Of a DNA stretch of 46,062 nt, positions 1 to 46,062 are shown piece by piece. Positions within the stretch are counted from its first letter, which is position 1, and every line of letters begins with the position of its first letter. The position numbers and the translations under genes were made by a program. The notes below the pieces were generated by a model. The model worked only from the letters and a program-made list of their open reading frames with translations. It searched no databases and was not told where the DNA came from. Source of the stretch: an uncultured bacterium (GTDB lineage Bacteria > Patescibacteriota > Minisyncoccia > Moranbacterales > GWC2-37-73); the NCBI GenBank assembly GCA_903861715.1, contig CAIOVI010000016.1, forward strand, positions 1 through 46,062. The letters are read 5' to 3'.

Positions 1-1463
1 CCCTCACTTTTTCAACCCCTGCCAGCAATGCTTTCTTTGGACTACGTGGGCCTGGGCGAGCTCTGAATTTTCCAGGTTTTTTCTACACCAGCAAGGGAGA
101 ATTAACAACTCAATTTCCTTTGGTTTACATTTCCTGGTTGGCAGCTTTTTATGGAATTTTTGGTCTAACTGGTTTTATTATCGCCAACGCTGTGCTTTCC
201 TTGCTCTTTTTGTTTAGTTTTTATTTTCTCGCGCGTTTGTTTATGTCCAAACGCGGTTCAATCATAGCACTTCTCTTTGCCAGCACTTCTCTTTCCGTCT
301 TTTGGTTTCCCAAATATACCTTGAGTGAAAATCTGGCGTTGCCGCTTGTTTGGCTGAGCATTTTTGCCAGCGTTTCTTTTTTGAAAAAACAAACCAGGCT
401 GAATCTTTCACTGCTCTTAGCCTCAGCCACCTTGCTAATTTTCACGCGCATTGAAGGAATTGCCATTTTTGCGGTTTGCTTGTTGGTCATTTTTTGGAAA
501 AAAGAAAATCGAAACTATTTAAAAAGCATCCTTAACTGGAAATTTTTTGTTTTTCTCACCCTGCTTTTTTTGGTCTTTCTGGCTAACACTTTTTGGGACT
601 TTAATTTTTATAAAGAAATAATCAAAGCTGTGCTGCCACCAATCACACCCCCTCAAGCAAGCACCCTGAGTTCAGTTGGCGACCTAGATGTTTCCAAATT
701 CTATCTGCTGAAAATTTTCTATCTCTATGGCATGCTCAGCTTTTTTGTTGTTGCCCTGCTTGCCTGCGTTTCCTATGGTCTGCAAAGAAAATTTTTCAAA
801 TTAATGCCACTTTTGATTGTCGCTCCAACTTTGATTTATTTTTTCAATTCGCACATTTCAGGCGACCATCCTTGGATGTTGCGCCGGTTTGCTTTTTCAA
901 TTTTGCCAGCAGCGATTTTCTTTTGCGCTCTGGCAATTGAGGATCTGCGCAAATATTTGAAAGCAAACACGGACAATTTGATTATTAAAATATTGCCCTT
1001 GCTTCTCGCTATTTTGCTTGTCGCCGGAAATTTGCCAGCCTTTTTCCACTTTGCCTTTTTTTCTGAAAACCAAAAACTACTCTCCCAAACTCAGCAATTG
1101 AGCGAAAAATTTTCCGCCAAGGATTTGGTCTTGATTGACAATCAAACCACGGGAGATGGTTGGTCAATGTTGGCAGATCCAATGAGTTCCCTTTTCGGGA
1201 AAAATGCCGTCTATTTTTTCGACACCAATGACCTGTCCAAACTTGATTTAAAAACTTTTGACAATGTCTTTCTTATTGCTCCAGAAAGCAAAATCGACTA
1301 TTATACCAACAGCACTATCGGCAATCGATTGACTCCCACCGATGGATATTTCCTCTCAACTTCTCGTTTGGATTTGAGCCAGGAAAATGTTGGCTTGCCT
1401 GAAAATTTTCCAGCCGAACATTTTGTCACCATCAGTGGCACAATTTTTAAAGTTTCGAAATGA
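1..1463 (+). CDS. GT-C fold membrane glycosyltransferase (GT39/ArnT-like), 5' end outside the window
   Basis: The reading frame is open from base 3, so the gene begins upstream of the window; the TTG at 120 is internal. The visible product is about 486 residues. It begins in a short polar segment that fits the first periplasmic loop of GT-C enzymes, followed by a series of hydrophobic helices to about two thirds of the length and a soluble C-terminal domain of roughly 150 residues. This layout is typical of polyprenyl-phosphate-sugar dependent glycosyltransferases of the PMT/ArnT/RgtA type that add sugars on the outer face of the membrane. No acceptor or donor can be assigned. The R1 palindrome follows the stop codon and the next gene is a membrane-anchored extracellular protein. 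Confidence 0.7.
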   Translation, partial: LTFSTPASNAFFGLRGPGRALNFPGFFYTSKGELTTQFPLVYISWLAAFYGIFGLTGFIIANAVLSLLFLFSFYFLARLFMSKRGSIIALLFASTSLSVFWFPKYTLSENLALPLVWLSIFASVSFLKKQTRLNLSLLLASATLLIFTRIEGIAIFAVCLLVIFWKKENRNYLKSILNWKFFVFLTLLFLVFLANTFWDFNFYKEIIKAVLPPITPPQASTLSSVGDLDVSKFYLLKIFYLYGMLSFFVVALLACVSYGLQRKFFKLMPLLIVAPTLIYFFNSHISGDHPWMLRRFAFSILPAAIFFCALAIEDLRKYLKANTDNLIIKILPLLLAILLVAGNLPAFFHFAFFSENQKLLSQTQQLSEKFSAKDLVLIDNQTTGDGWSMLADPMSSLFGKNAVYFFDTNDLSKLDLKTFDNVFLIAPESKIDYYTNSTIGNRLTPTDGYFLSTSRLDLSQENVGLPENFPAEHFVTISGTIFKVSK

Positions 1464-1493
1464 TAATAAACTTAAATGCATACTGTGACTCTG

Positions 1494-1608
1494 ATTTTTC
1501 CTTCGCTTATTTGCTTTTTAGACCATAGGAGCGACAGCGACTCTGAGCCCTTGGCCATTGTTTTCGGCCAAGGAGCGTGTCCTAAAAAGCAAATAAGCGA
1601 AGGAAAAT
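1494..1608 (+). repeat. R1 nested-hairpin repeat, copy A
   Basis: Perfect 24-bp inverted arms at 1498-1521 and 1582-1605 enclose a second hairpin (CCTTGGCC / GGCCAAGG). The interior contains GAGCGACAGCGA, which is also present in copies B (10023-10140) and C (10954-11070). The element fills the gap between two plus-strand genes. A short open frame across it is a by-product of the palindrome. Confidence 0.85.
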
Positions 1609-1662
1609 TACTAATTTATTTTTCAGAAGCCTCTATTGCACATAATCAAAAAAACTTTTAAC

Positions 1663-2997
1663 ATGATCAACCTCACTCAAAAAATGACGCTGCAATCAAA
1701 GTGGAAGAGGATTTATCTTATTTCCAGATTTTTTTTATACCTGCTTTTCCTGCTGGCTGGTTTGCTTGTGGCCTATCAAATTTTGTTTCCTGAAATATCT
1801 TTGGACTATTCTTTCGCCACCACCAACTCCCTCAAAAACACGCTGTTTTTGATGCGCACAAGCGCTTCTCAAAATCCTCCCAAAAATGGCTCCCTCAAAA
1901 AAAATGAACTTCTCTCGTTCAATGCCAATCCCTTGGGAAATTTCAAAGATGCCAAATTGAGCTTTGTTTTGGACAAAAATTCACCAGTTCCAACTCAAAT
2001 GAACGTGAAAATCCGCAAAGCCTACAGCGCTTTTTTCTTCCCAACTGGCGCCCCTCTTGGCTTTCCAAGCGGCTCCTTGCTCAGCGCCAATGGAATTTAC
2101 TACATCATCTCAGATGGCAAAGCTCGTCAATTTGTTTCTGGTTCAGCCTTGGATCAACTTGGTTTTTCCCGTTCTTCTTTTGTGCGAATTTCTGCAGATG
2201 ATCTTAAATTAAATCCCAAGGGCGACGACATTTTGAGCGCCAACAGCTATCCTGAAGACACTCTAATTGTGGTTGGCAATCAATATTATCAATTTAAAAA
2301 TGGAGCACTTATTCCTTTTGTCAGTGACAAGGCTTTTCTCTCCAGCTATGACCCAACTCAAGCAATCCCCAAAAATGAAGATTTTTTGAAAGACAAAACT
2401 ATTTCCGAAAATTTCGTCGGTTTTGCTGATGGAACGCTGGCTTCTTCCGATCAATCAGTTTTCATTTTGAGCGGCGGTCAAAGTTTTCCAATTGCGGATT
2501 CGACAACTTTCCTAGCTATGGGTTTTGATTGGAAAGATGTGCTGCCCCTGACTCCTGGCGAAATCAATGCTTACCAAAGACAAAAACAATTCACTGTCAA
2601 TCAACCGCATCCCAACGGAACAATTTTTTATGACCAAAAGGAAAACAAATATTTCATGATTGAGGCTGGTTTCAAGCGTACGCTGGAAAATCAAGCTGTG
2701 ATCAAAGCGCGCCTGAAAGTTTCTCCAGTGCTGGTTGACAATCAAAGCCTTGGGCAAAATGCTACTTGTCAACTGATCAAAGAAACTCTGACTTTCCACA
2801 CCTTCACTTGCAAGCTTAATTTAGATGCCATCAATGTGTTTGCTGGCAATGACTATCAATTTGACACCAATTTTGTCGGTGAAACAAAATTGGTTTCCGC
2901 TAATGTGGTTTTCTACACCCAATTTAGTCAAGCTAATACTCTGACCTCGCTTTCGCTCATCAAAAATCGTCTCCAAAACAACTATGTCAAAAATTAA
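1663..2997 (+). CDS. membrane-anchored extracellular repeat protein, unknown function
   Basis: This 444-residue protein has one hydrophobic segment at about residues 18-38 and an otherwise soluble remainder, so it is probably anchored by its N-terminus and exposed outside. The C-terminal part contains three diverged units that begin with a Gly-Ser/Thr turn (GSLLSANG, GTLASSDQ, GTIFYDQ), followed by an aromatic 'YYI/FIL' strand, a Gly-Lys/Gln turn and an arginine- or proline-containing strand. Similar units occur in CPR surface proteins. I chose the ATG at 1663; an upstream TTG at 1636 adds nine residues and an ATG at 1684 is also possible. No Shine-Dalgarno is visible. The gene overlaps the next one by 14 nt, which suggests co-translation. 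Confidence 0.6.
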   Translation: MINLTQKMTLQSKWKRIYLISRFFLYLLFLLAGLLVAYQILFPEISLDYSFATTNSLKNTLFLMRTSASQNPPKNGSLKKNELLSFNANPLGNFKDAKLSFVLDKNSPVPTQMNVKIRKAYSAFFFPTGAPLGFPSGSLLSANGIYYIISDGKARQFVSGSALDQLGFSRSSFVRISADDLKLNPKGDDILSANSYPEDTLIVVGNQYYQFKNGALIPFVSDKAFLSSYDPTQAIPKNEDFLKDKTISENFVGFADGTLASSDQSVFILSGGQSFPIADSTTFLAMGFDWKDVLPLTPGEINAYQRQKQFTVNQPHPNGTIFYDQKENKYFMIEAGFKRTLENQAVIKARLKVSPVLVDNQSLGQNATCQLIKETLTFHTFTCKLNLDAINVFAGNDYQFDTNFVGETKLVSANVVFYTQFSQANTLTSLSLIKNRLQNNYVKN

Positions 2998-3430
2998 AAC
3001 TGCTTTTCAAAAATTCCAACATTTTAAAACTATTGCCAGGAAAAAATTTTCCAATCGAAATTTTTTGACTTTGCTTTACAAGCTTTTGCACGATGCGCTT
3101 TTCATTTTGCTTTTTTCTTTCACCCTGATTTTGATTGCCGAAGGTTTGCTGCCTGGGCTTGCTTCTTCGCACTTGAGTCCAGCCAGAATAGTTATTGTGC
3201 TGGTAGCTACTTTGCTTGGCATCGCCACCCTTGGCAAAAAGTTGGATTTGACCTATCCAAAAATCCGACTCAATCAAAGTCGACTGCTGCCAATTCTGAT
3301 TGTGGTTTCTTTCTTGCTGATTGGCAATTCACTTTTGCGCTTTCAGCTTTGGCAAAACATTCTCATCACGCTCCTGACTCTTTTTTTCTTCATTCTTTTC
3401 TATCATTTGCTTTTTTCAGAGAAAGACTAA
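2984..3430 (+). CDS. small integral membrane protein, unknown
   Basis: A 148-residue protein with a basic N-terminus (about 28 residues) and four predicted membrane helices arranged as two hairpins, ending in a short charged tail. The start ATG lies inside the end of the preceding surface-protein gene (14-nt overlap), so the two are probably translated together and may act together at the membrane. No family recognised. Confidence 0.6.
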   Translation: MSKIKTAFQKFQHFKTIARKKFSNRNFLTLLYKLLHDALFILLFSFTLILIAEGLLPGLASSHLSPARIVIVLVATLLGIATLGKKLDLTYPKIRLNQSRLLPILIVVSFLLIGNSLLRFQLWQNILITLLTLFFFILFYHLLFSEKD

Positions 3431-3432
3431 AT

Positions 3433-3492
3433 TCGTTCTACGAATTACGAATTGATACGAATGTACGAATATATAAAAAAAATCGTATAAGG
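3433..3492. repeat. low-complexity 'acgaatt' intergenic repeat
   Basis: A run of imperfect variants of ACGAAT(T) between two convergent genes. The same vocabulary recurs near 13816-13880 and 40550-40640. No gene is seen here. Confidence 0.6.
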
Positions 3493-3521
3493 TGACATTC
3501 AGAACACAACACGTAGAATAA

Positions 3522-4640
3522 TTAGAACCTTTTTATAAACTCCAAAGTTTCCTGTGCGCATTTTTCCCAGGAAAATTTTTGCGCTTGCTCCAAGCCCTTT
3601 GCAATCATCCGCTGGCGCAAATTTTCGTCGCTCAAAACTTTTTCCAAACAAGTCAACAATTCCTCCACGTTATTGGCCTCAAAATAAAGCGCCGCCTGGC
3701 CACCCACTTCTGGCAGGCTGGAATTGTTGGCCAAAATTGTTGGCGCGCCGCAGGACATTGCTTCGAGCACTGGTATGCCAAAGCCTTCATAGAGCGACGG
3801 AAAAACAAAAACCGCCGCATTGCGATAAAGCGCCGGCAAAATTTCAAAAGGCAATTTGTCAGTGACCACAATGTCCTCAGCAAACACGCTGTCTTTGATT
3901 TTTTGCAAAATCTCCTGGAAATTCCAAGCCGGTGCTCCCGCCAACACAAGTTTCAACTCCAGCCGATTTTTTTTGATTTTTTCAAAAGCTTCAATCAGCA
4001 CCATCAGATTTTTGCGAGGTTGAATGGCACCAACATACAAGAGATAGCTTTTAGCTTTTAGCTGATAGTTTTTTAGGATCTCCTCATTTTTGTTTTCAGA
4101 AAAATTTTGCTGAAACAATTGCCCATCAAAGCCATGCGGGATAACCTTAATTTTCTCAGCCGGAATGGTTGGAAAAAATTTTAAAAGGTCATGCCTGGTC
4201 GCTTGCGAAACTGCAATCAGATGATCAGCATTTTCGATGGCATAGTCACCAAGCCTGTTGAGTTTGATCAATTCTTGCTCAGGAAAATACTGAGGAAAAA
4301 TCTTGAACGCCAAATCGTGAACAGTCACGACGGTTTTCATTTTTTTTCGCCGCCAGCGAGGAAGATTATGCACTGGCATCCAAAGGACTCGGGGATTGTC
4401 CCAAAAAAGTTGCCAAGCAAAACGAGTTTGAGTCCAAAACTTTGGAAAAGGAATTTTTTTGAAAAGATAATTTGCAAAATTTGGCGGAGTCAACTCGGGA
4501 TTGAAATCATTTCGGTGATAAACAATAAAAGAATCCTGCGCGCTGATTTTGCCGAAATTTTTCAGCATGCTGAAAAGATACACCCTCGTGCCATCAATTC
4601 TCTCATGATCCAGATCTGCCGCGTGAATCGCAATTCTCAT
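3522..4640 (-). CDS. GT4 family glycosyltransferase
   Basis: A 372-residue cytoplasmic GT-B enzyme that should transfer a sugar from a nucleotide-sugar donor to a glycan or lipid acceptor. The C-terminal Rossmann half carries the linker YVGAIQPRKN (donor-phosphate binding R and K) at about residues 202-211. The EX7E-type motif FPSLYEGFGIPVLEAMSCG follows, then a LPEVGG segment. The N-terminal half begins MRIAIHAADLD and contains VHDLAF. Length and motifs are complete, so the enzyme is expected to be active. The acceptor cannot be read from sequence. The gene is convergent with the membrane-protein operon upstream, which is consistent with a shared role in surface polysaccharide. Confidence 0.85.
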   Translation of the reverse strand: MRIAIHAADLDHERIDGTRVYLFSMLKNFGKISAQDSFIVYHRNDFNPELTPPNFANYLFKKIPFPKFWTQTRFAWQLFWDNPRVLWMPVHNLPRWRRKKMKTVVTVHDLAFKIFPQYFPEQELIKLNRLGDYAIENADHLIAVSQATRHDLLKFFPTIPAEKIKVIPHGFDGQLFQQNFSENKNEEILKNYQLKAKSYLLYVGAIQPRKNLMVLIEAFEKIKKNRLELKLVLAGAPAWNFQEILQKIKDSVFAEDIVVTDKLPFEILPALYRNAAVFVFPSLYEGFGIPVLEAMSCGAPTILANNSSLPEVGGQAALYFEANNVEELLTCLEKVLSDENLRQRMIAKGLEQAQKFSWEKCAQETLEFIKRF

Positions 4641-4678
4641 AATCCTAAGAATTTTTCATCTTTAAAATTGATTAATTT

Positions 4679-4762
4679 CCCACTAATTTACGAATCTTTT
4701 ACTAATATACAAATCTGAAATTTAACATTAGTATATTCGTAAAAGATTAGTATTTTAGTGGG
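4679..4762. repeat. long imperfect inverted repeat of low-complexity units
   Basis: Two arms of about 32 nt (starting CCCACTAATTTACGAATC and ending ATTTTAGTGGG) pair with only a few mismatches around a 20-nt spacer. The arms are built of 'actaat/acgaatc/ttttac' units like those in other gaps. It sits just upstream of the GT4 gene start on the minus strand. Confidence 0.6.
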
Positions 4763-4800
4763 GATAATATTTCCTAAAAAGAAAATTTAGACCTTTCAAC

Positions 4801-4842
4801 GCTCTGGATTGCTTCGGATGATTACATCCTCGCAAAGACATA
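4801..4842. repeat. R4 repeat, partial copy
   Basis: Contains the core CTGGATTGCTTCGGATGA followed by TACATCCTCGCAAAGACA. It is nearly identical to 33883-33919 and, in reverse orientation, to 37385-37423 inside the hypF-like gene. The palindromic part is GGATGATTACATCC. Confidence 0.75.
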
Positions 4843-4853
4843 GCACCACTAAT

Positions 4854-5570
4854 CTATATCCCTAAACTCTTCAATAAACTCTTAGTCTCTTCATCTCCCA
4901 ACGCTCGCAGCTGACCGACAGCCAGTCTGCCAAGTCTGACATTCATGATTCTGACCCTCTTCAAGTCAACCACTTCCCAGCCAAGCGCTGCGCACATGCG
5001 ACGAATCTGATGCTTTTTGCCTTCGGTCAAAGTGATGTTGAAAGTCAGTTCATCTTTTTTCTCCACCACTGCTGAGCGAGTTTTGAAATCTTCCAATTGC
5101 ACTCCCTGACGCATCACTTTCAAAAAAATGTTGGTAATTGGCTTGTTCACCCCGACCACATATTCTTTTTCATGCTCCCTTTCAGGATTGAGCAATTTAT
5201 CCGTGATGCGACCGTCATTGCTGAGCAAAATCAGCCCGCGTGAATTTTTGTCGAGCCTGCCAACCGGAAAAACATCCTCGGCCACTTTCACCACATTGGC
5301 GATGCTTTTTTGCCCATCTTTCGGCGAGTGAGTCACGATTCCGCGAGCTTTGTTGTAGCCGTAATAAACATATTTTTTCAAAACGCCTTTTTCTTTGACA
5401 TTGAGTTCCACTTTGTCTGCTTCAAAGACCTTGTCTCCGATTTTGGCTTTTTTGCCATTCACAAAAACCAGACCCTTGGTGATGTAAGCATCTGCCTCCC
5501 TGCGACTGCAATAATTGTGCAAAGCCAAATAGCGATTAATTCTGATTGGATAACTGATTTTTTCTTCCAT
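4854..5570 (-). CDS. 16S/23S rRNA pseudouridine synthase, RsuA/RluB/RluF family
   Basis: A cytoplasmic enzyme that isomerises a specific uridine in rRNA to pseudouridine. An S4 RNA-binding domain occupies about residues 8-55 (RINRYLALHNYCSRREAD). The catalytic domain carries the motif GRLDKNSRGL, whose Asp is the nucleophile. Downstream are the family-typical KEYVV and EGKKHQIRRM segments. I chose the ATG at 5570 (238 aa); a TTG at 5597 would add nine residues not expected for the family. No Shine-Dalgarno is visible. The sequence looks closest to RluF/RluB, but the exact target uridine cannot be assigned. Confidence 0.88.
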   Translation of the reverse strand: MEEKISYPIRINRYLALHNYCSRREADAYITKGLVFVNGKKAKIGDKVFEADKVELNVKEKGVLKKYVYYGYNKARGIVTHSPKDGQKSIANVVKVAEDVFPVGRLDKNSRGLILLSNDGRITDKLLNPEREHEKEYVVGVNKPITNIFLKVMRQGVQLEDFKTRSAVVEKKDELTFNITLTEGKKHQIRRMCAALGWEVVDLKRVRIMNVRLGRLAVGQLRALGDEETKSLLKSLGI

Positions 5571-5650
5571 AATTATTGCATTTTTGATTATATTCAACTC
5601 AACACCTATTTCTTAATCTAAAAACAAAATATCTCGAGTTCGACAGAGTT

Positions 5651-7234
5651 CTACTCCGTTAATTCAACCTTAATATTTTTTATTACCTTTTTCTTCAAAC
5701 TATAGCCCATGCGCTGCAAAATTATTTTGAGCCCCTGTGAATATTGCGCAGGATTTTCAATGATATCTTCCAGCAGCTGCTCCGTGCCAATCCATTTAAC
5801 GCTTTGCGCCAACTCCGGCACAATTTCAACCTCAGCCGTATATTTGCCAATCAAAACCGCCAAATGTTCATTTTCCACCAACCCCTTGTCCGCTTTGAAT
5901 TTGCAAACAAAACTGAATTTTTTTTGCAAGTTGGTTTCAATGCCAAGTTCTTCTAAAAGTTTTCGCTGCGCCGTGACAATCAATTTTTCCCCTGAAATAG
6001 CGTGGCCACAGCAAGTATTGGACCAAAGACCAACCGAATGATATTTTTCATCTGCTCCTTTTTGAATCAAATGCTCACCTTTTTGATTGAAAATGAAAAT
6101 TGCAAAAGCCTTGTGCAACTTGCCTTCCTTGTGGGCTTTCAATTTGTCCTGGGTGCCTTTTTCTTTGCCAGTTGCGTCGCAAAGCACCACTCGACTTCGC
6201 AGCACGGGACTTTCTTGGAAAACAATTTTCTGGTCAAAATATTTATTATTAATAAGCATGCCAAAAACTCGCATCAACATCGGATTGGGTTTTTCCAAAT
6301 GAGTTTCAAAAAAATTCTTGTGCGCATCAAAACTCTGAGCGGCAATTTGAATGGCCTGCTTGTTGATTTCTTTTTCCGCCAACAGTTCCTGCATTTTTTT
6401 CTGCCAAGCTGCATTTTTGATTTCCTTAGGATTGGAAAGCGCCTTTTGCACAAGTTTTTCATCAATCAATTTGAAAATTGGAAAAGTGATGACTCCGTTT
6501 TTGAGGTCTGAGAAAACATCCTCATCTGATTTGCTGCTCTTGTCGACATTTTGCCCAAAATCACCCAAATCACTGATCATTTGACTGGCGTTGGAAAAAC
6601 GCAGCATGCTGGGAATTTCAAAAAGATAGTTTTCCAAAATGTCAAAATTTCCCGAGGAGAGCGCAAAACCAATGAGCGGCGTGTAGTCATAAATCAAATT
6701 AAGGCTGTTGTTCCTCTCCACATAAATTTGCTCCCAATCAGCCATCACCGTTTCCAAAGCAGAAAATTTCACGTTCAATTTTTCTCTTTCCAACCAAAAA
6801 CCAAAAGAAAGTTTGCCCATCAGCTCATCCACCAAGCTGCGAATTTTGTCGATGTGCTGCAAATCTTTTTTGATTGCCTGTCCAAACAAATCATTGATGC
6901 AAGCCAAAACCAAATCATGCCGCAAAACCGTTTCCATTAAAGCGCTTTCATTTTCCCAAACGGCTTGCTTTCTGTCCAGAATCCACTTGGTTTTGTAAGC
7001 CCAAATCATCACCAACTCAATAATGATGGCAATTTCAAAATACTCCTCCCATTTGCTGTTTGGGCCACTGATAAAACCTGCCTGAAATTGAATGCCATTA
7101 AGGTGCACCTTTTTCTTGGTGTAGTCAGCTTTCAAAAAAGCATACTGCGGATATTGCTGACAAAAATTACTGAAATATTCATTCAGTTTCTGGGAAGTTT
7201 CCTTGATTGTCTGTTGATAAGTTTTTGAATTCAT
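5651..7234 (-). CDS. fusion: degenerate polyprenyl synthase domain + type I isopentenyl-diphosphate isomerase
   Basis: A 527-residue two-domain protein of isoprenoid metabolism. Residues 345-510 are a type I IPP isomerase, which interconverts IPP and DMAPP. They include the DATG start, AHKEGKLHKAF (His368, His375), the catalytic-Cys motif NTCCGH (Cys409) and the acidic pair in LVENEHL (Glu454, Glu456), so this half looks intact. Residues 1-340 resemble an all-helical trans-prenyltransferase. The second Asp-rich motif survives only as MISDLGDF (219-226), followed by the family-like DLKNGVITFPI (243-253). The first DDxxD is not recognisable, with only a lone Asp at 87. The N-domain may therefore be catalytically weak, regulatory or dead. 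The pathway supplies undecaprenyl carriers. Confidence 0.8.
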   Translation of the reverse strand: MNSKTYQQTIKETSQKLNEYFSNFCQQYPQYAFLKADYTKKKVHLNGIQFQAGFISGPNSKWEEYFEIAIIIELVMIWAYKTKWILDRKQAVWENESALMETVLRHDLVLACINDLFGQAIKKDLQHIDKIRSLVDELMGKLSFGFWLEREKLNVKFSALETVMADWEQIYVERNNSLNLIYDYTPLIGFALSSGNFDILENYLFEIPSMLRFSNASQMISDLGDFGQNVDKSSKSDEDVFSDLKNGVITFPIFKLIDEKLVQKALSNPKEIKNAAWQKKMQELLAEKEINKQAIQIAAQSFDAHKNFFETHLEKPNPMLMRVFGMLINNKYFDQKIVFQESPVLRSRVVLCDATGKEKGTQDKLKAHKEGKLHKAFAIFIFNQKGEHLIQKGADEKYHSVGLWSNTCCGHAISGEKLIVTAQRKLLEELGIETNLQKKFSFVCKFKADKGLVENEHLAVLIGKYTAEVEIVPELAQSVKWIGTEQLLEDIIENPAQYSQGLKIILQRMGYSLKKKVIKNIKVELTE

Positions 7235-7299
7235 AACGTTACCTTTGCATTTTTAGATTTGTAGATTTGTAGCAAATTTGTAGATTTGTGGGATTTTGT

Positions 7300-7373
7300 A
7301 GCGGTGGATAGGATTCGAACCTTCAATTCAGTCAAATGAACGACTGCGTTTTAACCGATTAGACTACACCGCC
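7300..7373 (-). tRNA. aberrant tRNA-like gene (Glu-like; possibly a tRNA pseudogene)
   Basis: The minus strand folds as a cloverleaf: acceptor GGCGGTG/CACCGCT (one G-U), D-arm GTCTAATCGGTTA as in Glu-type tRNAs, anticodon stem CAGTC/GACTG and T-loop TTCGAAT. It departs from canon in three places. The anticodon loop has 8 nt (GTTCATTT), the T-stem carries a bulged A, and the D-stem has a C-A mismatch. The anticodon is therefore ambiguous: UCA if U33 is the second loop base, while UUC occurs one position off. It lies between the isomerase fusion and the small-protein operon. Confidence 0.5.
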
Positions 7374-7461
7374 TCTCTTTTTTCCTTTTATATAACCTTT
7401 TATATCATAGCAACTATTTCAAAATTAAGCCAGGGATGGGGCCTTTTTGGATTTTTGAGAC

Positions 7462-7506
7462 AAAAAAATAGAGCCACTTCACATCGGATGATGCTTAGCG
7501 ACTCTA
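7462..7506 (-). terminator. Rho-independent terminator of the small-protein operon
   Basis: On the minus strand the arms TAGAG/CTCTA close a longer hairpin with an inner CATC/GATG pair, followed directly by seven T. It sits 18 nt after the stop codon of the last small gene. Confidence 0.7.
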
Positions 7507-7523
7507 AAATACTGAAACGTAAG

Positions 7524-7706
7524 CTACTTATAAATTAAGCAACTATCACAACTGCAACCGGGAGGGCAAGGTTTCTTATTTGCCACATCATCTTCCCCAA
7601 CAAAAAAAGTGCGTTTCATCCCCTGAGATGAGCATTCCGGCACTTCGACCAGGACTTCGACTTTCTTTTTACTTTTTTCTGTCCTATTGGTTGTTTTCTT
7701 TGCCAT
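7524..7706 (-). CDS. small cysteine-rich protein, unknown (third gene of small-protein operon)
   Basis: A 60-residue protein with a basic N-terminus (MAKKTTNRTEKSKKK), a short strand-rich middle and a C-terminal cysteine cluster CPPGCSCDSC that could bind a metal. The ATG at 7706 is preceded by AAGGA at a good distance, which decides against the longer frame opening at 7742. It is the last of three consecutive short genes that share a sigma70-type promoter and a terminator. No homologue recognised. No signal peptide or membrane segment is seen. Confidence 0.6.
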   Translation of the reverse strand: MAKKTTNRTEKSKKKVEVLVEVPECSSQGMKRTFFVGEDDVANKKPCPPGCSCDSCLIYK

Positions 7707-7738
7707 GAGAAAATCCTTTTTAATAGTTGATAAAAAAA

Positions 7739-7996
7739 TCAAAGTTCACTGTCGCCACGATACCAGTTGATAACACGCATCGCGTTCTCGTTTTCAAGAA
7801 GGTCTTCAAGACTATTTTCTGACGCAGTATGTTCTTTGTCAAAACCGCACTGGGATTGATTATCACAACCGCAACAAAAGTCGCCATGCCTTAAGCGATG
7901 AATCAGCTCTGGATTTTCTTGCTGAAAAGTCTTTAGCACGGGGAGCATTTTTTTAAGTTCCTTCCCAAATGAATCTGGTGTAATTTCTAAAGTCAT
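7739..7996 (-). CDS. small protein with Cys cluster, unknown (second gene of small-protein operon)
   Basis: An 85-residue acidic protein with the motif FCCGCDNQSQCGF near residue 40, giving four cysteines and a possible metal site. The rest is helical in character. The ATG is preceded by GGAG about 7 nt upstream (TATGGAGTCGCT), which is one of the clear Shine-Dalgarno sequences in this window. Its gene neighbours on both sides are also short and unrecognised, and it shares with the third gene a cysteine cluster that may have the same ligand. Confidence 0.6.
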   Translation of the reverse strand: MTLEITPDSFGKELKKMLPVLKTFQQENPELIHRLRHGDFCCGCDNQSQCGFDKEHTASENSLEDLLENENAMRVINWYRGDSEL

Positions 7997-8035
7997 AGCG
8001 ACTCCATATTAAAGGGTTAACAAAAAAAAATTACT

Positions 8036-8320
8036 TTACATCCAGTAGTTATCTACATTGAACAAAGCTTTTCTAAAAGATACATTTGATTTGTTGCATC
8101 GATCTCCCTTTCTTGCACGTTTCTGTTTAGCGATTTTCTCCAAAAGAGAATCATCATCAATAGGAGAAATATTCCAGAGGTGAGAAATTTTACACAGCTT
8201 CTTTTTCTTTTGAAGCATCTGCTCTATTTTTTCAAGTAGAATATGCGCTTGAACCAAATTAAACTCAGCTCTTTCTGTCTCAATCGCTAAAGCATCTCTG
8301 TTAGAACCTGTTGTTGACAT
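8036..8320 (-). CDS. small helical protein, unknown (first gene of small-protein operon)
   Basis: A 94-residue protein. Residues 10-45 form a likely amphipathic helix or short coiled coil (ETERAEFNLVQAHILLEKIEQML), followed by a very basic stretch (KKKKL, later KQKRARKGDR). RNA or DNA binding is conceivable but not demonstrated. The ATG is preceded by GAGGGAG, a strong ribosome binding site. It is the promoter-proximal gene of the three-gene operon. Confidence 0.6.
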   Translation of the reverse strand: MSTTGSNRDALAIETERAEFNLVQAHILLEKIEQMLQKKKKLCKISHLWNISPIDDDSLLEKIAKQKRARKGDRCNKSNVSFRKALFNVDNYWM

Positions 8321-8416
8321 AACAACTCCCTCTATTGTTATAGGATTAATGAAAAAAATGAAAACTACTAATTTTTAAAGAGAAAAATTCGAGCAAGGTT
8401 TCCTGCTCAATGAAAA

Positions 8417-8445
8417 ATGATAGCACTTTTGCAGTGTTTAGTCAA
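8417..8445 (-). promoter_or_regulatory. sigma70-type promoter for the small-protein operon
   Basis: Minus strand TTGACT (8440-8445), a 17-nt spacer and TATCAT (8417-8422). The start site would be near 8410, about 90 nt before the first ATG. Confidence 0.7.
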
Positions 8446-8451
8446 TATCAG

Positions 8452-8479
8452 AAAAAAGGCTTTCTAGAGCCTCTTTTTT
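8452..8479. terminator. bidirectional Rho-independent terminator
   Basis: AGGCT-ttctag-AGCCT flanked by A-runs and T-runs, so it can act in both directions. It insulates the small-protein operon promoter from transcription entering from the tRNA-Gln side. Confidence 0.65.
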
Positions 8480-8497
8480 GATTGAAAAGTGTTTTTT

Positions 8498-8636
8498 GAA
8501 GCGGTGGGATTTCCGCGTCGCCCTCGCTCCTTGTCCAGGGTCGCGCTGAATGCTCGCACACTCTCATTCATCGGCGTTTGCTGCGAATTTTCTGCTGAAA
8601 ATTTCTAGCTCACTTCGACCCGTTCGAATCCCTCTA
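8498..8636. other. structured intergenic element with tRNA T-arm-like end
   Basis: A GC-richer stretch with several internal stems: GCGG/CCGC near 8501-8516, a TGAATG/CATTCA hairpin, a GAATTTTC/GAAAATTTC hairpin and terminal GGGATT/AATCCC complementarity. The 3' end on the plus strand reads like a T-loop (CGTTCGAATCCC). It is too long and irregular for a tRNA, and its open frames look spurious. A shorter stretch near 33760-33780 shares the TTTTCTGCTGAAAA hairpin. Confidence 0.4.
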
Positions 8637-8644
8637 CATTTCCA

Positions 8645-8696
8645 ATACAAAAGAAAACAGGAAAATTTGAAAAAATGTTCCTGTTTTCTTTTGTAT
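8645..8696. terminator. strong hairpin terminator after tRNA-Gln
   Basis: Perfect 19-bp arms (8645-8663 and 8678-8696) around a 14-nt loop, immediately downstream of the tRNA-Gln 3' end on the minus strand. The arms are A-rich and T-rich, so it works as a bidirectional terminator. Confidence 0.7.
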
Positions 8697-8697
8697 G

Positions 8698-8768
8698 TTG
8701 GGAAGGAGGGATTCGAACCCCCGATGACGGGACCAGAACCCGTTGCCTTACCGCTTGGCTACTCCCCA
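8698..8768 (-). tRNA. tRNA-Gln (CUG)
   Basis: Minus strand cloverleaf: acceptor TGGGGAG/CTTCCCA, D-arm with GCCAAGCGGTAAGGC, anticodon stem ACGGG/CCCGT with loop TTCTGGT giving anticodon CUG, and T-arm GGGGGTTCGAATCCCTC. CCA is not encoded. It probably shares a transcript start region with the candidate small RNA just upstream. Confidence 0.93.
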
Positions 8769-8795
8769 GAAAATTTAGATTGCATTTATAAACAG

Positions 8796-8900
8796 AAAAA
8801 ATGGCCTGGGGAGCAATAATGGCAGGAAAAAAGACATCCTCCACTATTCTGTACCCAGGCTCTCATCAGTAAGCTATCTCTCAAATTGCAAGAGAAAGTT
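8796..8900 (-). ncRNA. candidate small RNA with its own promoter and terminator
   Basis: A good sigma70 promoter (8907-8935) fires on the minus strand into about 105 nt without a convincing ORF. The transcript would hold a small 5' hairpin (TCTC/GAGA). A long 3' stem follows: AGCCTGGG pairs with CCCAGGC, and within it AATAGTGG pairs with CCATTATT and AGGA with TCCT. The stem ends in ATTTTTT (8796-8801), so it reads as an intrinsic terminator. It could be a stand-alone sRNA or an attenuator ahead of tRNA-Gln. I see no 4.5S, 6S or tmRNA hallmarks. Confidence 0.5.
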
Positions 8901-8906
8901 AACTTC

Positions 8907-8935
8907 ATATTAGAGCAATAAAATAAAAAGGTCAA
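8907..8935 (-). promoter_or_regulatory. sigma70-type promoter upstream of candidate sRNA and tRNA-Gln
   Basis: Minus strand TTGACC (8930-8935), a 17-nt spacer and TAATAT (8907-8912). Confidence 0.7.
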
Positions 8936-8941
8936 TAAAAC

Positions 8942-8969
8942 AAAAATCCACCGACTCGGCGGATTTTTT
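8942..8969. terminator. Rho-independent terminator after ftsX
   Basis: Hairpin AATCC-x-CCG/CGG-x-GGATT with T-runs on both strands. It ends the prfB-ftsE-ftsX transcript on the minus strand, 37 nt after the ftsX stop. Confidence 0.75.
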
Positions 8970-9006
8970 GTATTCATACAAGATACAAAATACCAGCTAT
9001 TTTATA

Positions 9007-9924
9007 CTATATCTTGAGGTATCTCCTAATCGCAATGGCGGCGCTGATGGTTCCGAGAGCCACGCCAGAGATAAGCAGACCCAGCAGAATCACAAAGAAA
9101 TGACTGAGATAAAAATCCATAATGTCGCCCCCGGAAATACTGCCTTGGGTGATCGGCGCCAAAAATTTGGAAGTGGCCAGCAGGGCTAGCATCACCGTGA
9201 AAGCCGAAAACAAGCCGTAAAAAATTCCTTCAAAAATGAATGGCATTCGGATGTAGATATTAGAAGCTCCCACCAAGCGCATGATTTCAAATTCCTGCTT
9301 GTGAGCATACATAGTCAATCGAATCGCATTGAAAGTAATCAAGACTCCAATAAAAACAAACACAATGCCGAGCGTCAGACCAACTTGCTCAACAATTTTG
9401 ATGATTGTTATCAAGCGTCCAATGGCAGCTTTGTTCTCCTCATAGTCAATGCGACTGATGTCGCCAGCAAAAGATGAGCCGTTGATGGCTTTGACAATGA
9501 TGTCATATTGCTCGGCGCTTTTGGCTTTGATGACCAGGGCGGAAAGCAAGGGATTGTCGCCAATCTCATCCAAGGCTTGAGTGATGGAGGGATTGTTGTT
9601 GCCAAGTTTTTTGAATTGCTCCAAAGCTTTTTCCTTGGAAACAAAGTCAATGGATTTGATTTCCTGATAGCCAATCAATTTGCTTTTGATTTCTTGAATT
9701 TTGTCATCTGGAACATCTGAGTTGAAATAGAGGCTAACATTGATTTTGTCTTGCACATTTTTGAGCACAATATTTGAAGCAACGCCAATGATCATGGTTG
9801 AACTAATGATGTAGAGCGAAATAGCCAACACGCTGACTGTGGCAAAACTGAGCCAACCGTTGCGACGAAAATTGTCCCAGCCTTCCTTGAAAGTTCTTTT
9901 AATTTTTGTGATTCGAGTTCCCAT
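9007..9924 (-). CDS. ftsX: cell division protein FtsX
   Basis: A 305-residue inner-membrane permease-like protein that pairs with FtsE to control peptidoglycan hydrolases at the division site. It has the FtsX order: short cytoplasmic N-terminus (RRNGWLSFATVSVLAIS leads into TM1), an extracellular domain of about 110 residues, then three membrane helices. The cytoplasmic-loop motif QEFEIMRLVGASNIYIR is the typical FtsE-coupling region. Length is normal. It is the last gene of prfB-ftsE-ftsX, but here it is separated from ftsE by 256 nt holding an R1 repeat, whereas the two genes usually abut or overlap. Confidence 0.93.
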   Translation of the reverse strand: MGTRITKIKRTFKEGWDNFRRNGWLSFATVSVLAISLYIISSTMIIGVASNIVLKNVQDKINVSLYFNSDVPDDKIQEIKSKLIGYQEIKSIDFVSKEKALEQFKKLGNNNPSITQALDEIGDNPLLSALVIKAKSAEQYDIIVKAINGSSFAGDISRIDYEENKAAIGRLITIIKIVEQVGLTLGIVFVFIGVLITFNAIRLTMYAHKQEFEIMRLVGASNIYIRMPFIFEGIFYGLFSAFTVMLALLATSKFLAPITQGSISGGDIMDFYLSHFFVILLGLLISGVALGTISAAIAIRRYLKI

Positions 9925-10022
9925 AGCTATTTTATTTTTTACAAAGACTTAGTTTTTTATTGAATTGATGAAAGAAACCAGATCATGCGCAATTTATGGC
10001 TCCAACCAAGGACTATCTCTGA

Positions 10023-10140
10023 ATTTTTACGAGCTTGTTTGCTTTTTAGACCATTATGAGCGACAGCGAATTCTGAACGATTGGTCATAGCTCCTGACCA
10101 AGAGTGTGTCCTAAAAAGTAAACAAGTGAAGTAAAAATTA
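10023..10140 (+). repeat. R1 nested-hairpin repeat, copy B (between ftsX and ftsE)
   Basis: Same architecture as copy A. The outer arms contain ACGAGCTTGTTTGCTTTTTAG, paired with CTAAAAAGTAAACAAG and then an internal loop. The inner hairpin TTGGTCA/TGACCAA replaces the GGCC/GGCC of copies A and C, a compensatory change. GAGCGACAGCGA is conserved. Confidence 0.85.
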
Positions 10141-10180
10141 CTAACTTAGCTTCCTAACGCCCTAATTTAAGCATGACCCA

Positions 10181-10897
10181 TTAAACTGATTTATTATTAA
10201 CCTCTGCTTTCGGGGTGGTGCTGGAATATTTGCCTTTTTCATTGTCACGCACAATTTTTCCATCATCGATTTCAATCACCCGCTTGTTGAGTTTGTCGAC
10301 AATCACCTTGTTGTGAGTGGCCAGCAAAATTGTGGTGCCCAGACTGTTGATTTTCAAAAGCAGTTGCACAATTTCCCAAGTTGAGTTTGGATCAAGGTTG
10401 CCAGTTGGTTCATCCGCAATAATGACCACTGGATGATGCACCAAGGCCCGAGCCATGCAAACTCGCTGCTGTTCTCCTCCAGAAAGTTGCCGCGGATATT
10501 TTCCCATTTTGTTGCCCATCCCAACCAATTCCAAAATTTCTGGCACCCTTTGCGCAATGTCTTCATCTGTTTCGCCAGTCACTTCCAAAGCATAAGCCAC
10601 ATTTTCATAGGCGGTTTTTTGGGGCAATAATTTGAAATCTTGAAAAACCGTGCCCACATTGCGACGATAAAAAGGCAGATGTTTGCGATTAATGGAGTCC
10701 AAAGAGCGTTCATTGAAAGAAACCACTCCTGAAGTCGGTTGTTCTTCCGCATAAAGCAACTTGAGCAAAGTTGATTTGCCAGCTCCGCTATGACCCACAA
10801 TCGAGACAAATTCTCCCTGCTGAATTGTCAGGTTGATGTCTTCCAGGGCAACAAAATCGCCTGGATAAATTTTGGAAACATTTTCAAATCGTAACAT
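10181..10897 (-). CDS. ftsE: cell division ATP-binding protein FtsE
   Basis: A 238-residue ABC ATPase that binds FtsX at the division site. Walker A is GHSGAGKST (about 34-42), the signature is LSGGEQQR, Walker B is VVIIADEPTG, and the H-loop is LATHNK. FtsE-specific features include FQDFKLLPQKTAYENV and DPNSTWEI. The gene is intact and of normal length, with a short polar C-terminal extension. R1 repeats lie on both sides of it, which is unusual for this normally tight operon. Confidence 0.93.
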   Translation of the reverse strand: MLRFENVSKIYPGDFVALEDINLTIQQGEFVSIVGHSGAGKSTLLKLLYAEEQPTSGVVSFNERSLDSINRKHLPFYRRNVGTVFQDFKLLPQKTAYENVAYALEVTGETDEDIAQRVPEILELVGMGNKMGKYPRQLSGGEQQRVCMARALVHHPVVIIADEPTGNLDPNSTWEIVQLLLKINSLGTTILLATHNKVIVDKLNKRVIEIDDGKIVRDNEKGKYSSTTPKAEVNNKSV

Positions 10898-10953
10898 TTT
10901 TTTGTTTTACTTAAAAACTTTTTATATAAATTCAACACTAAACGTGTTTTAAA

Positions 10954-11070
10954 AATTTTTACGAGCTTATTTGCTTTTTAGACCACTGCGAGCGACAGCG
11001 AATTCTGAACGATTGGCCATTGTTTTCGGCCAAGAGTGTGTCCTAAAAAGTAAATAAGCTCGTAAAAATT
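10954..11070 (+). repeat. R1 nested-hairpin repeat, copy C (between ftsE and prfB)
   Basis: 28-nt outer arms (10954-10981 with 11043-11070) pair with a single G-U wobble. The inner TTGGCC/GGCCAA hairpin and GAGCGACAGCGA are conserved. It reads in the same plus-strand direction as copies A and B although the flanking genes are on the minus strand. Confidence 0.87.
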
Positions 11071-11126
11071 ACTAACTTTATTTCTGAAAGTCTACAACCA
11101 AACTTAACCTACTATTTCAGTATACA

Positions 11127-12225
11127 CTATTTTTCATTTGCGTGAAAGCGCAGATAGGCCTGGATAAATTCCTCCAAATCTCCGTCCAAAACTTTTTCAG
11201 CTTCACTGGTTTCAAACTTGGTACGATGATCTTTGACCATTTTGTATGGATGCACAACATAGGACCTGATTTGACTGCCCCACTCGGCACTTTTCTGCTC
11301 ACCTCGCAGTTTTTGTCTTTCAATTTCTTGATTTTCCAAAAACTTTTTGTGAATTCTGGCTTTCAAAACTTTCATGGCCTGCTGCCTGTTTTGAAGTTGT
11401 GAGCGCTCACTTTGACAAGTCACCACGATGCCAGTTGGGAGATGCGTGATGCGCACGGCGCTGTCTGTCGTGTTAACATGTTGACCACCAGCCCCAGAAG
11501 CTCTGTAGGTGTCAATCACCAAATCTTGAGGATTGATGACCACTTCAGCAATATCTTCAATAATCGGCAAAACCTCCACAATCGCAAAAGAAGTTTGGCG
11601 CAAATTGTCAGAATTAAACGGTGAAAGTCGCACCAGTCGATGCACCCCAGCCTCACTTTGCAAATAGCCATAGGCCCAAGCGCCAGCAATTTCTAGTGTC
11701 GCGCTTTTGATGCCAGCTTCGGCGCCTTTCGTTTGTTCAACTATGCTGGCTTTAAAATTGTTTTTTTCTGCCCATTTGAGATACATCCGCAGCAGTATTT
11801 CCGCCCAATCTTGTGCATCAACTCCGCCCGCCCCACTGCGAATAGCCAAGATGACGTCACTGCGATCATACTCCCCGCTGAGCAAGGTTTTGAATTCCAA
11901 AGCTTCAAATTCTTTTTGAATTTCCGTCAGCTGCTTTTCAACTTCCGCACGTTCTTGATTTTCAGGCGTTTCAAAAAGACCCACTAATTCAATCAACTCA
12001 GTAACTTTCTTTTCAAGTTTTTCAAAATCCTCCACTTCATTTTTGAGCGTTTCCAGTTCTTTGGAAATTTGTCCCGCCGTTTGCGGGTCATTCCAAAAAC
12101 CCTCCTTGGCGGTTTTTTTTGTCAATTCTGCTATTTTCTGTGTTTTTCTTTCTAATTCAAAGATAGTCCCGCAACAGCGGGAGCTTAGTTTTTATGACTT
12201 CAAGATTTTCTAAAATTTCTTTCAT
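11127..12225 (-). CDS. prfB: peptide chain release factor 2 (programmed +1 frameshift)
   Basis: RF2 recognises UAA and UGA stops and triggers peptide release. The main frame carries the stop-codon recognition tripeptide SPF (VRLSPFNSDN) and the catalytic GGQ (GAGGQHVN). The frame as usually called would begin at an unlikely TTG (12125). The real start is the ATG at 12225. It encodes 22 codons to CTT followed by an in-frame TGA (12157-12159), and a +1 shift there joins the downstream frame exactly. The joined N-terminus (MKEILENLEV...YL-ELERK) matches the RF2 family, giving about 365 residues. It heads the prfB-ftsE-ftsX cluster. The presence of RF2 supports UGA as a stop codon here. Confidence 0.92.
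12157..12162 (-). other. RF2 programmed +1 frameshift site
   Basis: On the minus strand CTT TGA, preceded by GCGGGACTAT. This is the conserved autoregulatory slip site: low RF2 lets the ribosome slip on CUU and read on. The upstream anti-SD-like purine stretch (GGGA) is weaker than the E. coli AGGGGG. Confidence 0.88.
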
Positions 12226-12231
12226 ATAAAC

Positions 12232-12340
12232 TAACAGATTAAAACGGATTAATTACGGATTTAATACTAATCACGAATAAAAAAATTTCCATTCACAATC
12301 CGTGATTTGTGAATATCCGTCAAAAATCCGTGCAAATTAG
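12232..12340. repeat. low-complexity 'atccgt/acggatt' intergenic repeats
   Basis: Imperfect repeats of ACGGATTA, AATCCGTG and ATCCGTCAAAAATCCGTG between prfB and the ZIP transporter. Related words occur at 44345-44394. No gene is seen. Confidence 0.55.
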
Positions 12341-12344
12341 TTAT

Positions 12345-13088
12345 CTACTCGAAAATGAGCAACCCATACATCACCCCGATGCCGGCCAGAATCAAGAGCA
12401 GCTGCAGCAGTGAATGGGAAATTTTGGTCGATTTATGCAGTTCTGGAATGATGTCGGCGCTGGCCACATAAATAAACCCGCCGGCCGCAAAGGGAATCAA
12501 AAAACGAGTTGCACTCGAAAAACTTTCGCCGACAATCAAAACCAACAAGGCTCCAAAAATCGCCACAATGCCAGCCAAAAAATTGTAAAGCAAAGCTTTG
12601 CGCTTGGAAAAACCGCCATAGAGCATCGAAGCAAAATCGCCAATCTCATGCGGAATCTCATGAAAAACAACCGCCAAGGTTGTGGCAATTCCAATTGGCA
12701 CGCTCACCAAGAAACTGGCCGCAATTATCATCCCATCAATAAAATTATGCACTCCGTCCCCAAGCATAATCACATAGGAAAAAGTTTCATTGTGCTCGTG
12801 GCAACTGATGTCATGGCAATGATGCCAATGAATGAATTTTTCCAAAACGAAAAAAGCCAGCATCCCACCCAGAATTGAAAAGGCAATCCCAACTCCCCCG
12901 CCATTTTTGTAAGCCTGCGGAATCAAATGCAAGAAAGCGTCGCCCAAAAGCGTCCCCCCGGCAAACGCCACCGCCCAAATCAGAAACTTTTTGATTTTTT
13001 CCTCCCCAAAAGGAAAAGCAATCAGACCCAAAAGCGAAAGAAGGCTGACGATGAAAACACTTGATAATGTGTAAATCCAAATGGTCAT
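12345..13088 (-). CDS. ZIP family divalent metal transporter
   Basis: A 247-residue integral membrane protein, probably importing Zn2+ or another divalent cation. It has about eight hydrophobic helices. The metal-pathway motifs are HNFIDG in helix IV and HEIPHEIGD in helix V, and a His-rich cytoplasmic loop (HWHHCHDISCHEH) follows helix III. I chose the ATG at 13088 (MTIWIYTL). The longer frame to 13181 would translate low-complexity intergenic repeat, so I reject it. No Shine-Dalgarno is apparent. Substrate specificity cannot be fixed from sequence. Confidence 0.88.
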   Translation of the reverse strand: MTIWIYTLSSVFIVSLLSLLGLIAFPFGEEKIKKFLIWAVAFAGGTLLGDAFLHLIPQAYKNGGGVGIAFSILGGMLAFFVLEKFIHWHHCHDISCHEHNETFSYVIMLGDGVHNFIDGMIIAASFLVSVPIGIATTLAVVFHEIPHEIGDFASMLYGGFSKRKALLYNFLAGIVAIFGALLVLIVGESFSSATRFLIPFAAGGFIYVASADIIPELHKSTKISHSLLQLLLILAGIGVMYGLLIFE

Positions 13089-13089
13089 A

Positions 13090-13262
13090 AAATGAAAAGA
13101 TAAAAAGATACAAACACCAAACAAAATTTTATAAAGATACAAACACCAAGATACAAACACCAAACAATTTTCAATAATCAAAACTCAAATATTCAAACCA
13201 TTTTTTGAATTTGGAACTTGAAATTTATTTGGTTATTGTATCTTGTATCTTGTTTCTTACTT
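13090..13262. repeat. low-complexity 'gatacaaacacc' intergenic repeat
   Basis: Several copies of GATACAAACACCAA, then inverted variants (TTGTATCTTGTATC) before the rubrerythrin stop. The same vocabulary (AAGATACAAGATACAA, ACACCAAAAACC) is found inside the hypF-like coding sequence at 37719-37793. Confidence 0.65.
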
Positions 13263-13292
13263 TATATTTCTTGTTTTTTGGTTATTCAAAAA

Positions 13293-13814
13293 CTATCCCA
13301 AATAATTTTTGATAAGTTCAATATGATCAAGCTCAACTTGATTCAATGCCGTAAACATGATCTTCACATGCGTTTCCACTGCTTCTTTAGCAAACTGAGC
13401 ATATAAGGCTGCGGCATGGTCTTCTAACTCGAGGGTTTTTTGAAAATTTTCCAAAACTGCGTCGCTGCAAAGTTCAGGTTTGACTTCAGGCATTGGAATT
13501 TGCAAAATCTTGGTGCAAATAATGGCGTGCTCCAATTCCACTTTGGCCAAACGCTTATACATTTTCATGATTTCATATGAATCAGTCTTGCCCGCCATGC
13601 AAAGATAAATTGCGTTGGCGTCAATTTCCAATTGCAAGGTTGCCTCCAAATTTTTCTTGGTCAAATCTGAAAGCTCTTCTTTCACCTCTGTCACCGGTTT
13701 GGCATCTTTGCCTTCCTTAATAAAAGCTTGCCTTGCGCCACAAAAAGGACAACTGGTTGGTTTTCCTTCGCCCAAATAGGCATCCCCACAAATTTCACAG
13801 ATATAAGTTTTCAT
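13293..13814 (-). CDS. rubrerythrin with N-terminal rubredoxin-like domain
   Basis: A 173-residue cytoplasmic non-haem iron protein, likely an NAD(P)H- or rubredoxin-linked peroxide reductase protecting an anaerobe. The N-terminus is a rubredoxin-type Cys4 site (CEICG near 6-9 and CPFCG near 22-25). The rest is a ferritin-like four-helix domain with EID, E-LEH and ELDH metal-ligand motifs. The domain order (rubredoxin first) is the reverse of classical rubrerythrin and resembles 'reverse rubrerythrins'. Start is a plain ATG at 13814. The presence of this enzyme fits oxygen-sensitive POR and hydrogenase nearby. Confidence 0.87.
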   Translation of the reverse strand: MKTYICEICGDAYLGEGKPTSCPFCGARQAFIKEGKDAKPVTEVKEELSDLTKKNLEATLQLEIDANAIYLCMAGKTDSYEIMKMYKRLAKVELEHAIICTKILQIPMPEVKPELCSDAVLENFQKTLELEDHAAALYAQFAKEAVETHVKIMFTALNQVELDHIELIKNYLG

Positions 13815-13815
13815 A

Positions 13816-13930
13816 TGGTTTCTACGAATTACGAATTAATACAAATATACGAAGCACCCACGAATCTACAAATCAGCTACCCGCCTACCGTCGAGGCAGG
13901 CAAATCTACAAGTTTACAGAAGATACATAA
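13816..13930. repeat. low-complexity 'acgaatta' repeat with inserted short palindrome
   Basis: Runs of ACGAATTACGAATTAATAC and CGAATCTACAAATC are interrupted at about 13881-13901 by GCCTACC-gtcga-GGCAGGC, a short GC-rich palindrome of the kind inserted in the neighbouring tRNA remnant. Confidence 0.55.
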
Positions 13931-13960
13931 TACCTTATACAAAATACTTACTACTAAACG

Positions 13961-14016
13961 GAGCCGTCCATCAGAATCCCTGCCTGCCGGTAGGCTGGGA
14001 ACTGATGACCTACGCG
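13961..14016 (-). pseudogene. partial tRNA-Thr 3' duplicate carrying a 20-nt palindromic insertion
   Basis: Positions 13961-13978 and 13999-14016 reproduce the last ~36 nt of the intact tRNA-Thr (14117-14152) exactly. Between them lies an inserted 20-mer (13979-13998, CCTGCCTGCCGGTAGGCTGG) that is itself palindromic. The duplicate lacks the 5' half, so it cannot make a tRNA. It may be a remnant att-type direct repeat. Confidence 0.75.
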
Positions 14017-14025
14017 TGGAGCCTG

Positions 14026-14099
14026 TCCGCCTTGGGCGGAAGTGCGCATGGAGCCGATGGCCGGAATCGTCAGCCCTAGACTGATCCGCCTTGGGCGGA
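14026..14099. repeat. two copies of short palindrome TCCGCCTTGGGCGGA in tRNA-like debris
   Basis: Identical 15-mers at 14026-14040 and 14085-14099. The intervening GGAGCCGATGGCCGGAATCG resembles the 3' end of another tRNA on the minus strand. Variants (TCCGCCCAGGGCGGA) recur at 32014-32028 and inside the hypF-like gene at 37449-37463. Confidence 0.7.
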
Positions 14100-14117
14100 A
14101 ACCGCTCCTCAATTTTG

Positions 14118-14190
14118 AGCCGTCCATCAGAATCGAACTGATGACCTACGCGTTACGAGTGCGTCGCTCTGCCAACTGAGCTAGGACGGC
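14118..14190 (-). tRNA. tRNA-Thr (CGU)
   Basis: Minus strand cloverleaf: acceptor GCCGTCC/GGACGGC, D-arm TAGCTCAGTTGGCAGAGC, anticodon loop CTCGTAA (CGU) and T-arm ATCAGTTCGATTCTGAT. The discriminator is U and CCA is not encoded. A hairpin CCCGC/GCGGG lies just upstream at 14203-14221. Confidence 0.92.
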
Positions 14191-14395
14191 TTTTCGGATG
14201 TCCCGCTTTCGCTATGCGGGTTCACGTAAGTGAATAACAGAATTTTAGCTAATTTGAGCCCTTTTGGCAAGCGTTGGAGTTGTATAATGTATAAAGCATG
14301 CGTTTGGTCAGTATAATGTATAAAGTATAATGCATGGAATGCATTTTTGAATTTACATGTCAATACATTATACATTCTACAAAATACATAATACT

Positions 14396-15295
14396 TTATA
14401 CTTTCTTTTGCAATTTTTCCCAGCTCACATTCACGTCATTTTGTATTTTTGCAATAACATCTTTGTTTGCATCCTTGAAGAGATGCTTGAAGCGTCCCTG
14501 GGTTTTTAAAAATTCTTCAATCGGTTTTGGCTCCTTTGCAATATTATTAATGATATATTTTCCATCTTCTATTTCATAAAGCGGCCAAAAATTGGTTTCG
14601 GTGGCAAGTTTTCCAACAGCCACATACTCAGAAGTTGGAAACTTCCAAATTTGGGTGCAAGGTTGCAAAACCAACAAAAAGGATGGGCCTGGAGTGTTTA
14701 AAGCTTTTTGGGCCTTACGTTTCAGGTCTGGCAGATAAGCCACATTAGCTTGGGCAAGATACTTGATGCCATGGGCTTTGACAATTTCCATCAAATCTTT
14801 GCGTTGCTGAGTTTTGCCAAATGACTGACTGCCAACTGGGGCAGTTTCAGTGTTGGCACCATATGGGGTTGCTCCACTACGCTGTCCGCCGGTATTCATA
14901 TAGCCTTCATTGTCATAGCAAACATACAAAAAATCATGTCCGCGTTCAAGTGCGCCCGAAAGAGCTTGCAGGCCAATGTCGTAAGTTCCGCCATCTCCAC
15001 CAAAGGCAACTATTTTAGCTTTCTTTTTTAGTTTCCCAGATTTTTCCAGAGCTTTCTGAGCCGCATCAATTCCAGCCGCCGTAGCTGCCGCGTTACCAAA
15101 AACGCTGTGGATATAGGGAACTTTCCAAGAAGTTGCAGGATAAATCGTGGTGGTTACTTCCAAGCAACCAGTCGCATTGGAAACAATCACTGGCTCATCC
15201 GTGGCGCCCAGCACTGTTCGCACAATCGCTGGAATTCCACACCCAGCGCAGGTTGCATGGCCAGAAGAGAATTTTTTTGTTAAGTCTTTATTCAT
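14396..15295 (-). CDS. porB: pyruvate:ferredoxin oxidoreductase beta subunit
   Basis: A 299-residue thiamine-diphosphate subunit of the four-subunit POR, which oxidises pyruvate to acetyl-CoA and CO2 with ferredoxin as acceptor. The N-terminal CAGCG plus two further cysteines (TGCLEV, QPCTQIW) supply a [4Fe-4S] cluster. The ThDP/Mg2+ motif is GGDGGTYDIG...NEGYMNTGGQRSG. Length is typical. It is the last gene of porG-porD-porA-porB, the usual order for the four-subunit enzyme. Pyruvate is the most likely substrate, but other 2-oxoacids cannot be excluded. Confidence 0.92.
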   Translation of the reverse strand: MNKDLTKKFSSGHATCAGCGIPAIVRTVLGATDEPVIVSNATGCLEVTTTIYPATSWKVPYIHSVFGNAAATAAGIDAAQKALEKSGKLKKKAKIVAFGGDGGTYDIGLQALSGALERGHDFLYVCYDNEGYMNTGGQRSGATPYGANTETAPVGSQSFGKTQQRKDLMEIVKAHGIKYLAQANVAYLPDLKRKAQKALNTPGPSFLLVLQPCTQIWKFPTSEYVAVGKLATETNFWPLYEIEDGKYIINNIAKEPKPIEEFLKTQGRFKHLFKDANKDVIAKIQNDVNVSWEKLQKKV

Positions 15296-15297
15296 AC

Positions 15298-15412
15298 AAT
15301 AGAAATTTTTAATTTTAAATTTTTAATTTTAAATCAATTTTAAATTTCAAAAATGATTAAATTTTAAAACATTTGGTCATTTAGATTTCATTTTAAATTT
15401 CAAATTCTAATG
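15298..15412. repeat. low-complexity 'aatttttaattttaaa' repeat between porB and porA
   Basis: AT-only words (TTTTTAATTTTAAAT, TTTAAATTTCAAA) occupy the whole gap. A second block of the same kind fills 16600-16745 between porA and porD. No coding potential is seen. Confidence 0.6.
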
Positions 15413-15415
15413 AAG

Positions 15416-16591
15416 TTAAGTCAGGTATTTTATTTTGCTTGAAATTTCACCTTCCGCTAAATCCTGGAAAACTTTTTCAATGTCCTTTTGCATGGTGTCG
15501 CGACCGCCGAGACCGTAGATATAGCTGACAAGGTCAGGCTTGCGACTATGGCTGTGATAAACACTGCTGACAATGTCTTGATAGAGCGGCGGAAAAGCGC
15601 CAAAAGAAATCGCCCTGTCCAGCACGGCAATTTTGGAAATGTGCGACAAGGCTTTGCCGATTTCGCCGTATGGAAAAGGCCGAAATAATTTCACACTCAG
15701 CAGACCAACTTTTTTGCCCTTGAGCCGAAGTTTGTCAATCGCATCTTTGGCTGTCCCGGCAGTAGCGCCCATGATCACAATCACACTAGTGGCATCTTCC
15801 AATTGATACGCCTCAAACAAACTATATTTGCGACCAGAAATTTTGAAAAATTCTCCACAAATTTTCTTGTAAGCAATTTTAGCTTTTTGCATTACTTTTT
15901 CCTGATCAAGCTTGAATTCAAAAAAAGTGTTTTGCAGCGCCAGAGTTCCAAAAGTTGTCGGATTTTCAAAATCAGTCAGTGACTGCTGCACTTTCCGTTC
16001 GCCCACAAATTTCTTCACGACTTCATCATCCAAAATTTCAATTCTTTCGGTGGTGTGCGAAGTGTGAAAGCCGTCCATGATCGGCATCACTGGGGCATTG
16101 ATTTCTTCAGCTAGTTTCAGAGCGATAATCGTATCATCGTAAGCATCTTGCACTTGCTCGGCAAAAATTTGCACCCAGCCCAAATCTCGAACTGCCATCA
16201 CATCGCCATGTTCGCCGTGAATATTGAGCGGCGCACTGAGCGCTCGGCTGCTCACACTCATCACAATTGGCAAACCCAGCCCACTGACAACCGGCAAAGT
16301 TTCCGCCATATACAAAATTCCTTGCGAACTGGAAGCGGTCACTGCTCGCGCTCCAGCCGCTGAGGCGCCAATGGTGGCGCTCATCGCACTATGCTCAGAT
16401 TCCACCTGCACAATCTCTGTTGCAACCTTTCCATCCGCTTTCATTTTGGCATAAGTTTCAATGATCGTGGTCTGGGGAGTGATGGGATAAACCGCCATCA
16501 CATCCGGCTCAATTTGTCGCCAAGCTTCCGCCACAGCGTAACCACCGGTCAATGCTTTGACGTTAGTTTTATTTTTTGTTATTTTTTCCAT
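15416..16591 (-). CDS. porA: pyruvate:ferredoxin oxidoreductase alpha subunit
   Basis: A 391-residue subunit that binds the pyrimidine part of thiamine diphosphate and forms the catalytic dimer with PorB. The N-terminal domain holds the family motif YPITPQTTIIE and the segment ESEHSAMSATIGASAAGARAVTASSSQG. The central part has GHP-less LGWVQIFAE and the C-terminal transketolase-like domain carries KVGLLSVKLFRPFP. No ferredoxin domain is fused, which fits the separate PorD. The start is an ATG at 16591. Confidence 0.92.
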   Translation of the reverse strand: MEKITKNKTNVKALTGGYAVAEAWRQIEPDVMAVYPITPQTTIIETYAKMKADGKVATEIVQVESEHSAMSATIGASAAGARAVTASSSQGILYMAETLPVVSGLGLPIVMSVSSRALSAPLNIHGEHGDVMAVRDLGWVQIFAEQVQDAYDDTIIALKLAEEINAPVMPIMDGFHTSHTTERIEILDDEVVKKFVGERKVQQSLTDFENPTTFGTLALQNTFFEFKLDQEKVMQKAKIAYKKICGEFFKISGRKYSLFEAYQLEDATSVIVIMGATAGTAKDAIDKLRLKGKKVGLLSVKLFRPFPYGEIGKALSHISKIAVLDRAISFGAFPPLYQDIVSSVYHSHSRKPDLVSYIYGLGGRDTMQKDIEKVFQDLAEGEISSKIKYLT

Positions 16592-16599
16592 ATTTTTTT

Positions 16600-16745
16600 A
16601 ATGAAATTTATATTGACGGTAATTTTAAATTTGAAATTTTAAGTTTGAAATGAAATCCAAATGACTGAATGTTTCAAAAAAATTTAATCATTTTTTAATT
16701 TAAAATTAATTTAAAATTAAAAATTTCAAATTTAAAATTCATTGT
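16600..16745. repeat. low-complexity AT-only repeat between porA and porD
   Basis: Same vocabulary as 15298-15412 (TTTAAATTTGAAATTTTAAG, AATTTAAAATTAATTT). No gene or promoter stands out. Confidence 0.55.
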
Positions 16746-16756
16746 TATGAAAAAAT

Positions 16757-17059
16757 TTATTTTTTCATAACAATGGCCTTGACTGGACAAACTTGCGTGC
16801 AAACTCCGCAACCTTTGCAATATTCAAAGTCAATTTCAACAATCTTTTTTTCTTTTCCAGGTTCAACTCCCGCTGCAATTTCAGTCTCGATCCGTTTTCG
16901 CATTTCCATCACTGCTTCAGGGCAATGTGGCACGCACGTTTGACAACCGATGCATTTGCTCGCATCAATTTCCGGCTTCAAATAGCGCCAGTCACCAGTC
17001 TTGGGTGCCTTGTCTTGGTCATGTTTAATAATTGCGCCTTTTTCCATATAGTTACTCAT
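16757..17059 (-). CDS. porD: pyruvate:ferredoxin oxidoreductase delta (ferredoxin) subunit
   Basis: A 100-residue 2[4Fe-4S] ferredoxin-like subunit that passes electrons from PorB to free ferredoxin. The first cluster motif is CIGCQTCVPHCPE and the second is CKGCGVCTQVCPVKAI, both complete (CxxCxxCxxxCP). The N-terminal 30 residues (GDWRYLKPEID) are typical of PorD. It sits between porG and porA with about 160 nt of low-complexity DNA on each side. Confidence 0.93.
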   Translation of the reverse strand: MSNYMEKGAIIKHDQDKAPKTGDWRYLKPEIDASKCIGCQTCVPHCPEAVMEMRKRIETEIAAGVEPGKEKKIVEIDFEYCKGCGVCTQVCPVKAIVMKK

Positions 17060-17084
17060 TACAAATATATAACTCTATTTTGCT

Positions 17085-17182
17085 CCTCCCTTTAGCAAAG
17101 GGAGGCTGGGAGGGATTTGGAATGCTTTCTTTGTTTAAGCTAGCCTTTCAAATCCCCCTCAATCCCCCTTTTCTAAAGGGGG
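17085..17182. repeat. composite CCTCCC/GGGAGG palindromic repeat
   Basis: Two hairpins, CCTCCCTTT-ag-CAAAGGGAGG and CCCCCTTT-tct-AAAGGGGG, flank complementary segments GGGAGGGATTTG and CAAATCCCCCTC, so the whole region can fold into one structure. It lies between porG and porD. Confidence 0.65.
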
Positions 17183-17217
17183 AAGAAATACTTTTATAAA
17201 TTTGCAAATTATTTTTT

Positions 17218-17790
17218 TTAAAATGAGTCGTATCCCGCTTCCATGGCTTGGATGTTTTTTTCCGTCAAATCTTTCCCTATCTTTTCCAAGAAAACCCCAC
17301 GAAAAACCTGCGCGGTGCTTTCCAGTGAAACGATTTCGGTGATTTTGAGCAACTGCCCAACCAGCACCATGTTTGGATTTGAAGCCCCAGTGATGCGACT
17401 GGCAATGCCATTAGCATCAATTGCATAAATCCTGCCTTTGAAATGCGGAATTTCTTTGCGAATTTCCTCGCTCTCTCTTTTCGAATTGATGACCAAAATT
17501 TCATGTTCATCCAGGTTTTTGGCAATGTCCTGACTGCCGATAACGGTTTCATCCATAACCACCACAGCATCTGGGTCGGTGACAGGTTCTTGAGTGCGCA
17601 ATTTTTGATCAGAGATGCGCAAAAACATCTTGGTCGGCGCCCCTGATCTTTCCGGCCCAAAGAAAGGGAAAGCTTTCACAAATTTTCCTTCCGCCACAGC
17701 CGCATGCGCCACCAACTCCGAGGCGGTCTTGGCTCCCTGCCCCCCACGCGCAAAAAAAATGATTTCAAATGTATCTTTGTGTTGTTTCAT
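17218..17790 (-). CDS. porG: pyruvate:ferredoxin oxidoreductase gamma subunit
   Basis: A 190-residue subunit thought to bind the CoA part of the reaction. The N-terminal motif FFARGGQGAKTASELVAHAA and the segment FFGPERSGAPTKMFLRIS are diagnostic for the gamma subunit. I chose the ATG at 17790 (MKQHKDTFEI); the frame extends to 17823, but that region is the R7 repeat. It is the first gene of porGDAB. The R7 repeat begins 10 nt upstream of the start codon, as it does at smc. Confidence 0.9.
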   Translation of the reverse strand: MKQHKDTFEIIFFARGGQGAKTASELVAHAAVAEGKFVKAFPFFGPERSGAPTKMFLRISDQKLRTQEPVTDPDAVVVMDETVIGSQDIAKNLDEHEILVINSKRESEEIRKEIPHFKGRIYAIDANGIASRITGASNPNMVLVGQLLKITEIVSLESTAQVFRGVFLEKIGKDLTEKNIQAMEAGYDSF

Positions 17791-17799
17791 TGCTAAAAC

Positions 17800-17842
17800 G
17801 ACTCGAATGATTCGAATGTTCACTCGAATGACTCGAATAAAT
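17800..17842. repeat. R7 repeat (ACTCGAATG units) at the porG start
   Basis: Four ACTCGAATGA-type units followed by AATAAATTA. The ~45-nt block is about 90% identical to 31591-31635 at the smc start. In both cases it ends within about 10 nt of the start codon on the minus strand. Confidence 0.75.
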
Positions 17843-17927
17843 TATAACTCTTCGTAAAGTCTTTACTATCTTTTTCTATTCTAGCATATTTTTTGAAATT
17901 CAGCACGCCCAAAAAAATTAAATTTTT

Positions 17928-18596
17928 TTATTTGAGCTTAATATTGATAGTTGGCGTACCTTTTTTTTCATTGTATTTAATTTCAACCTCACCAATTTCA
18001 GCGATATTTTTTACATGCGTCCCACCACAAGGAATTTTAAATCCGAGACATTCCCACCAGCGAAATCCTTCTTTTTCAGGATCGGAATAAGTCCTGACTT
18101 CCGCTCCCACAGCAATAGCCTCACAAAAAATTTGATTTGTTTTTTCAATCAAGTCTTGCGTTATCTTGTTGCTTTCATATCTGTTAAAAGCAAAACCATC
18201 CTGAATATCTGAAACTTTTGGAACTGGCAATTTTTCACCTGCTGTTTTTTCCAGCAGGCAGTGATGCAGATGAACTGCCGTATGCAATCTCATTTGTTTG
18301 TTGCGAAATGCCCAGTTTAATTTGCAAAGCACCTCTTGCCCCTTATTTTCCTCTGGAATTTTTTCAGCCATTATCAACAAAATTCCATTTTCATTGTAAG
18401 GGTCTTTTGTGGTGCCAATAACATCGTAATTTACACCTTCGATAGTCAAAATTCCCTTGTCACCCTTCTGCCCACCACCACGAGGATAGAAAATATTATC
18501 CGCGACCTGAACACAGTTTTGATCATTCTCCACAAATACACCCGCAATTGTAGTTTTAATTTCTTTTAAATACTGGTCTTCGTAAAATTTTTGCAT
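17928..18596 (-). CDS. AlaX-type alanyl-tRNA editing hydrolase
   Basis: A 222-residue free-standing trans-editing enzyme that hydrolyses mischarged Ser- or Gly-tRNA(Ala). The zinc ligands are in HTAVH (residues 105-109) and in CGGTHV near residue 190. The N-terminal FYPRGGGQKGDKG is the conserved glycine-rich segment of AlaX-M/AlaRS editing domains. It lacks an aminoacylation domain. Length fits AlaX-M. The start is an ATG at 18596. The upstream gap (18597-18859) holds the hammerhead ribozyme on the same strand. Confidence 0.9.
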   Translation of the reverse strand: MQKFYEDQYLKEIKTTIAGVFVENDQNCVQVADNIFYPRGGGQKGDKGILTIEGVNYDVIGTTKDPYNENGILLIMAEKIPEENKGQEVLCKLNWAFRNKQMRLHTAVHLHHCLLEKTAGEKLPVPKVSDIQDGFAFNRYESNKITQDLIEKTNQIFCEAIAVGAEVRTYSDPEKEGFRWWECLGFKIPCGGTHVKNIAEIGEVEIKYNEKKGTPTINIKLK

Positions 18597-18771
18597 AGCG
18601 TTATTTCATATTATATTATTATAAATAAAGTAAAATAGTTTTTTTTAATTTTCTCTTTCAATATTGTCAATAAGCAAAAAGCTCTCCATCGCTTATTTAT
18701 TTGTGCTATTTTTTCTTTTTTATTTGTTACATAAAATTTTTTCATTAAAATATTATTATTTAAAATCAAGT

Positions 18772-18820
18772 CCCTTTCGCCGTTTTCGGCTCATCAGTTC
18801 GGATGCACATCCGAAGAGGT
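18772..18820 (-). ncRNA. hammerhead ribozyme
   Basis: On the minus strand all core elements are present in order. CUC gives the cleavage nucleotide C17 at 18816, and U16.1 is at 18817. Stem I is UUCGGAU-gugc-AUCCGAA (18815-18798). CUGAUGA is at 18797-18791. Stem II is GCCG-aaaa-CGGC (18790-18779). GAAA is at 18778-18775, with A15.1 able to pair U16.1. Stem III starts with two G-C pairs (18774-18773 with 18819-18818). It can extend outward (UUG/CAA, then UUUAAAA/UUUUAAA) across an inserted hairpin GGGCAUUC/GAAUGCCC (18823-18846). Predicted cleavage is between 18816 and 18815, about 44 nt after the stop codon of the small gene at 18860. Confidence 0.8.
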
Positions 18821-18859
18821 TTGGGCATTCAAGAATCTGAATGCCCGCTTTTAAAAAAA

Positions 18860-19156
18860 TTACACTTCTCTAACTTCTTTGTAATGCTTCATTGCCTCCA
18901 TTACAAGCTTTCCTTTTAAAATCTCAGAAACGTTAACGAACTTCAAAGAGCAATGCCCTGGTCTGTTTTTCGGAGTAGCCGACCAGCCACCAGCAGTTCT
19001 CCTACCAGCTGCCTTTTGAACAAATTCAGCAAGAATGTTTTTTTCATCCTTCTGAGTGCATTCCTCAGTCGCTGCTATAATAAAATTTTCTACTTCGACT
19101 GAAAAATCATTTTTGATTACCACTGTAATTACCGATGTTACGCTTTTTTTCAACAT
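18860..19156 (-). CDS. small conserved-looking protein, unknown
   Basis: A 98-residue soluble protein. The first half is strand-rich (SVTSVITVVIKNDFSVEVENFIIAATEE). The middle has a basic glycine-rich segment (AAGRRTAGGWSATPKN), and the C-terminus is helical. I chose the ATG at 19156 (MLKKSVTS); the frame continues upstream into a terminator, which is not coding. No family recognised. It sits alone between a terminator (19197-19232) and the hammerhead ribozyme, whose outer stem begins right after this gene's TAA. Its mRNA 3' end would be trimmed by the ribozyme. Confidence 0.55.
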   Translation of the reverse strand: MLKKSVTSVITVVIKNDFSVEVENFIIAATEECTQKDEKNILAEFVQKAAGRRTAGGWSATPKNRPGHCSLKFVNVSEILKGKLVMEAMKHYKEVREV

Positions 19157-19196
19157 GCTGCATTTATTTTTATGTTGATTGTAAAATATAAAGAAC

Positions 19197-19232
19197 AAAA
19201 AAAACCGACCCCTCAAAGGTCGGCTTCTTTTT
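19197..19232. terminator. Rho-independent terminator
   Basis: CCGACC-cctcaaa-GGTCGG with A-rich and T-rich flanks on both strands. It ends the transcript of the thioredoxin-fold gene on the minus strand. A weaker related hairpin (CCGGC/GTCGG) lies at about 19281-19301. Confidence 0.7.
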
Positions 19233-19396
19233 GCAAGTTCTGAGATTTAGCTCGAAAGCTTTTCACACCTGGCAAAAACAAACCGGCCTTGAAAGTCGGC
19301 AAGCCAAGCAAAAGAAAACGAAAATAATTTTTGGAATTGTTTTTGCAACATATTAAATCAATGATATCAAACTAATCTTTTTTGTCAATTGCCTGC

Positions 19397-20533
19397 TTAT
19401 TGACCAAGCTCTTTGTCCAAGGCTTGCTTGACATCGTCATAGGTGGAAGTTGGCGCTTGTAAATTGGTGCCAATAAACAAAGCTGGAGTCGCCTGAATGC
19501 CAAAATCTTGGCCATCTTTTTGCGTGACATCAATCTGGTCTTTAAATTGTTTGCTGTCAAAACATTTATTAAAATCAGCTACATTTAATCCCAAGCTAGC
19601 AGCATAGCCTTTAAAAGTGAAATTTGGATCCTTGATTTTGCCCCAAGCATCTTGAGTTGCAAAAAGTTTGTCAGCAAAAGGCAGAAATTTGCCTTGCGCA
19701 TTGGCGCATTCTCCAGCCAATGCCGCTTGCAGACCTTGCGTCGAAGCAGCTGGGAAATAATTTTTGAAAACAAATTGAATCTTGTCACCATATTCCTTAA
19801 GCATTGGCACGACAACACTTTGATAGAATTTTTTGTCGTCAGGACTTTGGAAAAAACCAAAAGCCACAACTTTCACGGTTGCATCATCAGCTCCAATTTT
19901 AATGTCTTGATCAGAAATTGTTGGCGCTGTCAGATATTTGCCGACTGGAAAACCAGCTTCGGCTGATTTGATGGCATAGGCATCACCTTGATGCTCCAAG
20001 AAAGGTTCCGCCTTGGAAAACAATTCAGTCTTTTCAATTTCTTTAGAGAAAATAAAAGCTGGAATTGTTTTAAGTTTGAATTGCTCAACCAATTTTTTGC
20101 CTTCAGCTGAATTGACGTCAATTTTTTCCGTCAACATGGTTGGCAGAGCTCCTTTCAAACCAACCAAAACTTCATCGGGCTTGCAAGCATCTCCGCAAGC
20201 AGCATCAGTCAAAACCTTGATTGTCACCATCGGTTCGCTATAAGCAACCCAAGTTTTGCCGTTTGATTGAAAAACATCCGTGCTGCTGAGGGCATGTTGA
20301 GAAAAACCGCCACCCCGCACAAGCTGAATCACATCCACGAACAAACTTCCCACAAAAAGTCCAGCGAGCAGAATCACCATTGAAATCAAATTTTTGATCT
20401 TTTGATTTTTTTCATCAATTGAATCAATCAGCACTTCTTCGACTGACTGCTCCTTTTCCACAAAAATTTCTTCTTCGGGATTGCCAAGTTCTTCTTTCAA
20501 AATTTCAGCTTCCCTGATTTCTTTTTCATCCAT
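19397..20533 (-). CDS. membrane-anchored protein with two thioredoxin-fold domains (DsbA-like, no CxxC)
   Basis: A 378-residue protein. It has an acidic cytoplasmic N-terminus of about 45 residues, one membrane helix at about 46-68 and a long extracytoplasmic part. The first domain (about 95-175) has a thioredoxin-like strand followed by CGDAC and a TIPAFIF cis-Pro-type motif. The second (about 205-375) resembles DsbA/Thioredoxin_4 (VVAFGFFQSPDDKKF ... FGIQATPALFIG), but the CxxC position is occupied by QSPD. It keeps the fold but lost the usual dithiol, so a chaperone or binding role is as likely as oxidoreduction. The pair of remaining Cys (CANAQG, KCFDS) could form a structural disulfide. 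Confidence 0.72.
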   Translation of the reverse strand: MDEKEIREAEILKEELGNPEEEIFVEKEQSVEEVLIDSIDEKNQKIKNLISMVILLAGLFVGSLFVDVIQLVRGGGFSQHALSSTDVFQSNGKTWVAYSEPMVTIKVLTDAACGDACKPDEVLVGLKGALPTMLTEKIDVNSAEGKKLVEQFKLKTIPAFIFSKEIEKTELFSKAEPFLEHQGDAYAIKSAEAGFPVGKYLTAPTISDQDIKIGADDATVKVVAFGFFQSPDDKKFYQSVVVPMLKEYGDKIQFVFKNYFPAASTQGLQAALAGECANAQGKFLPFADKLFATQDAWGKIKDPNFTFKGYAASLGLNVADFNKCFDSKQFKDQIDVTQKDGQDFGIQATPALFIGTNLQAPTSTYDDVKQALDKELGQ

Positions 20534-20575
20534 ATTTTTTACATTAAATCAATCAACCATCAAATCAAAATTTTT

Positions 20576-20770
20576 GTCATTCTGAACTCCATGGCGATGC
20601 CGCATGGCTGTCGTGTTTCAGAATCTATTTGCTTTGTTTTAAAATGCTGCCTGAGTGCAAGATCCTGAAATAAATTCAGGATGACATATGATTGATAAAT
20701 TAAATTTAATTATGTCTATTGATTATTGATTATTGATTATTGTTCATTGTCTATTGTCTATTAGTTATTG
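20576..20770. repeat. R3 repeat copy plus 'tattgattattg' low-complexity DNA
   Basis: 20576-20687 begins GTCATTCTGAA and ends ATCCTGAA-ataaa-TTCAGGAT-GACA. It shares GTTTCAGAATCT and this terminal palindrome with 31674-31778. It is followed by TATTGATTATTGATTATTG runs that reach into the 3' end of the next gene. Confidence 0.7.
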
Positions 20771-21186
20771 CCTGTTGTTTGTTGTTGTCGCTGAGCGGCT
20801 TGTCGCAACAGTTCACTTTTCAGTGCAGCGAGGTCGTAACGCTGTGCCTTGGCCGGAATTTGATAGTCATTAAAACCAATGGTGATTTTTTTGGCCGCCT
20901 CAGTTTTGACAGTGATGCCAATCAACGCTCCGAGAATGAAAAACAAAGTCAATTCAAAAATCAAATCTTTCTTTTTCTTTTTTGCCAAATCTTCCACGTT
21001 TTGCATTTTTTCCACGTTTATTTCAACCTGCCGAGTTTCTTCGGTTTTTTCTTTTTCATTTTCATTTTCAGTTTCAAAAATCATTTCAGAAGACTTCTGC
21101 TCTTCAGTTGAGTCTTGATTATATTCTTCTTCCAATTCAAATTCAATTTTTTCCAGTTGCTCTTCTCTTTTTTTATCCAAGTGCAT
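20761..21186 (-). CDS. single-pass membrane protein with acidic cytoplasmic domain, unknown
   Basis: A 141-residue protein whose first ~75 residues are very rich in Glu and Lys (likely disordered or coiled coil). One membrane helix follows at about 77-93 (FELTLFFILGALIGITV), then a ~45-residue outside segment ending in a Gln-rich tail. The tail (RQQQTTGNN) is encoded by low-complexity DNA continuous with the downstream repeat, so the 3' end may have been reshaped by repeat expansion. No family recognised. It lies directly upstream of the thioredoxin-fold membrane gene on the same strand. Confidence 0.5.
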   Translation of the reverse strand: MHLDKKREEQLEKIEFELEEEYNQDSTEEQKSSEMIFETENENEKEKTEETRQVEINVEKMQNVEDLAKKKKKDLIFELTLFFILGALIGITVKTEAAKKITIGFNDYQIPAKAQRYDLAALKSELLRQAAQRQQQTTGNN

Positions 21187-21399
21187 AGGCCTATTCTTAT
21201 TGGTTAATTTACATTCCTAGCTTAGCATAACCCCATAAAACCTACAACTTGCGAAGTTTTTTGAATTGTTGTCTAATTCTCATGGTAATTTATGGCCCCA
21301 TTAAAGCAAAAACAAGGCTTCTTGCCCCGTTTTTTCAAAATAACTTATCAAAAATTTTCCATAATTATTTTTCTTCCCCAAACCTCACCCCACCCTCCA

Positions 21400-21509
21400 T
21401 TACAATATACTGAAATATTGTAACAAAAATAATCAGGAAAAATGCAGTGCTTACAAGATAAACAAAACGAACTGCGTATGTATTATTACAATATACTGAA
21501 ATATTGTAA
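21400..21509. repeat. pair of identical 24-nt palindromes (TTACAATAT-n6-ATATTGTAA)
   Basis: The same palindrome, with identical spacer actgaa, occurs at about 21400-21423 and 21486-21509, 86 nt apart. Paired palindromes of this size could be operator sites. The second is 17 nt from the 3' end of the CDGSH gene. The rest of the 338-nt gap shows only a weak hairpin near 21311-21333 and no gene. Confidence 0.55.
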
Positions 21510-21525
21510 TATGAAAAATATGAAT

Positions 21526-22224
21526 TTAAAGCGAAGCTTCAAATCCGATTCGCACGTGCGTGCCGTCGCAGAAAGGTTTGTTGCAAGATTTTCCGCAACG
21601 GCAAAGCGTCACTCGATTTCTTTTTTCATATTCAAAACCATCAGCCGCTTGGATTTGCACGCCTCCTTTGACCCAAATTGGTCCGCTGCACTTGGCCGAT
21701 GGGTCATCCACGACGGCCAGCGACTGATCAAAAGCTGGTTCAATGGCTTTGCCGGTTTTTTTGTCCCAAACCACCAAGCGACCAGCTGGACAATCGCAAG
21801 CTTGCCGGATGGCCATTTTTTTCGCAGCCGGGTCACCGGAATTTTTGGTCAAATTCCACGTGCCCTCTTTGCGATCGCAAAATCTTCCGTTGGCACAAAA
21901 ACTCTGCGCGTCAGTCAATTCCAACTCAGGGCCTTTGGTTTTCGAATCAAGTTGTTCCAAATATTTTTTGCGACTGGCAGTTTCGGTTCCATCAAAAACA
22001 TCTTCAACATGTGAGCCATCGCAATAAGGTGCAGTCTTTGATTTTCCACAACGACAAAGAGCATAAGATTCCTGAACTGGGTATATCTTACCTTTTTTCC
22101 AGCAACAAACCTCGCCTTCTTTGTCAGTAGTAATTATTTCTTTTTCCAAGGGCAAATTTCCCGAAACCAAATACGGCCCATCTTTCGAAACCACGATTTT
22201 TCCCTTTTTAATTTCTTTTTTCAT
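21526..22224 (-). CDS. CDGSH iron-sulfur domain protein with two CDGSH motifs
   Basis: A 232-residue soluble protein with two [2Fe-2S] CDGSH sites: CRCGKSKTAPYCDGSH near residue 57 and CRCGKSCNKPFCDGTH near the C-terminus. Between them lies a cysteine-containing domain (CANGRFCDRKEG ... ACDCPAGRL) like the divergent ferredoxin region of longer family members. Such proteins are thought to act in redox or Fe-S transfer. I chose the ATG at 22224 (MKKEIKKGKIVV), the usual type of N-terminus; an in-frame ATG at 22266 is possible. The gene is otherwise complete. Confidence 0.82.
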   Translation of the reverse strand: MKKEIKKGKIVVSKDGPYLVSGNLPLEKEIITTDKEGEVCCWKKGKIYPVQESYALCRCGKSKTAPYCDGSHVEDVFDGTETASRKKYLEQLDSKTKGPELELTDAQSFCANGRFCDRKEGTWNLTKNSGDPAAKKMAIRQACDCPAGRLVVWDKKTGKAIEPAFDQSLAVVDDPSAKCSGPIWVKGGVQIQAADGFEYEKRNRVTLCRCGKSCNKPFCDGTHVRIGFEASL

Positions 22225-22311
22225 AAAATTGGATCCAATTAAAAAATTATGGAGATTTCCTTCCATTTTCTAATACAAAAGCCAACAGGATTTATGTCAA
22301 AGAATCAATGA

Positions 22312-22836
22312 TTATTCTTTATTTTCATATAAACACCATGATGCTAATGCATGAATGTTTATTATTTTGCCATTTTTAATCATCTTTGCGACTTCATCCT
22401 TGGAAAGCCAAAAACTTTCAATTTCTTCTTCTTCATCTTTTTCCAGAGATTCCTCAACCAAATCACTCGCCAAAAAAACATACATTTTTTGAGCCGACCG
22501 TCGATTATCCATCAAATAGCTTCCCAATAATTGGAGTTCGTTTGCTCGATAACCCATTTCTTCCATCAGCTCGCGGTTAGCACCTTCCTCTGGTTTTTCG
22601 CCTGCTGGCACGCCTCCTCCTGGAAATTGGAAAATTTTTTGATTTGACGGATAAGAATATTCTCGCTGAATAAGAATTTTGCCATCTCTTTCAGCAATAA
22701 CTGTAACGCAACAACTGCCGTTATCTTTTTGTTTTAGATAAGTTATCTTGTGACCATTGGGTAAAATTACTTCATCTTCCATTAAAACTAAGCGAGGATG
22801 ATTGAAAATTTCTTTTGACGAAACTTTTTTCCACAT
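22312..22836 (-). CDS. Nudix hydrolase (ADP-ribose pyrophosphatase-like)
   Basis: A 174-residue enzyme that probably hydrolyses a nucleoside diphosphate sugar. The Nudix box is complete: G-VPAG-E-KPEEGANRELMEEMGY at about residues 75-98, with the REx2EExG catalytic core. The N-terminal antiparallel segment (EDEVILPNGHKITYLKQ) and overall length resemble ADP-ribose/ADP-sugar pyrophosphatases. The start is an ATG at 22836. It stands alone between the CDGSH and ABC exporter genes. Confidence 0.87.
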   Translation of the reverse strand: MWKKVSSKEIFNHPRLVLMEDEVILPNGHKITYLKQKDNGSCCVTVIAERDGKILIQREYSYPSNQKIFQFPGGGVPAGEKPEEGANRELMEEMGYRANELQLLGSYLMDNRRSAQKMYVFLASDLVEESLEKDEEEEIESFWLSKDEVAKMIKNGKIINIHALASWCLYENKE

Positions 22837-23036
22837 AAGAATTTAAAAAAATATTAACTATAATTATAAAATACCACACCTCCACCTTACTCCCATTCCT
22901 CCCTTTTGAAAAGAGTGCGCAAAAGCAAAAAGCGAAGCCCCGGCCCCGCCTTTTCAAAAATTAACTATCCCTAAAAGTTGCAACATTCACACCATGACAA
23001 ACTAAAAACTATAAGCTAATGCCTAAGAAGCTGCCC

Positions 23037-24830
23037 CTAATCCACATCCCCCATTCTTTGCAAATCAATCAATTTTTTGTAGAGGCCATCATTGACAAGA
23101 GAAAGCTCGGCATGACTGCCGACTTCAACGACTCGACCTTTTTCCAAGACCACAATTTTGTCAGCTTTTTTGATGGTGCTGAGACGATGCGCAATGATGA
23201 TGACCGTGCGATTTTTGCAAATCTTGTCCATCGCATCTTGAATGAGCCGCTCGCTTTGCGAATCAAGGTTGCTGGTGGCTTCATCAAAAATCAAAACTTT
23301 TGGATCGGCCAAAATGGCTCTGGCGATGCCAACTCGTTGACGTTGACCACCAGAAAGTTTGATGCCACGCTCGCCCACCACGGTTTCATAGCCCTCGCTG
23401 AGTTGCTCAATGAATTCTTCTGCATTGGCCACTTTGGCAGCGGCTTTGATTTCTTCAAAACTGGCATCGGGTTTGGCATAGGCAATGTTTTCACTGACAC
23501 TGGCGTTGAAAATTTCCACATCTTGCGGCACAATCGCAAAAAATTTGCGAAAAGCATAAAGGTCATAGCTTCTCAAATCCTTGCCGTCCAGCAAAACAGC
23601 TCCTTCAGTTGGGTCATAGTGACGATAAACCATTCTGGCCAGCGTGGTTTTGCCTCCGCCAGAAGGGCCAACCAGCGCCGTGGTAGCGCCTGAAGGAATT
23701 TCCAAGTTGATGCTCCTGAGGGCATAGCGCTTGCTGTCAGTGTAAAGGAAGCTCAAATTTTCGAAGCGAATTGCGCCTTCAATTTCTTGGGGCTTCAAAC
23801 CACCGCGCGGATTTTTGATGTCATTTTCTTCTTTGGACAAATCATAAATTCTTTCCACGGCTTCGGAACTTTCCATGATGCGATCATAGAGGCGCGAAAT
23901 TCGAAAAAGTGAAATCAAAGCTTTTTCCGAAATAGTGAACACAAAGACCAACGTTCCCACGGTAATGCTCCCTTGCCAAACAAGATAGGCCCCAAAAAGC
24001 AAAATGAGCAAACGACCAGAGTCAATCACAAAATTACGTTTGAGATTTTGTCTCAAGATGCTGCCATATTCCCGCAGCACCGTGCTACTCAATTCATGGC
24101 GCAATTTCCCGAAACGAACATATTCTCTTTTTTCCTGAGTGAAAGATTTGACCGTGTTGATGTTGACCACTGATTGAATCATGAGGCCTGCCGCTTTTTC
24201 ATAAATGTCAAAACGTTTTTTGCGCAGCGGAAAAACCCTGCGATTAACACTGACCGTCAGAAAAACAAAAACAGGCACAAAGAAAACAATGACCAAACCA
24301 AAACGCCAATCCACCCAAAACAAAACCACGGCCGTGAAAAGAACTTGCAAAATTGTGGGCGCCACATCCCAAGAAAGATTGGCGAGCAATTCAATAATTT
24401 TGTCGACACCCCTTTGCACTTTGCTGACTTTGCTGCCTGTGTTTTCTTTTTCATGATAACCCAGACCCAGATAAATCAATTTTTTGTGAGCTGCTCCGGC
24501 CAAATTTGATTCGGTTTCGGCGGAAATTCTGAAAATTCTTTTGTCATTGGTATATTGCAAAAAAGAAACAGTTTCATTGGTCAAAAACATGGCAAAAATC
24601 AAGCCCACAATTTGCGGAATTTTTTCCACGCTGAAATTTGTGGCCAAATCAATGATCAGCTTGAGCAAATATGGCCCAACCAAACGAGTCAGTTCCACAA
24701 AGACCATGAAGAAAAGCACTCTTTTGATCAACGTGTGCACTGGCATCAACAACTCCCAAAGTCTGATCCAAAATCCCCGCATGTCAAAACCCCTTTCCTC
24801 AATTTTCAATTTTGCCTTTTCTTTTGTCAT
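23037..24830 (-). CDS. ABC exporter half-transporter (MsbA/MdlB-like)
   Basis: A 597-residue protein with an N-terminal six-helix membrane domain (about 30-330) and a C-terminal ATPase. Walker A is GPSGGGKTT, the signature is LSGGQRQR, Walker B is VLIFDEATSNLD and the H-loop is IIAHRLS. The architecture matches homodimeric lipid, peptide or drug exporters. The substrate cannot be read from sequence. The linker helix carries IMESSEAVERIYDL. The gene is complete and starts at an ATG (24830), about 40 nt downstream of the terminator that follows the HU gene. Confidence 0.9.
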   Translation of the reverse strand: MTKEKAKLKIEERGFDMRGFWIRLWELLMPVHTLIKRVLFFMVFVELTRLVGPYLLKLIIDLATNFSVEKIPQIVGLIFAMFLTNETVSFLQYTNDKRIFRISAETESNLAGAAHKKLIYLGLGYHEKENTGSKVSKVQRGVDKIIELLANLSWDVAPTILQVLFTAVVLFWVDWRFGLVIVFFVPVFVFLTVSVNRRVFPLRKKRFDIYEKAAGLMIQSVVNINTVKSFTQEKREYVRFGKLRHELSSTVLREYGSILRQNLKRNFVIDSGRLLILLFGAYLVWQGSITVGTLVFVFTISEKALISLFRISRLYDRIMESSEAVERIYDLSKEENDIKNPRGGLKPQEIEGAIRFENLSFLYTDSKRYALRSINLEIPSGATTALVGPSGGGKTTLARMVYRHYDPTEGAVLLDGKDLRSYDLYAFRKFFAIVPQDVEIFNASVSENIAYAKPDASFEEIKAAAKVANAEEFIEQLSEGYETVVGERGIKLSGGQRQRVGIARAILADPKVLIFDEATSNLDSQSERLIQDAMDKICKNRTVIIIAHRLSTIKKADKIVVLEKGRVVEVGSHAELSLVNDGLYKKLIDLQRMGDVD

Positions 24831-24872
24831 ATCTTTCCATTATACCGCAAAGGAAGAAATGTTTCTAGCATC

Positions 24873-24898
24873 AAAAAACCCCGCCGAGGCGGGGTTTT
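24873..24898. terminator. Rho-independent terminator after the HU gene
   Basis: AAACCCCGCC-ga-GGCGGGGTTTT, a strong GC stem with A/T tails on both sides, about 25 nt beyond the HU stop codon. Confidence 0.85.
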
Positions 24899-24923
24899 GA
24901 AAATGTCGAAATGAATTTCGAGA

Positions 24924-25205
24924 CTAGAGCACAGCTTCTTTAGCTGCTTTCGCTAGACGGAATTTAACCACAGTTTTGGCAGCAATTTTGATTTTTGCGC
25001 CAGTTGCAGGATTAACTCCCATGCGTGCTTTGCGTTTTGCCTTTACCATTTTTCCGAAACCTGGAAGCACAAACTCTCCAACTTTCTTAACTTCCTTGTA
25101 CGCAATTGCTGTCAGTTCATCAAAAACACCATTGATGTCTTTTTTTGAAAGACCAGTTTTTTCAGCCAGTGTGGTCACCAGCTGAGCTTTTGTCAATTTT
25201 GCCAT
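24924..25205 (-). CDS. hup: HU family DNA-binding protein
   Basis: A 93-residue nucleoid protein that bends DNA as a dimer. It starts MAKLTKAQLVTTLAEKTGLS and carries the HU core GEFVLPGFGKMVKAKRKAR, followed by GVNPATGAKIKI with the DNA-intercalating Pro in NP. Length and motifs are canonical. It is monocistronic, with a strong terminator downstream and a putative promoter about 190 nt upstream. The long leader contains pyrimidine-rich and 'ggatatt' low-complexity repeats (25215-25330). Confidence 0.95.
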   Translation of the reverse strand: MAKLTKAQLVTTLAEKTGLSKKDINGVFDELTAIAYKEVKKVGEFVLPGFGKMVKAKRKARMGVNPATGAKIKIAAKTVVKFRLAKAAKEAVL

Positions 25206-25394
25206 AGCTTTTTTTCATTCTCAATCCGTCTCCGTCTCTGTCTCAACCTCCGCCCTCCGTTTCCGTTTCTGCCAACTAGCAGCTACCGGATATTAGATAT
25301 TGGATAGTAGATCTTAGATATCGGACAACTAAATCAAAAACAAATTATTTATTAATTAATTTATTATTTTGCACGATGGCTCATGCATGAAATC

Positions 25395-25423
25395 ATTATA
25401 CACCATTATCCAATAGTCTGCCA
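25395..25423 (-). promoter_or_regulatory. putative promoter of the HU gene
   Basis: Minus strand TATAAT (25395-25400) with a weak -35 TGGCAG (25418-25423) and a 17-nt spacer. The start would be near 25388, which gives a leader of about 180 nt. Confidence 0.45.
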
Positions 25424-25474
25424 ATAGTCCCTTCCTTTTTCTGTCAATGGTCATGCGCCTTTTGCAAACCCTGA

Positions 25475-26371
25475 TTATTTGCTGAGTGGATTTTTTGTAT
25501 TATCCGCAAGGGCCAGACGCTCGAAACAAACTTTGCCAACTGAATGTCTCCACTCTTTTAAACTTTCATAAACATCCTTGTCATCAAGGTTTGCGCGTTG
25601 AAAAGTGCTGCAAAGCTTATATGAATTTTCACCCGTCACTTCATATTCAACTTTATTGGTGCTTTGCAAATATGGAGAAAAGCCAGTTTTTTCCAAATCA
25701 GAAAGCGCTTGCGGAAGCTTGCCAGCTTGAGTGAAAAAATTTCGAACTGAATTATCCACGCTTTGCACATCGCTGATGGTTTGATTGTCAATTCTTTTCA
25801 AGCGCGCCACGGTTGGAGAATCAATAATGAAAAAAGCGCCCAGAAAAACAATCAGCAGGAAAACAAGCAATGCTTCGGCAGCAGCTTTGTTTATTTTTGA
25901 AGCTTTTTCCTCAATTTGAGTCTTGCGCATATCCCAAAAATAGTAAGCAAAAATTCCACCCGCAATTATCAAGACAGTCAAAACTTTCAACAAAAACTGA
26001 ACAGTGGTTTCGCCACTCAAAAAGTTGAAAATCAAAGTGATGAGATCGCCAATAACCGTGGCTGCCGCAAAAAACAAAACAATATAGGTGAGCCATTTCC
26101 GCACCCCAGCTTCCAATAAGGTGATTCCCCCAACAATCCTTTTGTTGATGACTTTGGCAATCACAAGGAAAATTGGTCCCGCAATGAAAATCGCTGCAAT
26201 CCCAAACCGCACCCCACCTTGATCAAAAGTGTTGGCAATTTCATCGGGCAAAAATTTGCCAATCGCTTGAAACAAAATTGAACCACTGCCAAAGGCCAAG
26301 AAGCCCAGCGCCAGAAACATCAACAAAAACAGAAAAAAATCCTGCGCATTGCTGTTTTTTTGATTTTCCAT
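25475..26371 (-). CDS. DUF5671-type integral membrane protein
   Basis: A 298-residue protein. The N-terminal ~200 residues hold five or six hydrophobic helices. One region (GGVRFGIAAIFIAGPIFLVIAKVINKR) resembles the DUF5671 membrane domain common in CPR genomes. The C-terminal ~100 residues are soluble and resemble a small pilin-like or DUF4190-associated segment (VDNSVRNFFTQAGKLPQALSDLEKTG ... YEVTGENSYKLCSTF). Function is unknown. The start is an ATG at 26371, only 15 nt after the end of the restriction-modification specificity gene. Confidence 0.65.
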   Translation of the reverse strand: MENQKNSNAQDFFLFLLMFLALGFLAFGSGSILFQAIGKFLPDEIANTFDQGGVRFGIAAIFIAGPIFLVIAKVINKRIVGGITLLEAGVRKWLTYIVLFFAAATVIGDLITLIFNFLSGETTVQFLLKVLTVLIIAGGIFAYYFWDMRKTQIEEKASKINKAAAEALLVFLLIVFLGAFFIIDSPTVARLKRIDNQTISDVQSVDNSVRNFFTQAGKLPQALSDLEKTGFSPYLQSTNKVEYEVTGENSYKLCSTFQRANLDDKDVYESLKEWRHSVGKVCFERLALADNTKNPLSK

Positions 26372-26385
26372 AATATTAGAAGAAA

Positions 26386-27369
26386 TTAGATATTAGCACT
26401 ATATTCTAGCGACTTAATATAGTTTTCCATGAACACAAAGTCTGGTTTTTTATCTTTAGCTGGTAATTTAATTGTTCGTTTTTTCATTCTATCTTGGCTA
26501 CATTTGCGACCGTAATTATAACGATATTGTTCTTTATTTAAAATTGTAACTAAAAACATCGCCACATATTTGCTCATCGAAAATTTTGGAATTAATTTTT
26601 CAACATGATCACTAGCTGAAAAATTATATGGCTGATAAGAACAATATCCCAAAACAGCACTGTCAATTGTTAAAATTAGCCCTTTCTCGGTAAAATAATC
26701 ATAAAAACCTTCTATCCCATTATTAGTTGCCTGCGTTGTTACGAATGGATGCCTCCCGCTTCCATATTCTGCAAGATCTAATAAGGAAGTCGTTTTACTA
26801 CCTTTAATCTCAAAAAGGTCAACTAAATTAAAAAAATCCCAATTTTTATTTCCCAAATCTATTTTTTCTTCATTGAGTGGCTCTTTTTTTATTGTATTTG
26901 TTTTAGTATAAAGAATGCCAACATAATTTTCCATAAAATTCCAATCTGGCTGCCCATTAGATTCTGGCAATCTTAAAATTGTATCTTCTAATCTTTTTTT
27001 ACTCGTTATTCTCCCATAACAATATCTGTACTTCTCTTTTTTTAAAACAGAAGTGAGAAATAATCCGATATTCCTTGTTAGGTTAAATTTTGGTTTTAAT
27101 ACCTTAACATTATCATTAGCTGAAAACGGCAACTCCTGATAGCCCACAAAACTATACGTTATCCTATCTATAGTTATAACATTCCCATTTTCAGTAAAAA
27201 AATTATAACAACCATCTGCTCCATTATTTGTTGATTGCCCAGTTATAAAAGGATACACACCAAAGCCATACTCTTCCAAGTCTAACTTGGCAGAAACTAT
27301 TGGACTTTCTACATTAAAATAGTCACCTAATCTAAAACTTTTCCAATTTGTTAAATTAATTTTCATCAT
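26386..27369 (-). CDS. type IIB restriction-modification specificity subunit (BcgIB-like)
   Basis: A 327-residue protein made of two tandem target-recognition domains. Each starts with a W-DFF/FRLGDYF-type strand and a 'YPFITGQSTNNGADG / HPFVTTQATNNGIEG' motif, then NFTE-NG-ITID, FSANDNV/FSASDHV and a KEKYRYCYGR / KEQYRYNYGR helix. The repeat means it should read a bipartite DNA site. Length matches BcgIB-type S subunits (about 340 aa). It begins 3 nt after the stop of the methylase-nuclease gene, so the two form one operon. Confidence 0.82.
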   Translation of the reverse strand: MMKINLTNWKSFRLGDYFNVESPIVSAKLDLEEYGFGVYPFITGQSTNNGADGCYNFFTENGNVITIDRITYSFVGYQELPFSANDNVKVLKPKFNLTRNIGLFLTSVLKKEKYRYCYGRITSKKRLEDTILRLPESNGQPDWNFMENYVGILYTKTNTIKKEPLNEEKIDLGNKNWDFFNLVDLFEIKGSKTTSLLDLAEYGSGRHPFVTTQATNNGIEGFYDYFTEKGLILTIDSAVLGYCSYQPYNFSASDHVEKLIPKFSMSKYVAMFLVTILNKEQYRYNYGRKCSQDRMKKRTIKLPAKDKKPDFVFMENYIKSLEYSANI

Positions 27370-27372
27370 TTT

Positions 27373-29181
27373 TTAACATTTATCATTTGATACTAGAAAT
27401 GCTACAAAATCTTTTACACTTTTTTCAAAATCTTTTTCAGAAAGGGTTTGATAATCAGTTTCCATATAAGCCTCAGCACACCATTCATCATTAGCATCAA
27501 CAACCACATTAACACTCAAGCCAGGAATATTTTCCTTATTCAAATATGCTGTAATCCAACTCTCTTTTATTTTTTCCCAATTTCCATAAACATCAATGCG
27601 TCCTTTATTTTTTCTTTTTTCAAAACCATCTTTTTTAAAATACCCAAAAAAAGTTTTCTTATTTTTTGGATGAGGTCGTTTAGCCGTAAAGACCATAATA
27701 CAAGAAACCACGCCCACTTTTGAATTAAAAAACAATTCATCTGGCATCGATAGCACAGCTTCCAATGTATGATTCTCAAGAATTTTATTCTTCAATTCAA
27801 AAATTTTTCCAGTTTGAGCCAAGGCTGTTTGCATCGGCACAATTGCCACAGTTTTACCACCTTGCTCAACACACTCAAGATTATTTAAGATAAAATATAA
27901 TTCTTCAATGTCTTTTTTCTTATCCGATTTATAGGGAGGATTAAGCAGTCCCACAGTTGGGTTACATTGCTTAACTTTTTCCATAACTTCGCTATCAAAA
28001 CAACTACCATTTAAAATATTTGTTTTTCCATCTTGATGAATAAACATATTCGAACAAGCCAATGCAAAAATATGCGACTTGTTTTCAACTCCAATCAATT
28101 TTTTTGCTTTAATTTCTTTGATTTTTTCAGAATCACCCTTCGCATCATCAATCATTAACTTCATGGCACTCACTAAAAAACCACCCGTGCCAGTACAACT
28201 GTCATAAACCACACTATCCTTATTGACCTCGGCTAACTGAGACATAAATTCCGTGATATGTGGCGGAGTCAGCACAATACCAAGACCCTTGTCACTATTT
28301 GCATAGCGCAGAAATTCAATATAGAGTTGCCCAAGCACATCAAAATATTCATGCGTTCTGATAAAATCATTTATATTCTCATCAATACCGGTGATCAGCT
28401 CTTTAATATTTTTAATATCGCTAATCAGACCATCAATAATAGTTATCTGCTGATAAACAACTTTTAAATCTTCAATCTTAGCATTTTGTAATTTTGCTTT
28501 TTCGAATTGATTAAGTGTTGTATCAATTAAAAATCTGGCCAACTGTTTAGCATCCGTATAGTCTTTATAGGCCTTTTTAAATGCGCTATCATCAAGTGCA
28601 ATCAAAATGGCGCTAATGAGGAGAGCTCGCAAATCTTCTTTAATTTGCAAAGTATGCATATTGTCATTTAACTCTTTCGAAAATGTCAGGAGCTTGTCAT
28701 AATCTTGTCTGAATTTTTCTGGACTTTTTAAATATTCTTGTAAATAATCAGCTGGCGACAAAAGTTTGTTTGAAAATTTCACAACTGCTCTTTTTTCTCC
28801 TTTTAATTGCAAGAAATGTGAAACTTTCAACTCTCTCTCATTTTCACCACTAACTGCAATTGACAAAACATCGTAATCTTTTGATAAATATGAAGAATAA
28901 AGCAAAACGCCATCAACTGAATAATTTTTATATTGCAAGCGGTCATTACTTTCATGCCTACTGGCATCTGCCTTGCATTCAATTACTATTAATAAATCTG
29001 GGTTGTTTTTATATTGAATAACAAATTCAGGAAAACCCTGGCCAATTCCACCTTTTGATGCACCAATAAGCAATTTCTTTATTTTTGGCACATCTGAAGA
29101 CTGCTCCTCAATTAAAATGTCATCCAAATATTGTTTGAAATGATTGCGAACTATATTTTCAGTTTTTCTTTCATTGGCCAT
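27373..29181 (-). CDS. type IIB restriction-modification enzyme, nuclease-methyltransferase subunit (BcgIA-like)
   Basis: A 602-residue protein with an N-terminal PD-(D/E)xK nuclease (GQGFPEFVIQ ... LLIVIECKAD: P51, E52, E68, K70) and a gamma-class N6-adenine methyltransferase. SAM motif I is DSCTGTGGF at about 325 and the catalytic motif is LLNPPYKSD at about 415. A single polypeptide for cutting and methylating, with a separate S subunit and no HsdR, is the arrangement of BcgI-type enzymes. These cut on both sides of their site. The gene is clearly AT-richer than its neighbours, consistent with horizontal transfer. The start is an ATG at 29181. Confidence 0.85.
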   Translation of the reverse strand: MANERKTENIVRNHFKQYLDDILIEEQSSDVPKIKKLLIGASKGGIGQGFPEFVIQYKNNPDLLIVIECKADASRHESNDRLQYKNYSVDGVLLYSSYLSKDYDVLSIAVSGENERELKVSHFLQLKGEKRAVVKFSNKLLSPADYLQEYLKSPEKFRQDYDKLLTFSKELNDNMHTLQIKEDLRALLISAILIALDDSAFKKAYKDYTDAKQLARFLIDTTLNQFEKAKLQNAKIEDLKVVYQQITIIDGLISDIKNIKELITGIDENINDFIRTHEYFDVLGQLYIEFLRYANSDKGLGIVLTPPHITEFMSQLAEVNKDSVVYDSCTGTGGFLVSAMKLMIDDAKGDSEKIKEIKAKKLIGVENKSHIFALACSNMFIHQDGKTNILNGSCFDSEVMEKVKQCNPTVGLLNPPYKSDKKKDIEELYFILNNLECVEQGGKTVAIVPMQTALAQTGKIFELKNKILENHTLEAVLSMPDELFFNSKVGVVSCIMVFTAKRPHPKNKKTFFGYFKKDGFEKRKNKGRIDVYGNWEKIKESWITAYLNKENIPGLSVNVVVDANDEWCAEAYMETDYQTLSEKDFEKSVKDFVAFLVSNDKC

Positions 29182-29264
29182 AACTATTTTCTTAAAATAT
29201 TTTTTGACTTTCTTAACAGTGTTATTATAACATCATCAAAAAAACTACACCACCTGTGGATAAC

Positions 29265-31583
29265 TTATTGGTTATTGATGCGTCCTCCTTGTCCAATCTG
29301 ATCAAGTCGCACGGAAAGCAATTTGGAAATTCCATCTTCACCCATGGTCACGCCATAAAGCAAGGCGGCTTGACGCATGGTTTCGCGGTTGTGCGTGATG
29401 GAAATAAATTGGGTGCTGCCAGAAAGTTCTTGCAAAATTTTGCTAAAACGCCTCGAATTAGCTTCGTCCAAGGCAGCCTCGACTTCATCCAAAATAGCAA
29501 ATGGCGGTGGGTTGTGAGCGATGATCGCAAACAAAAGCGCCAAGGAAGTGAGCGAGCGTTCGCCGCCAGAAAGCATCGAGAGATTTGCAATTTTTTTGCC
29601 AGGCGGACACGCCAAAATTTCCACCCCGACTTCACTCTTTTTTTCTTCAGCGCTTTCCTGCTCAGAATCATCATTTTCAGTTTGATTTTTTTCATCCACC
29701 ATCGCCCCACCTCGCACTGGAACCTTAATTTTGTTGAGACTCGCTTTACCACCAGCAAAAATAATTTGAAAATATTTGGAAAATTCTTTGTTGATTTGCT
29801 CAAAGGCCTTGGCAAATTCTTCGTTGATGCGGTGCTCCATTTCTTTGATAACTTCTTCCAAAGAAACCAACGCATCAGCCAAATCCTTGAGCTCTTGGGT
29901 CAGAAAATCAAAGCGCGCATTGGTTTCGCTATATTCCTCCACAATCATTGGGTCAATGCCACCAATTTGTTCCAGTTGAACTTTGAGCCTGGCAATATCC
30001 CTTTCGATTTTATCCCTGTCCCAATTATCCTGATTCTGATTCTCAATATTTTTTAGTAATTCGGCTGGTTCAATGCGGAGTGCACTGCGAATTTCGGCGG
30101 TCAAATCTTCTTCGCGAACTTCCACGCGAGCCAATTTGATTTTCGAATCATTAAATTGATCCTTGAGCACATTGAGTTGTTCTTGTTTGACTCGTGACTC
30201 CCTTTCGACTTGAAAAAATCTTTCCCGAAGTTGCCTGACTTTTTGATCCTGCTTTTCAATTTCTTTTTCAACTTCGGCATATTCAAGTTTCAGTTTCTGC
30301 TGATTTTCTTGAGCCACTTTGCCCTTGGCAGTCAGCTCGGCAATTCGATCATTAATCTGAGCCACTTCTTTGGAATTGTCTTTGGCAATGGCCACTTCGC
30401 CTTTGCCAGCGTCTTCATGCAAGTCAAAAAGTTGTTGCTGAATTGCCCGAGCCCATTCTTTGATGTCTTGCAGGTCATCCAAATTTTCTGCCCCCTCCAC
30501 CGCCAAAATCAAACGCTCTTGCGCCTCACGAATATGTTTGACCTTTGTTTGGACATATTTCAAATCCACCGGAATAATTTCCAGCACTTTTTGATTGGCC
30601 AATTTTTCTTTTTCCACCACAATCCGTCCTTCGGCAATGATAATTTCTCGATCAAGTTCATTGAGCTTTTGTCTGATTTCAAATTTCTTTTTTTCCAAAA
30701 CTTGATCGCCACCAGAATTTTCGACTTGCGCTGATTCCTGATTGAGCTCATCCGACATCTTGTCCACCTCTCGCTGCATGTTCATCATCGCTGCGCCCAA
30801 GGTGTCCTTTTCGGCTGAAAACTTGGCCCGCTCCGCTTGAAAAGCTTGCCAAAGATGGGAGAAATAGCTGGTTTGTTTTTCCCTGAGCTCGCCCGCCACG
30901 ACTTTTCCCTGCTGAGCTTTTTCAGCTTGCCTTTTGAGCATTTTCAAGTGTGGTTCAATTTCCCGAATCAGTCCCGCTGTGCGCTCCATGTTTTCCCTGG
31001 TCGATTCCAGTTTCTTCAGCGCTCTTTCTTTCTTGATTTGGTATTGTTTGACTCCCGCCGCGTCTTCCAGCACGCCACGCCTTTCAATCGGATTAGCATT
31101 AAGCAACGCATCTGACATGCCTTGATTGATAACCGAATAGCTTTCTTTGCCAACTCCCGCCCGCGCCAACAAATCAGTCACATCCAAAAGCCTTGCTTTG
31201 CTGCCATTGATCAGATATTCTGACTCGCCGGAGCGAAAAAGTTTGCGAGTCAAAACCACTTCCGAAAATTCCAATGGGATTCGCTTGTCAGAGTTATCAA
31301 AAAAAAGTGACACATGTGCGCTGGAAAGTCTGGCCTTGCTGCCGCTGCCGGCAAAAATGACGTCTTCAGATTTTTTGCCCCTCAAATTTTTCATCGACTG
31401 CTCACCCATTGCCCATTTGATCGCATCGGAAACGTTCGATTTGCCAGAGCCGTTTGGTCCCACGATTGCGGTAATTCCTTTACCCGCTGCATCATCACGA
31501 AAATTCGCCGCCGGCAAAAATTCCAGCGTCGTCTTATTGGCAAACGATTTAAACCCAGTTATTTCAACTTTTTTTAAATACAA
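29265..31583 (-). CDS. smc: short SMC-type chromosome segregation ATPase
   Basis: A 772-residue SMC-like ATPase. The N-terminal head starts MYLKKVEITGFKSF and has Walker A GPNGSGKS (42-49). The C-terminal head has the signature LSGGERSL and Walker B FAILDEVEAALDEAN. Between them lie long coiled-coil stretches (about 170-560). Canonical SMC has about 1180 residues with a central globular hinge. I see no hinge-like segment here and no Rad50-type CxxC zinc hook, so the arms are short and dimerisation must differ. The start is a TTG at 31583, fixed by the conserved N-terminus. The R7 repeat begins 8 nt upstream. Confidence 0.85.
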   Translation of the reverse strand: MYLKKVEITGFKSFANKTTLEFLPAANFRDDAAGKGITAIVGPNGSGKSNVSDAIKWAMGEQSMKNLRGKKSEDVIFAGSGSKARLSSAHVSLFFDNSDKRIPLEFSEVVLTRKLFRSGESEYLINGSKARLLDVTDLLARAGVGKESYSVINQGMSDALLNANPIERRGVLEDAAGVKQYQIKKERALKKLESTRENMERTAGLIREIEPHLKMLKRQAEKAQQGKVVAGELREKQTSYFSHLWQAFQAERAKFSAEKDTLGAAMMNMQREVDKMSDELNQESAQVENSGGDQVLEKKKFEIRQKLNELDREIIIAEGRIVVEKEKLANQKVLEIIPVDLKYVQTKVKHIREAQERLILAVEGAENLDDLQDIKEWARAIQQQLFDLHEDAGKGEVAIAKDNSKEVAQINDRIAELTAKGKVAQENQQKLKLEYAEVEKEIEKQDQKVRQLRERFFQVERESRVKQEQLNVLKDQFNDSKIKLARVEVREEDLTAEIRSALRIEPAELLKNIENQNQDNWDRDKIERDIARLKVQLEQIGGIDPMIVEEYSETNARFDFLTQELKDLADALVSLEEVIKEMEHRINEEFAKAFEQINKEFSKYFQIIFAGGKASLNKIKVPVRGGAMVDEKNQTENDDSEQESAEEKKSEVGVEILACPPGKKIANLSMLSGGERSLTSLALLFAIIAHNPPPFAILDEVEAALDEANSRRFSKILQELSGSTQFISITHNRETMRQAALLYGVTMGEDGISKLLSVRLDQIGQGGRINNQ

Positions 31584-31590
31584 AACTTAG

Positions 31591-31635
31591 CGACTCGAAT
31601 GACTCGAATATGCACTCGAATGACTCGAATAAATT
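31591..31635. repeat. R7 repeat (ACTCGAATG units) at the smc start
   Basis: ACTCGAATGACTCGAAT appears twice, separated by atgc, then AATTA. It is near-identical to 17800-17842 upstream of porG and in the same position relative to the start codon. Confidence 0.75.
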
Positions 31636-31673
31636 ACAGAAAAAAATAAAATTATAAAGTAAAAATTATATTG

Positions 31674-31778
31674 TCACTGCGAACTTGCCTGCCCGCCTTT
31701 GGAGGGTTTCAGAATCTGCTTTCTCCATTTCACAAAACTGCCTATAACAGAGATCCTGAAATAAATTCAGGATGACAG
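31674..31778. repeat. R3 repeat copy 2
   Basis: Shares GTTTCAGAATCT and the terminal palindrome ATCCTGAA-ataaa-TTCAGGAT-GACA with 20576-20687. The 5' interior differs: here it carries CCTGCCCGCCTTTGGAGGG instead of ATGGCGATGCCGCATGG, so modules have been exchanged. Confidence 0.7.
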
Positions 31779-31944
31779 GAATTTTTATGGACTTTCAACT
31801 TTATAAACTTTTTAACTTTTCTATTATACTACGCTTTTGGAATTTTGGGAAAACCAGAGATAAATTGTTATATTGTGACATTGATATATTGTTAAAAATT
31901 TCCAGAAGCTTAACCCTTGGAGAATACTAAACCTTTTATTTCCG

Positions 31945-32041
31945 TCATCGCGAGAATTTTTGTACTCGAAAATTCGTGGCGATCCAGAACATTGCACGGC
32001 CCTGGATTGCTTCTCCGCCCAGGGCGGATTGCAAAGACAAG
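31945..32041. repeat. R4 repeat, full copy with nested short palindrome
   Basis: Reads CGTCATCGCGAGAATTTTTG ... GGCGATCCAGAAC ... CTGGATTGC-TTC-TCCGCCCAGGGCGGA-TTGCAAAGACA. In reverse orientation it matches 38415-38539. The 15-mer TCCGCCCAGGGCGGA at 32014-32028 replaces the GGATGATTACATCC module of the other copies. With R7, R3 and 'tattgt' runs it fills the ~500-nt gap 31584-32089. Confidence 0.7.
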
Positions 32042-32089
32042 GCGCTAATTCTATTCTTGGCTTATTTTAGCCTTTTTATCGCAAAATAG

Positions 32090-32118
32090 TTGACAAAGTC
32101 TACAAATGGGAGTATAAT
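32090..32118 (+). promoter_or_regulatory. consensus sigma70 promoter
   Basis: Perfect TTGACA (32090-32095), a 17-nt spacer and perfect TATAAT (32113-32118). Drives the single small gene at 32179. Confidence 0.9.
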
Positions 32119-32178
32119 TAAAAACCATTATAGTTCCTAAGATAGCATTCCAAATAACTCAAACACAAGGTACATATC

Positions 32179-32484
32179 ATGCTAAATTCATCTATTTTTC
32201 CATCGGACGTAAAGAAAAAGTTAACCAGAACGCCGTGGCTGCGGCAAGATGACGAAAAAGAAATTGTTGCTAACAATTTAGTAACACTTGCAAATTATGT
32301 ATTAAGCAATCAATGGGGTCCATTTACCTGGCAGGACTACGTCTCATCTTTTTCGCATCGTTCGATAAATCATCATGATGAAATTCTTGAAGAGTTTACA
32401 AAAACTGGCTATCTAGACAGGGATAGCCGAGATAATTATATCTTCACTGAGAAATTCATTGAACTCTGCGAACAATACTGCTGA
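32179..32484 (+). CDS. small winged-helix-like protein, unknown
   Basis: A 101-residue soluble protein with a tidy expression unit: consensus promoter, Shine-Dalgarno AAGG 8 nt before the ATG, and a terminator after the stop. The C-terminal 50 residues (EILEEFTKTGYLDRDSRDNYIFTEKFIELC) have the helix-turn-wing pattern of small winged-helix domains, including the 'L-TGYL ... YxFT' wing. A DNA-binding regulator is therefore plausible but unproven. It is one of the few plus-strand genes in this part of the window and is transcribed against its neighbours. Confidence 0.6.
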   Translation: MLNSSIFPSDVKKKLTRTPWLRQDDEKEIVANNLVTLANYVLSNQWGPFTWQDYVSSFSHRSINHHDEILEEFTKTGYLDRDSRDNYIFTEKFIELCEQYC

Positions 32485-32494
32485 CCCAACCGAC

Positions 32495-32532
32495 ACCGAC
32501 CATGAAAGAACCTTCCCTCTGGTCGGTTTTTT
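32495..32532 (+). terminator. Rho-independent terminator
   Basis: ACCGACC (32495-32501) pairs with GGTCGGT (32521-32527), followed by a T-run. It is 11 nt after the stop codon of the small gene. Confidence 0.8.
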
Positions 32533-32637
32533 CATTTTCAAAAATTTAGCAACCACAAAAAAACACGAAAAAATCGTGTTTTTTATTTGCCAAAAATTTC
32601 TTTTCGTAGATTCGTAAAAGTTCGTAATTCGTAGAGA

Positions 32638-33630
32638 TTACCGACAAATGAATTCCCCCATCTCCACCAAGCGATTGGAATAAGCCCATTCGTTGTCATA
32701 CCAACCAACTATCTTGACCAAATTGCCTTGCGACATGGTCAGCGGCAAATCCACAATTGAACTAAATGGGTTCATTTTGTAGTCCATAGAAACTAATTCT
32801 TTCGTAGTGGCATCCAAGATGCCTTTCATTGCGCCAGCTGCTTGTTCCACAAAAGCGGCGTTGATTTCTTCCACGGTTTTTGGATTTTCCACCGTGCAGA
32901 TGAAATCCACAATTGAAACCACTGGGGTTGGAACACGCAGGGCGATGCCATCCAGTTTACCTTTCAAATGTGGAATCACTTTGCCAACAGTTTTGGCCGC
33001 ACCAGTTGTGGTTGGAATGATTGAAAGCGCCGCAGCACGAGCTCTTCTCAAATCTCGGTGAGGCAAATCCAAAAGATTCTGATCATTGGTGTAGGAATGC
33101 GTGGTGGTCATGAAACCTTTTTCGATTTTGCAAAGGTCGTCCAAAACTTTGATCATCGGCGCCAAACAATTGGTCGTGCAAGATCCATTGGAAACAATCG
33201 TTTCGCCTTTATATTCATTTTCATTAACACCCAGCAGATAAATCGCAGTGTCATCTTTTGGTGGCGCGCTCATCACCACTTTTTTGGCTCCCGCATCAAT
33301 GTGTTTTTGAGCAGAATGTTGATCCAGAAAAATTCCCGTGCAATCCAAAACCACATCCACGCCAAGCTCGCCCCAGGGCAAATTAGCTGGGTCTTTTTCT
33401 GAAAAATATTTCACCGCCTTGCCACCAATTGAAATTTCACTTTTTTCAGCGTCCACCACCACGTCATGCTGATAAACTCCATAAGACGAATCGTATTTCA
33501 GCAGATGCGCGCTAGTTTCAATGTCAGTCAAGTCATTGATGGCTACGACTTCCATGTTCTCCTTTTCAAAAACAATTTTTGTCGATGGTCGCCCAATGCG
33601 ACCGAAACCGTTGATTGCTACTTTTAGCAT
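32638..33630 (-). CDS. gap: glyceraldehyde-3-phosphate dehydrogenase
   Basis: A 330-residue NAD-dependent glycolytic enzyme that converts G3P and phosphate to 1,3-bisphosphoglycerate. The N-terminal Rossmann motif is NGFGRIGR. The active-site motif is SNGSCTTNCL with the catalytic Cys near residue 150. The C-terminal WYDNEWAYSNR is conserved. Length and motifs are complete. The ATG is at 33630. It lies at the downstream end of the hydrogenase large subunit/hypA gene run on the same strand, separated by a 291-nt repeat-filled gap. Confidence 0.95.
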   Translation of the reverse strand: MLKVAINGFGRIGRPSTKIVFEKENMEVVAINDLTDIETSAHLLKYDSSYGVYQHDVVVDAEKSEISIGGKAVKYFSEKDPANLPWGELGVDVVLDCTGIFLDQHSAQKHIDAGAKKVVMSAPPKDDTAIYLLGVNENEYKGETIVSNGSCTTNCLAPMIKVLDDLCKIEKGFMTTTHSYTNDQNLLDLPHRDLRRARAAALSIIPTTTGAAKTVGKVIPHLKGKLDGIALRVPTPVVSIVDFICTVENPKTVEEINAAFVEQAAGAMKGILDATTKELVSMDYKMNPFSSIVDLPLTMSQGNLVKIVGWYDNEWAYSNRLVEMGEFICR

Positions 33631-33654
33631 ATATTTTTTATGTTAAAAAATTAT

Positions 33655-33880
33655 TAATAGTAAATTTGTATTTTGTATCCCGTATTTTTCCCCTCCGCAC
33701 ATTGCGCAGTGCGTAGGCAAAAGACGAGTGATGAGCGTTAAGAAATTTTCAGCGAGCTTTTTCAGCAGAAAAAGTGCAGCGGGAATTTTAGTGAAGAGCG
33801 AAGTCTTTGCCCCAGCAACAAGCACGTGTCGGGATTTCTTTTGTAACTTTTCTATTAAAAGAAAAGTTAATCCTGCATCA
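33655..33880. other. intergenic element with hairpins, no gene supported
   Basis: A GC-richer stretch with TTTTCTGCTGAAAA-type hairpin (near 33762-33778), AAAAGAAAAG/CTTTTCTATT complementarity and the words GCCCCAGCAACAAGCACG. A 60-codon open frame crosses it on the minus strand but has no credible start signal or family. The TTTTCTGCTGAAAA hairpin also occurs in the 8498-8636 element. Confidence 0.35.
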
Positions 33881-33882
33881 CA

Positions 33883-33919
33883 CTGGATTGCTTCGGATGA
33901 TTACATCCTCGCAAAGACA
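33883..33919. repeat. R4 repeat, partial copy
   Basis: CTGGATTGCTTCGGATGA then TTACATCCTCGCAAAGACA, identical over this core to 4804-4840. It directly abuts the 3' end of hypA. Confidence 0.75.
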
Positions 33920-33921
33920 AA

Positions 33922-34197
33922 TTAATTTCCTTCGATTTCGACTAGTTTCCAATGCTCCCCCGCCACTTTTCTGATTTCAAAAATCGTGTTCTCTAAAATA
34001 GTGCCCTTCACAATGGCAGAAATTCCAAATTGCAAATTCTCAACACTAATGTCCTCCGTGTGCTCCTCATGTCCATCATGGGCCATCGCAATCAACCCAA
34101 TCTCAACTGAAACCTTTTCAACTTTTGAAAGTCCCTTTTCTTTGGCAACCGCCAAAACTTCGCCGACAATTTCTTTGGCCAACAGAAAATCATGCAT
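33922..34197 (-). CDS. hypA: HypA-like nickel chaperone lacking the zinc-ribbon
   Basis: A 91-residue protein. HypA delivers nickel to the NiFe hydrogenase large subunit together with HypB. The N-terminus MHDFLLAKEIV keeps the nickel-ligand His2, with Asp replacing the usual Glu3. The body (VSVEIGLIA ... ENLQFGISAIVKGTILENTIFEI) follows HypA. The usual pair of CxxC zinc motifs is missing: the chain runs from the last body strand straight to the C-terminal strand (HWKLVEIEGN), about 20 residues shorter than the typical 113. No Cys is present at all. It lies between gap and the large-subunit gene, so its link to the hydrogenase is clear from context. Confidence 0.8.
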   Translation of the reverse strand: MHDFLLAKEIVGEVLAVAKEKGLSKVEKVSVEIGLIAMAHDGHEEHTEDISVENLQFGISAIVKGTILENTIFEIRKVAGEHWKLVEIEGN

Positions 34198-34346
34198 TAT
34201 CCTAATTATAATCCTAATTATATCCGAATTTTAAGCGAATAAAAAATTATGATTTTATTAATTTTATCAACTTTAACTAAAAATAAGCTTAAAAACAATT
34301 CCCATCATTTGGATTTTAATTCGTATAATTCGGAGCCTAATTCGTA
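34198..34346. repeat. low-complexity 'cctaattataat' intergenic repeat
   Basis: ATCCTAATTATAATCCTAATTATATCCGAATTTTAAGCGAAT and AATTCGTATAATTCGG-type words, split here across the hypA-large subunit gap. Similar words fill 35610-35650 and 43289-43360. Confidence 0.5.
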
Positions 34347-35609
34347 TCAGTGGACCGCGCAACTAATGCAGGGGTCATAGGCTCGGATGAAGGCGCGCAT
34401 TTTCTTCTCGCGAGTTTTTTCGTCCAAATCCAAAACCTGCGGCAAAAAAGCTGCGATGTCATCTTCCAAGTGGGTCAAAAACTGAGCCGTCGGCGTGATG
34501 ATGTTCACATTTTTAATGTATCCCTTTTCGTCGATATCAACCCAATAATACAATGTTCCGCGCGGAGCTTCAACTGCCGCAGCGGCACTGCCAGCTTGAA
34601 CTTTATATTCTTTTGTGAGGGCATTGTTCAAATCACACTGAGCCAACTGCCGAAGCAAATGTCCAGACTCTTCAATGCAATGCAAAACTTCAGTCATTTG
34701 ATAAAGAACATTATGAAAGGGATTAAAATCCGGCAAGCTGTAGCCTAGTGATTTTCGATATTGTTGAGCTTCATAACTCAGTTTGTCACTTTGATTGTTG
34801 ATGCGAGCGATGGCCCCCACCATATAGCTGGTTTTGCCATCTGCCAACACCCGCTTAATGATTTCCTTTGGGCGCTGAAATTCATGAAAATTGTTTTCAA
34901 ATTGCTGCACATCCACATGCAGACCCTTATTGGAAACCACGTCGCCATCATAAATTGCATACTCTCCCTTCTTTTCCAAACTGACATATTCTGTCGGTCG
35001 ACTAAACTCCGGCAATTTGATCGTTTTGAAAAATTCTCCGAGCTCCAAGGCCACTGGCAAAATTTCTTCACTTTGGGCAATGAGTTTTTGGATTTCTTCT
35101 TTGGTCGGAACTTTTTTGAAACCGCCGACCTCATTGGTCAGCGGATGCACCACGCGCCCGCCGATGATTTTGATGATTTCCATGCCATATTCCCTGATCT
35201 TCACTGCCTTTTTAGTTTGCTCGGGATATTCACTGACCAAATCCAAATCATTTTCAATGTCCAAAAAATCGGCCAGTGACAAAAAGAAAAGATGCAGGGC
35301 ATGCGAATGAATGAACTGAGCATGCTCCATCACCCTGCGAAGTTTCACGGTTTCCTCGGAAACCTGCACCTTCATCGCATTTTCAATTGCCTTAATTGCC
35401 GTCAAATTATGCACCACTGGACAAATGCCACAAATCCGTTGAGCAATCGTTGGCATATCTTTGTAATATCTGCCCACCAAAATTCCTTCAATCAGGCGCA
35501 CGCCTTCTTGCACTTCGAACTTGGCGCTTTTCACGTCGCCCTGCAGCACGCTAGCCATAAACCCCGTGTGCCCCTCAATTTTTGCAATGTGATTTATACG
35601 AATATTCAT
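34347..35609 (-). CDS. NiFe hydrogenase large subunit (group 3-like), no C-terminal extension
   Basis: A 420-residue catalytic subunit holding the NiFe site. The L1 motif is RICGIC (58-63) followed by PVVHN, and the L2 motif is DPCISCAVH, so all four Cys ligands are present. The chain stops exactly at the terminal His420. Most large subunits carry a peptide after this His that a protease removes, so this one should mature without cleavage. The central sequence (GGRVVHPLTNEVGGF, EAPRGTLYYWVDID) is typical of soluble group 3-type enzymes. It is downstream of the small subunit gene, with one GxxExxY gene in between. Confidence 0.9.
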   Translation of the reverse strand: MNIRINHIAKIEGHTGFMASVLQGDVKSAKFEVQEGVRLIEGILVGRYYKDMPTIAQRICGICPVVHNLTAIKAIENAMKVQVSEETVKLRRVMEHAQFIHSHALHLFFLSLADFLDIENDLDLVSEYPEQTKKAVKIREYGMEIIKIIGGRVVHPLTNEVGGFKKVPTKEEIQKLIAQSEEILPVALELGEFFKTIKLPEFSRPTEYVSLEKKGEYAIYDGDVVSNKGLHVDVQQFENNFHEFQRPKEIIKRVLADGKTSYMVGAIARINNQSDKLSYEAQQYRKSLGYSLPDFNPFHNVLYQMTEVLHCIEESGHLLRQLAQCDLNNALTKEYKVQAGSAAAAVEAPRGTLYYWVDIDEKGYIKNVNIITPTAQFLTHLEDDIAAFLPQVLDLDEKTREKKMRAFIRAYDPCISCAVH

Positions 35610-35654
35610 ATCCTAATTTTAAACGAATTATATCCAAATGCTATAAATAATTTC

Positions 35655-36035
35655 CTAATTAATTTTATTGAGTATCCTGGCTGGCTTTATAGATTTTTCA
35701 GCGAAATTAACAATAATGCCTAATTCCTTTTGAGCTGCGTTTAAATATCTTTTCATTTGAACATAATCCTTTTTGGTGATTATCTTTTTATTTTTAACAT
35801 CAAGGACAATTTTATCATCTATCAAGAAGTCAAGCCTATTGCCACCAATCTCATGCCCGTCCATTATTATGGGCACTTCAATCTCTCTTTGATAAGAAAT
35901 ACCCCGATTTTTTAATACTATTTCCAGCGCTTGGCAATATTGCTTATGATTGCAAAAACTTCCCAGCTTATTATGAATTTCAAATAAGATTCCATTTATT
36001 TCATATGATAAATCTTTATGTAAAATTTCACTCAT
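35655..36035 (-). CDS. GxxExxY family protein (PD-(D/E)xK-like), copy 1
   Basis: A 126-residue protein of the small family often annotated GxxExxY. The N-terminal helix pair is LSYEINGILFEIHNKLGSF, with the Gly-...-Tyr element (G-SFCNHKQ-Y), and the core is a nuclease-like GNRLDFLIDDKIVLDVKN. The C-terminus has YLNAAQKELGIIVNFAEKSIKPARI. The molecular role of the family is not known. It sits between the small and large hydrogenase subunit genes, where no extra gene is expected. A clear paralogue lies between hypD and hypE. Confidence 0.8.
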   Translation of the reverse strand: MSEILHKDLSYEINGILFEIHNKLGSFCNHKQYCQALEIVLKNRGISYQREIEVPIIMDGHEIGGNRLDFLIDDKIVLDVKNKKIITKKDYVQMKRYLNAAQKELGIIVNFAEKSIKPARILNKIN

Positions 36036-36075
36036 TTAAATTATTTTTACTGTTTTTTTGAATTTCCATTCGGAT

Positions 36076-36840
36076 TTAATTCGTGCTAAATTTGGATTCC
36101 CATTCGGATATGTCATCCCTCAACCCAAAGATTTCGGTTGTGTTCTCAAATTCTTCGTCGGTCATCATCTGCTTTAATGTGGCTTTCATAGCTTTGACAT
36201 TGCCCTTGGGCCTAAGGCCGCGACAACCCTGACAGCCCATCCGAGCCGTGGGACAAACGGCATCGCAACCTCCCAAAATCATCGGCCCAAAGCAAGGTTT
36301 CTTTTCGAGCAACAAACAAGTGTTGCCTTTCTTTTTGCACTCCACACAAACTGGATTGTCGGGAATCGTTGGAATTTGCCCAGCCAAAAGCAATGGCAAA
36401 TAGTTCAAAAATTCTTCGCCATTGATTGGACAACCAGGCAAAGTGAAATCAACTTTGACAAAATTATCCACTTCTTGAATGTCTTCGTTTTCAATGCCTT
36501 GGATATATTTGTAAACATGCTTGACGGCAGTTTTCTTTTCGCGATAATTTTTGATTTCCGGAATGCCGCCCATAGCCGCACAGTTGCCAATCACCACCAA
36601 GAGTTTGCTACGCTCTCTCAATTTAAGCAAGGTTTTCTTGTTGGCTTCCGTCGCTGGGTTGCCTTCCACAAATGCAATGTCGAGCAAGCGTCCATCATCT
36701 TCGCCATCTTCCAAGAGTCTGAAGTCCACCATCTCAACCAATTTGGCAACTTCCAAAAACCGCTCGCCCAAATCCAACAAGGCAAACTGACAACCCTCAC
36801 ACGAAGTCAAACTAACAATAGCTATTTTTGGTTTTTCCAT
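36076..36840 (-). CDS. NiFe hydrogenase small subunit (group 3-like)
   Basis: A 254-residue electron-transfer subunit. Ligands of the proximal [4Fe-4S] cluster are in TSCEGCQ (Cys14, Cys17), GNCAAMGG and LPGCPINGEE. The C-terminal part carries additional Cys motifs (NPVCVECKKKGNTC, PCFGPMILGGCDAVCPTARMGC) able to hold further clusters, as in sulfhydrogenase delta and MvhG subunits. No Tat signal is present, so the enzyme is cytoplasmic. No diaphorase or F420 subunit is encoded nearby, so the electron partner may be ferredoxin from POR (inference). An extended -10 promoter precedes it. Confidence 0.9.
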   Translation of the reverse strand: MEKPKIAIVSLTSCEGCQFALLDLGERFLEVAKLVEMVDFRLLEDGEDDGRLLDIAFVEGNPATEANKKTLLKLRERSKLLVVIGNCAAMGGIPEIKNYREKKTAVKHVYKYIQGIENEDIQEVDNFVKVDFTLPGCPINGEEFLNYLPLLLAGQIPTIPDNPVCVECKKKGNTCLLLEKKPCFGPMILGGCDAVCPTARMGCQGCRGLRPKGNVKAMKATLKQMMTDEEFENTTEIFGLRDDISEWESKFSTN

Positions 36841-36867
36841 TTATTTTTATTTTACAAGTATAAAATC

Positions 36868-36876
36868 ATTATAGCA
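36868..36876 (-). promoter_or_regulatory. extended -10 promoter for the hydrogenase small subunit
   Basis: Minus strand TGCTATAAT (extended -10, TGnTATAAT) about 28 nt before the start codon. The -35 region is poor, as is common with an extended -10. Confidence 0.55.
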
Positions 36877-36920
36877 CAAAATTCCTTTCTAGTGCTAGAA
36901 TACATTTAAGTGATAGACAA

Positions 36921-36965
36921 ATTGTAGAGGCTCAACCTCCACAATGGAGGTTGAGCCTCTACAAT
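36921..36965. repeat. R2 hairpin repeat, copy 1
   Basis: Perfect 21-bp arms (ATTGTAGAGGCTCAACCTCCA and its complement) around CAA. The core GAGGCTCAACCTCC is shared with 44178-44212. It lies in the divergent region between the hydrogenase small subunit and the hypF-like gene, and it supplies an ATG (36944) that is not the likely start. Confidence 0.8.
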
Positions 36966-36979
36966 TCTCACGACCTTTT

Positions 36980-38407
36980 ATGCAAGTGTATAAAATTCCC
37001 AATATCCATAATAAGAAAATTATTCTGGCACTCGGAGCTGAGTCTGCTGGAAATTTTTCGCTGTGGGAAAATGGCACCATGAATTTTTCCCAAGACTTTG
37101 GAGATTTGGCAAACGAGCATAATTTTTCAGATTTTAAAACTCAACTTTTAAAATTTCTCAAGGATCAAAAAATCAAGCCTGACATTATTTTGTCTGATCT
37201 GCACCCGCTTTTTGAGACTACCAAACTCGCCCAGCAATTAGCAAAAAAATACAAGGCGCAATATTTGCCAGTTCAACATCACCACGCGCATATTTTCTCC
37301 GCAGTTGGAGAACAGATTATAGAACATGGAGCATTGAACATGGAACAAGGACTAATCCATAACACACAAAATACAAACTCAGCAGGTCTTTGCGAGGATG
37401 TACTCATCCGAAGCAATCCAGAGTGTTGCCAAGCTACCTATTTTCCACTCCGCCCAGGGCGGATCGCGATGACAAAAAGTATTATACCAAATACAATTTA
37501 CGGGATTGCTTGCGATGGCACAGGCCTGGGAACTGATGGAAAGATTTGGGGAGGAGAAGTGTTCACAATAACCAATAACCAAAAACCAAAAACCAAACAA
37601 ACTTCAAATTTAAGATTACAAATCACCAGAATTGGGCATTTGGAAAATCAAATTTTGTTGGGGGGAGAAATGGCGATTCAGCAGCCAGCTCGAATGCTGA
37701 TTGCAATACTCAAAAAAATTCCAAGATACAAGATACAAGATACAAACAAAAATCAAACACCAAAAACCAAACTACAAAAATTTCCTGAAAATAATGGTTC
37801 TGATAAATTATTTGCCTATAATTTCGTTAAAAGATTTTATACCCCGAATGAATTTGAAGTCCTTTGGAGTCAACTTGAGCAAAATTTTAATTGCTTGGAA
37901 ACTTCCAGCACGGCTCGAGTGCTGGACGCCGTTTCAGTCTTGCTCGGTTTTTCCAACAACGAAAGACTCAGTAAACATGGACCGATTGCACTGCTTGAGA
38001 AAAATTCAACCAAGCCATACTTAAATTTAAATCCTAAAATAACAACATACAATATACAAAATACAAGATACAGGATATTAGATACAACTTATTTATTTGA
38101 ATATCTTATCAAAAATCTTCACTGCGACAAAGCTCGCCTGGCTGCGACAGCGCAAAAATACATTGCGGATGGAATGCTTAAGATTATTAAAACTTGTCAT
38201 CCTGAACTTGTTTCAGGATCTAAAGCGCGAGAGATTCCGGATCAAGTCTGGAATGACAAACGGGTTTTTGCCTCCGGAGGAATGATGAACAACAAAATAA
38301 TTTCTGAGATTATGGAAAAACAAGGTTTTTACTTGAACAAAAAAATCCCCCGCGGTGACGCCGGACTTTCCTTTGGGCAAATTATGTTTTATTTATTAAC
38401 AAAGTAA
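36980..38407 (+). CDS. hypF: HypF-like carbamoyltransferase (Kae1-like domain only) with repeat-derived insertions
   Basis: HypF makes the CN ligands of the NiFe centre from carbamoyl phosphate. Only the C-terminal Kae1-like domain is here. Its motifs are QHHHAHIFSAVG, IACDGTGLGTDGKIWGGE, ETSSTARVLDAVSVLLG, FASGGMMNN and RGDAGLSFGQ, in the family order. The N-terminal acylphosphatase, zinc-finger and YrdC domains are absent, so the protein is about 475 rather than 750 aa. The conserved motifs are separated by at least five repeat-like in-frame segments: R4 plus a short palindrome (37385-37477), 'aaccaaaaacc' (37563-37612), 'aagatacaagatacaa' (37719-37793), 'atacaatatacaa' (38032-38086) and a REP-like TCATCCTGAAC...GAATGACA unit (38195-38258). 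I start it at 36980; the ATG at 36944 lies inside the R2 palindrome. Confidence 0.82.
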   Translation: MQVYKIPNIHNKKIILALGAESAGNFSLWENGTMNFSQDFGDLANEHNFSDFKTQLLKFLKDQKIKPDIILSDLHPLFETTKLAQQLAKKYKAQYLPVQHHHAHIFSAVGEQIIEHGALNMEQGLIHNTQNTNSAGLCEDVLIRSNPECCQATYFPLRPGRIAMTKSIIPNTIYGIACDGTGLGTDGKIWGGEVFTITNNQKPKTKQTSNLRLQITRIGHLENQILLGGEMAIQQPARMLIAILKKIPRYKIQDTNKNQTPKTKLQKFPENNGSDKLFAYNFVKRFYTPNEFEVLWSQLEQNFNCLETSSTARVLDAVSVLLGFSNNERLSKHGPIALLEKNSTKPYLNLNPKITTYNIQNTRYRILDTTYLFEYLIKNLHCDKARLAATAQKYIADGMLKIIKTCHPELVSGSKAREIPDQVWNDKRVFASGGMMNNKIISEIMEKQGFYLNKKIPRGDAGLSFGQIMFYLLTK

Positions 38408-38414
38408 ATTATTT

Positions 38415-38539
38415 CTTGTCTTTGCGAGTCAGCCAGCAGGATGACGAAGCAATCCAGAGCATTGTCAAGTCCTGGATCGCCCATATCATCCGATATGGCA
38501 AGCACGAATTTTCGAGTACAAAAATCCTCGCGATGACAA
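38415..38539. repeat. R4 repeat, full copy with nested CATATC/GATATG palindrome
   Basis: Starts CTTGTCTTTGCGAG, contains GAAGCAATCCAGAGCATTG and ends CTCGCGATGACAATC. It matches 31945-32041 reversed, apart from an inserted CATATCATCCGATATGGCAAG near 38485. It follows the hypF-like stop codon. Confidence 0.7.
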
Positions 38540-38629
38540 TCTTCTTTTTTTCTCTCTATATCACAAAGCATACGACCGCCGATTTATGGTTTTTTTATTT
38601 TTTAACAAAGCTAGCTATCTTCCCTGGCA

Positions 38630-38780
38630 CCACTTTCCGACGACCGCATTTTTTTGGTGCCAAGGTTTTTGTTAAGGAAAGTGCGGAAAACATTTTTGAG
38701 CATCAAAAAAGCCTGTTGCGCAATTTTGCGAACAAGCAATTTTTTTCTCGAAACCTTCGAATAAAGAAGGTTTCGAGAAA
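38630..38780. repeat. inverted repeats between the hypF-like gene and the unknown gene
   Basis: Contains TGGCACCA/TGGTGCCA, CACTTTCC/GGAAAGTG and a perfect 15-bp palindrome TTTCTCGAAACCTTC-gaataaa-GAAGGTTTCGAGAAA (38744-38780). Neither strand has a T-run at the right side, so terminator function is unclear. With the R4 copy it accounts for the whole 391-nt gap. Confidence 0.6.
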
Positions 38781-38799
38781 GTTAAAAGCAGATATAACT

Positions 38800-39369
38800 T
38801 TATTCTTTTTTTATCGAAATCAAGTCACCGACTTCAATAAAGCTATTCTCTCCAGAGTAATAAGTATCCCATTCCAAAATGACACCGCCATTGTCCCACT
38901 GACGCAAGGAAGGCACTAATACTTCTTTACTTTTTAAAACAATAGTACCTCGCAACGCATGTATCCTTTTCCCTTGAAGATTGTGAATGTAAAATCTCGG
39001 ACCCCTTTCCTTAATTGAGAGGAGCTGATTTAAAAAGAGACAGCTCTTGAGAAAATCATTTTCGTTCACATCAGTTTGAAATAATAAACTCAAAGGTATT
39101 CCTGTTTTTGTCTCACATGAAACAAGATTTTTAATGTTAAAATCTTGAGCTTTTTTTTGATCAAAAAGAAAATGGTCAAATTCAGGTCCGAATGATTTTA
39201 CGATCTTTTCAGCAAGACCATTACCTTCGGATGCTTTAATCACCGGATCAAATTCTCTTATTATGGAGTCCACAATTACAGATGGAATTTCCCCAGAAAT
39301 TATTTTACCCTTAAGCTCCTCGCAAAGTTTGAGGTCACTTTCAAGTTTAACACGATTAAAAATGTCCAT
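38800..39369 (-). CDS. hypothetical soluble protein, unknown
   Basis: A 189-residue protein. The N-terminal ~85 residues are helical and charged (MDIFNRVKLESDLKLCEELKGKI ... IIREFDPVIKASEG). The C-terminal half is strand-rich with KRIHALRGTIVLKSKEVLVPSLRQWDNGG and a final VGDLISIKK that resembles a small barrel. No family recognised. I chose the ATG at 39369 because AAGGCGGA precedes it at a good Shine-Dalgarno distance; a TTG at 39465 would lengthen it by 32 residues. A good promoter lies at 39498-39526. Confidence 0.6.
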   Translation of the reverse strand: MDIFNRVKLESDLKLCEELKGKIISGEIPSVIVDSIIREFDPVIKASEGNGLAEKIVKSFGPEFDHFLFDQKKAQDFNIKNLVSCETKTGIPLSLLFQTDVNENDFLKSCLFLNQLLSIKERGPRFYIHNLQGKRIHALRGTIVLKSKEVLVPSLRQWDNGGVILEWDTYYSGENSFIEVGDLISIKKE

Positions 39370-39497
39370 GATGTCCGCCTTTTCTTTGAAATTGTTGGAA
39401 GTAGAAATAATATTTTTTGTCCCTGCAGAAAAATGCCTAAAATAAGCCACTTTCTGCTGGGGCAAATGGAAATATTGTCAAATAGCTACGATACTAA

Positions 39498-39526
39498 AGT
39501 GTACACCTTTTCGTGACCTTTGTCAA
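39498..39526 (-). promoter_or_regulatory. sigma70-type promoter
   Basis: Minus strand perfect TTGACA (39521-39526), a 17-nt spacer and TACACT (39498-39503). It overlaps the last codons of hypE (stop at 39523) and drives the unknown gene at 38800-39369. Confidence 0.75.
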
Positions 39527-40545
39527 CAGATACGAGGAATAAGTTTGCCGTTGGGCATTTCGATGGGCCGCAAGGAGCCAAGTTTAGTTTGAAGATATAC
39601 GCCTGTATCTCCGCCTCTTCGGCGGACAGGCTTTTGCACATTGCCGATAATTTTCGCTTCGGGATTAAACTTTTTCAAAATTCGCAGAACTTTGGCAGCA
39701 TCTTTTTCACTGACAGTTGCCAGGAAGCGACCCTCACTGACAAAGGAAAAAATATCAATGCCAAGCAGGCCACCCAAAGCGATAGTTTCTTTTTTGTAGG
39801 GCAACAAATTTTCATCCAGCACTATTTTGACTTTGGATTTTTCGGCCATTTCCACGAGATTAGCTGCCAACCCTCCGCGGGTTGGATCTTTGGCAGCATG
39901 CACAAATTTTCCAATGGCCAGCATTTCTTTGTCAATTGGTTTGCAGTCCGAAGAAACTCGCGAGCGATAACCGAAACGCTCACTCAGCAGCGCCACCGTG
40001 TGCTCACCCAAATCGCCTGAAGCAATCACCACATCTCCAACTTGCGCCCCGGCATTATTGATAACTTTCTCAGCCATGCCAATTCCGGCGGTGGTGATTT
40101 CAATTTTGTCGAGCTTGCCTTTCTCAGTCACCTTCGTGTCCCCCGTCACAATAGGCACCCCTGCCTCTTTTGAAACCTTAGCAATTGACTTGATAATTCT
40201 CAAAAAATCTGCCCTGGGAAATCCTTCTTCCACCACAATGCTCAGCGAAATTCCCAGCGGTTTGGCGCCCATCACGGCCAAATCATTAATCGTTCCGCAG
40301 ACCGCAATTTTTCCAATGTCGCCGCCCGGGAAAAAAATTGGATCCACAATAAAAGCGTCCGTTGTCAGCAAAAGATGCTGATTTTGGCAAGCTTTTTTTG
40401 GCAAACTTATTTTGGACAAAGCCAGCGACGCTGAATCATCACCTGAGTTTTGCCACTTGCCAGCCCCGCCCAAAATTTTGCGAACTTGCTTGATCAACTC
40501 GCTCGATTTTGCTCCACCTCCACCATGGTCTAATTCAATATACAT
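39523..40545 (-). CDS. hypE: hydrogenase maturation protein HypE, with a palindrome-derived insertion
   Basis: HypE dehydrates the thiocarboxamide on its own C-terminal Cys to thiocyanate and passes CN to the iron. The PurM-like fold has GGGGAKSSELI at the N-terminus, TTDAFIVDPIFFPGGDIG, CGTINDLAVMGA, GDTKVTEKG and DPTRGGLAANL, all conserved. The chain ends in PRIC with the reactive Cys340. Near residue 312 an extra segment KPVRRRGGDTG is encoded by a GC-rich palindrome (39601-39631) that HypE relatives would not be expected to have there. The start is an ATG at 40545. Confidence 0.93.
   Translation of the reverse strand: MYIELDHGGGGAKSSELIKQVRKILGGAGKWQNSGDDSASLALSKISLPKKACQNQHLLLTTDAFIVDPIFFPGGDIGKIAVCGTINDLAVMGAKPLGISLSIVVEEGFPRADFLRIIKSIAKVSKEAGVPIVTGDTKVTEKGKLDKIEITTAGIGMAEKVINNAGAQVGDVVIASGDLGEHTVALLSERFGYRSRVSSDCKPIDKEMLAIGKFVHAAKDPTRGGLAANLVEMAEKSKVKIVLDENLLPYKKETIALGGLLGIDIFSFVSEGRFLATVSEKDAAKVLRILKKFNPEAKIIGNVQKPVRRRGGDTGVYLQTKLGSLRPIEMPNGKLIPRIC
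39601..39631. repeat. short GC-rich palindrome inside hypE
   Basis: GCCTGT...ACAGGC encloses CCGCC-tcttc-GGCGG. The inner stem follows the TCCGCC/GGCGGA pattern of the palindromes at 14026, 14085, 32014 and 37449. It is in frame in hypE. Confidence 0.65.
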
Positions 40546-40547
40546 AT

Positions 40548-40643
40548 AATTATAATACGAATGATGCGAATCTTATGCAAATCTACAAATATGCGAATGG
40601 ATACAGTATGCGAATCTCATGCAAATCTACAAATATGCAAATG
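40548..40643. repeat. low-complexity 'atgcgaatctacaaat' repeat
   Basis: Two long units of ATGCAAATCTACAAATATGC(G/A)AATG between the GxxExxY gene and hypE. A third variant, reversed, occurs at about 41050-41095 between hypD and the GxxExxY gene. Confidence 0.6.
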
Positions 40644-41039
40644 TTACTCATCCGCTTTAGAATTTAATATTCTTTTCGGCGTAAGATATTTCTGATGAAA
40701 ATTAAGCAATAGACCTAATTTTAAATTTGCCAATTGTAAATATCTCTGTATCTGATTATATTCATCTCTTCCAATCAATCTTAAAGCTTTCACCTCTACT
40801 ATTATTCTATCTTCAATTAAAAAATCAACTCTGTTGCTATTATTTATAAGGGTTGTTTCATGTTCTATATAAAATTCTCTTTTATATGAAATATTGTTTT
40901 CCTTTAACAACTTTTCAATAGCATCGCAATATTGCACTTCCCGACAATGTGCTCCCAGTTCATTATGCACATTAAAAAATATTCCATTCAATCTATACGA
41001 CAACTCAGCGTAAATAACTTTTTCTAAACTCCTACTCAT
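40644..41039 (-). CDS. GxxExxY family protein (PD-(D/E)xK-like), copy 2
   Basis: A 131-residue paralogue of 35655-36035. The order of elements is the same: LSYRLNGIFFNVHNELGAH, the Gly-...-Tyr element (G-AHCREVQ-Y), SNRVDFLIEDRIIVEVKA as the nuclease-like core, and YLQLANLKLGLLLNFHQKYLTPKRI. Here the core ends EVKA as in active PD-(D/E)xK enzymes, while copy 1 has DVKN. It is inserted between hypD and hypE, and repeats flank it on both sides. The biological role is not known. Confidence 0.8.
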   Translation of the reverse strand: MSRSLEKVIYAELSYRLNGIFFNVHNELGAHCREVQYCDAIEKLLKENNISYKREFYIEHETTLINNSNRVDFLIEDRIIVEVKALRLIGRDEYNQIQRYLQLANLKLGLLLNFHQKYLTPKRILNSKADE

Positions 41040-41094
41040 ATTTTTATTGTATCATTTGCATATTTGTAGATTTGCATTCATTCGTATATTTGTA

Positions 41095-42138
41095 TTATAC
41101 CATAAACCTAAAATAGTTGTTACATGCCCCTTCTTCGGACACCATGCAGGGTCCGTAAGGATTTTCAGGCGTGCAAACTTTGCCAAACATGGGGCATTGC
41201 TTGGGGCTAAGTGTGCCTCGGATAATCTCGCCGCAACGACAACCGGTTGGTTTTTTTGATTGGGAAAAATCAATTTTCGAAAGAATGTTTTTGTGTTTTA
41301 TTTTTGCATTCAATTTCGGATTTTTCACTTCCAAACCAGAACTTTCAATTTTTCCAAACCCGCGCCAATTGCCGTTACATACTTTGAAACATTCGGCAAT
41401 CATTTTTTGCGCCACTTGATTGCCATCTTTTTTAACCAAGCGGACATATTCATTCTCAACTTCTTTTCTGCCATCCCTAATTTGACAAAGGAGCAAATAA
41501 ATCGCTACCAACACATCCTCTGCCTCAAAACCAGCAATCACCTGAGCAACTTTCAGATGTTCAAATGGCTTCGTGCCAATGATGGTTGCAATGTGACCAG
41601 GACTAATAAAGCCATCGATTTTTGTCTGCCCTGCTTCAAGCAAGGCATTCATAGCTGGCAAAAAAAGTTTATGCGAAGAGTATACCGTCAAACCATTTTG
41701 CAAAGCCACAGCAGTCATTGGGGTGGTGGTTTCAAAGCCCAAACCAAAAAAAACCAGATTTGGAAAATCCTTTTTAAATTCAAGCGCTTCTTGAATAGAA
41801 TAAACTGAAAAAACTTTTGCGCCCTGACTGCGAGCTTGCTCCAAGGAGCCAAAAAATCCAGGCACCCGCAGCATGTCGCCATAAGTCGCAATCGGAACCC
41901 CAGCTTTGGACAAAGTAACCACTGCGTCAATGTCTTCTTGCGCCGTCACGCAAACTGGACAACCAGGCCCAGTCAGCAATTTCACGTTTTTTGGCAGCAA
42001 ACTTCTGATGCCGTTTTTGCTGACAGTTTGCGTGTGCGTGCCACAAACTTCCATCAAAACAACATTTCTCTTGATTTGACTGGCAACTTTTTCGATTTTA
42101 CTAAGCAGTTTTGGCAGTGATTTTTGTTCCTTTTTCAT
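41095..42138 (-). CDS. hypD: hydrogenase maturation protein HypD
   Basis: A 347-residue [4Fe-4S] protein that, with HypC, is the scaffold on which Fe(CN)2CO is assembled. The conserved motifs are MEVCGTHTQTV near residue 29, GPGCPVCVT near 57, GLGFETTTP, and the C-terminal cluster motifs GCRCGEIIRG, QCPMFGKVCTPENPYGPCMVSEEGAC. All are intact and the length is typical. It starts inside the 3' end of hypC (38-nt overlap), showing tight coupling. Confidence 0.94.
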   Translation of the reverse strand: MKKEQKSLPKLLSKIEKVASQIKRNVVLMEVCGTHTQTVSKNGIRSLLPKNVKLLTGPGCPVCVTAQEDIDAVVTLSKAGVPIATYGDMLRVPGFFGSLEQARSQGAKVFSVYSIQEALEFKKDFPNLVFFGLGFETTTPMTAVALQNGLTVYSSHKLFLPAMNALLEAGQTKIDGFISPGHIATIIGTKPFEHLKVAQVIAGFEAEDVLVAIYLLLCQIRDGRKEVENEYVRLVKKDGNQVAQKMIAECFKVCNGNWRGFGKIESSGLEVKNPKLNAKIKHKNILSKIDFSQSKKPTGCRCGEIIRGTLSPKQCPMFGKVCTPENPYGPCMVSEEGACNNYFRFMV

Positions 42139-42331
42139 ATTCTTTTAAAACCTCCCAGGCATCTTCAGTTGAAAGCTGAGAAATTGCAAAGCCGGCATGC
42201 ACAATCACAAAATCATTTTTTTGAACATCCGGAACAAGTGAGATGTTTATGTCTTTTTTAACCCCGTCAAAATCAGCAGTCGCCTGCTGACCTGACACTT
42301 TGATTATTTTTCCCGGAAAAGCTAGGCACAT
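42101..42331 (-). CDS. hypC: hydrogenase maturation chaperone HypC
   Basis: A 76-residue chaperone that carries the Fe(CN)2CO group between HypD and the large subunit. The correct start is the ATG at 42331, which gives the invariant MCLAFPGKI in which Cys2 is the functional residue. The longer open frame to 42376 would bury this Cys and is rejected. The OB-like body (DGVKKDINISLVPDVQKNDFVIVHAGFAIS) is typical. It is followed with overlap by hypD and preceded by fba on the same strand. Confidence 0.93.
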   Translation of the reverse strand: MCLAFPGKIIKVSGQQATADFDGVKKDINISLVPDVQKNDFVIVHAGFAISQLSTEDAWEVLKEYEKGTKITAKTA

Positions 42332-42339
42332 AAATAAAT

Positions 42340-42420
42340 ATTGCCATATTGTTATATTGCTAAAAACTTCAAACAAGCCTTGACTCTAACTCGCGACAAT
42401 ATAACAATATAACACTATAA
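42340..42420. repeat. inverted 'tattgttatattg' low-complexity repeats
   Basis: CCATATTGTTATATTGC on one side and GACAATATAACAATATAAC on the other can pair across about 35 nt. Similar words occur at 31866-31897. It fills the gap between fba and hypC. Confidence 0.6.
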
Positions 42421-42424
42421 CCAT

Positions 42425-43288
42425 TTAGATTTTTCCGCCGCTGCCAAAATATTCAATTTTTTTCATCACGGTTTTTTTCACTTCTTCCTGAGCGTCTCCC
42501 AGGAGTTTTCGAATGTCAAAAGACAAATTGTGTTGGTCTTGAAAAGAACTCGCCAAGCTATTGACAAACGCCAGACGGGTGGCTGTGTCAACATTAAAGC
42601 AGCAAATTCCTCGTGAAATAACTTCTTGCACTCTGTCATTTTCCCAATCTGAAGCCCCATGCAAAATCAAGGGAAGATCAACCAGTTTGTGAATCGCCTC
42701 CAGTCGCTCATAATCAGGCACGGCTCGCTCTTTGAAAAATCCGTGCGCATTGCCAATAGCCACTGCCAGGGCATCAACACCAGTTTCTTTCACAAAATCA
42801 GCCGCTTGCTGGGGATCGGTCATATATTTGTCCCAATCAATCTCACCCATTTCTGTTTCTCCGATGTAGGGAACGCTACCGAGCTCACCTTGCACGCAAA
42901 TGTCTTTGAGGTGACAAGTTTCCACCACATTCTTGGTCAGTAGCATGTTGTCAGCATAAATCTTACGCGAACCATCATACATCACCGAAGGAAAGCCTAT
43001 GTTGATGCAACGATTGATGATCTCCAAGCTTTTGCCGTGATCAAGATGAATCCCCACTGGAATTTCCGGCGCATAAAACTCAGCGATATTTTTCACCAAA
43101 TTGAAAATTGCCCGCCCGCCTGCATATTCCAAGGTTTTTTCCGTCATCTGAATAATCACCGGACTTTTCATTGCCTTGGCAGCCTCCACGATTGCCCTGG
43201 TCGTTTCCATGTTGGTGGTGTTAAACGCTCCCACCGCATAACCACCCTCCTTTGCTTTGTTTAAGATTTCTTTGACAGATGTTATCAT
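42425..43288 (-). CDS. fba: class II fructose-bisphosphate aldolase
   Basis: A 287-residue zinc-dependent aldolase that splits fructose-1,6-bisphosphate into DHAP and G3P. Zinc and catalytic motifs are HLDHGKSLE, a TGVDALAVAIGNAHG strand and LPLILHGASDW. The N-terminal KEGGYAVGAFNTTN is conserved. The sequence could also serve another ketose bisphosphate (tagatose type), but next to tpi and gap fructose-1,6-bisphosphate is the natural assumption. It lies between tpi and hypC on the same strand. Confidence 0.92.
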   Translation of the reverse strand: MITSVKEILNKAKEGGYAVGAFNTTNMETTRAIVEAAKAMKSPVIIQMTEKTLEYAGGRAIFNLVKNIAEFYAPEIPVGIHLDHGKSLEIINRCINIGFPSVMYDGSRKIYADNMLLTKNVVETCHLKDICVQGELGSVPYIGETEMGEIDWDKYMTDPQQAADFVKETGVDALAVAIGNAHGFFKERAVPDYERLEAIHKLVDLPLILHGASDWENDRVQEVISRGICCFNVDTATRLAFVNSLASSFQDQHNLSFDIRKLLGDAQEEVKKTVMKKIEYFGSGGKI

Positions 43289-43360
43289 ATACTAATTTTA
43301 ATCCTAATCACATACGAATTATATTCTAATTCGTGCATAATTCGAATTTAATTTGATTTT
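43289..43360. repeat. low-complexity 'atcctaatcacatacgaatta' repeat
   Basis: Units of ACGAATTATATTC and TAATTCGTGCATAATTCG in the gap between tpi and fba. No promoter stands out, consistent with read-through. Confidence 0.5.
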
Positions 43361-44128
43361 TTAATTCGCATCAATTAGAGAAACAATTTTCAAAAACTCC
43401 ACTGGAATTAAACTCTCTCTTCCAACTAAAACACCATCTAGTTGAGGTTGCAGGCAGACTTGAGAAACATTTTTTGAATTAACTGAGCCACCATAAAGAA
43501 CTCGCACTTTTTCAACATCCGAAACTCCATATTTTTCAACCAACAATTTTTTGATGGTTATCTTGACTTCCAAAATGTCGTCGCTAGTTGGAGTCACATC
43601 ACTGCCAACTGCCCAAATTGGCTCATAGGCAAAAACAATTTCAGTTATTCTTGAAATTGGAACCTCAACAAGTGCTTGATTCACCTGCTGCGAAATCACC
43701 CTAGCTGTGTCCCCAATTTCTCTTTCTTCTTTGGACTCCCCAACGCAAACAATTGGGGTCAGACCGTCTTTCAAGGCTGCCCTGATTTTAAAATTTATTG
43801 CCTCATCATTCTCTGCAAAATATTTTCGCCGCTCACTGTGGCCGATGATAACATGACTGCAACCAACATTTTTCACCATCAGCGCTGAGATTTCTCCCGT
43901 AAACGATCCTCGCTCTTCCCAAAAAATATTTTGAGCGCCCACGAAAACATTTTTGAGTTTCAATTTTTCCACAAATTTTTCCAAATGCACCGCCGGTGGA
44001 CAAAGCACAATTTCAGTTTGATGCTCAGGCAAATTTTTCAGTTCTCGCTCAAAAGATTCCAAATAGCGATCGCGCTCGGCAACGGTCAGCAAATTCATCT
44101 TAAGATTTCCAACAATTAGTTTTTGCAT
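43361..44128 (-). CDS. tpiA: triose-phosphate isomerase
   Basis: A 255-residue glycolytic enzyme that interconverts DHAP and G3P. The active-site Lys is in GNLKMN near residue 9, the His in IIGHSERR, and the Glu in FAYEPIWAVG, with the phosphate-gripping loop following. The C-terminal YGGSVNSKN motif is present. I chose the ATG at 44128 (MQKLIVGNLKMN); a TTG three codons upstream is less likely. It is the first gene of tpi-fba-hypC-hypD, and the R2 hairpin lies about 50 nt upstream. Confidence 0.94.
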   Translation of the reverse strand: MQKLIVGNLKMNLLTVAERDRYLESFERELKNLPEHQTEIVLCPPAVHLEKFVEKLKLKNVFVGAQNIFWEERGSFTGEISALMVKNVGCSHVIIGHSERRKYFAENDEAINFKIRAALKDGLTPIVCVGESKEEREIGDTARVISQQVNQALVEVPISRITEIVFAYEPIWAVGSDVTPTSDDILEVKITIKKLLVEKYGVSDVEKVRVLYGGSVNSKNVSQVCLQPQLDGVLVGRESLIPVEFLKIVSLIDAN

Positions 44129-44177
44129 AAGTTTCAAAATAATCCAAAAGTAGCTTAATTAGTAACTGCAAGACGCT

Positions 44178-44212
44178 GGAGGCTCAACCTCCACAATGGA
44201 GGTTGAGCCTCC
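44178..44212. repeat. R2 hairpin repeat, copy 2
   Basis: 16-bp arms GGAGGCTCAACCTCCA and its complement around CAA. The same core is found at 36921-36965. It is upstream of tpi on the minus strand. The remaining gap (44213-44394) holds 'atccgtg' words and no gene. Confidence 0.8.
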
Positions 44213-44394
44213 TTGCAACCGACAGTGTTTTTTAATTTAAAGTTTCAGCACTTTTATACATTCCAAGCATACCACAAAAAAACAAAATCCGCACTTTTAT
44301 CAGCAAAAACAATCCCGAGAGAGATTATTTTTGGAAAGTATTTTCTATCCGTGATCCGCATTAATCCGTGAGCCCAGATCTGTGTAAATCCGTA

Positions 44395-45957
44395 TCACCT
44401 TACTTTCACCCAAGTCTTTTTCGTCGCTGAATTTCCGACAGCGTCATAGGCCTTAACTATAATCTCATAAGTTCCGTTCAAGGTGTCTTGTGGCACGGTG
44501 AATTTGGCGTTCTTGACCGTCTTTACCTTCACATTGTCTGTGGCCTCCCAATACAGGATATCGCCTTTTCGAGTGGAATAGTACGGGGTGATAAATTTGG
44601 TAAACTTCGGATCTTCACTGTCCACCTTGACCTTGGCGGATTGGTCACCGATCAGGGTTCCGAATACGTCGTAGAACATCACCTTGATCTTCTCACTGGT
44701 GCTCTTGCCCAACTTGAGTGTCGAACTCCAGGCTCCGCTCGCATCAGCCGAGATGGTTTTCCACAGTTTGCCACCCTTGTAGACCTTGACGGTGCCATTT
44801 GCCAGGTTTTGATCTTGACTTTTGAGTTTGAATTTAGTTGAAGCAATTTTAATTGTATCCTTGAATTTATTGACGTCGCGATCTATTTGAAGCTTGACCT
44901 TTTCAGTAATAGTGCCGGTTGCAGCCGCTGCAACTGAAAACGTCAGATGTCCCTCACTTGATTCATTGATACTGTCTTTGCATTTAATGTAGAAATCATA
45001 CGCAACACCGGGACTTAAATTTGTCACCAAAGTCGAGTGAATATTAGCATTCGTGTTATCAAAAAGCGTCATCGTATCATAAGCAACACCAGAAGTGGCA
45101 GCATATCGACAAGCCGCATTTTCGCTTGTATTGAGGGTTAGACTTGTGCTCGTAGTAGCAGCTGGAAACACAGTATCGTTGGGCGAAATATTAGACAGCG
45201 TCGGAGCTTGCGTATCAACTACAAAAGTAAACTCAGCTGGAGTCACATCTTCATTGGTCGCAGTGTCAGTTGCTTTGACAGAAAAGGTGTGACTGCCTTC
45301 GGCAAGGCCAGTGTAACTTTTTGGACTGGTGCAGGTTGCGTATGCTTCACTATCCAGCTTGCATTGAAAGGTTGAGGTTTCATCTGCTTCAAAGTTGAAG
45401 TTTGTATTTGAAGTATTGATCACTGAATCGGGCTGGGTTGTAATGACCGTGTCTGGAGGGGTCGTGTCGATAGTGTAGGTTTTCGTCTTGATTGATTCAC
45501 TGTTGCCGTTCAGATCTTTCGAAAAAAACTTGAGCGTCGTGGTGGTGGAAATGCTGATTGGCGAAGAATACTGCGTCGAACCAGTCGTTGGGGTTGAATT
45601 GTCAAGCGTGTAATATGTTTTGTCGCAGCCAACGCCAGCGCCATCGGAGCAAGTGAGCGTTACACTTTGCACTGCATTATATGTTCCAGTGTTGATGTTT
45701 GCGGTGGTGGTTGGAGCAGTGGAGTCTTGGAATTCATAGGCGCCCACATCAACAGTACCGCCTGAAGCAACGATAGCACCGGAACCGTTGGTAATTAAAT
45801 TACCTATATAATCAACAATATTATTTATTCCTGTCCAGATTGAATTGGTTCCGGCGTTGATGGCGGGGGAAGTATTTTGAAGGGTAAAATCAGAGGGCAA
45901 AGAATAGTTTCCCGATGTGTTTGTATAATGGTCCCATAAATCTGCACACGAAATATG
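44395..45957 (-). CDS. surface adhesin-like protein, 5' end cut off by an IS insertion
   Basis: About 520 residues of a secreted surface protein survive. The first visible part (NTSPAINAGTN ... VDVGAYEF) is the end of a right-handed beta-helix domain. A chitobiase C-terminal-like domain (YYTLDNSTPTTGSTQYSSPISISTTTTLKFFS) follows, then one or two Ig-like domains with cysteine pairs (FQCKLDSEAYATCTSPKSYTG), and a C-terminal ~180-residue region ending in AVGNSATKKTWVKVR. No start codon or signal peptide remains. The frame runs to a TAG at 45958 within what looks like IS DNA. The remaining gene is probably not expressed from its own start. Confidence 0.72.
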   Translation of the reverse strand, partial: HISCADLWDHYTNTSGNYSLPSDFTLQNTSPAINAGTNSIWTGINNIVDYIGNLITNGSGAIVASGGTVDVGAYEFQDSTAPTTTANINTGTYNAVQSVTLTCSDGAGVGCDKTYYTLDNSTPTTGSTQYSSPISISTTTTLKFFSKDLNGNSESIKTKTYTIDTTPPDTVITTQPDSVINTSNTNFNFEADETSTFQCKLDSEAYATCTSPKSYTGLAEGSHTFSVKATDTATNEDVTPAEFTFVVDTQAPTLSNISPNDTVFPAATTSTSLTLNTSENAACRYAATSGVAYDTMTLFDNTNANIHSTLVTNLSPGVAYDFYIKCKDSINESSEGHLTFSVAAAATGTITEKVKLQIDRDVNKFKDTIKIASTKFKLKSQDQNLANGTVKVYKGGKLWKTISADASGAWSSTLKLGKSTSEKIKVMFYDVFGTLIGDQSAKVKVDSEDPKFTKFITPYYSTRKGDILYWEATDNVKVKTVKNAKFTVPQDTLNGTYEIIVKAYDAVGNSATKKTWVKVR

Positions 45958-46062
45958 CTAAACTTAGAGGGAAATATTAACCCAAATTTATGACCAAAAT
46001 ACACAAAACCTTTAGCCCCCAAGAAAAAGCCCAAGTAGCTCTCACAGCTATCAAGGGTGAAA
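45925..46062 (+). mobile_element. left end of an IS3-family-like element, cut by the window edge
   Basis: A transposase OrfA start (45990) points inward from here to the right edge. The DNA between about 45925 and 45989 does not belong to the beta-helix gene in any useful frame and is likely the element's terminal region. I cannot place the terminal inverted repeat exactly; candidates begin near TGGTCCCATAAATC at about 45929. Confidence 0.55.
45990..46062 (+). CDS. transposase OrfA N-terminus (IS3 family-like), truncated by window edge
   Basis: The ATG at 45990 opens 24 codons reading MTKIHKTFSPQEKAQVALTA-IKGE, the helix-turn-helix start typical of IS3-type OrfA proteins (K-x-YS/FSPEEKxxxALxAIKGE). 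The frame is still open at the last base of the window. Only the DNA-binding start is visible, so the subgroup is not assignable. Confidence 0.65.
   Translation, partial: MTKIHKTFSPQEKAQVALTAIKGE

Follow-up and report, generated by a model that had tools for sequence, protein, structure and literature searches.

The window analysed here, a stretch of 46,062 nucleotides from an uncultured bacterium of the Patescibacteriota (contig CAIOVI010000016.1), poses the question of whether the minus strand between a small gene and alaX carries a genuine hammerhead ribozyme and, if so, what its cleavage would do there. An earlier note, made from the letters alone, had proposed a hammerhead at 18751-18860, and that observation is confirmed by the sequence and its relatives; the interpretation attached to it is partly supported. 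Read along the minus strand, the region contains the TAA of the small gene (18862-18860), a U-rich stretch, a hairpin, AAACCUC, stem I, CUGAUGA, stem II, and GAAAGGG. An exact search for the core string gives one occurrence in the window and none in 100 shuffles.

The type III hammerhead with its flanks spans 58 nt of the covariance model (18766-18823, minus strand, as are all features below). Stem I is the hairpin UUCGGAU-GUGC-AUCCGAA (18798-18815, strands 18815-18809 and 18804-18798), followed by the core C3-A9, CUGAUGA (18791-18797), and by stem II, GCCG-AAAA-CGGC (18779-18790, strands 18790-18787 and 18782-18779); both stems are assigned from sequence and from covariation in relatives. The core GAA and A15.1 (18778-18775) together with the 3' strand of stem III occupy 18773-18778; stem III pairs with 18817-18819, U16.1 being at 18817. 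Cleavage is predicted from the sequence to follow the CUC triplet, between C17 (18816) and U (18815). Every core nucleotide that the note had named is present (C3-A9, G12-A14, A15.1-U16.1, H17), with stems I and II closed by loops and stem III open, as in type III. Stem III is as short as had been stated: its core is three pairs, U16.1-A15.1 plus exactly two C-G pairs, where at least two beyond U16.1-A15.1 were looked for. Immediately 5' of stem III is the hairpin GGGCATTCA-GATTCT-TGAATGCCC (18823-18846), which is identical in the sister species G002 and has the same layout in most relatives. The note had placed this hairpin inside an extended stem III closed by an outer UUUAAAA. We rejected this, since the outer complement is absent in G002; the hairpin is a separate element 5' of the ribozyme.

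The Rfam type III model, RF00008, scores the window copy at 28.7 bits (E 6.6e-4 in a scan of 801 bases, 2.5e-4 in the whole genome), below its gathering score of 48.5 bits, which is a curation threshold rather than a biochemical criterion; by the yardstick that the earlier note had set itself, a covariance-model hit above threshold, this result formally counts against the ribozyme. Two relatives in G002 score above gathering, and the RF00008 match of the window copy is on its own suggestive only. We also scored the window copy with an independent family model, R2, a covariance model made from 36 sequences of which none comes from the genus of the window. With R2 the window copy reaches 55 bits, with E-values of 2.5e-13 for 85 kb and 3.8e-12 per genome, and the G002 ortholog reaches 55.5 bits. 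Most relatives score higher than the window copy. All stem positions form standard pairs across the 36 sequences. Stem I, which had been left free in the DNA pattern that gathered the first set of relatives, is paired in 100% of them, with compensatory changes at six of its seven pairs, and no control shuffle reached the observed covariation score. Homology of the window copy is backed by covariation in R2. A chance resemblance with no function could be read into the low RF00008 score, but it is contradicted by the R2 E-value (~4e-12 per genome), the covariation and the conservation of the ortholog, and is highly improbable. On this comparative evidence, the hammerhead is a real conserved RNA structure of a known ribozyme class, with predicted cleavage.

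The same evidence makes the window hammerhead a member of a family scattered through the Patescibacteria. With RF00008 type III the window copy has in common the closed stems I and II, the open stem III, the CUGANGA/GAAA core, and the NUH triplet. The family differs in its stem I, consistently of 7 bp and with a GUGU-like loop, and in its very short stem II with a RAAA loop, and the window copy differs further in its sub-gathering score and in a short stem III that has a separate hairpin ahead of it. The genome of the window holds two copies, the second on contig C21 (41.3 bits with RF00008), and two sister species hold six and two. Among 131 genomes of the order, matches are limited to the genus of the window. 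When R1, a model from genus sequences, was run, 28 of 384 class genomes and 44 of the 380 genomes sampled from the phylum gave matches. Part of the motif, consisting of the core, stem II, and one side of stem III, was also scanned at the DNA level through 84,980 species, and the 47 loci so obtained have titles that are nearly all Patescibacterial or lack a lineage name. Among the few other titles is a Phycisphaerales contig, which is probably a binning error because its hammerhead and flanks are identical to those of a Wolfebacteria contig. Since the scan pattern was derived from this lineage, the restriction to the phylum may be partly a matter of ascertainment.

Position 7, the U or C in CUGANGA, is a tolerated position of the hammerhead core. 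Among 118 distinct family members the core reads CUGAUGA in 103, CUGACGA in 8, and CCGAUGA (U4C) in 6, so that CUGANGA is found in 111 of 118. GAAA is present in all 118, and position 17 is never G, as would be expected if NUH cleavage is selected. The U4C variant recurs at loci L006, L049, L055, L096, L123, and L127 in hammerheads that are otherwise intact. Enlarged stem II insertions were seen in hammerheads beside matching array genes of two different genomes (L063 2938-3540 and L057 4511-5111).

Across the family the order is hairpin, hammerhead, often a boxA-like motif, and then the next small gene, frequently in arrays with tandem copies ~500-800 nt apart. Several hammerheads thus flank single genes in the family; the window copy is single. 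The upstream ORF commonly ends ~30-60 nt ahead of the element, and the one that follows begins ~20-60 nt after it. Of 74 members, 38 have a hairpin of at least eight pairs directly 5', where 3.1 would be expected, and a further set of 39 members has 19 against an expected 1.6. Downstream, a boxA-like motif resembling GTTCTTTNAAA, called at nine or more matches out of 11, follows 37 of 78 members (4.9 expected) and 16 of 39 further ones (1.5 expected); no such site follows the window hammerhead. The motif resembles the boxA consensus GYTCTTTAANA published for gamma-proteobacteria (PMC5725501). Boxes of this kind near start codons of mRNAs are known among boxA/Nus-factor sites, and the family motif differs in lying directly after a self-cleaving ribozyme, an arrangement for which we found no paper in the open-access literature; the two papers there that mention hammerheads together with boxA do not concern natural hammerheads. 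Similar motifs follow promoters in the rRNA leaders of several Patescibacterial genomes, which is supportive rather than decisive. The boxA identity of the post-hammerhead motif is one that we infer, because the rRNA leader of the window's own genome matches weakly.

TrmB-like genes are present in 31 of 99 loci, nearly always upstream of the hammerheads (for example L083, L063, L068, L074, L080, and L087). The 29 genomes examined whole hold 42 hammerhead clusters, of which 14 have a TrmB match no more than 5 kb upstream (0.64 expected), seven divergent and seven on the same strand, and none has one within 5 kb downstream. These genomes were picked for holding hammerheads, a choice by which the distance test is not biased. 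Near the window locus there is no TrmB gene.

Bacterial hammerheads number in the hundreds, and some form clusters flanking single genes in prophages; tandem examples cleave in vitro and one from A. tumefaciens cleaves in E. coli (Perreault et al. 2011, PMC3088659). Like the prophage clusters, the Patescibacterial family has tandem hammerheads between small genes on long transcripts, for which splitting into single-gene mRNAs is proposed (PMC3088659). It differs from them in that its contigs show no consistent phage genes, and often a boxA-like motif follows the ribozyme and a TrmB-like gene lies upstream. Genes adjacent to the hammerheads mostly lack known families. No structural phage family stood out among the families listed, and 116 ORFs beside hammerheads include one integrase. 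We considered a phage or defence role for the associated genes and set it aside, as PHROGs, PADLOC, NCBIfam, and Pfam gave no consistent family. IMG/VR viral contigs (L018-L042) have the same 5' hairpin and hammerhead between genes; the hairpin is found in 17 of 31 viral copies (1.8 expected) and the boxA-like motif in none of the 31. A search confined to the open-access journal literature returned no paper on hammerheads in Patescibacteria, Parcubacteria, or the candidate phyla radiation. What appears new is the Patescibacterial family itself, its layout of hairpin, hammerhead, and boxA-like motif, and the TrmB link; clustered hammerheads flanking single genes were already known.

In the window, the gene ahead of the hammerhead (18860-19156) encodes a protein of 98 aa with no known family. 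It has no Pfam or PDB match, and the one relative found is its ortholog in G002, at 53% identity. Its AlphaFold model, with a mean pLDDT of 46.5, was too unreliable to be used. The small gene is preceded by what may be a leader-peptide attenuator (19197-19388), conserved in G002. A promoter-like TTGACA-16-TATCAT (19361-19388) matches at 11 of 12 positions and is followed by a Phe-rich leader peptide ORF of 33 aa (19247-19348), also kept in G002, where the leader DNA is 86% identical. This ORF overlaps the putative antiterminator arm (19272-19288), which would compete with an intrinsic terminator (19197-19231) likewise kept in G002. Just past the U-tract of the attenuator is TGTTCTTTATA (19187-19197), kept in G002 as well, which is boxA-like and may function as such.

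Aligned to G002, the small gene is 72% identical, the hairpin proper 100%, and the 58-nt hammerhead span 89.5%, with no convincing similarity beyond the 3' edge of the hammerhead. In G002, the leader, small gene, hairpin, and hammerhead directly precede porG. Species G001 and G005 have dsbA and then porG, without the small-gene unit; G004 has a different gene at this place, and in G003 porG is preceded by other genes. Sites lacking the unit were counted in three sister genomes. The alignment of G001 with G002 resumes at G002 position 760, just past stem III by a few bases. From these site contents and this junction, the small-gene unit is variable within the genus, with a 3' edge that coincides with the hammerhead; either gain or loss could account for it. 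The dsbA-porG interval as a whole (window 17824-19396) is a variable gene site, its contents differing among six species of the genus. A second orthologous locus (C22 of G002 and C2 of G003) has a gene 81% identical after the hammerhead and unrelated genes before it, and the upstream gene of G003 resembles (53%) a gene between two hammerheads on C7 of G002. This pattern fits a swapping of gene units whose edges carry hammerheads, whether through homologous recombination or otherwise. The genes beside the hammerheads include no consistent recombinase.

We think it likely that this is a genuine type III hammerhead of a Patescibacterial family for RNA processing between genes, whose local role is most likely to form the 3' end of the mRNA of the small-gene unit. 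The hammerhead would cut the RNA during transcription, leaving the small-gene mRNA with a hairpin and a short tail bearing a 2',3'-cyclic phosphate and giving the downstream mRNA a hairpin with a 5'-OH as its start. Nus factors acting at the boxA-like site of full-length members could keep RNA polymerase going after the cut. What the comparisons show directly is the sequence itself, its covariation and conservation, how the family is laid out, and the variable presence of the unit; cleavage, protection of the end, and boxA function are what we infer. The window hammerhead is the 3' terminus of a genus-variable unit of promoter, leader-peptide attenuator, boxA-like site, and small gene, and would detach that unit from whichever gene follows. 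For the family at large we hold more tentatively, and at somewhat less than even odds, that hairpin, hammerhead, and boxA-like site split long, TrmB-linked operons of rapidly evolving small genes into single-gene mRNAs while polymerase stays processive, and that hammerheads also sit at gene-swap boundaries.

The earlier note had given cleavage another purpose, mainly to free an alaX mRNA with a 5'-OH leader. AlaX is indeed the next annotated gene on the strand (start 18596), yet the G002 unit has no alaX and stands before porG, and nothing in G002 corresponds to the 169 nt that separate the hammerhead from alaX. The absence from the G002 unit rules out alaX as a conserved partner, makes its release a very improbable purpose, and leaves the upstream small gene as the partner with which, in the comparison, the hammerhead is associated.

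A more serious alternative to 3'-end formation is that a family member arrived with the small-gene unit and that its catalysis no longer matters at this locus. Stem III is short and the window copy has no downstream boxA-like site. The ortholog in G002 has the U4C change, by which activity may be weakened or lost, and the element lineage may for that reason be decaying. Against such a relic, the hairpin and ribozyme are more conserved than the adjoining gene, the window core is intact, and U4C recurs in 6 of 118 members with the other core parts intact. We judge the relic unlikely, with a real chance that the window copy is weakened; 3'-end formation of the small-gene unit is the role that the comparisons best support. 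Hammerheads could also mark the boundaries of mobile cassettes, or tandem copies could yield circular or spliced RNAs as in retrozymes. Variable presence, the gene replaced upstream of a conserved hammerhead (G002 C22 against G003 C2), the right junction within ~10 nt of the hammerhead, and the spacing of tandem copies would all suit this, but integrases and reverse transcriptases show no consistent linkage, only one copy lies in the window, and Perreault et al. looked at bacterial tandem copies without detecting circular or spliced products (PMC3088659). We regard it as improbable.

The role of prokaryotic hammerheads was described as open in a 2017 review, which also noted the small non-conserved ORFs that adjoin them (PMC6155905), and the present family addresses that question. 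With many genera, a fixed position relative to genes, a hairpin, a boxA-like signal, and an upstream regulator, it offers a testable model in which operons would be punctuated by ribozyme cleavage, with antitermination coupled to it. The family points as well to a variable Patescibacterial gene pool whose proteins mostly lack a known family. A second dispersed repeat, with no Rfam match, likewise follows stop codons and precedes the next gene. It consists of a GGYCGACTT...AAGTCGRCC hairpin and then an imperfect TCCATC...AAATGGAGAA hairpin, and was seen at L014 (4064-4162 and 4526-4618), L016 (2133-2199), L015 (3459-3530), and, as the reverse complement, L017 (2886-3015 and 3895-3970).
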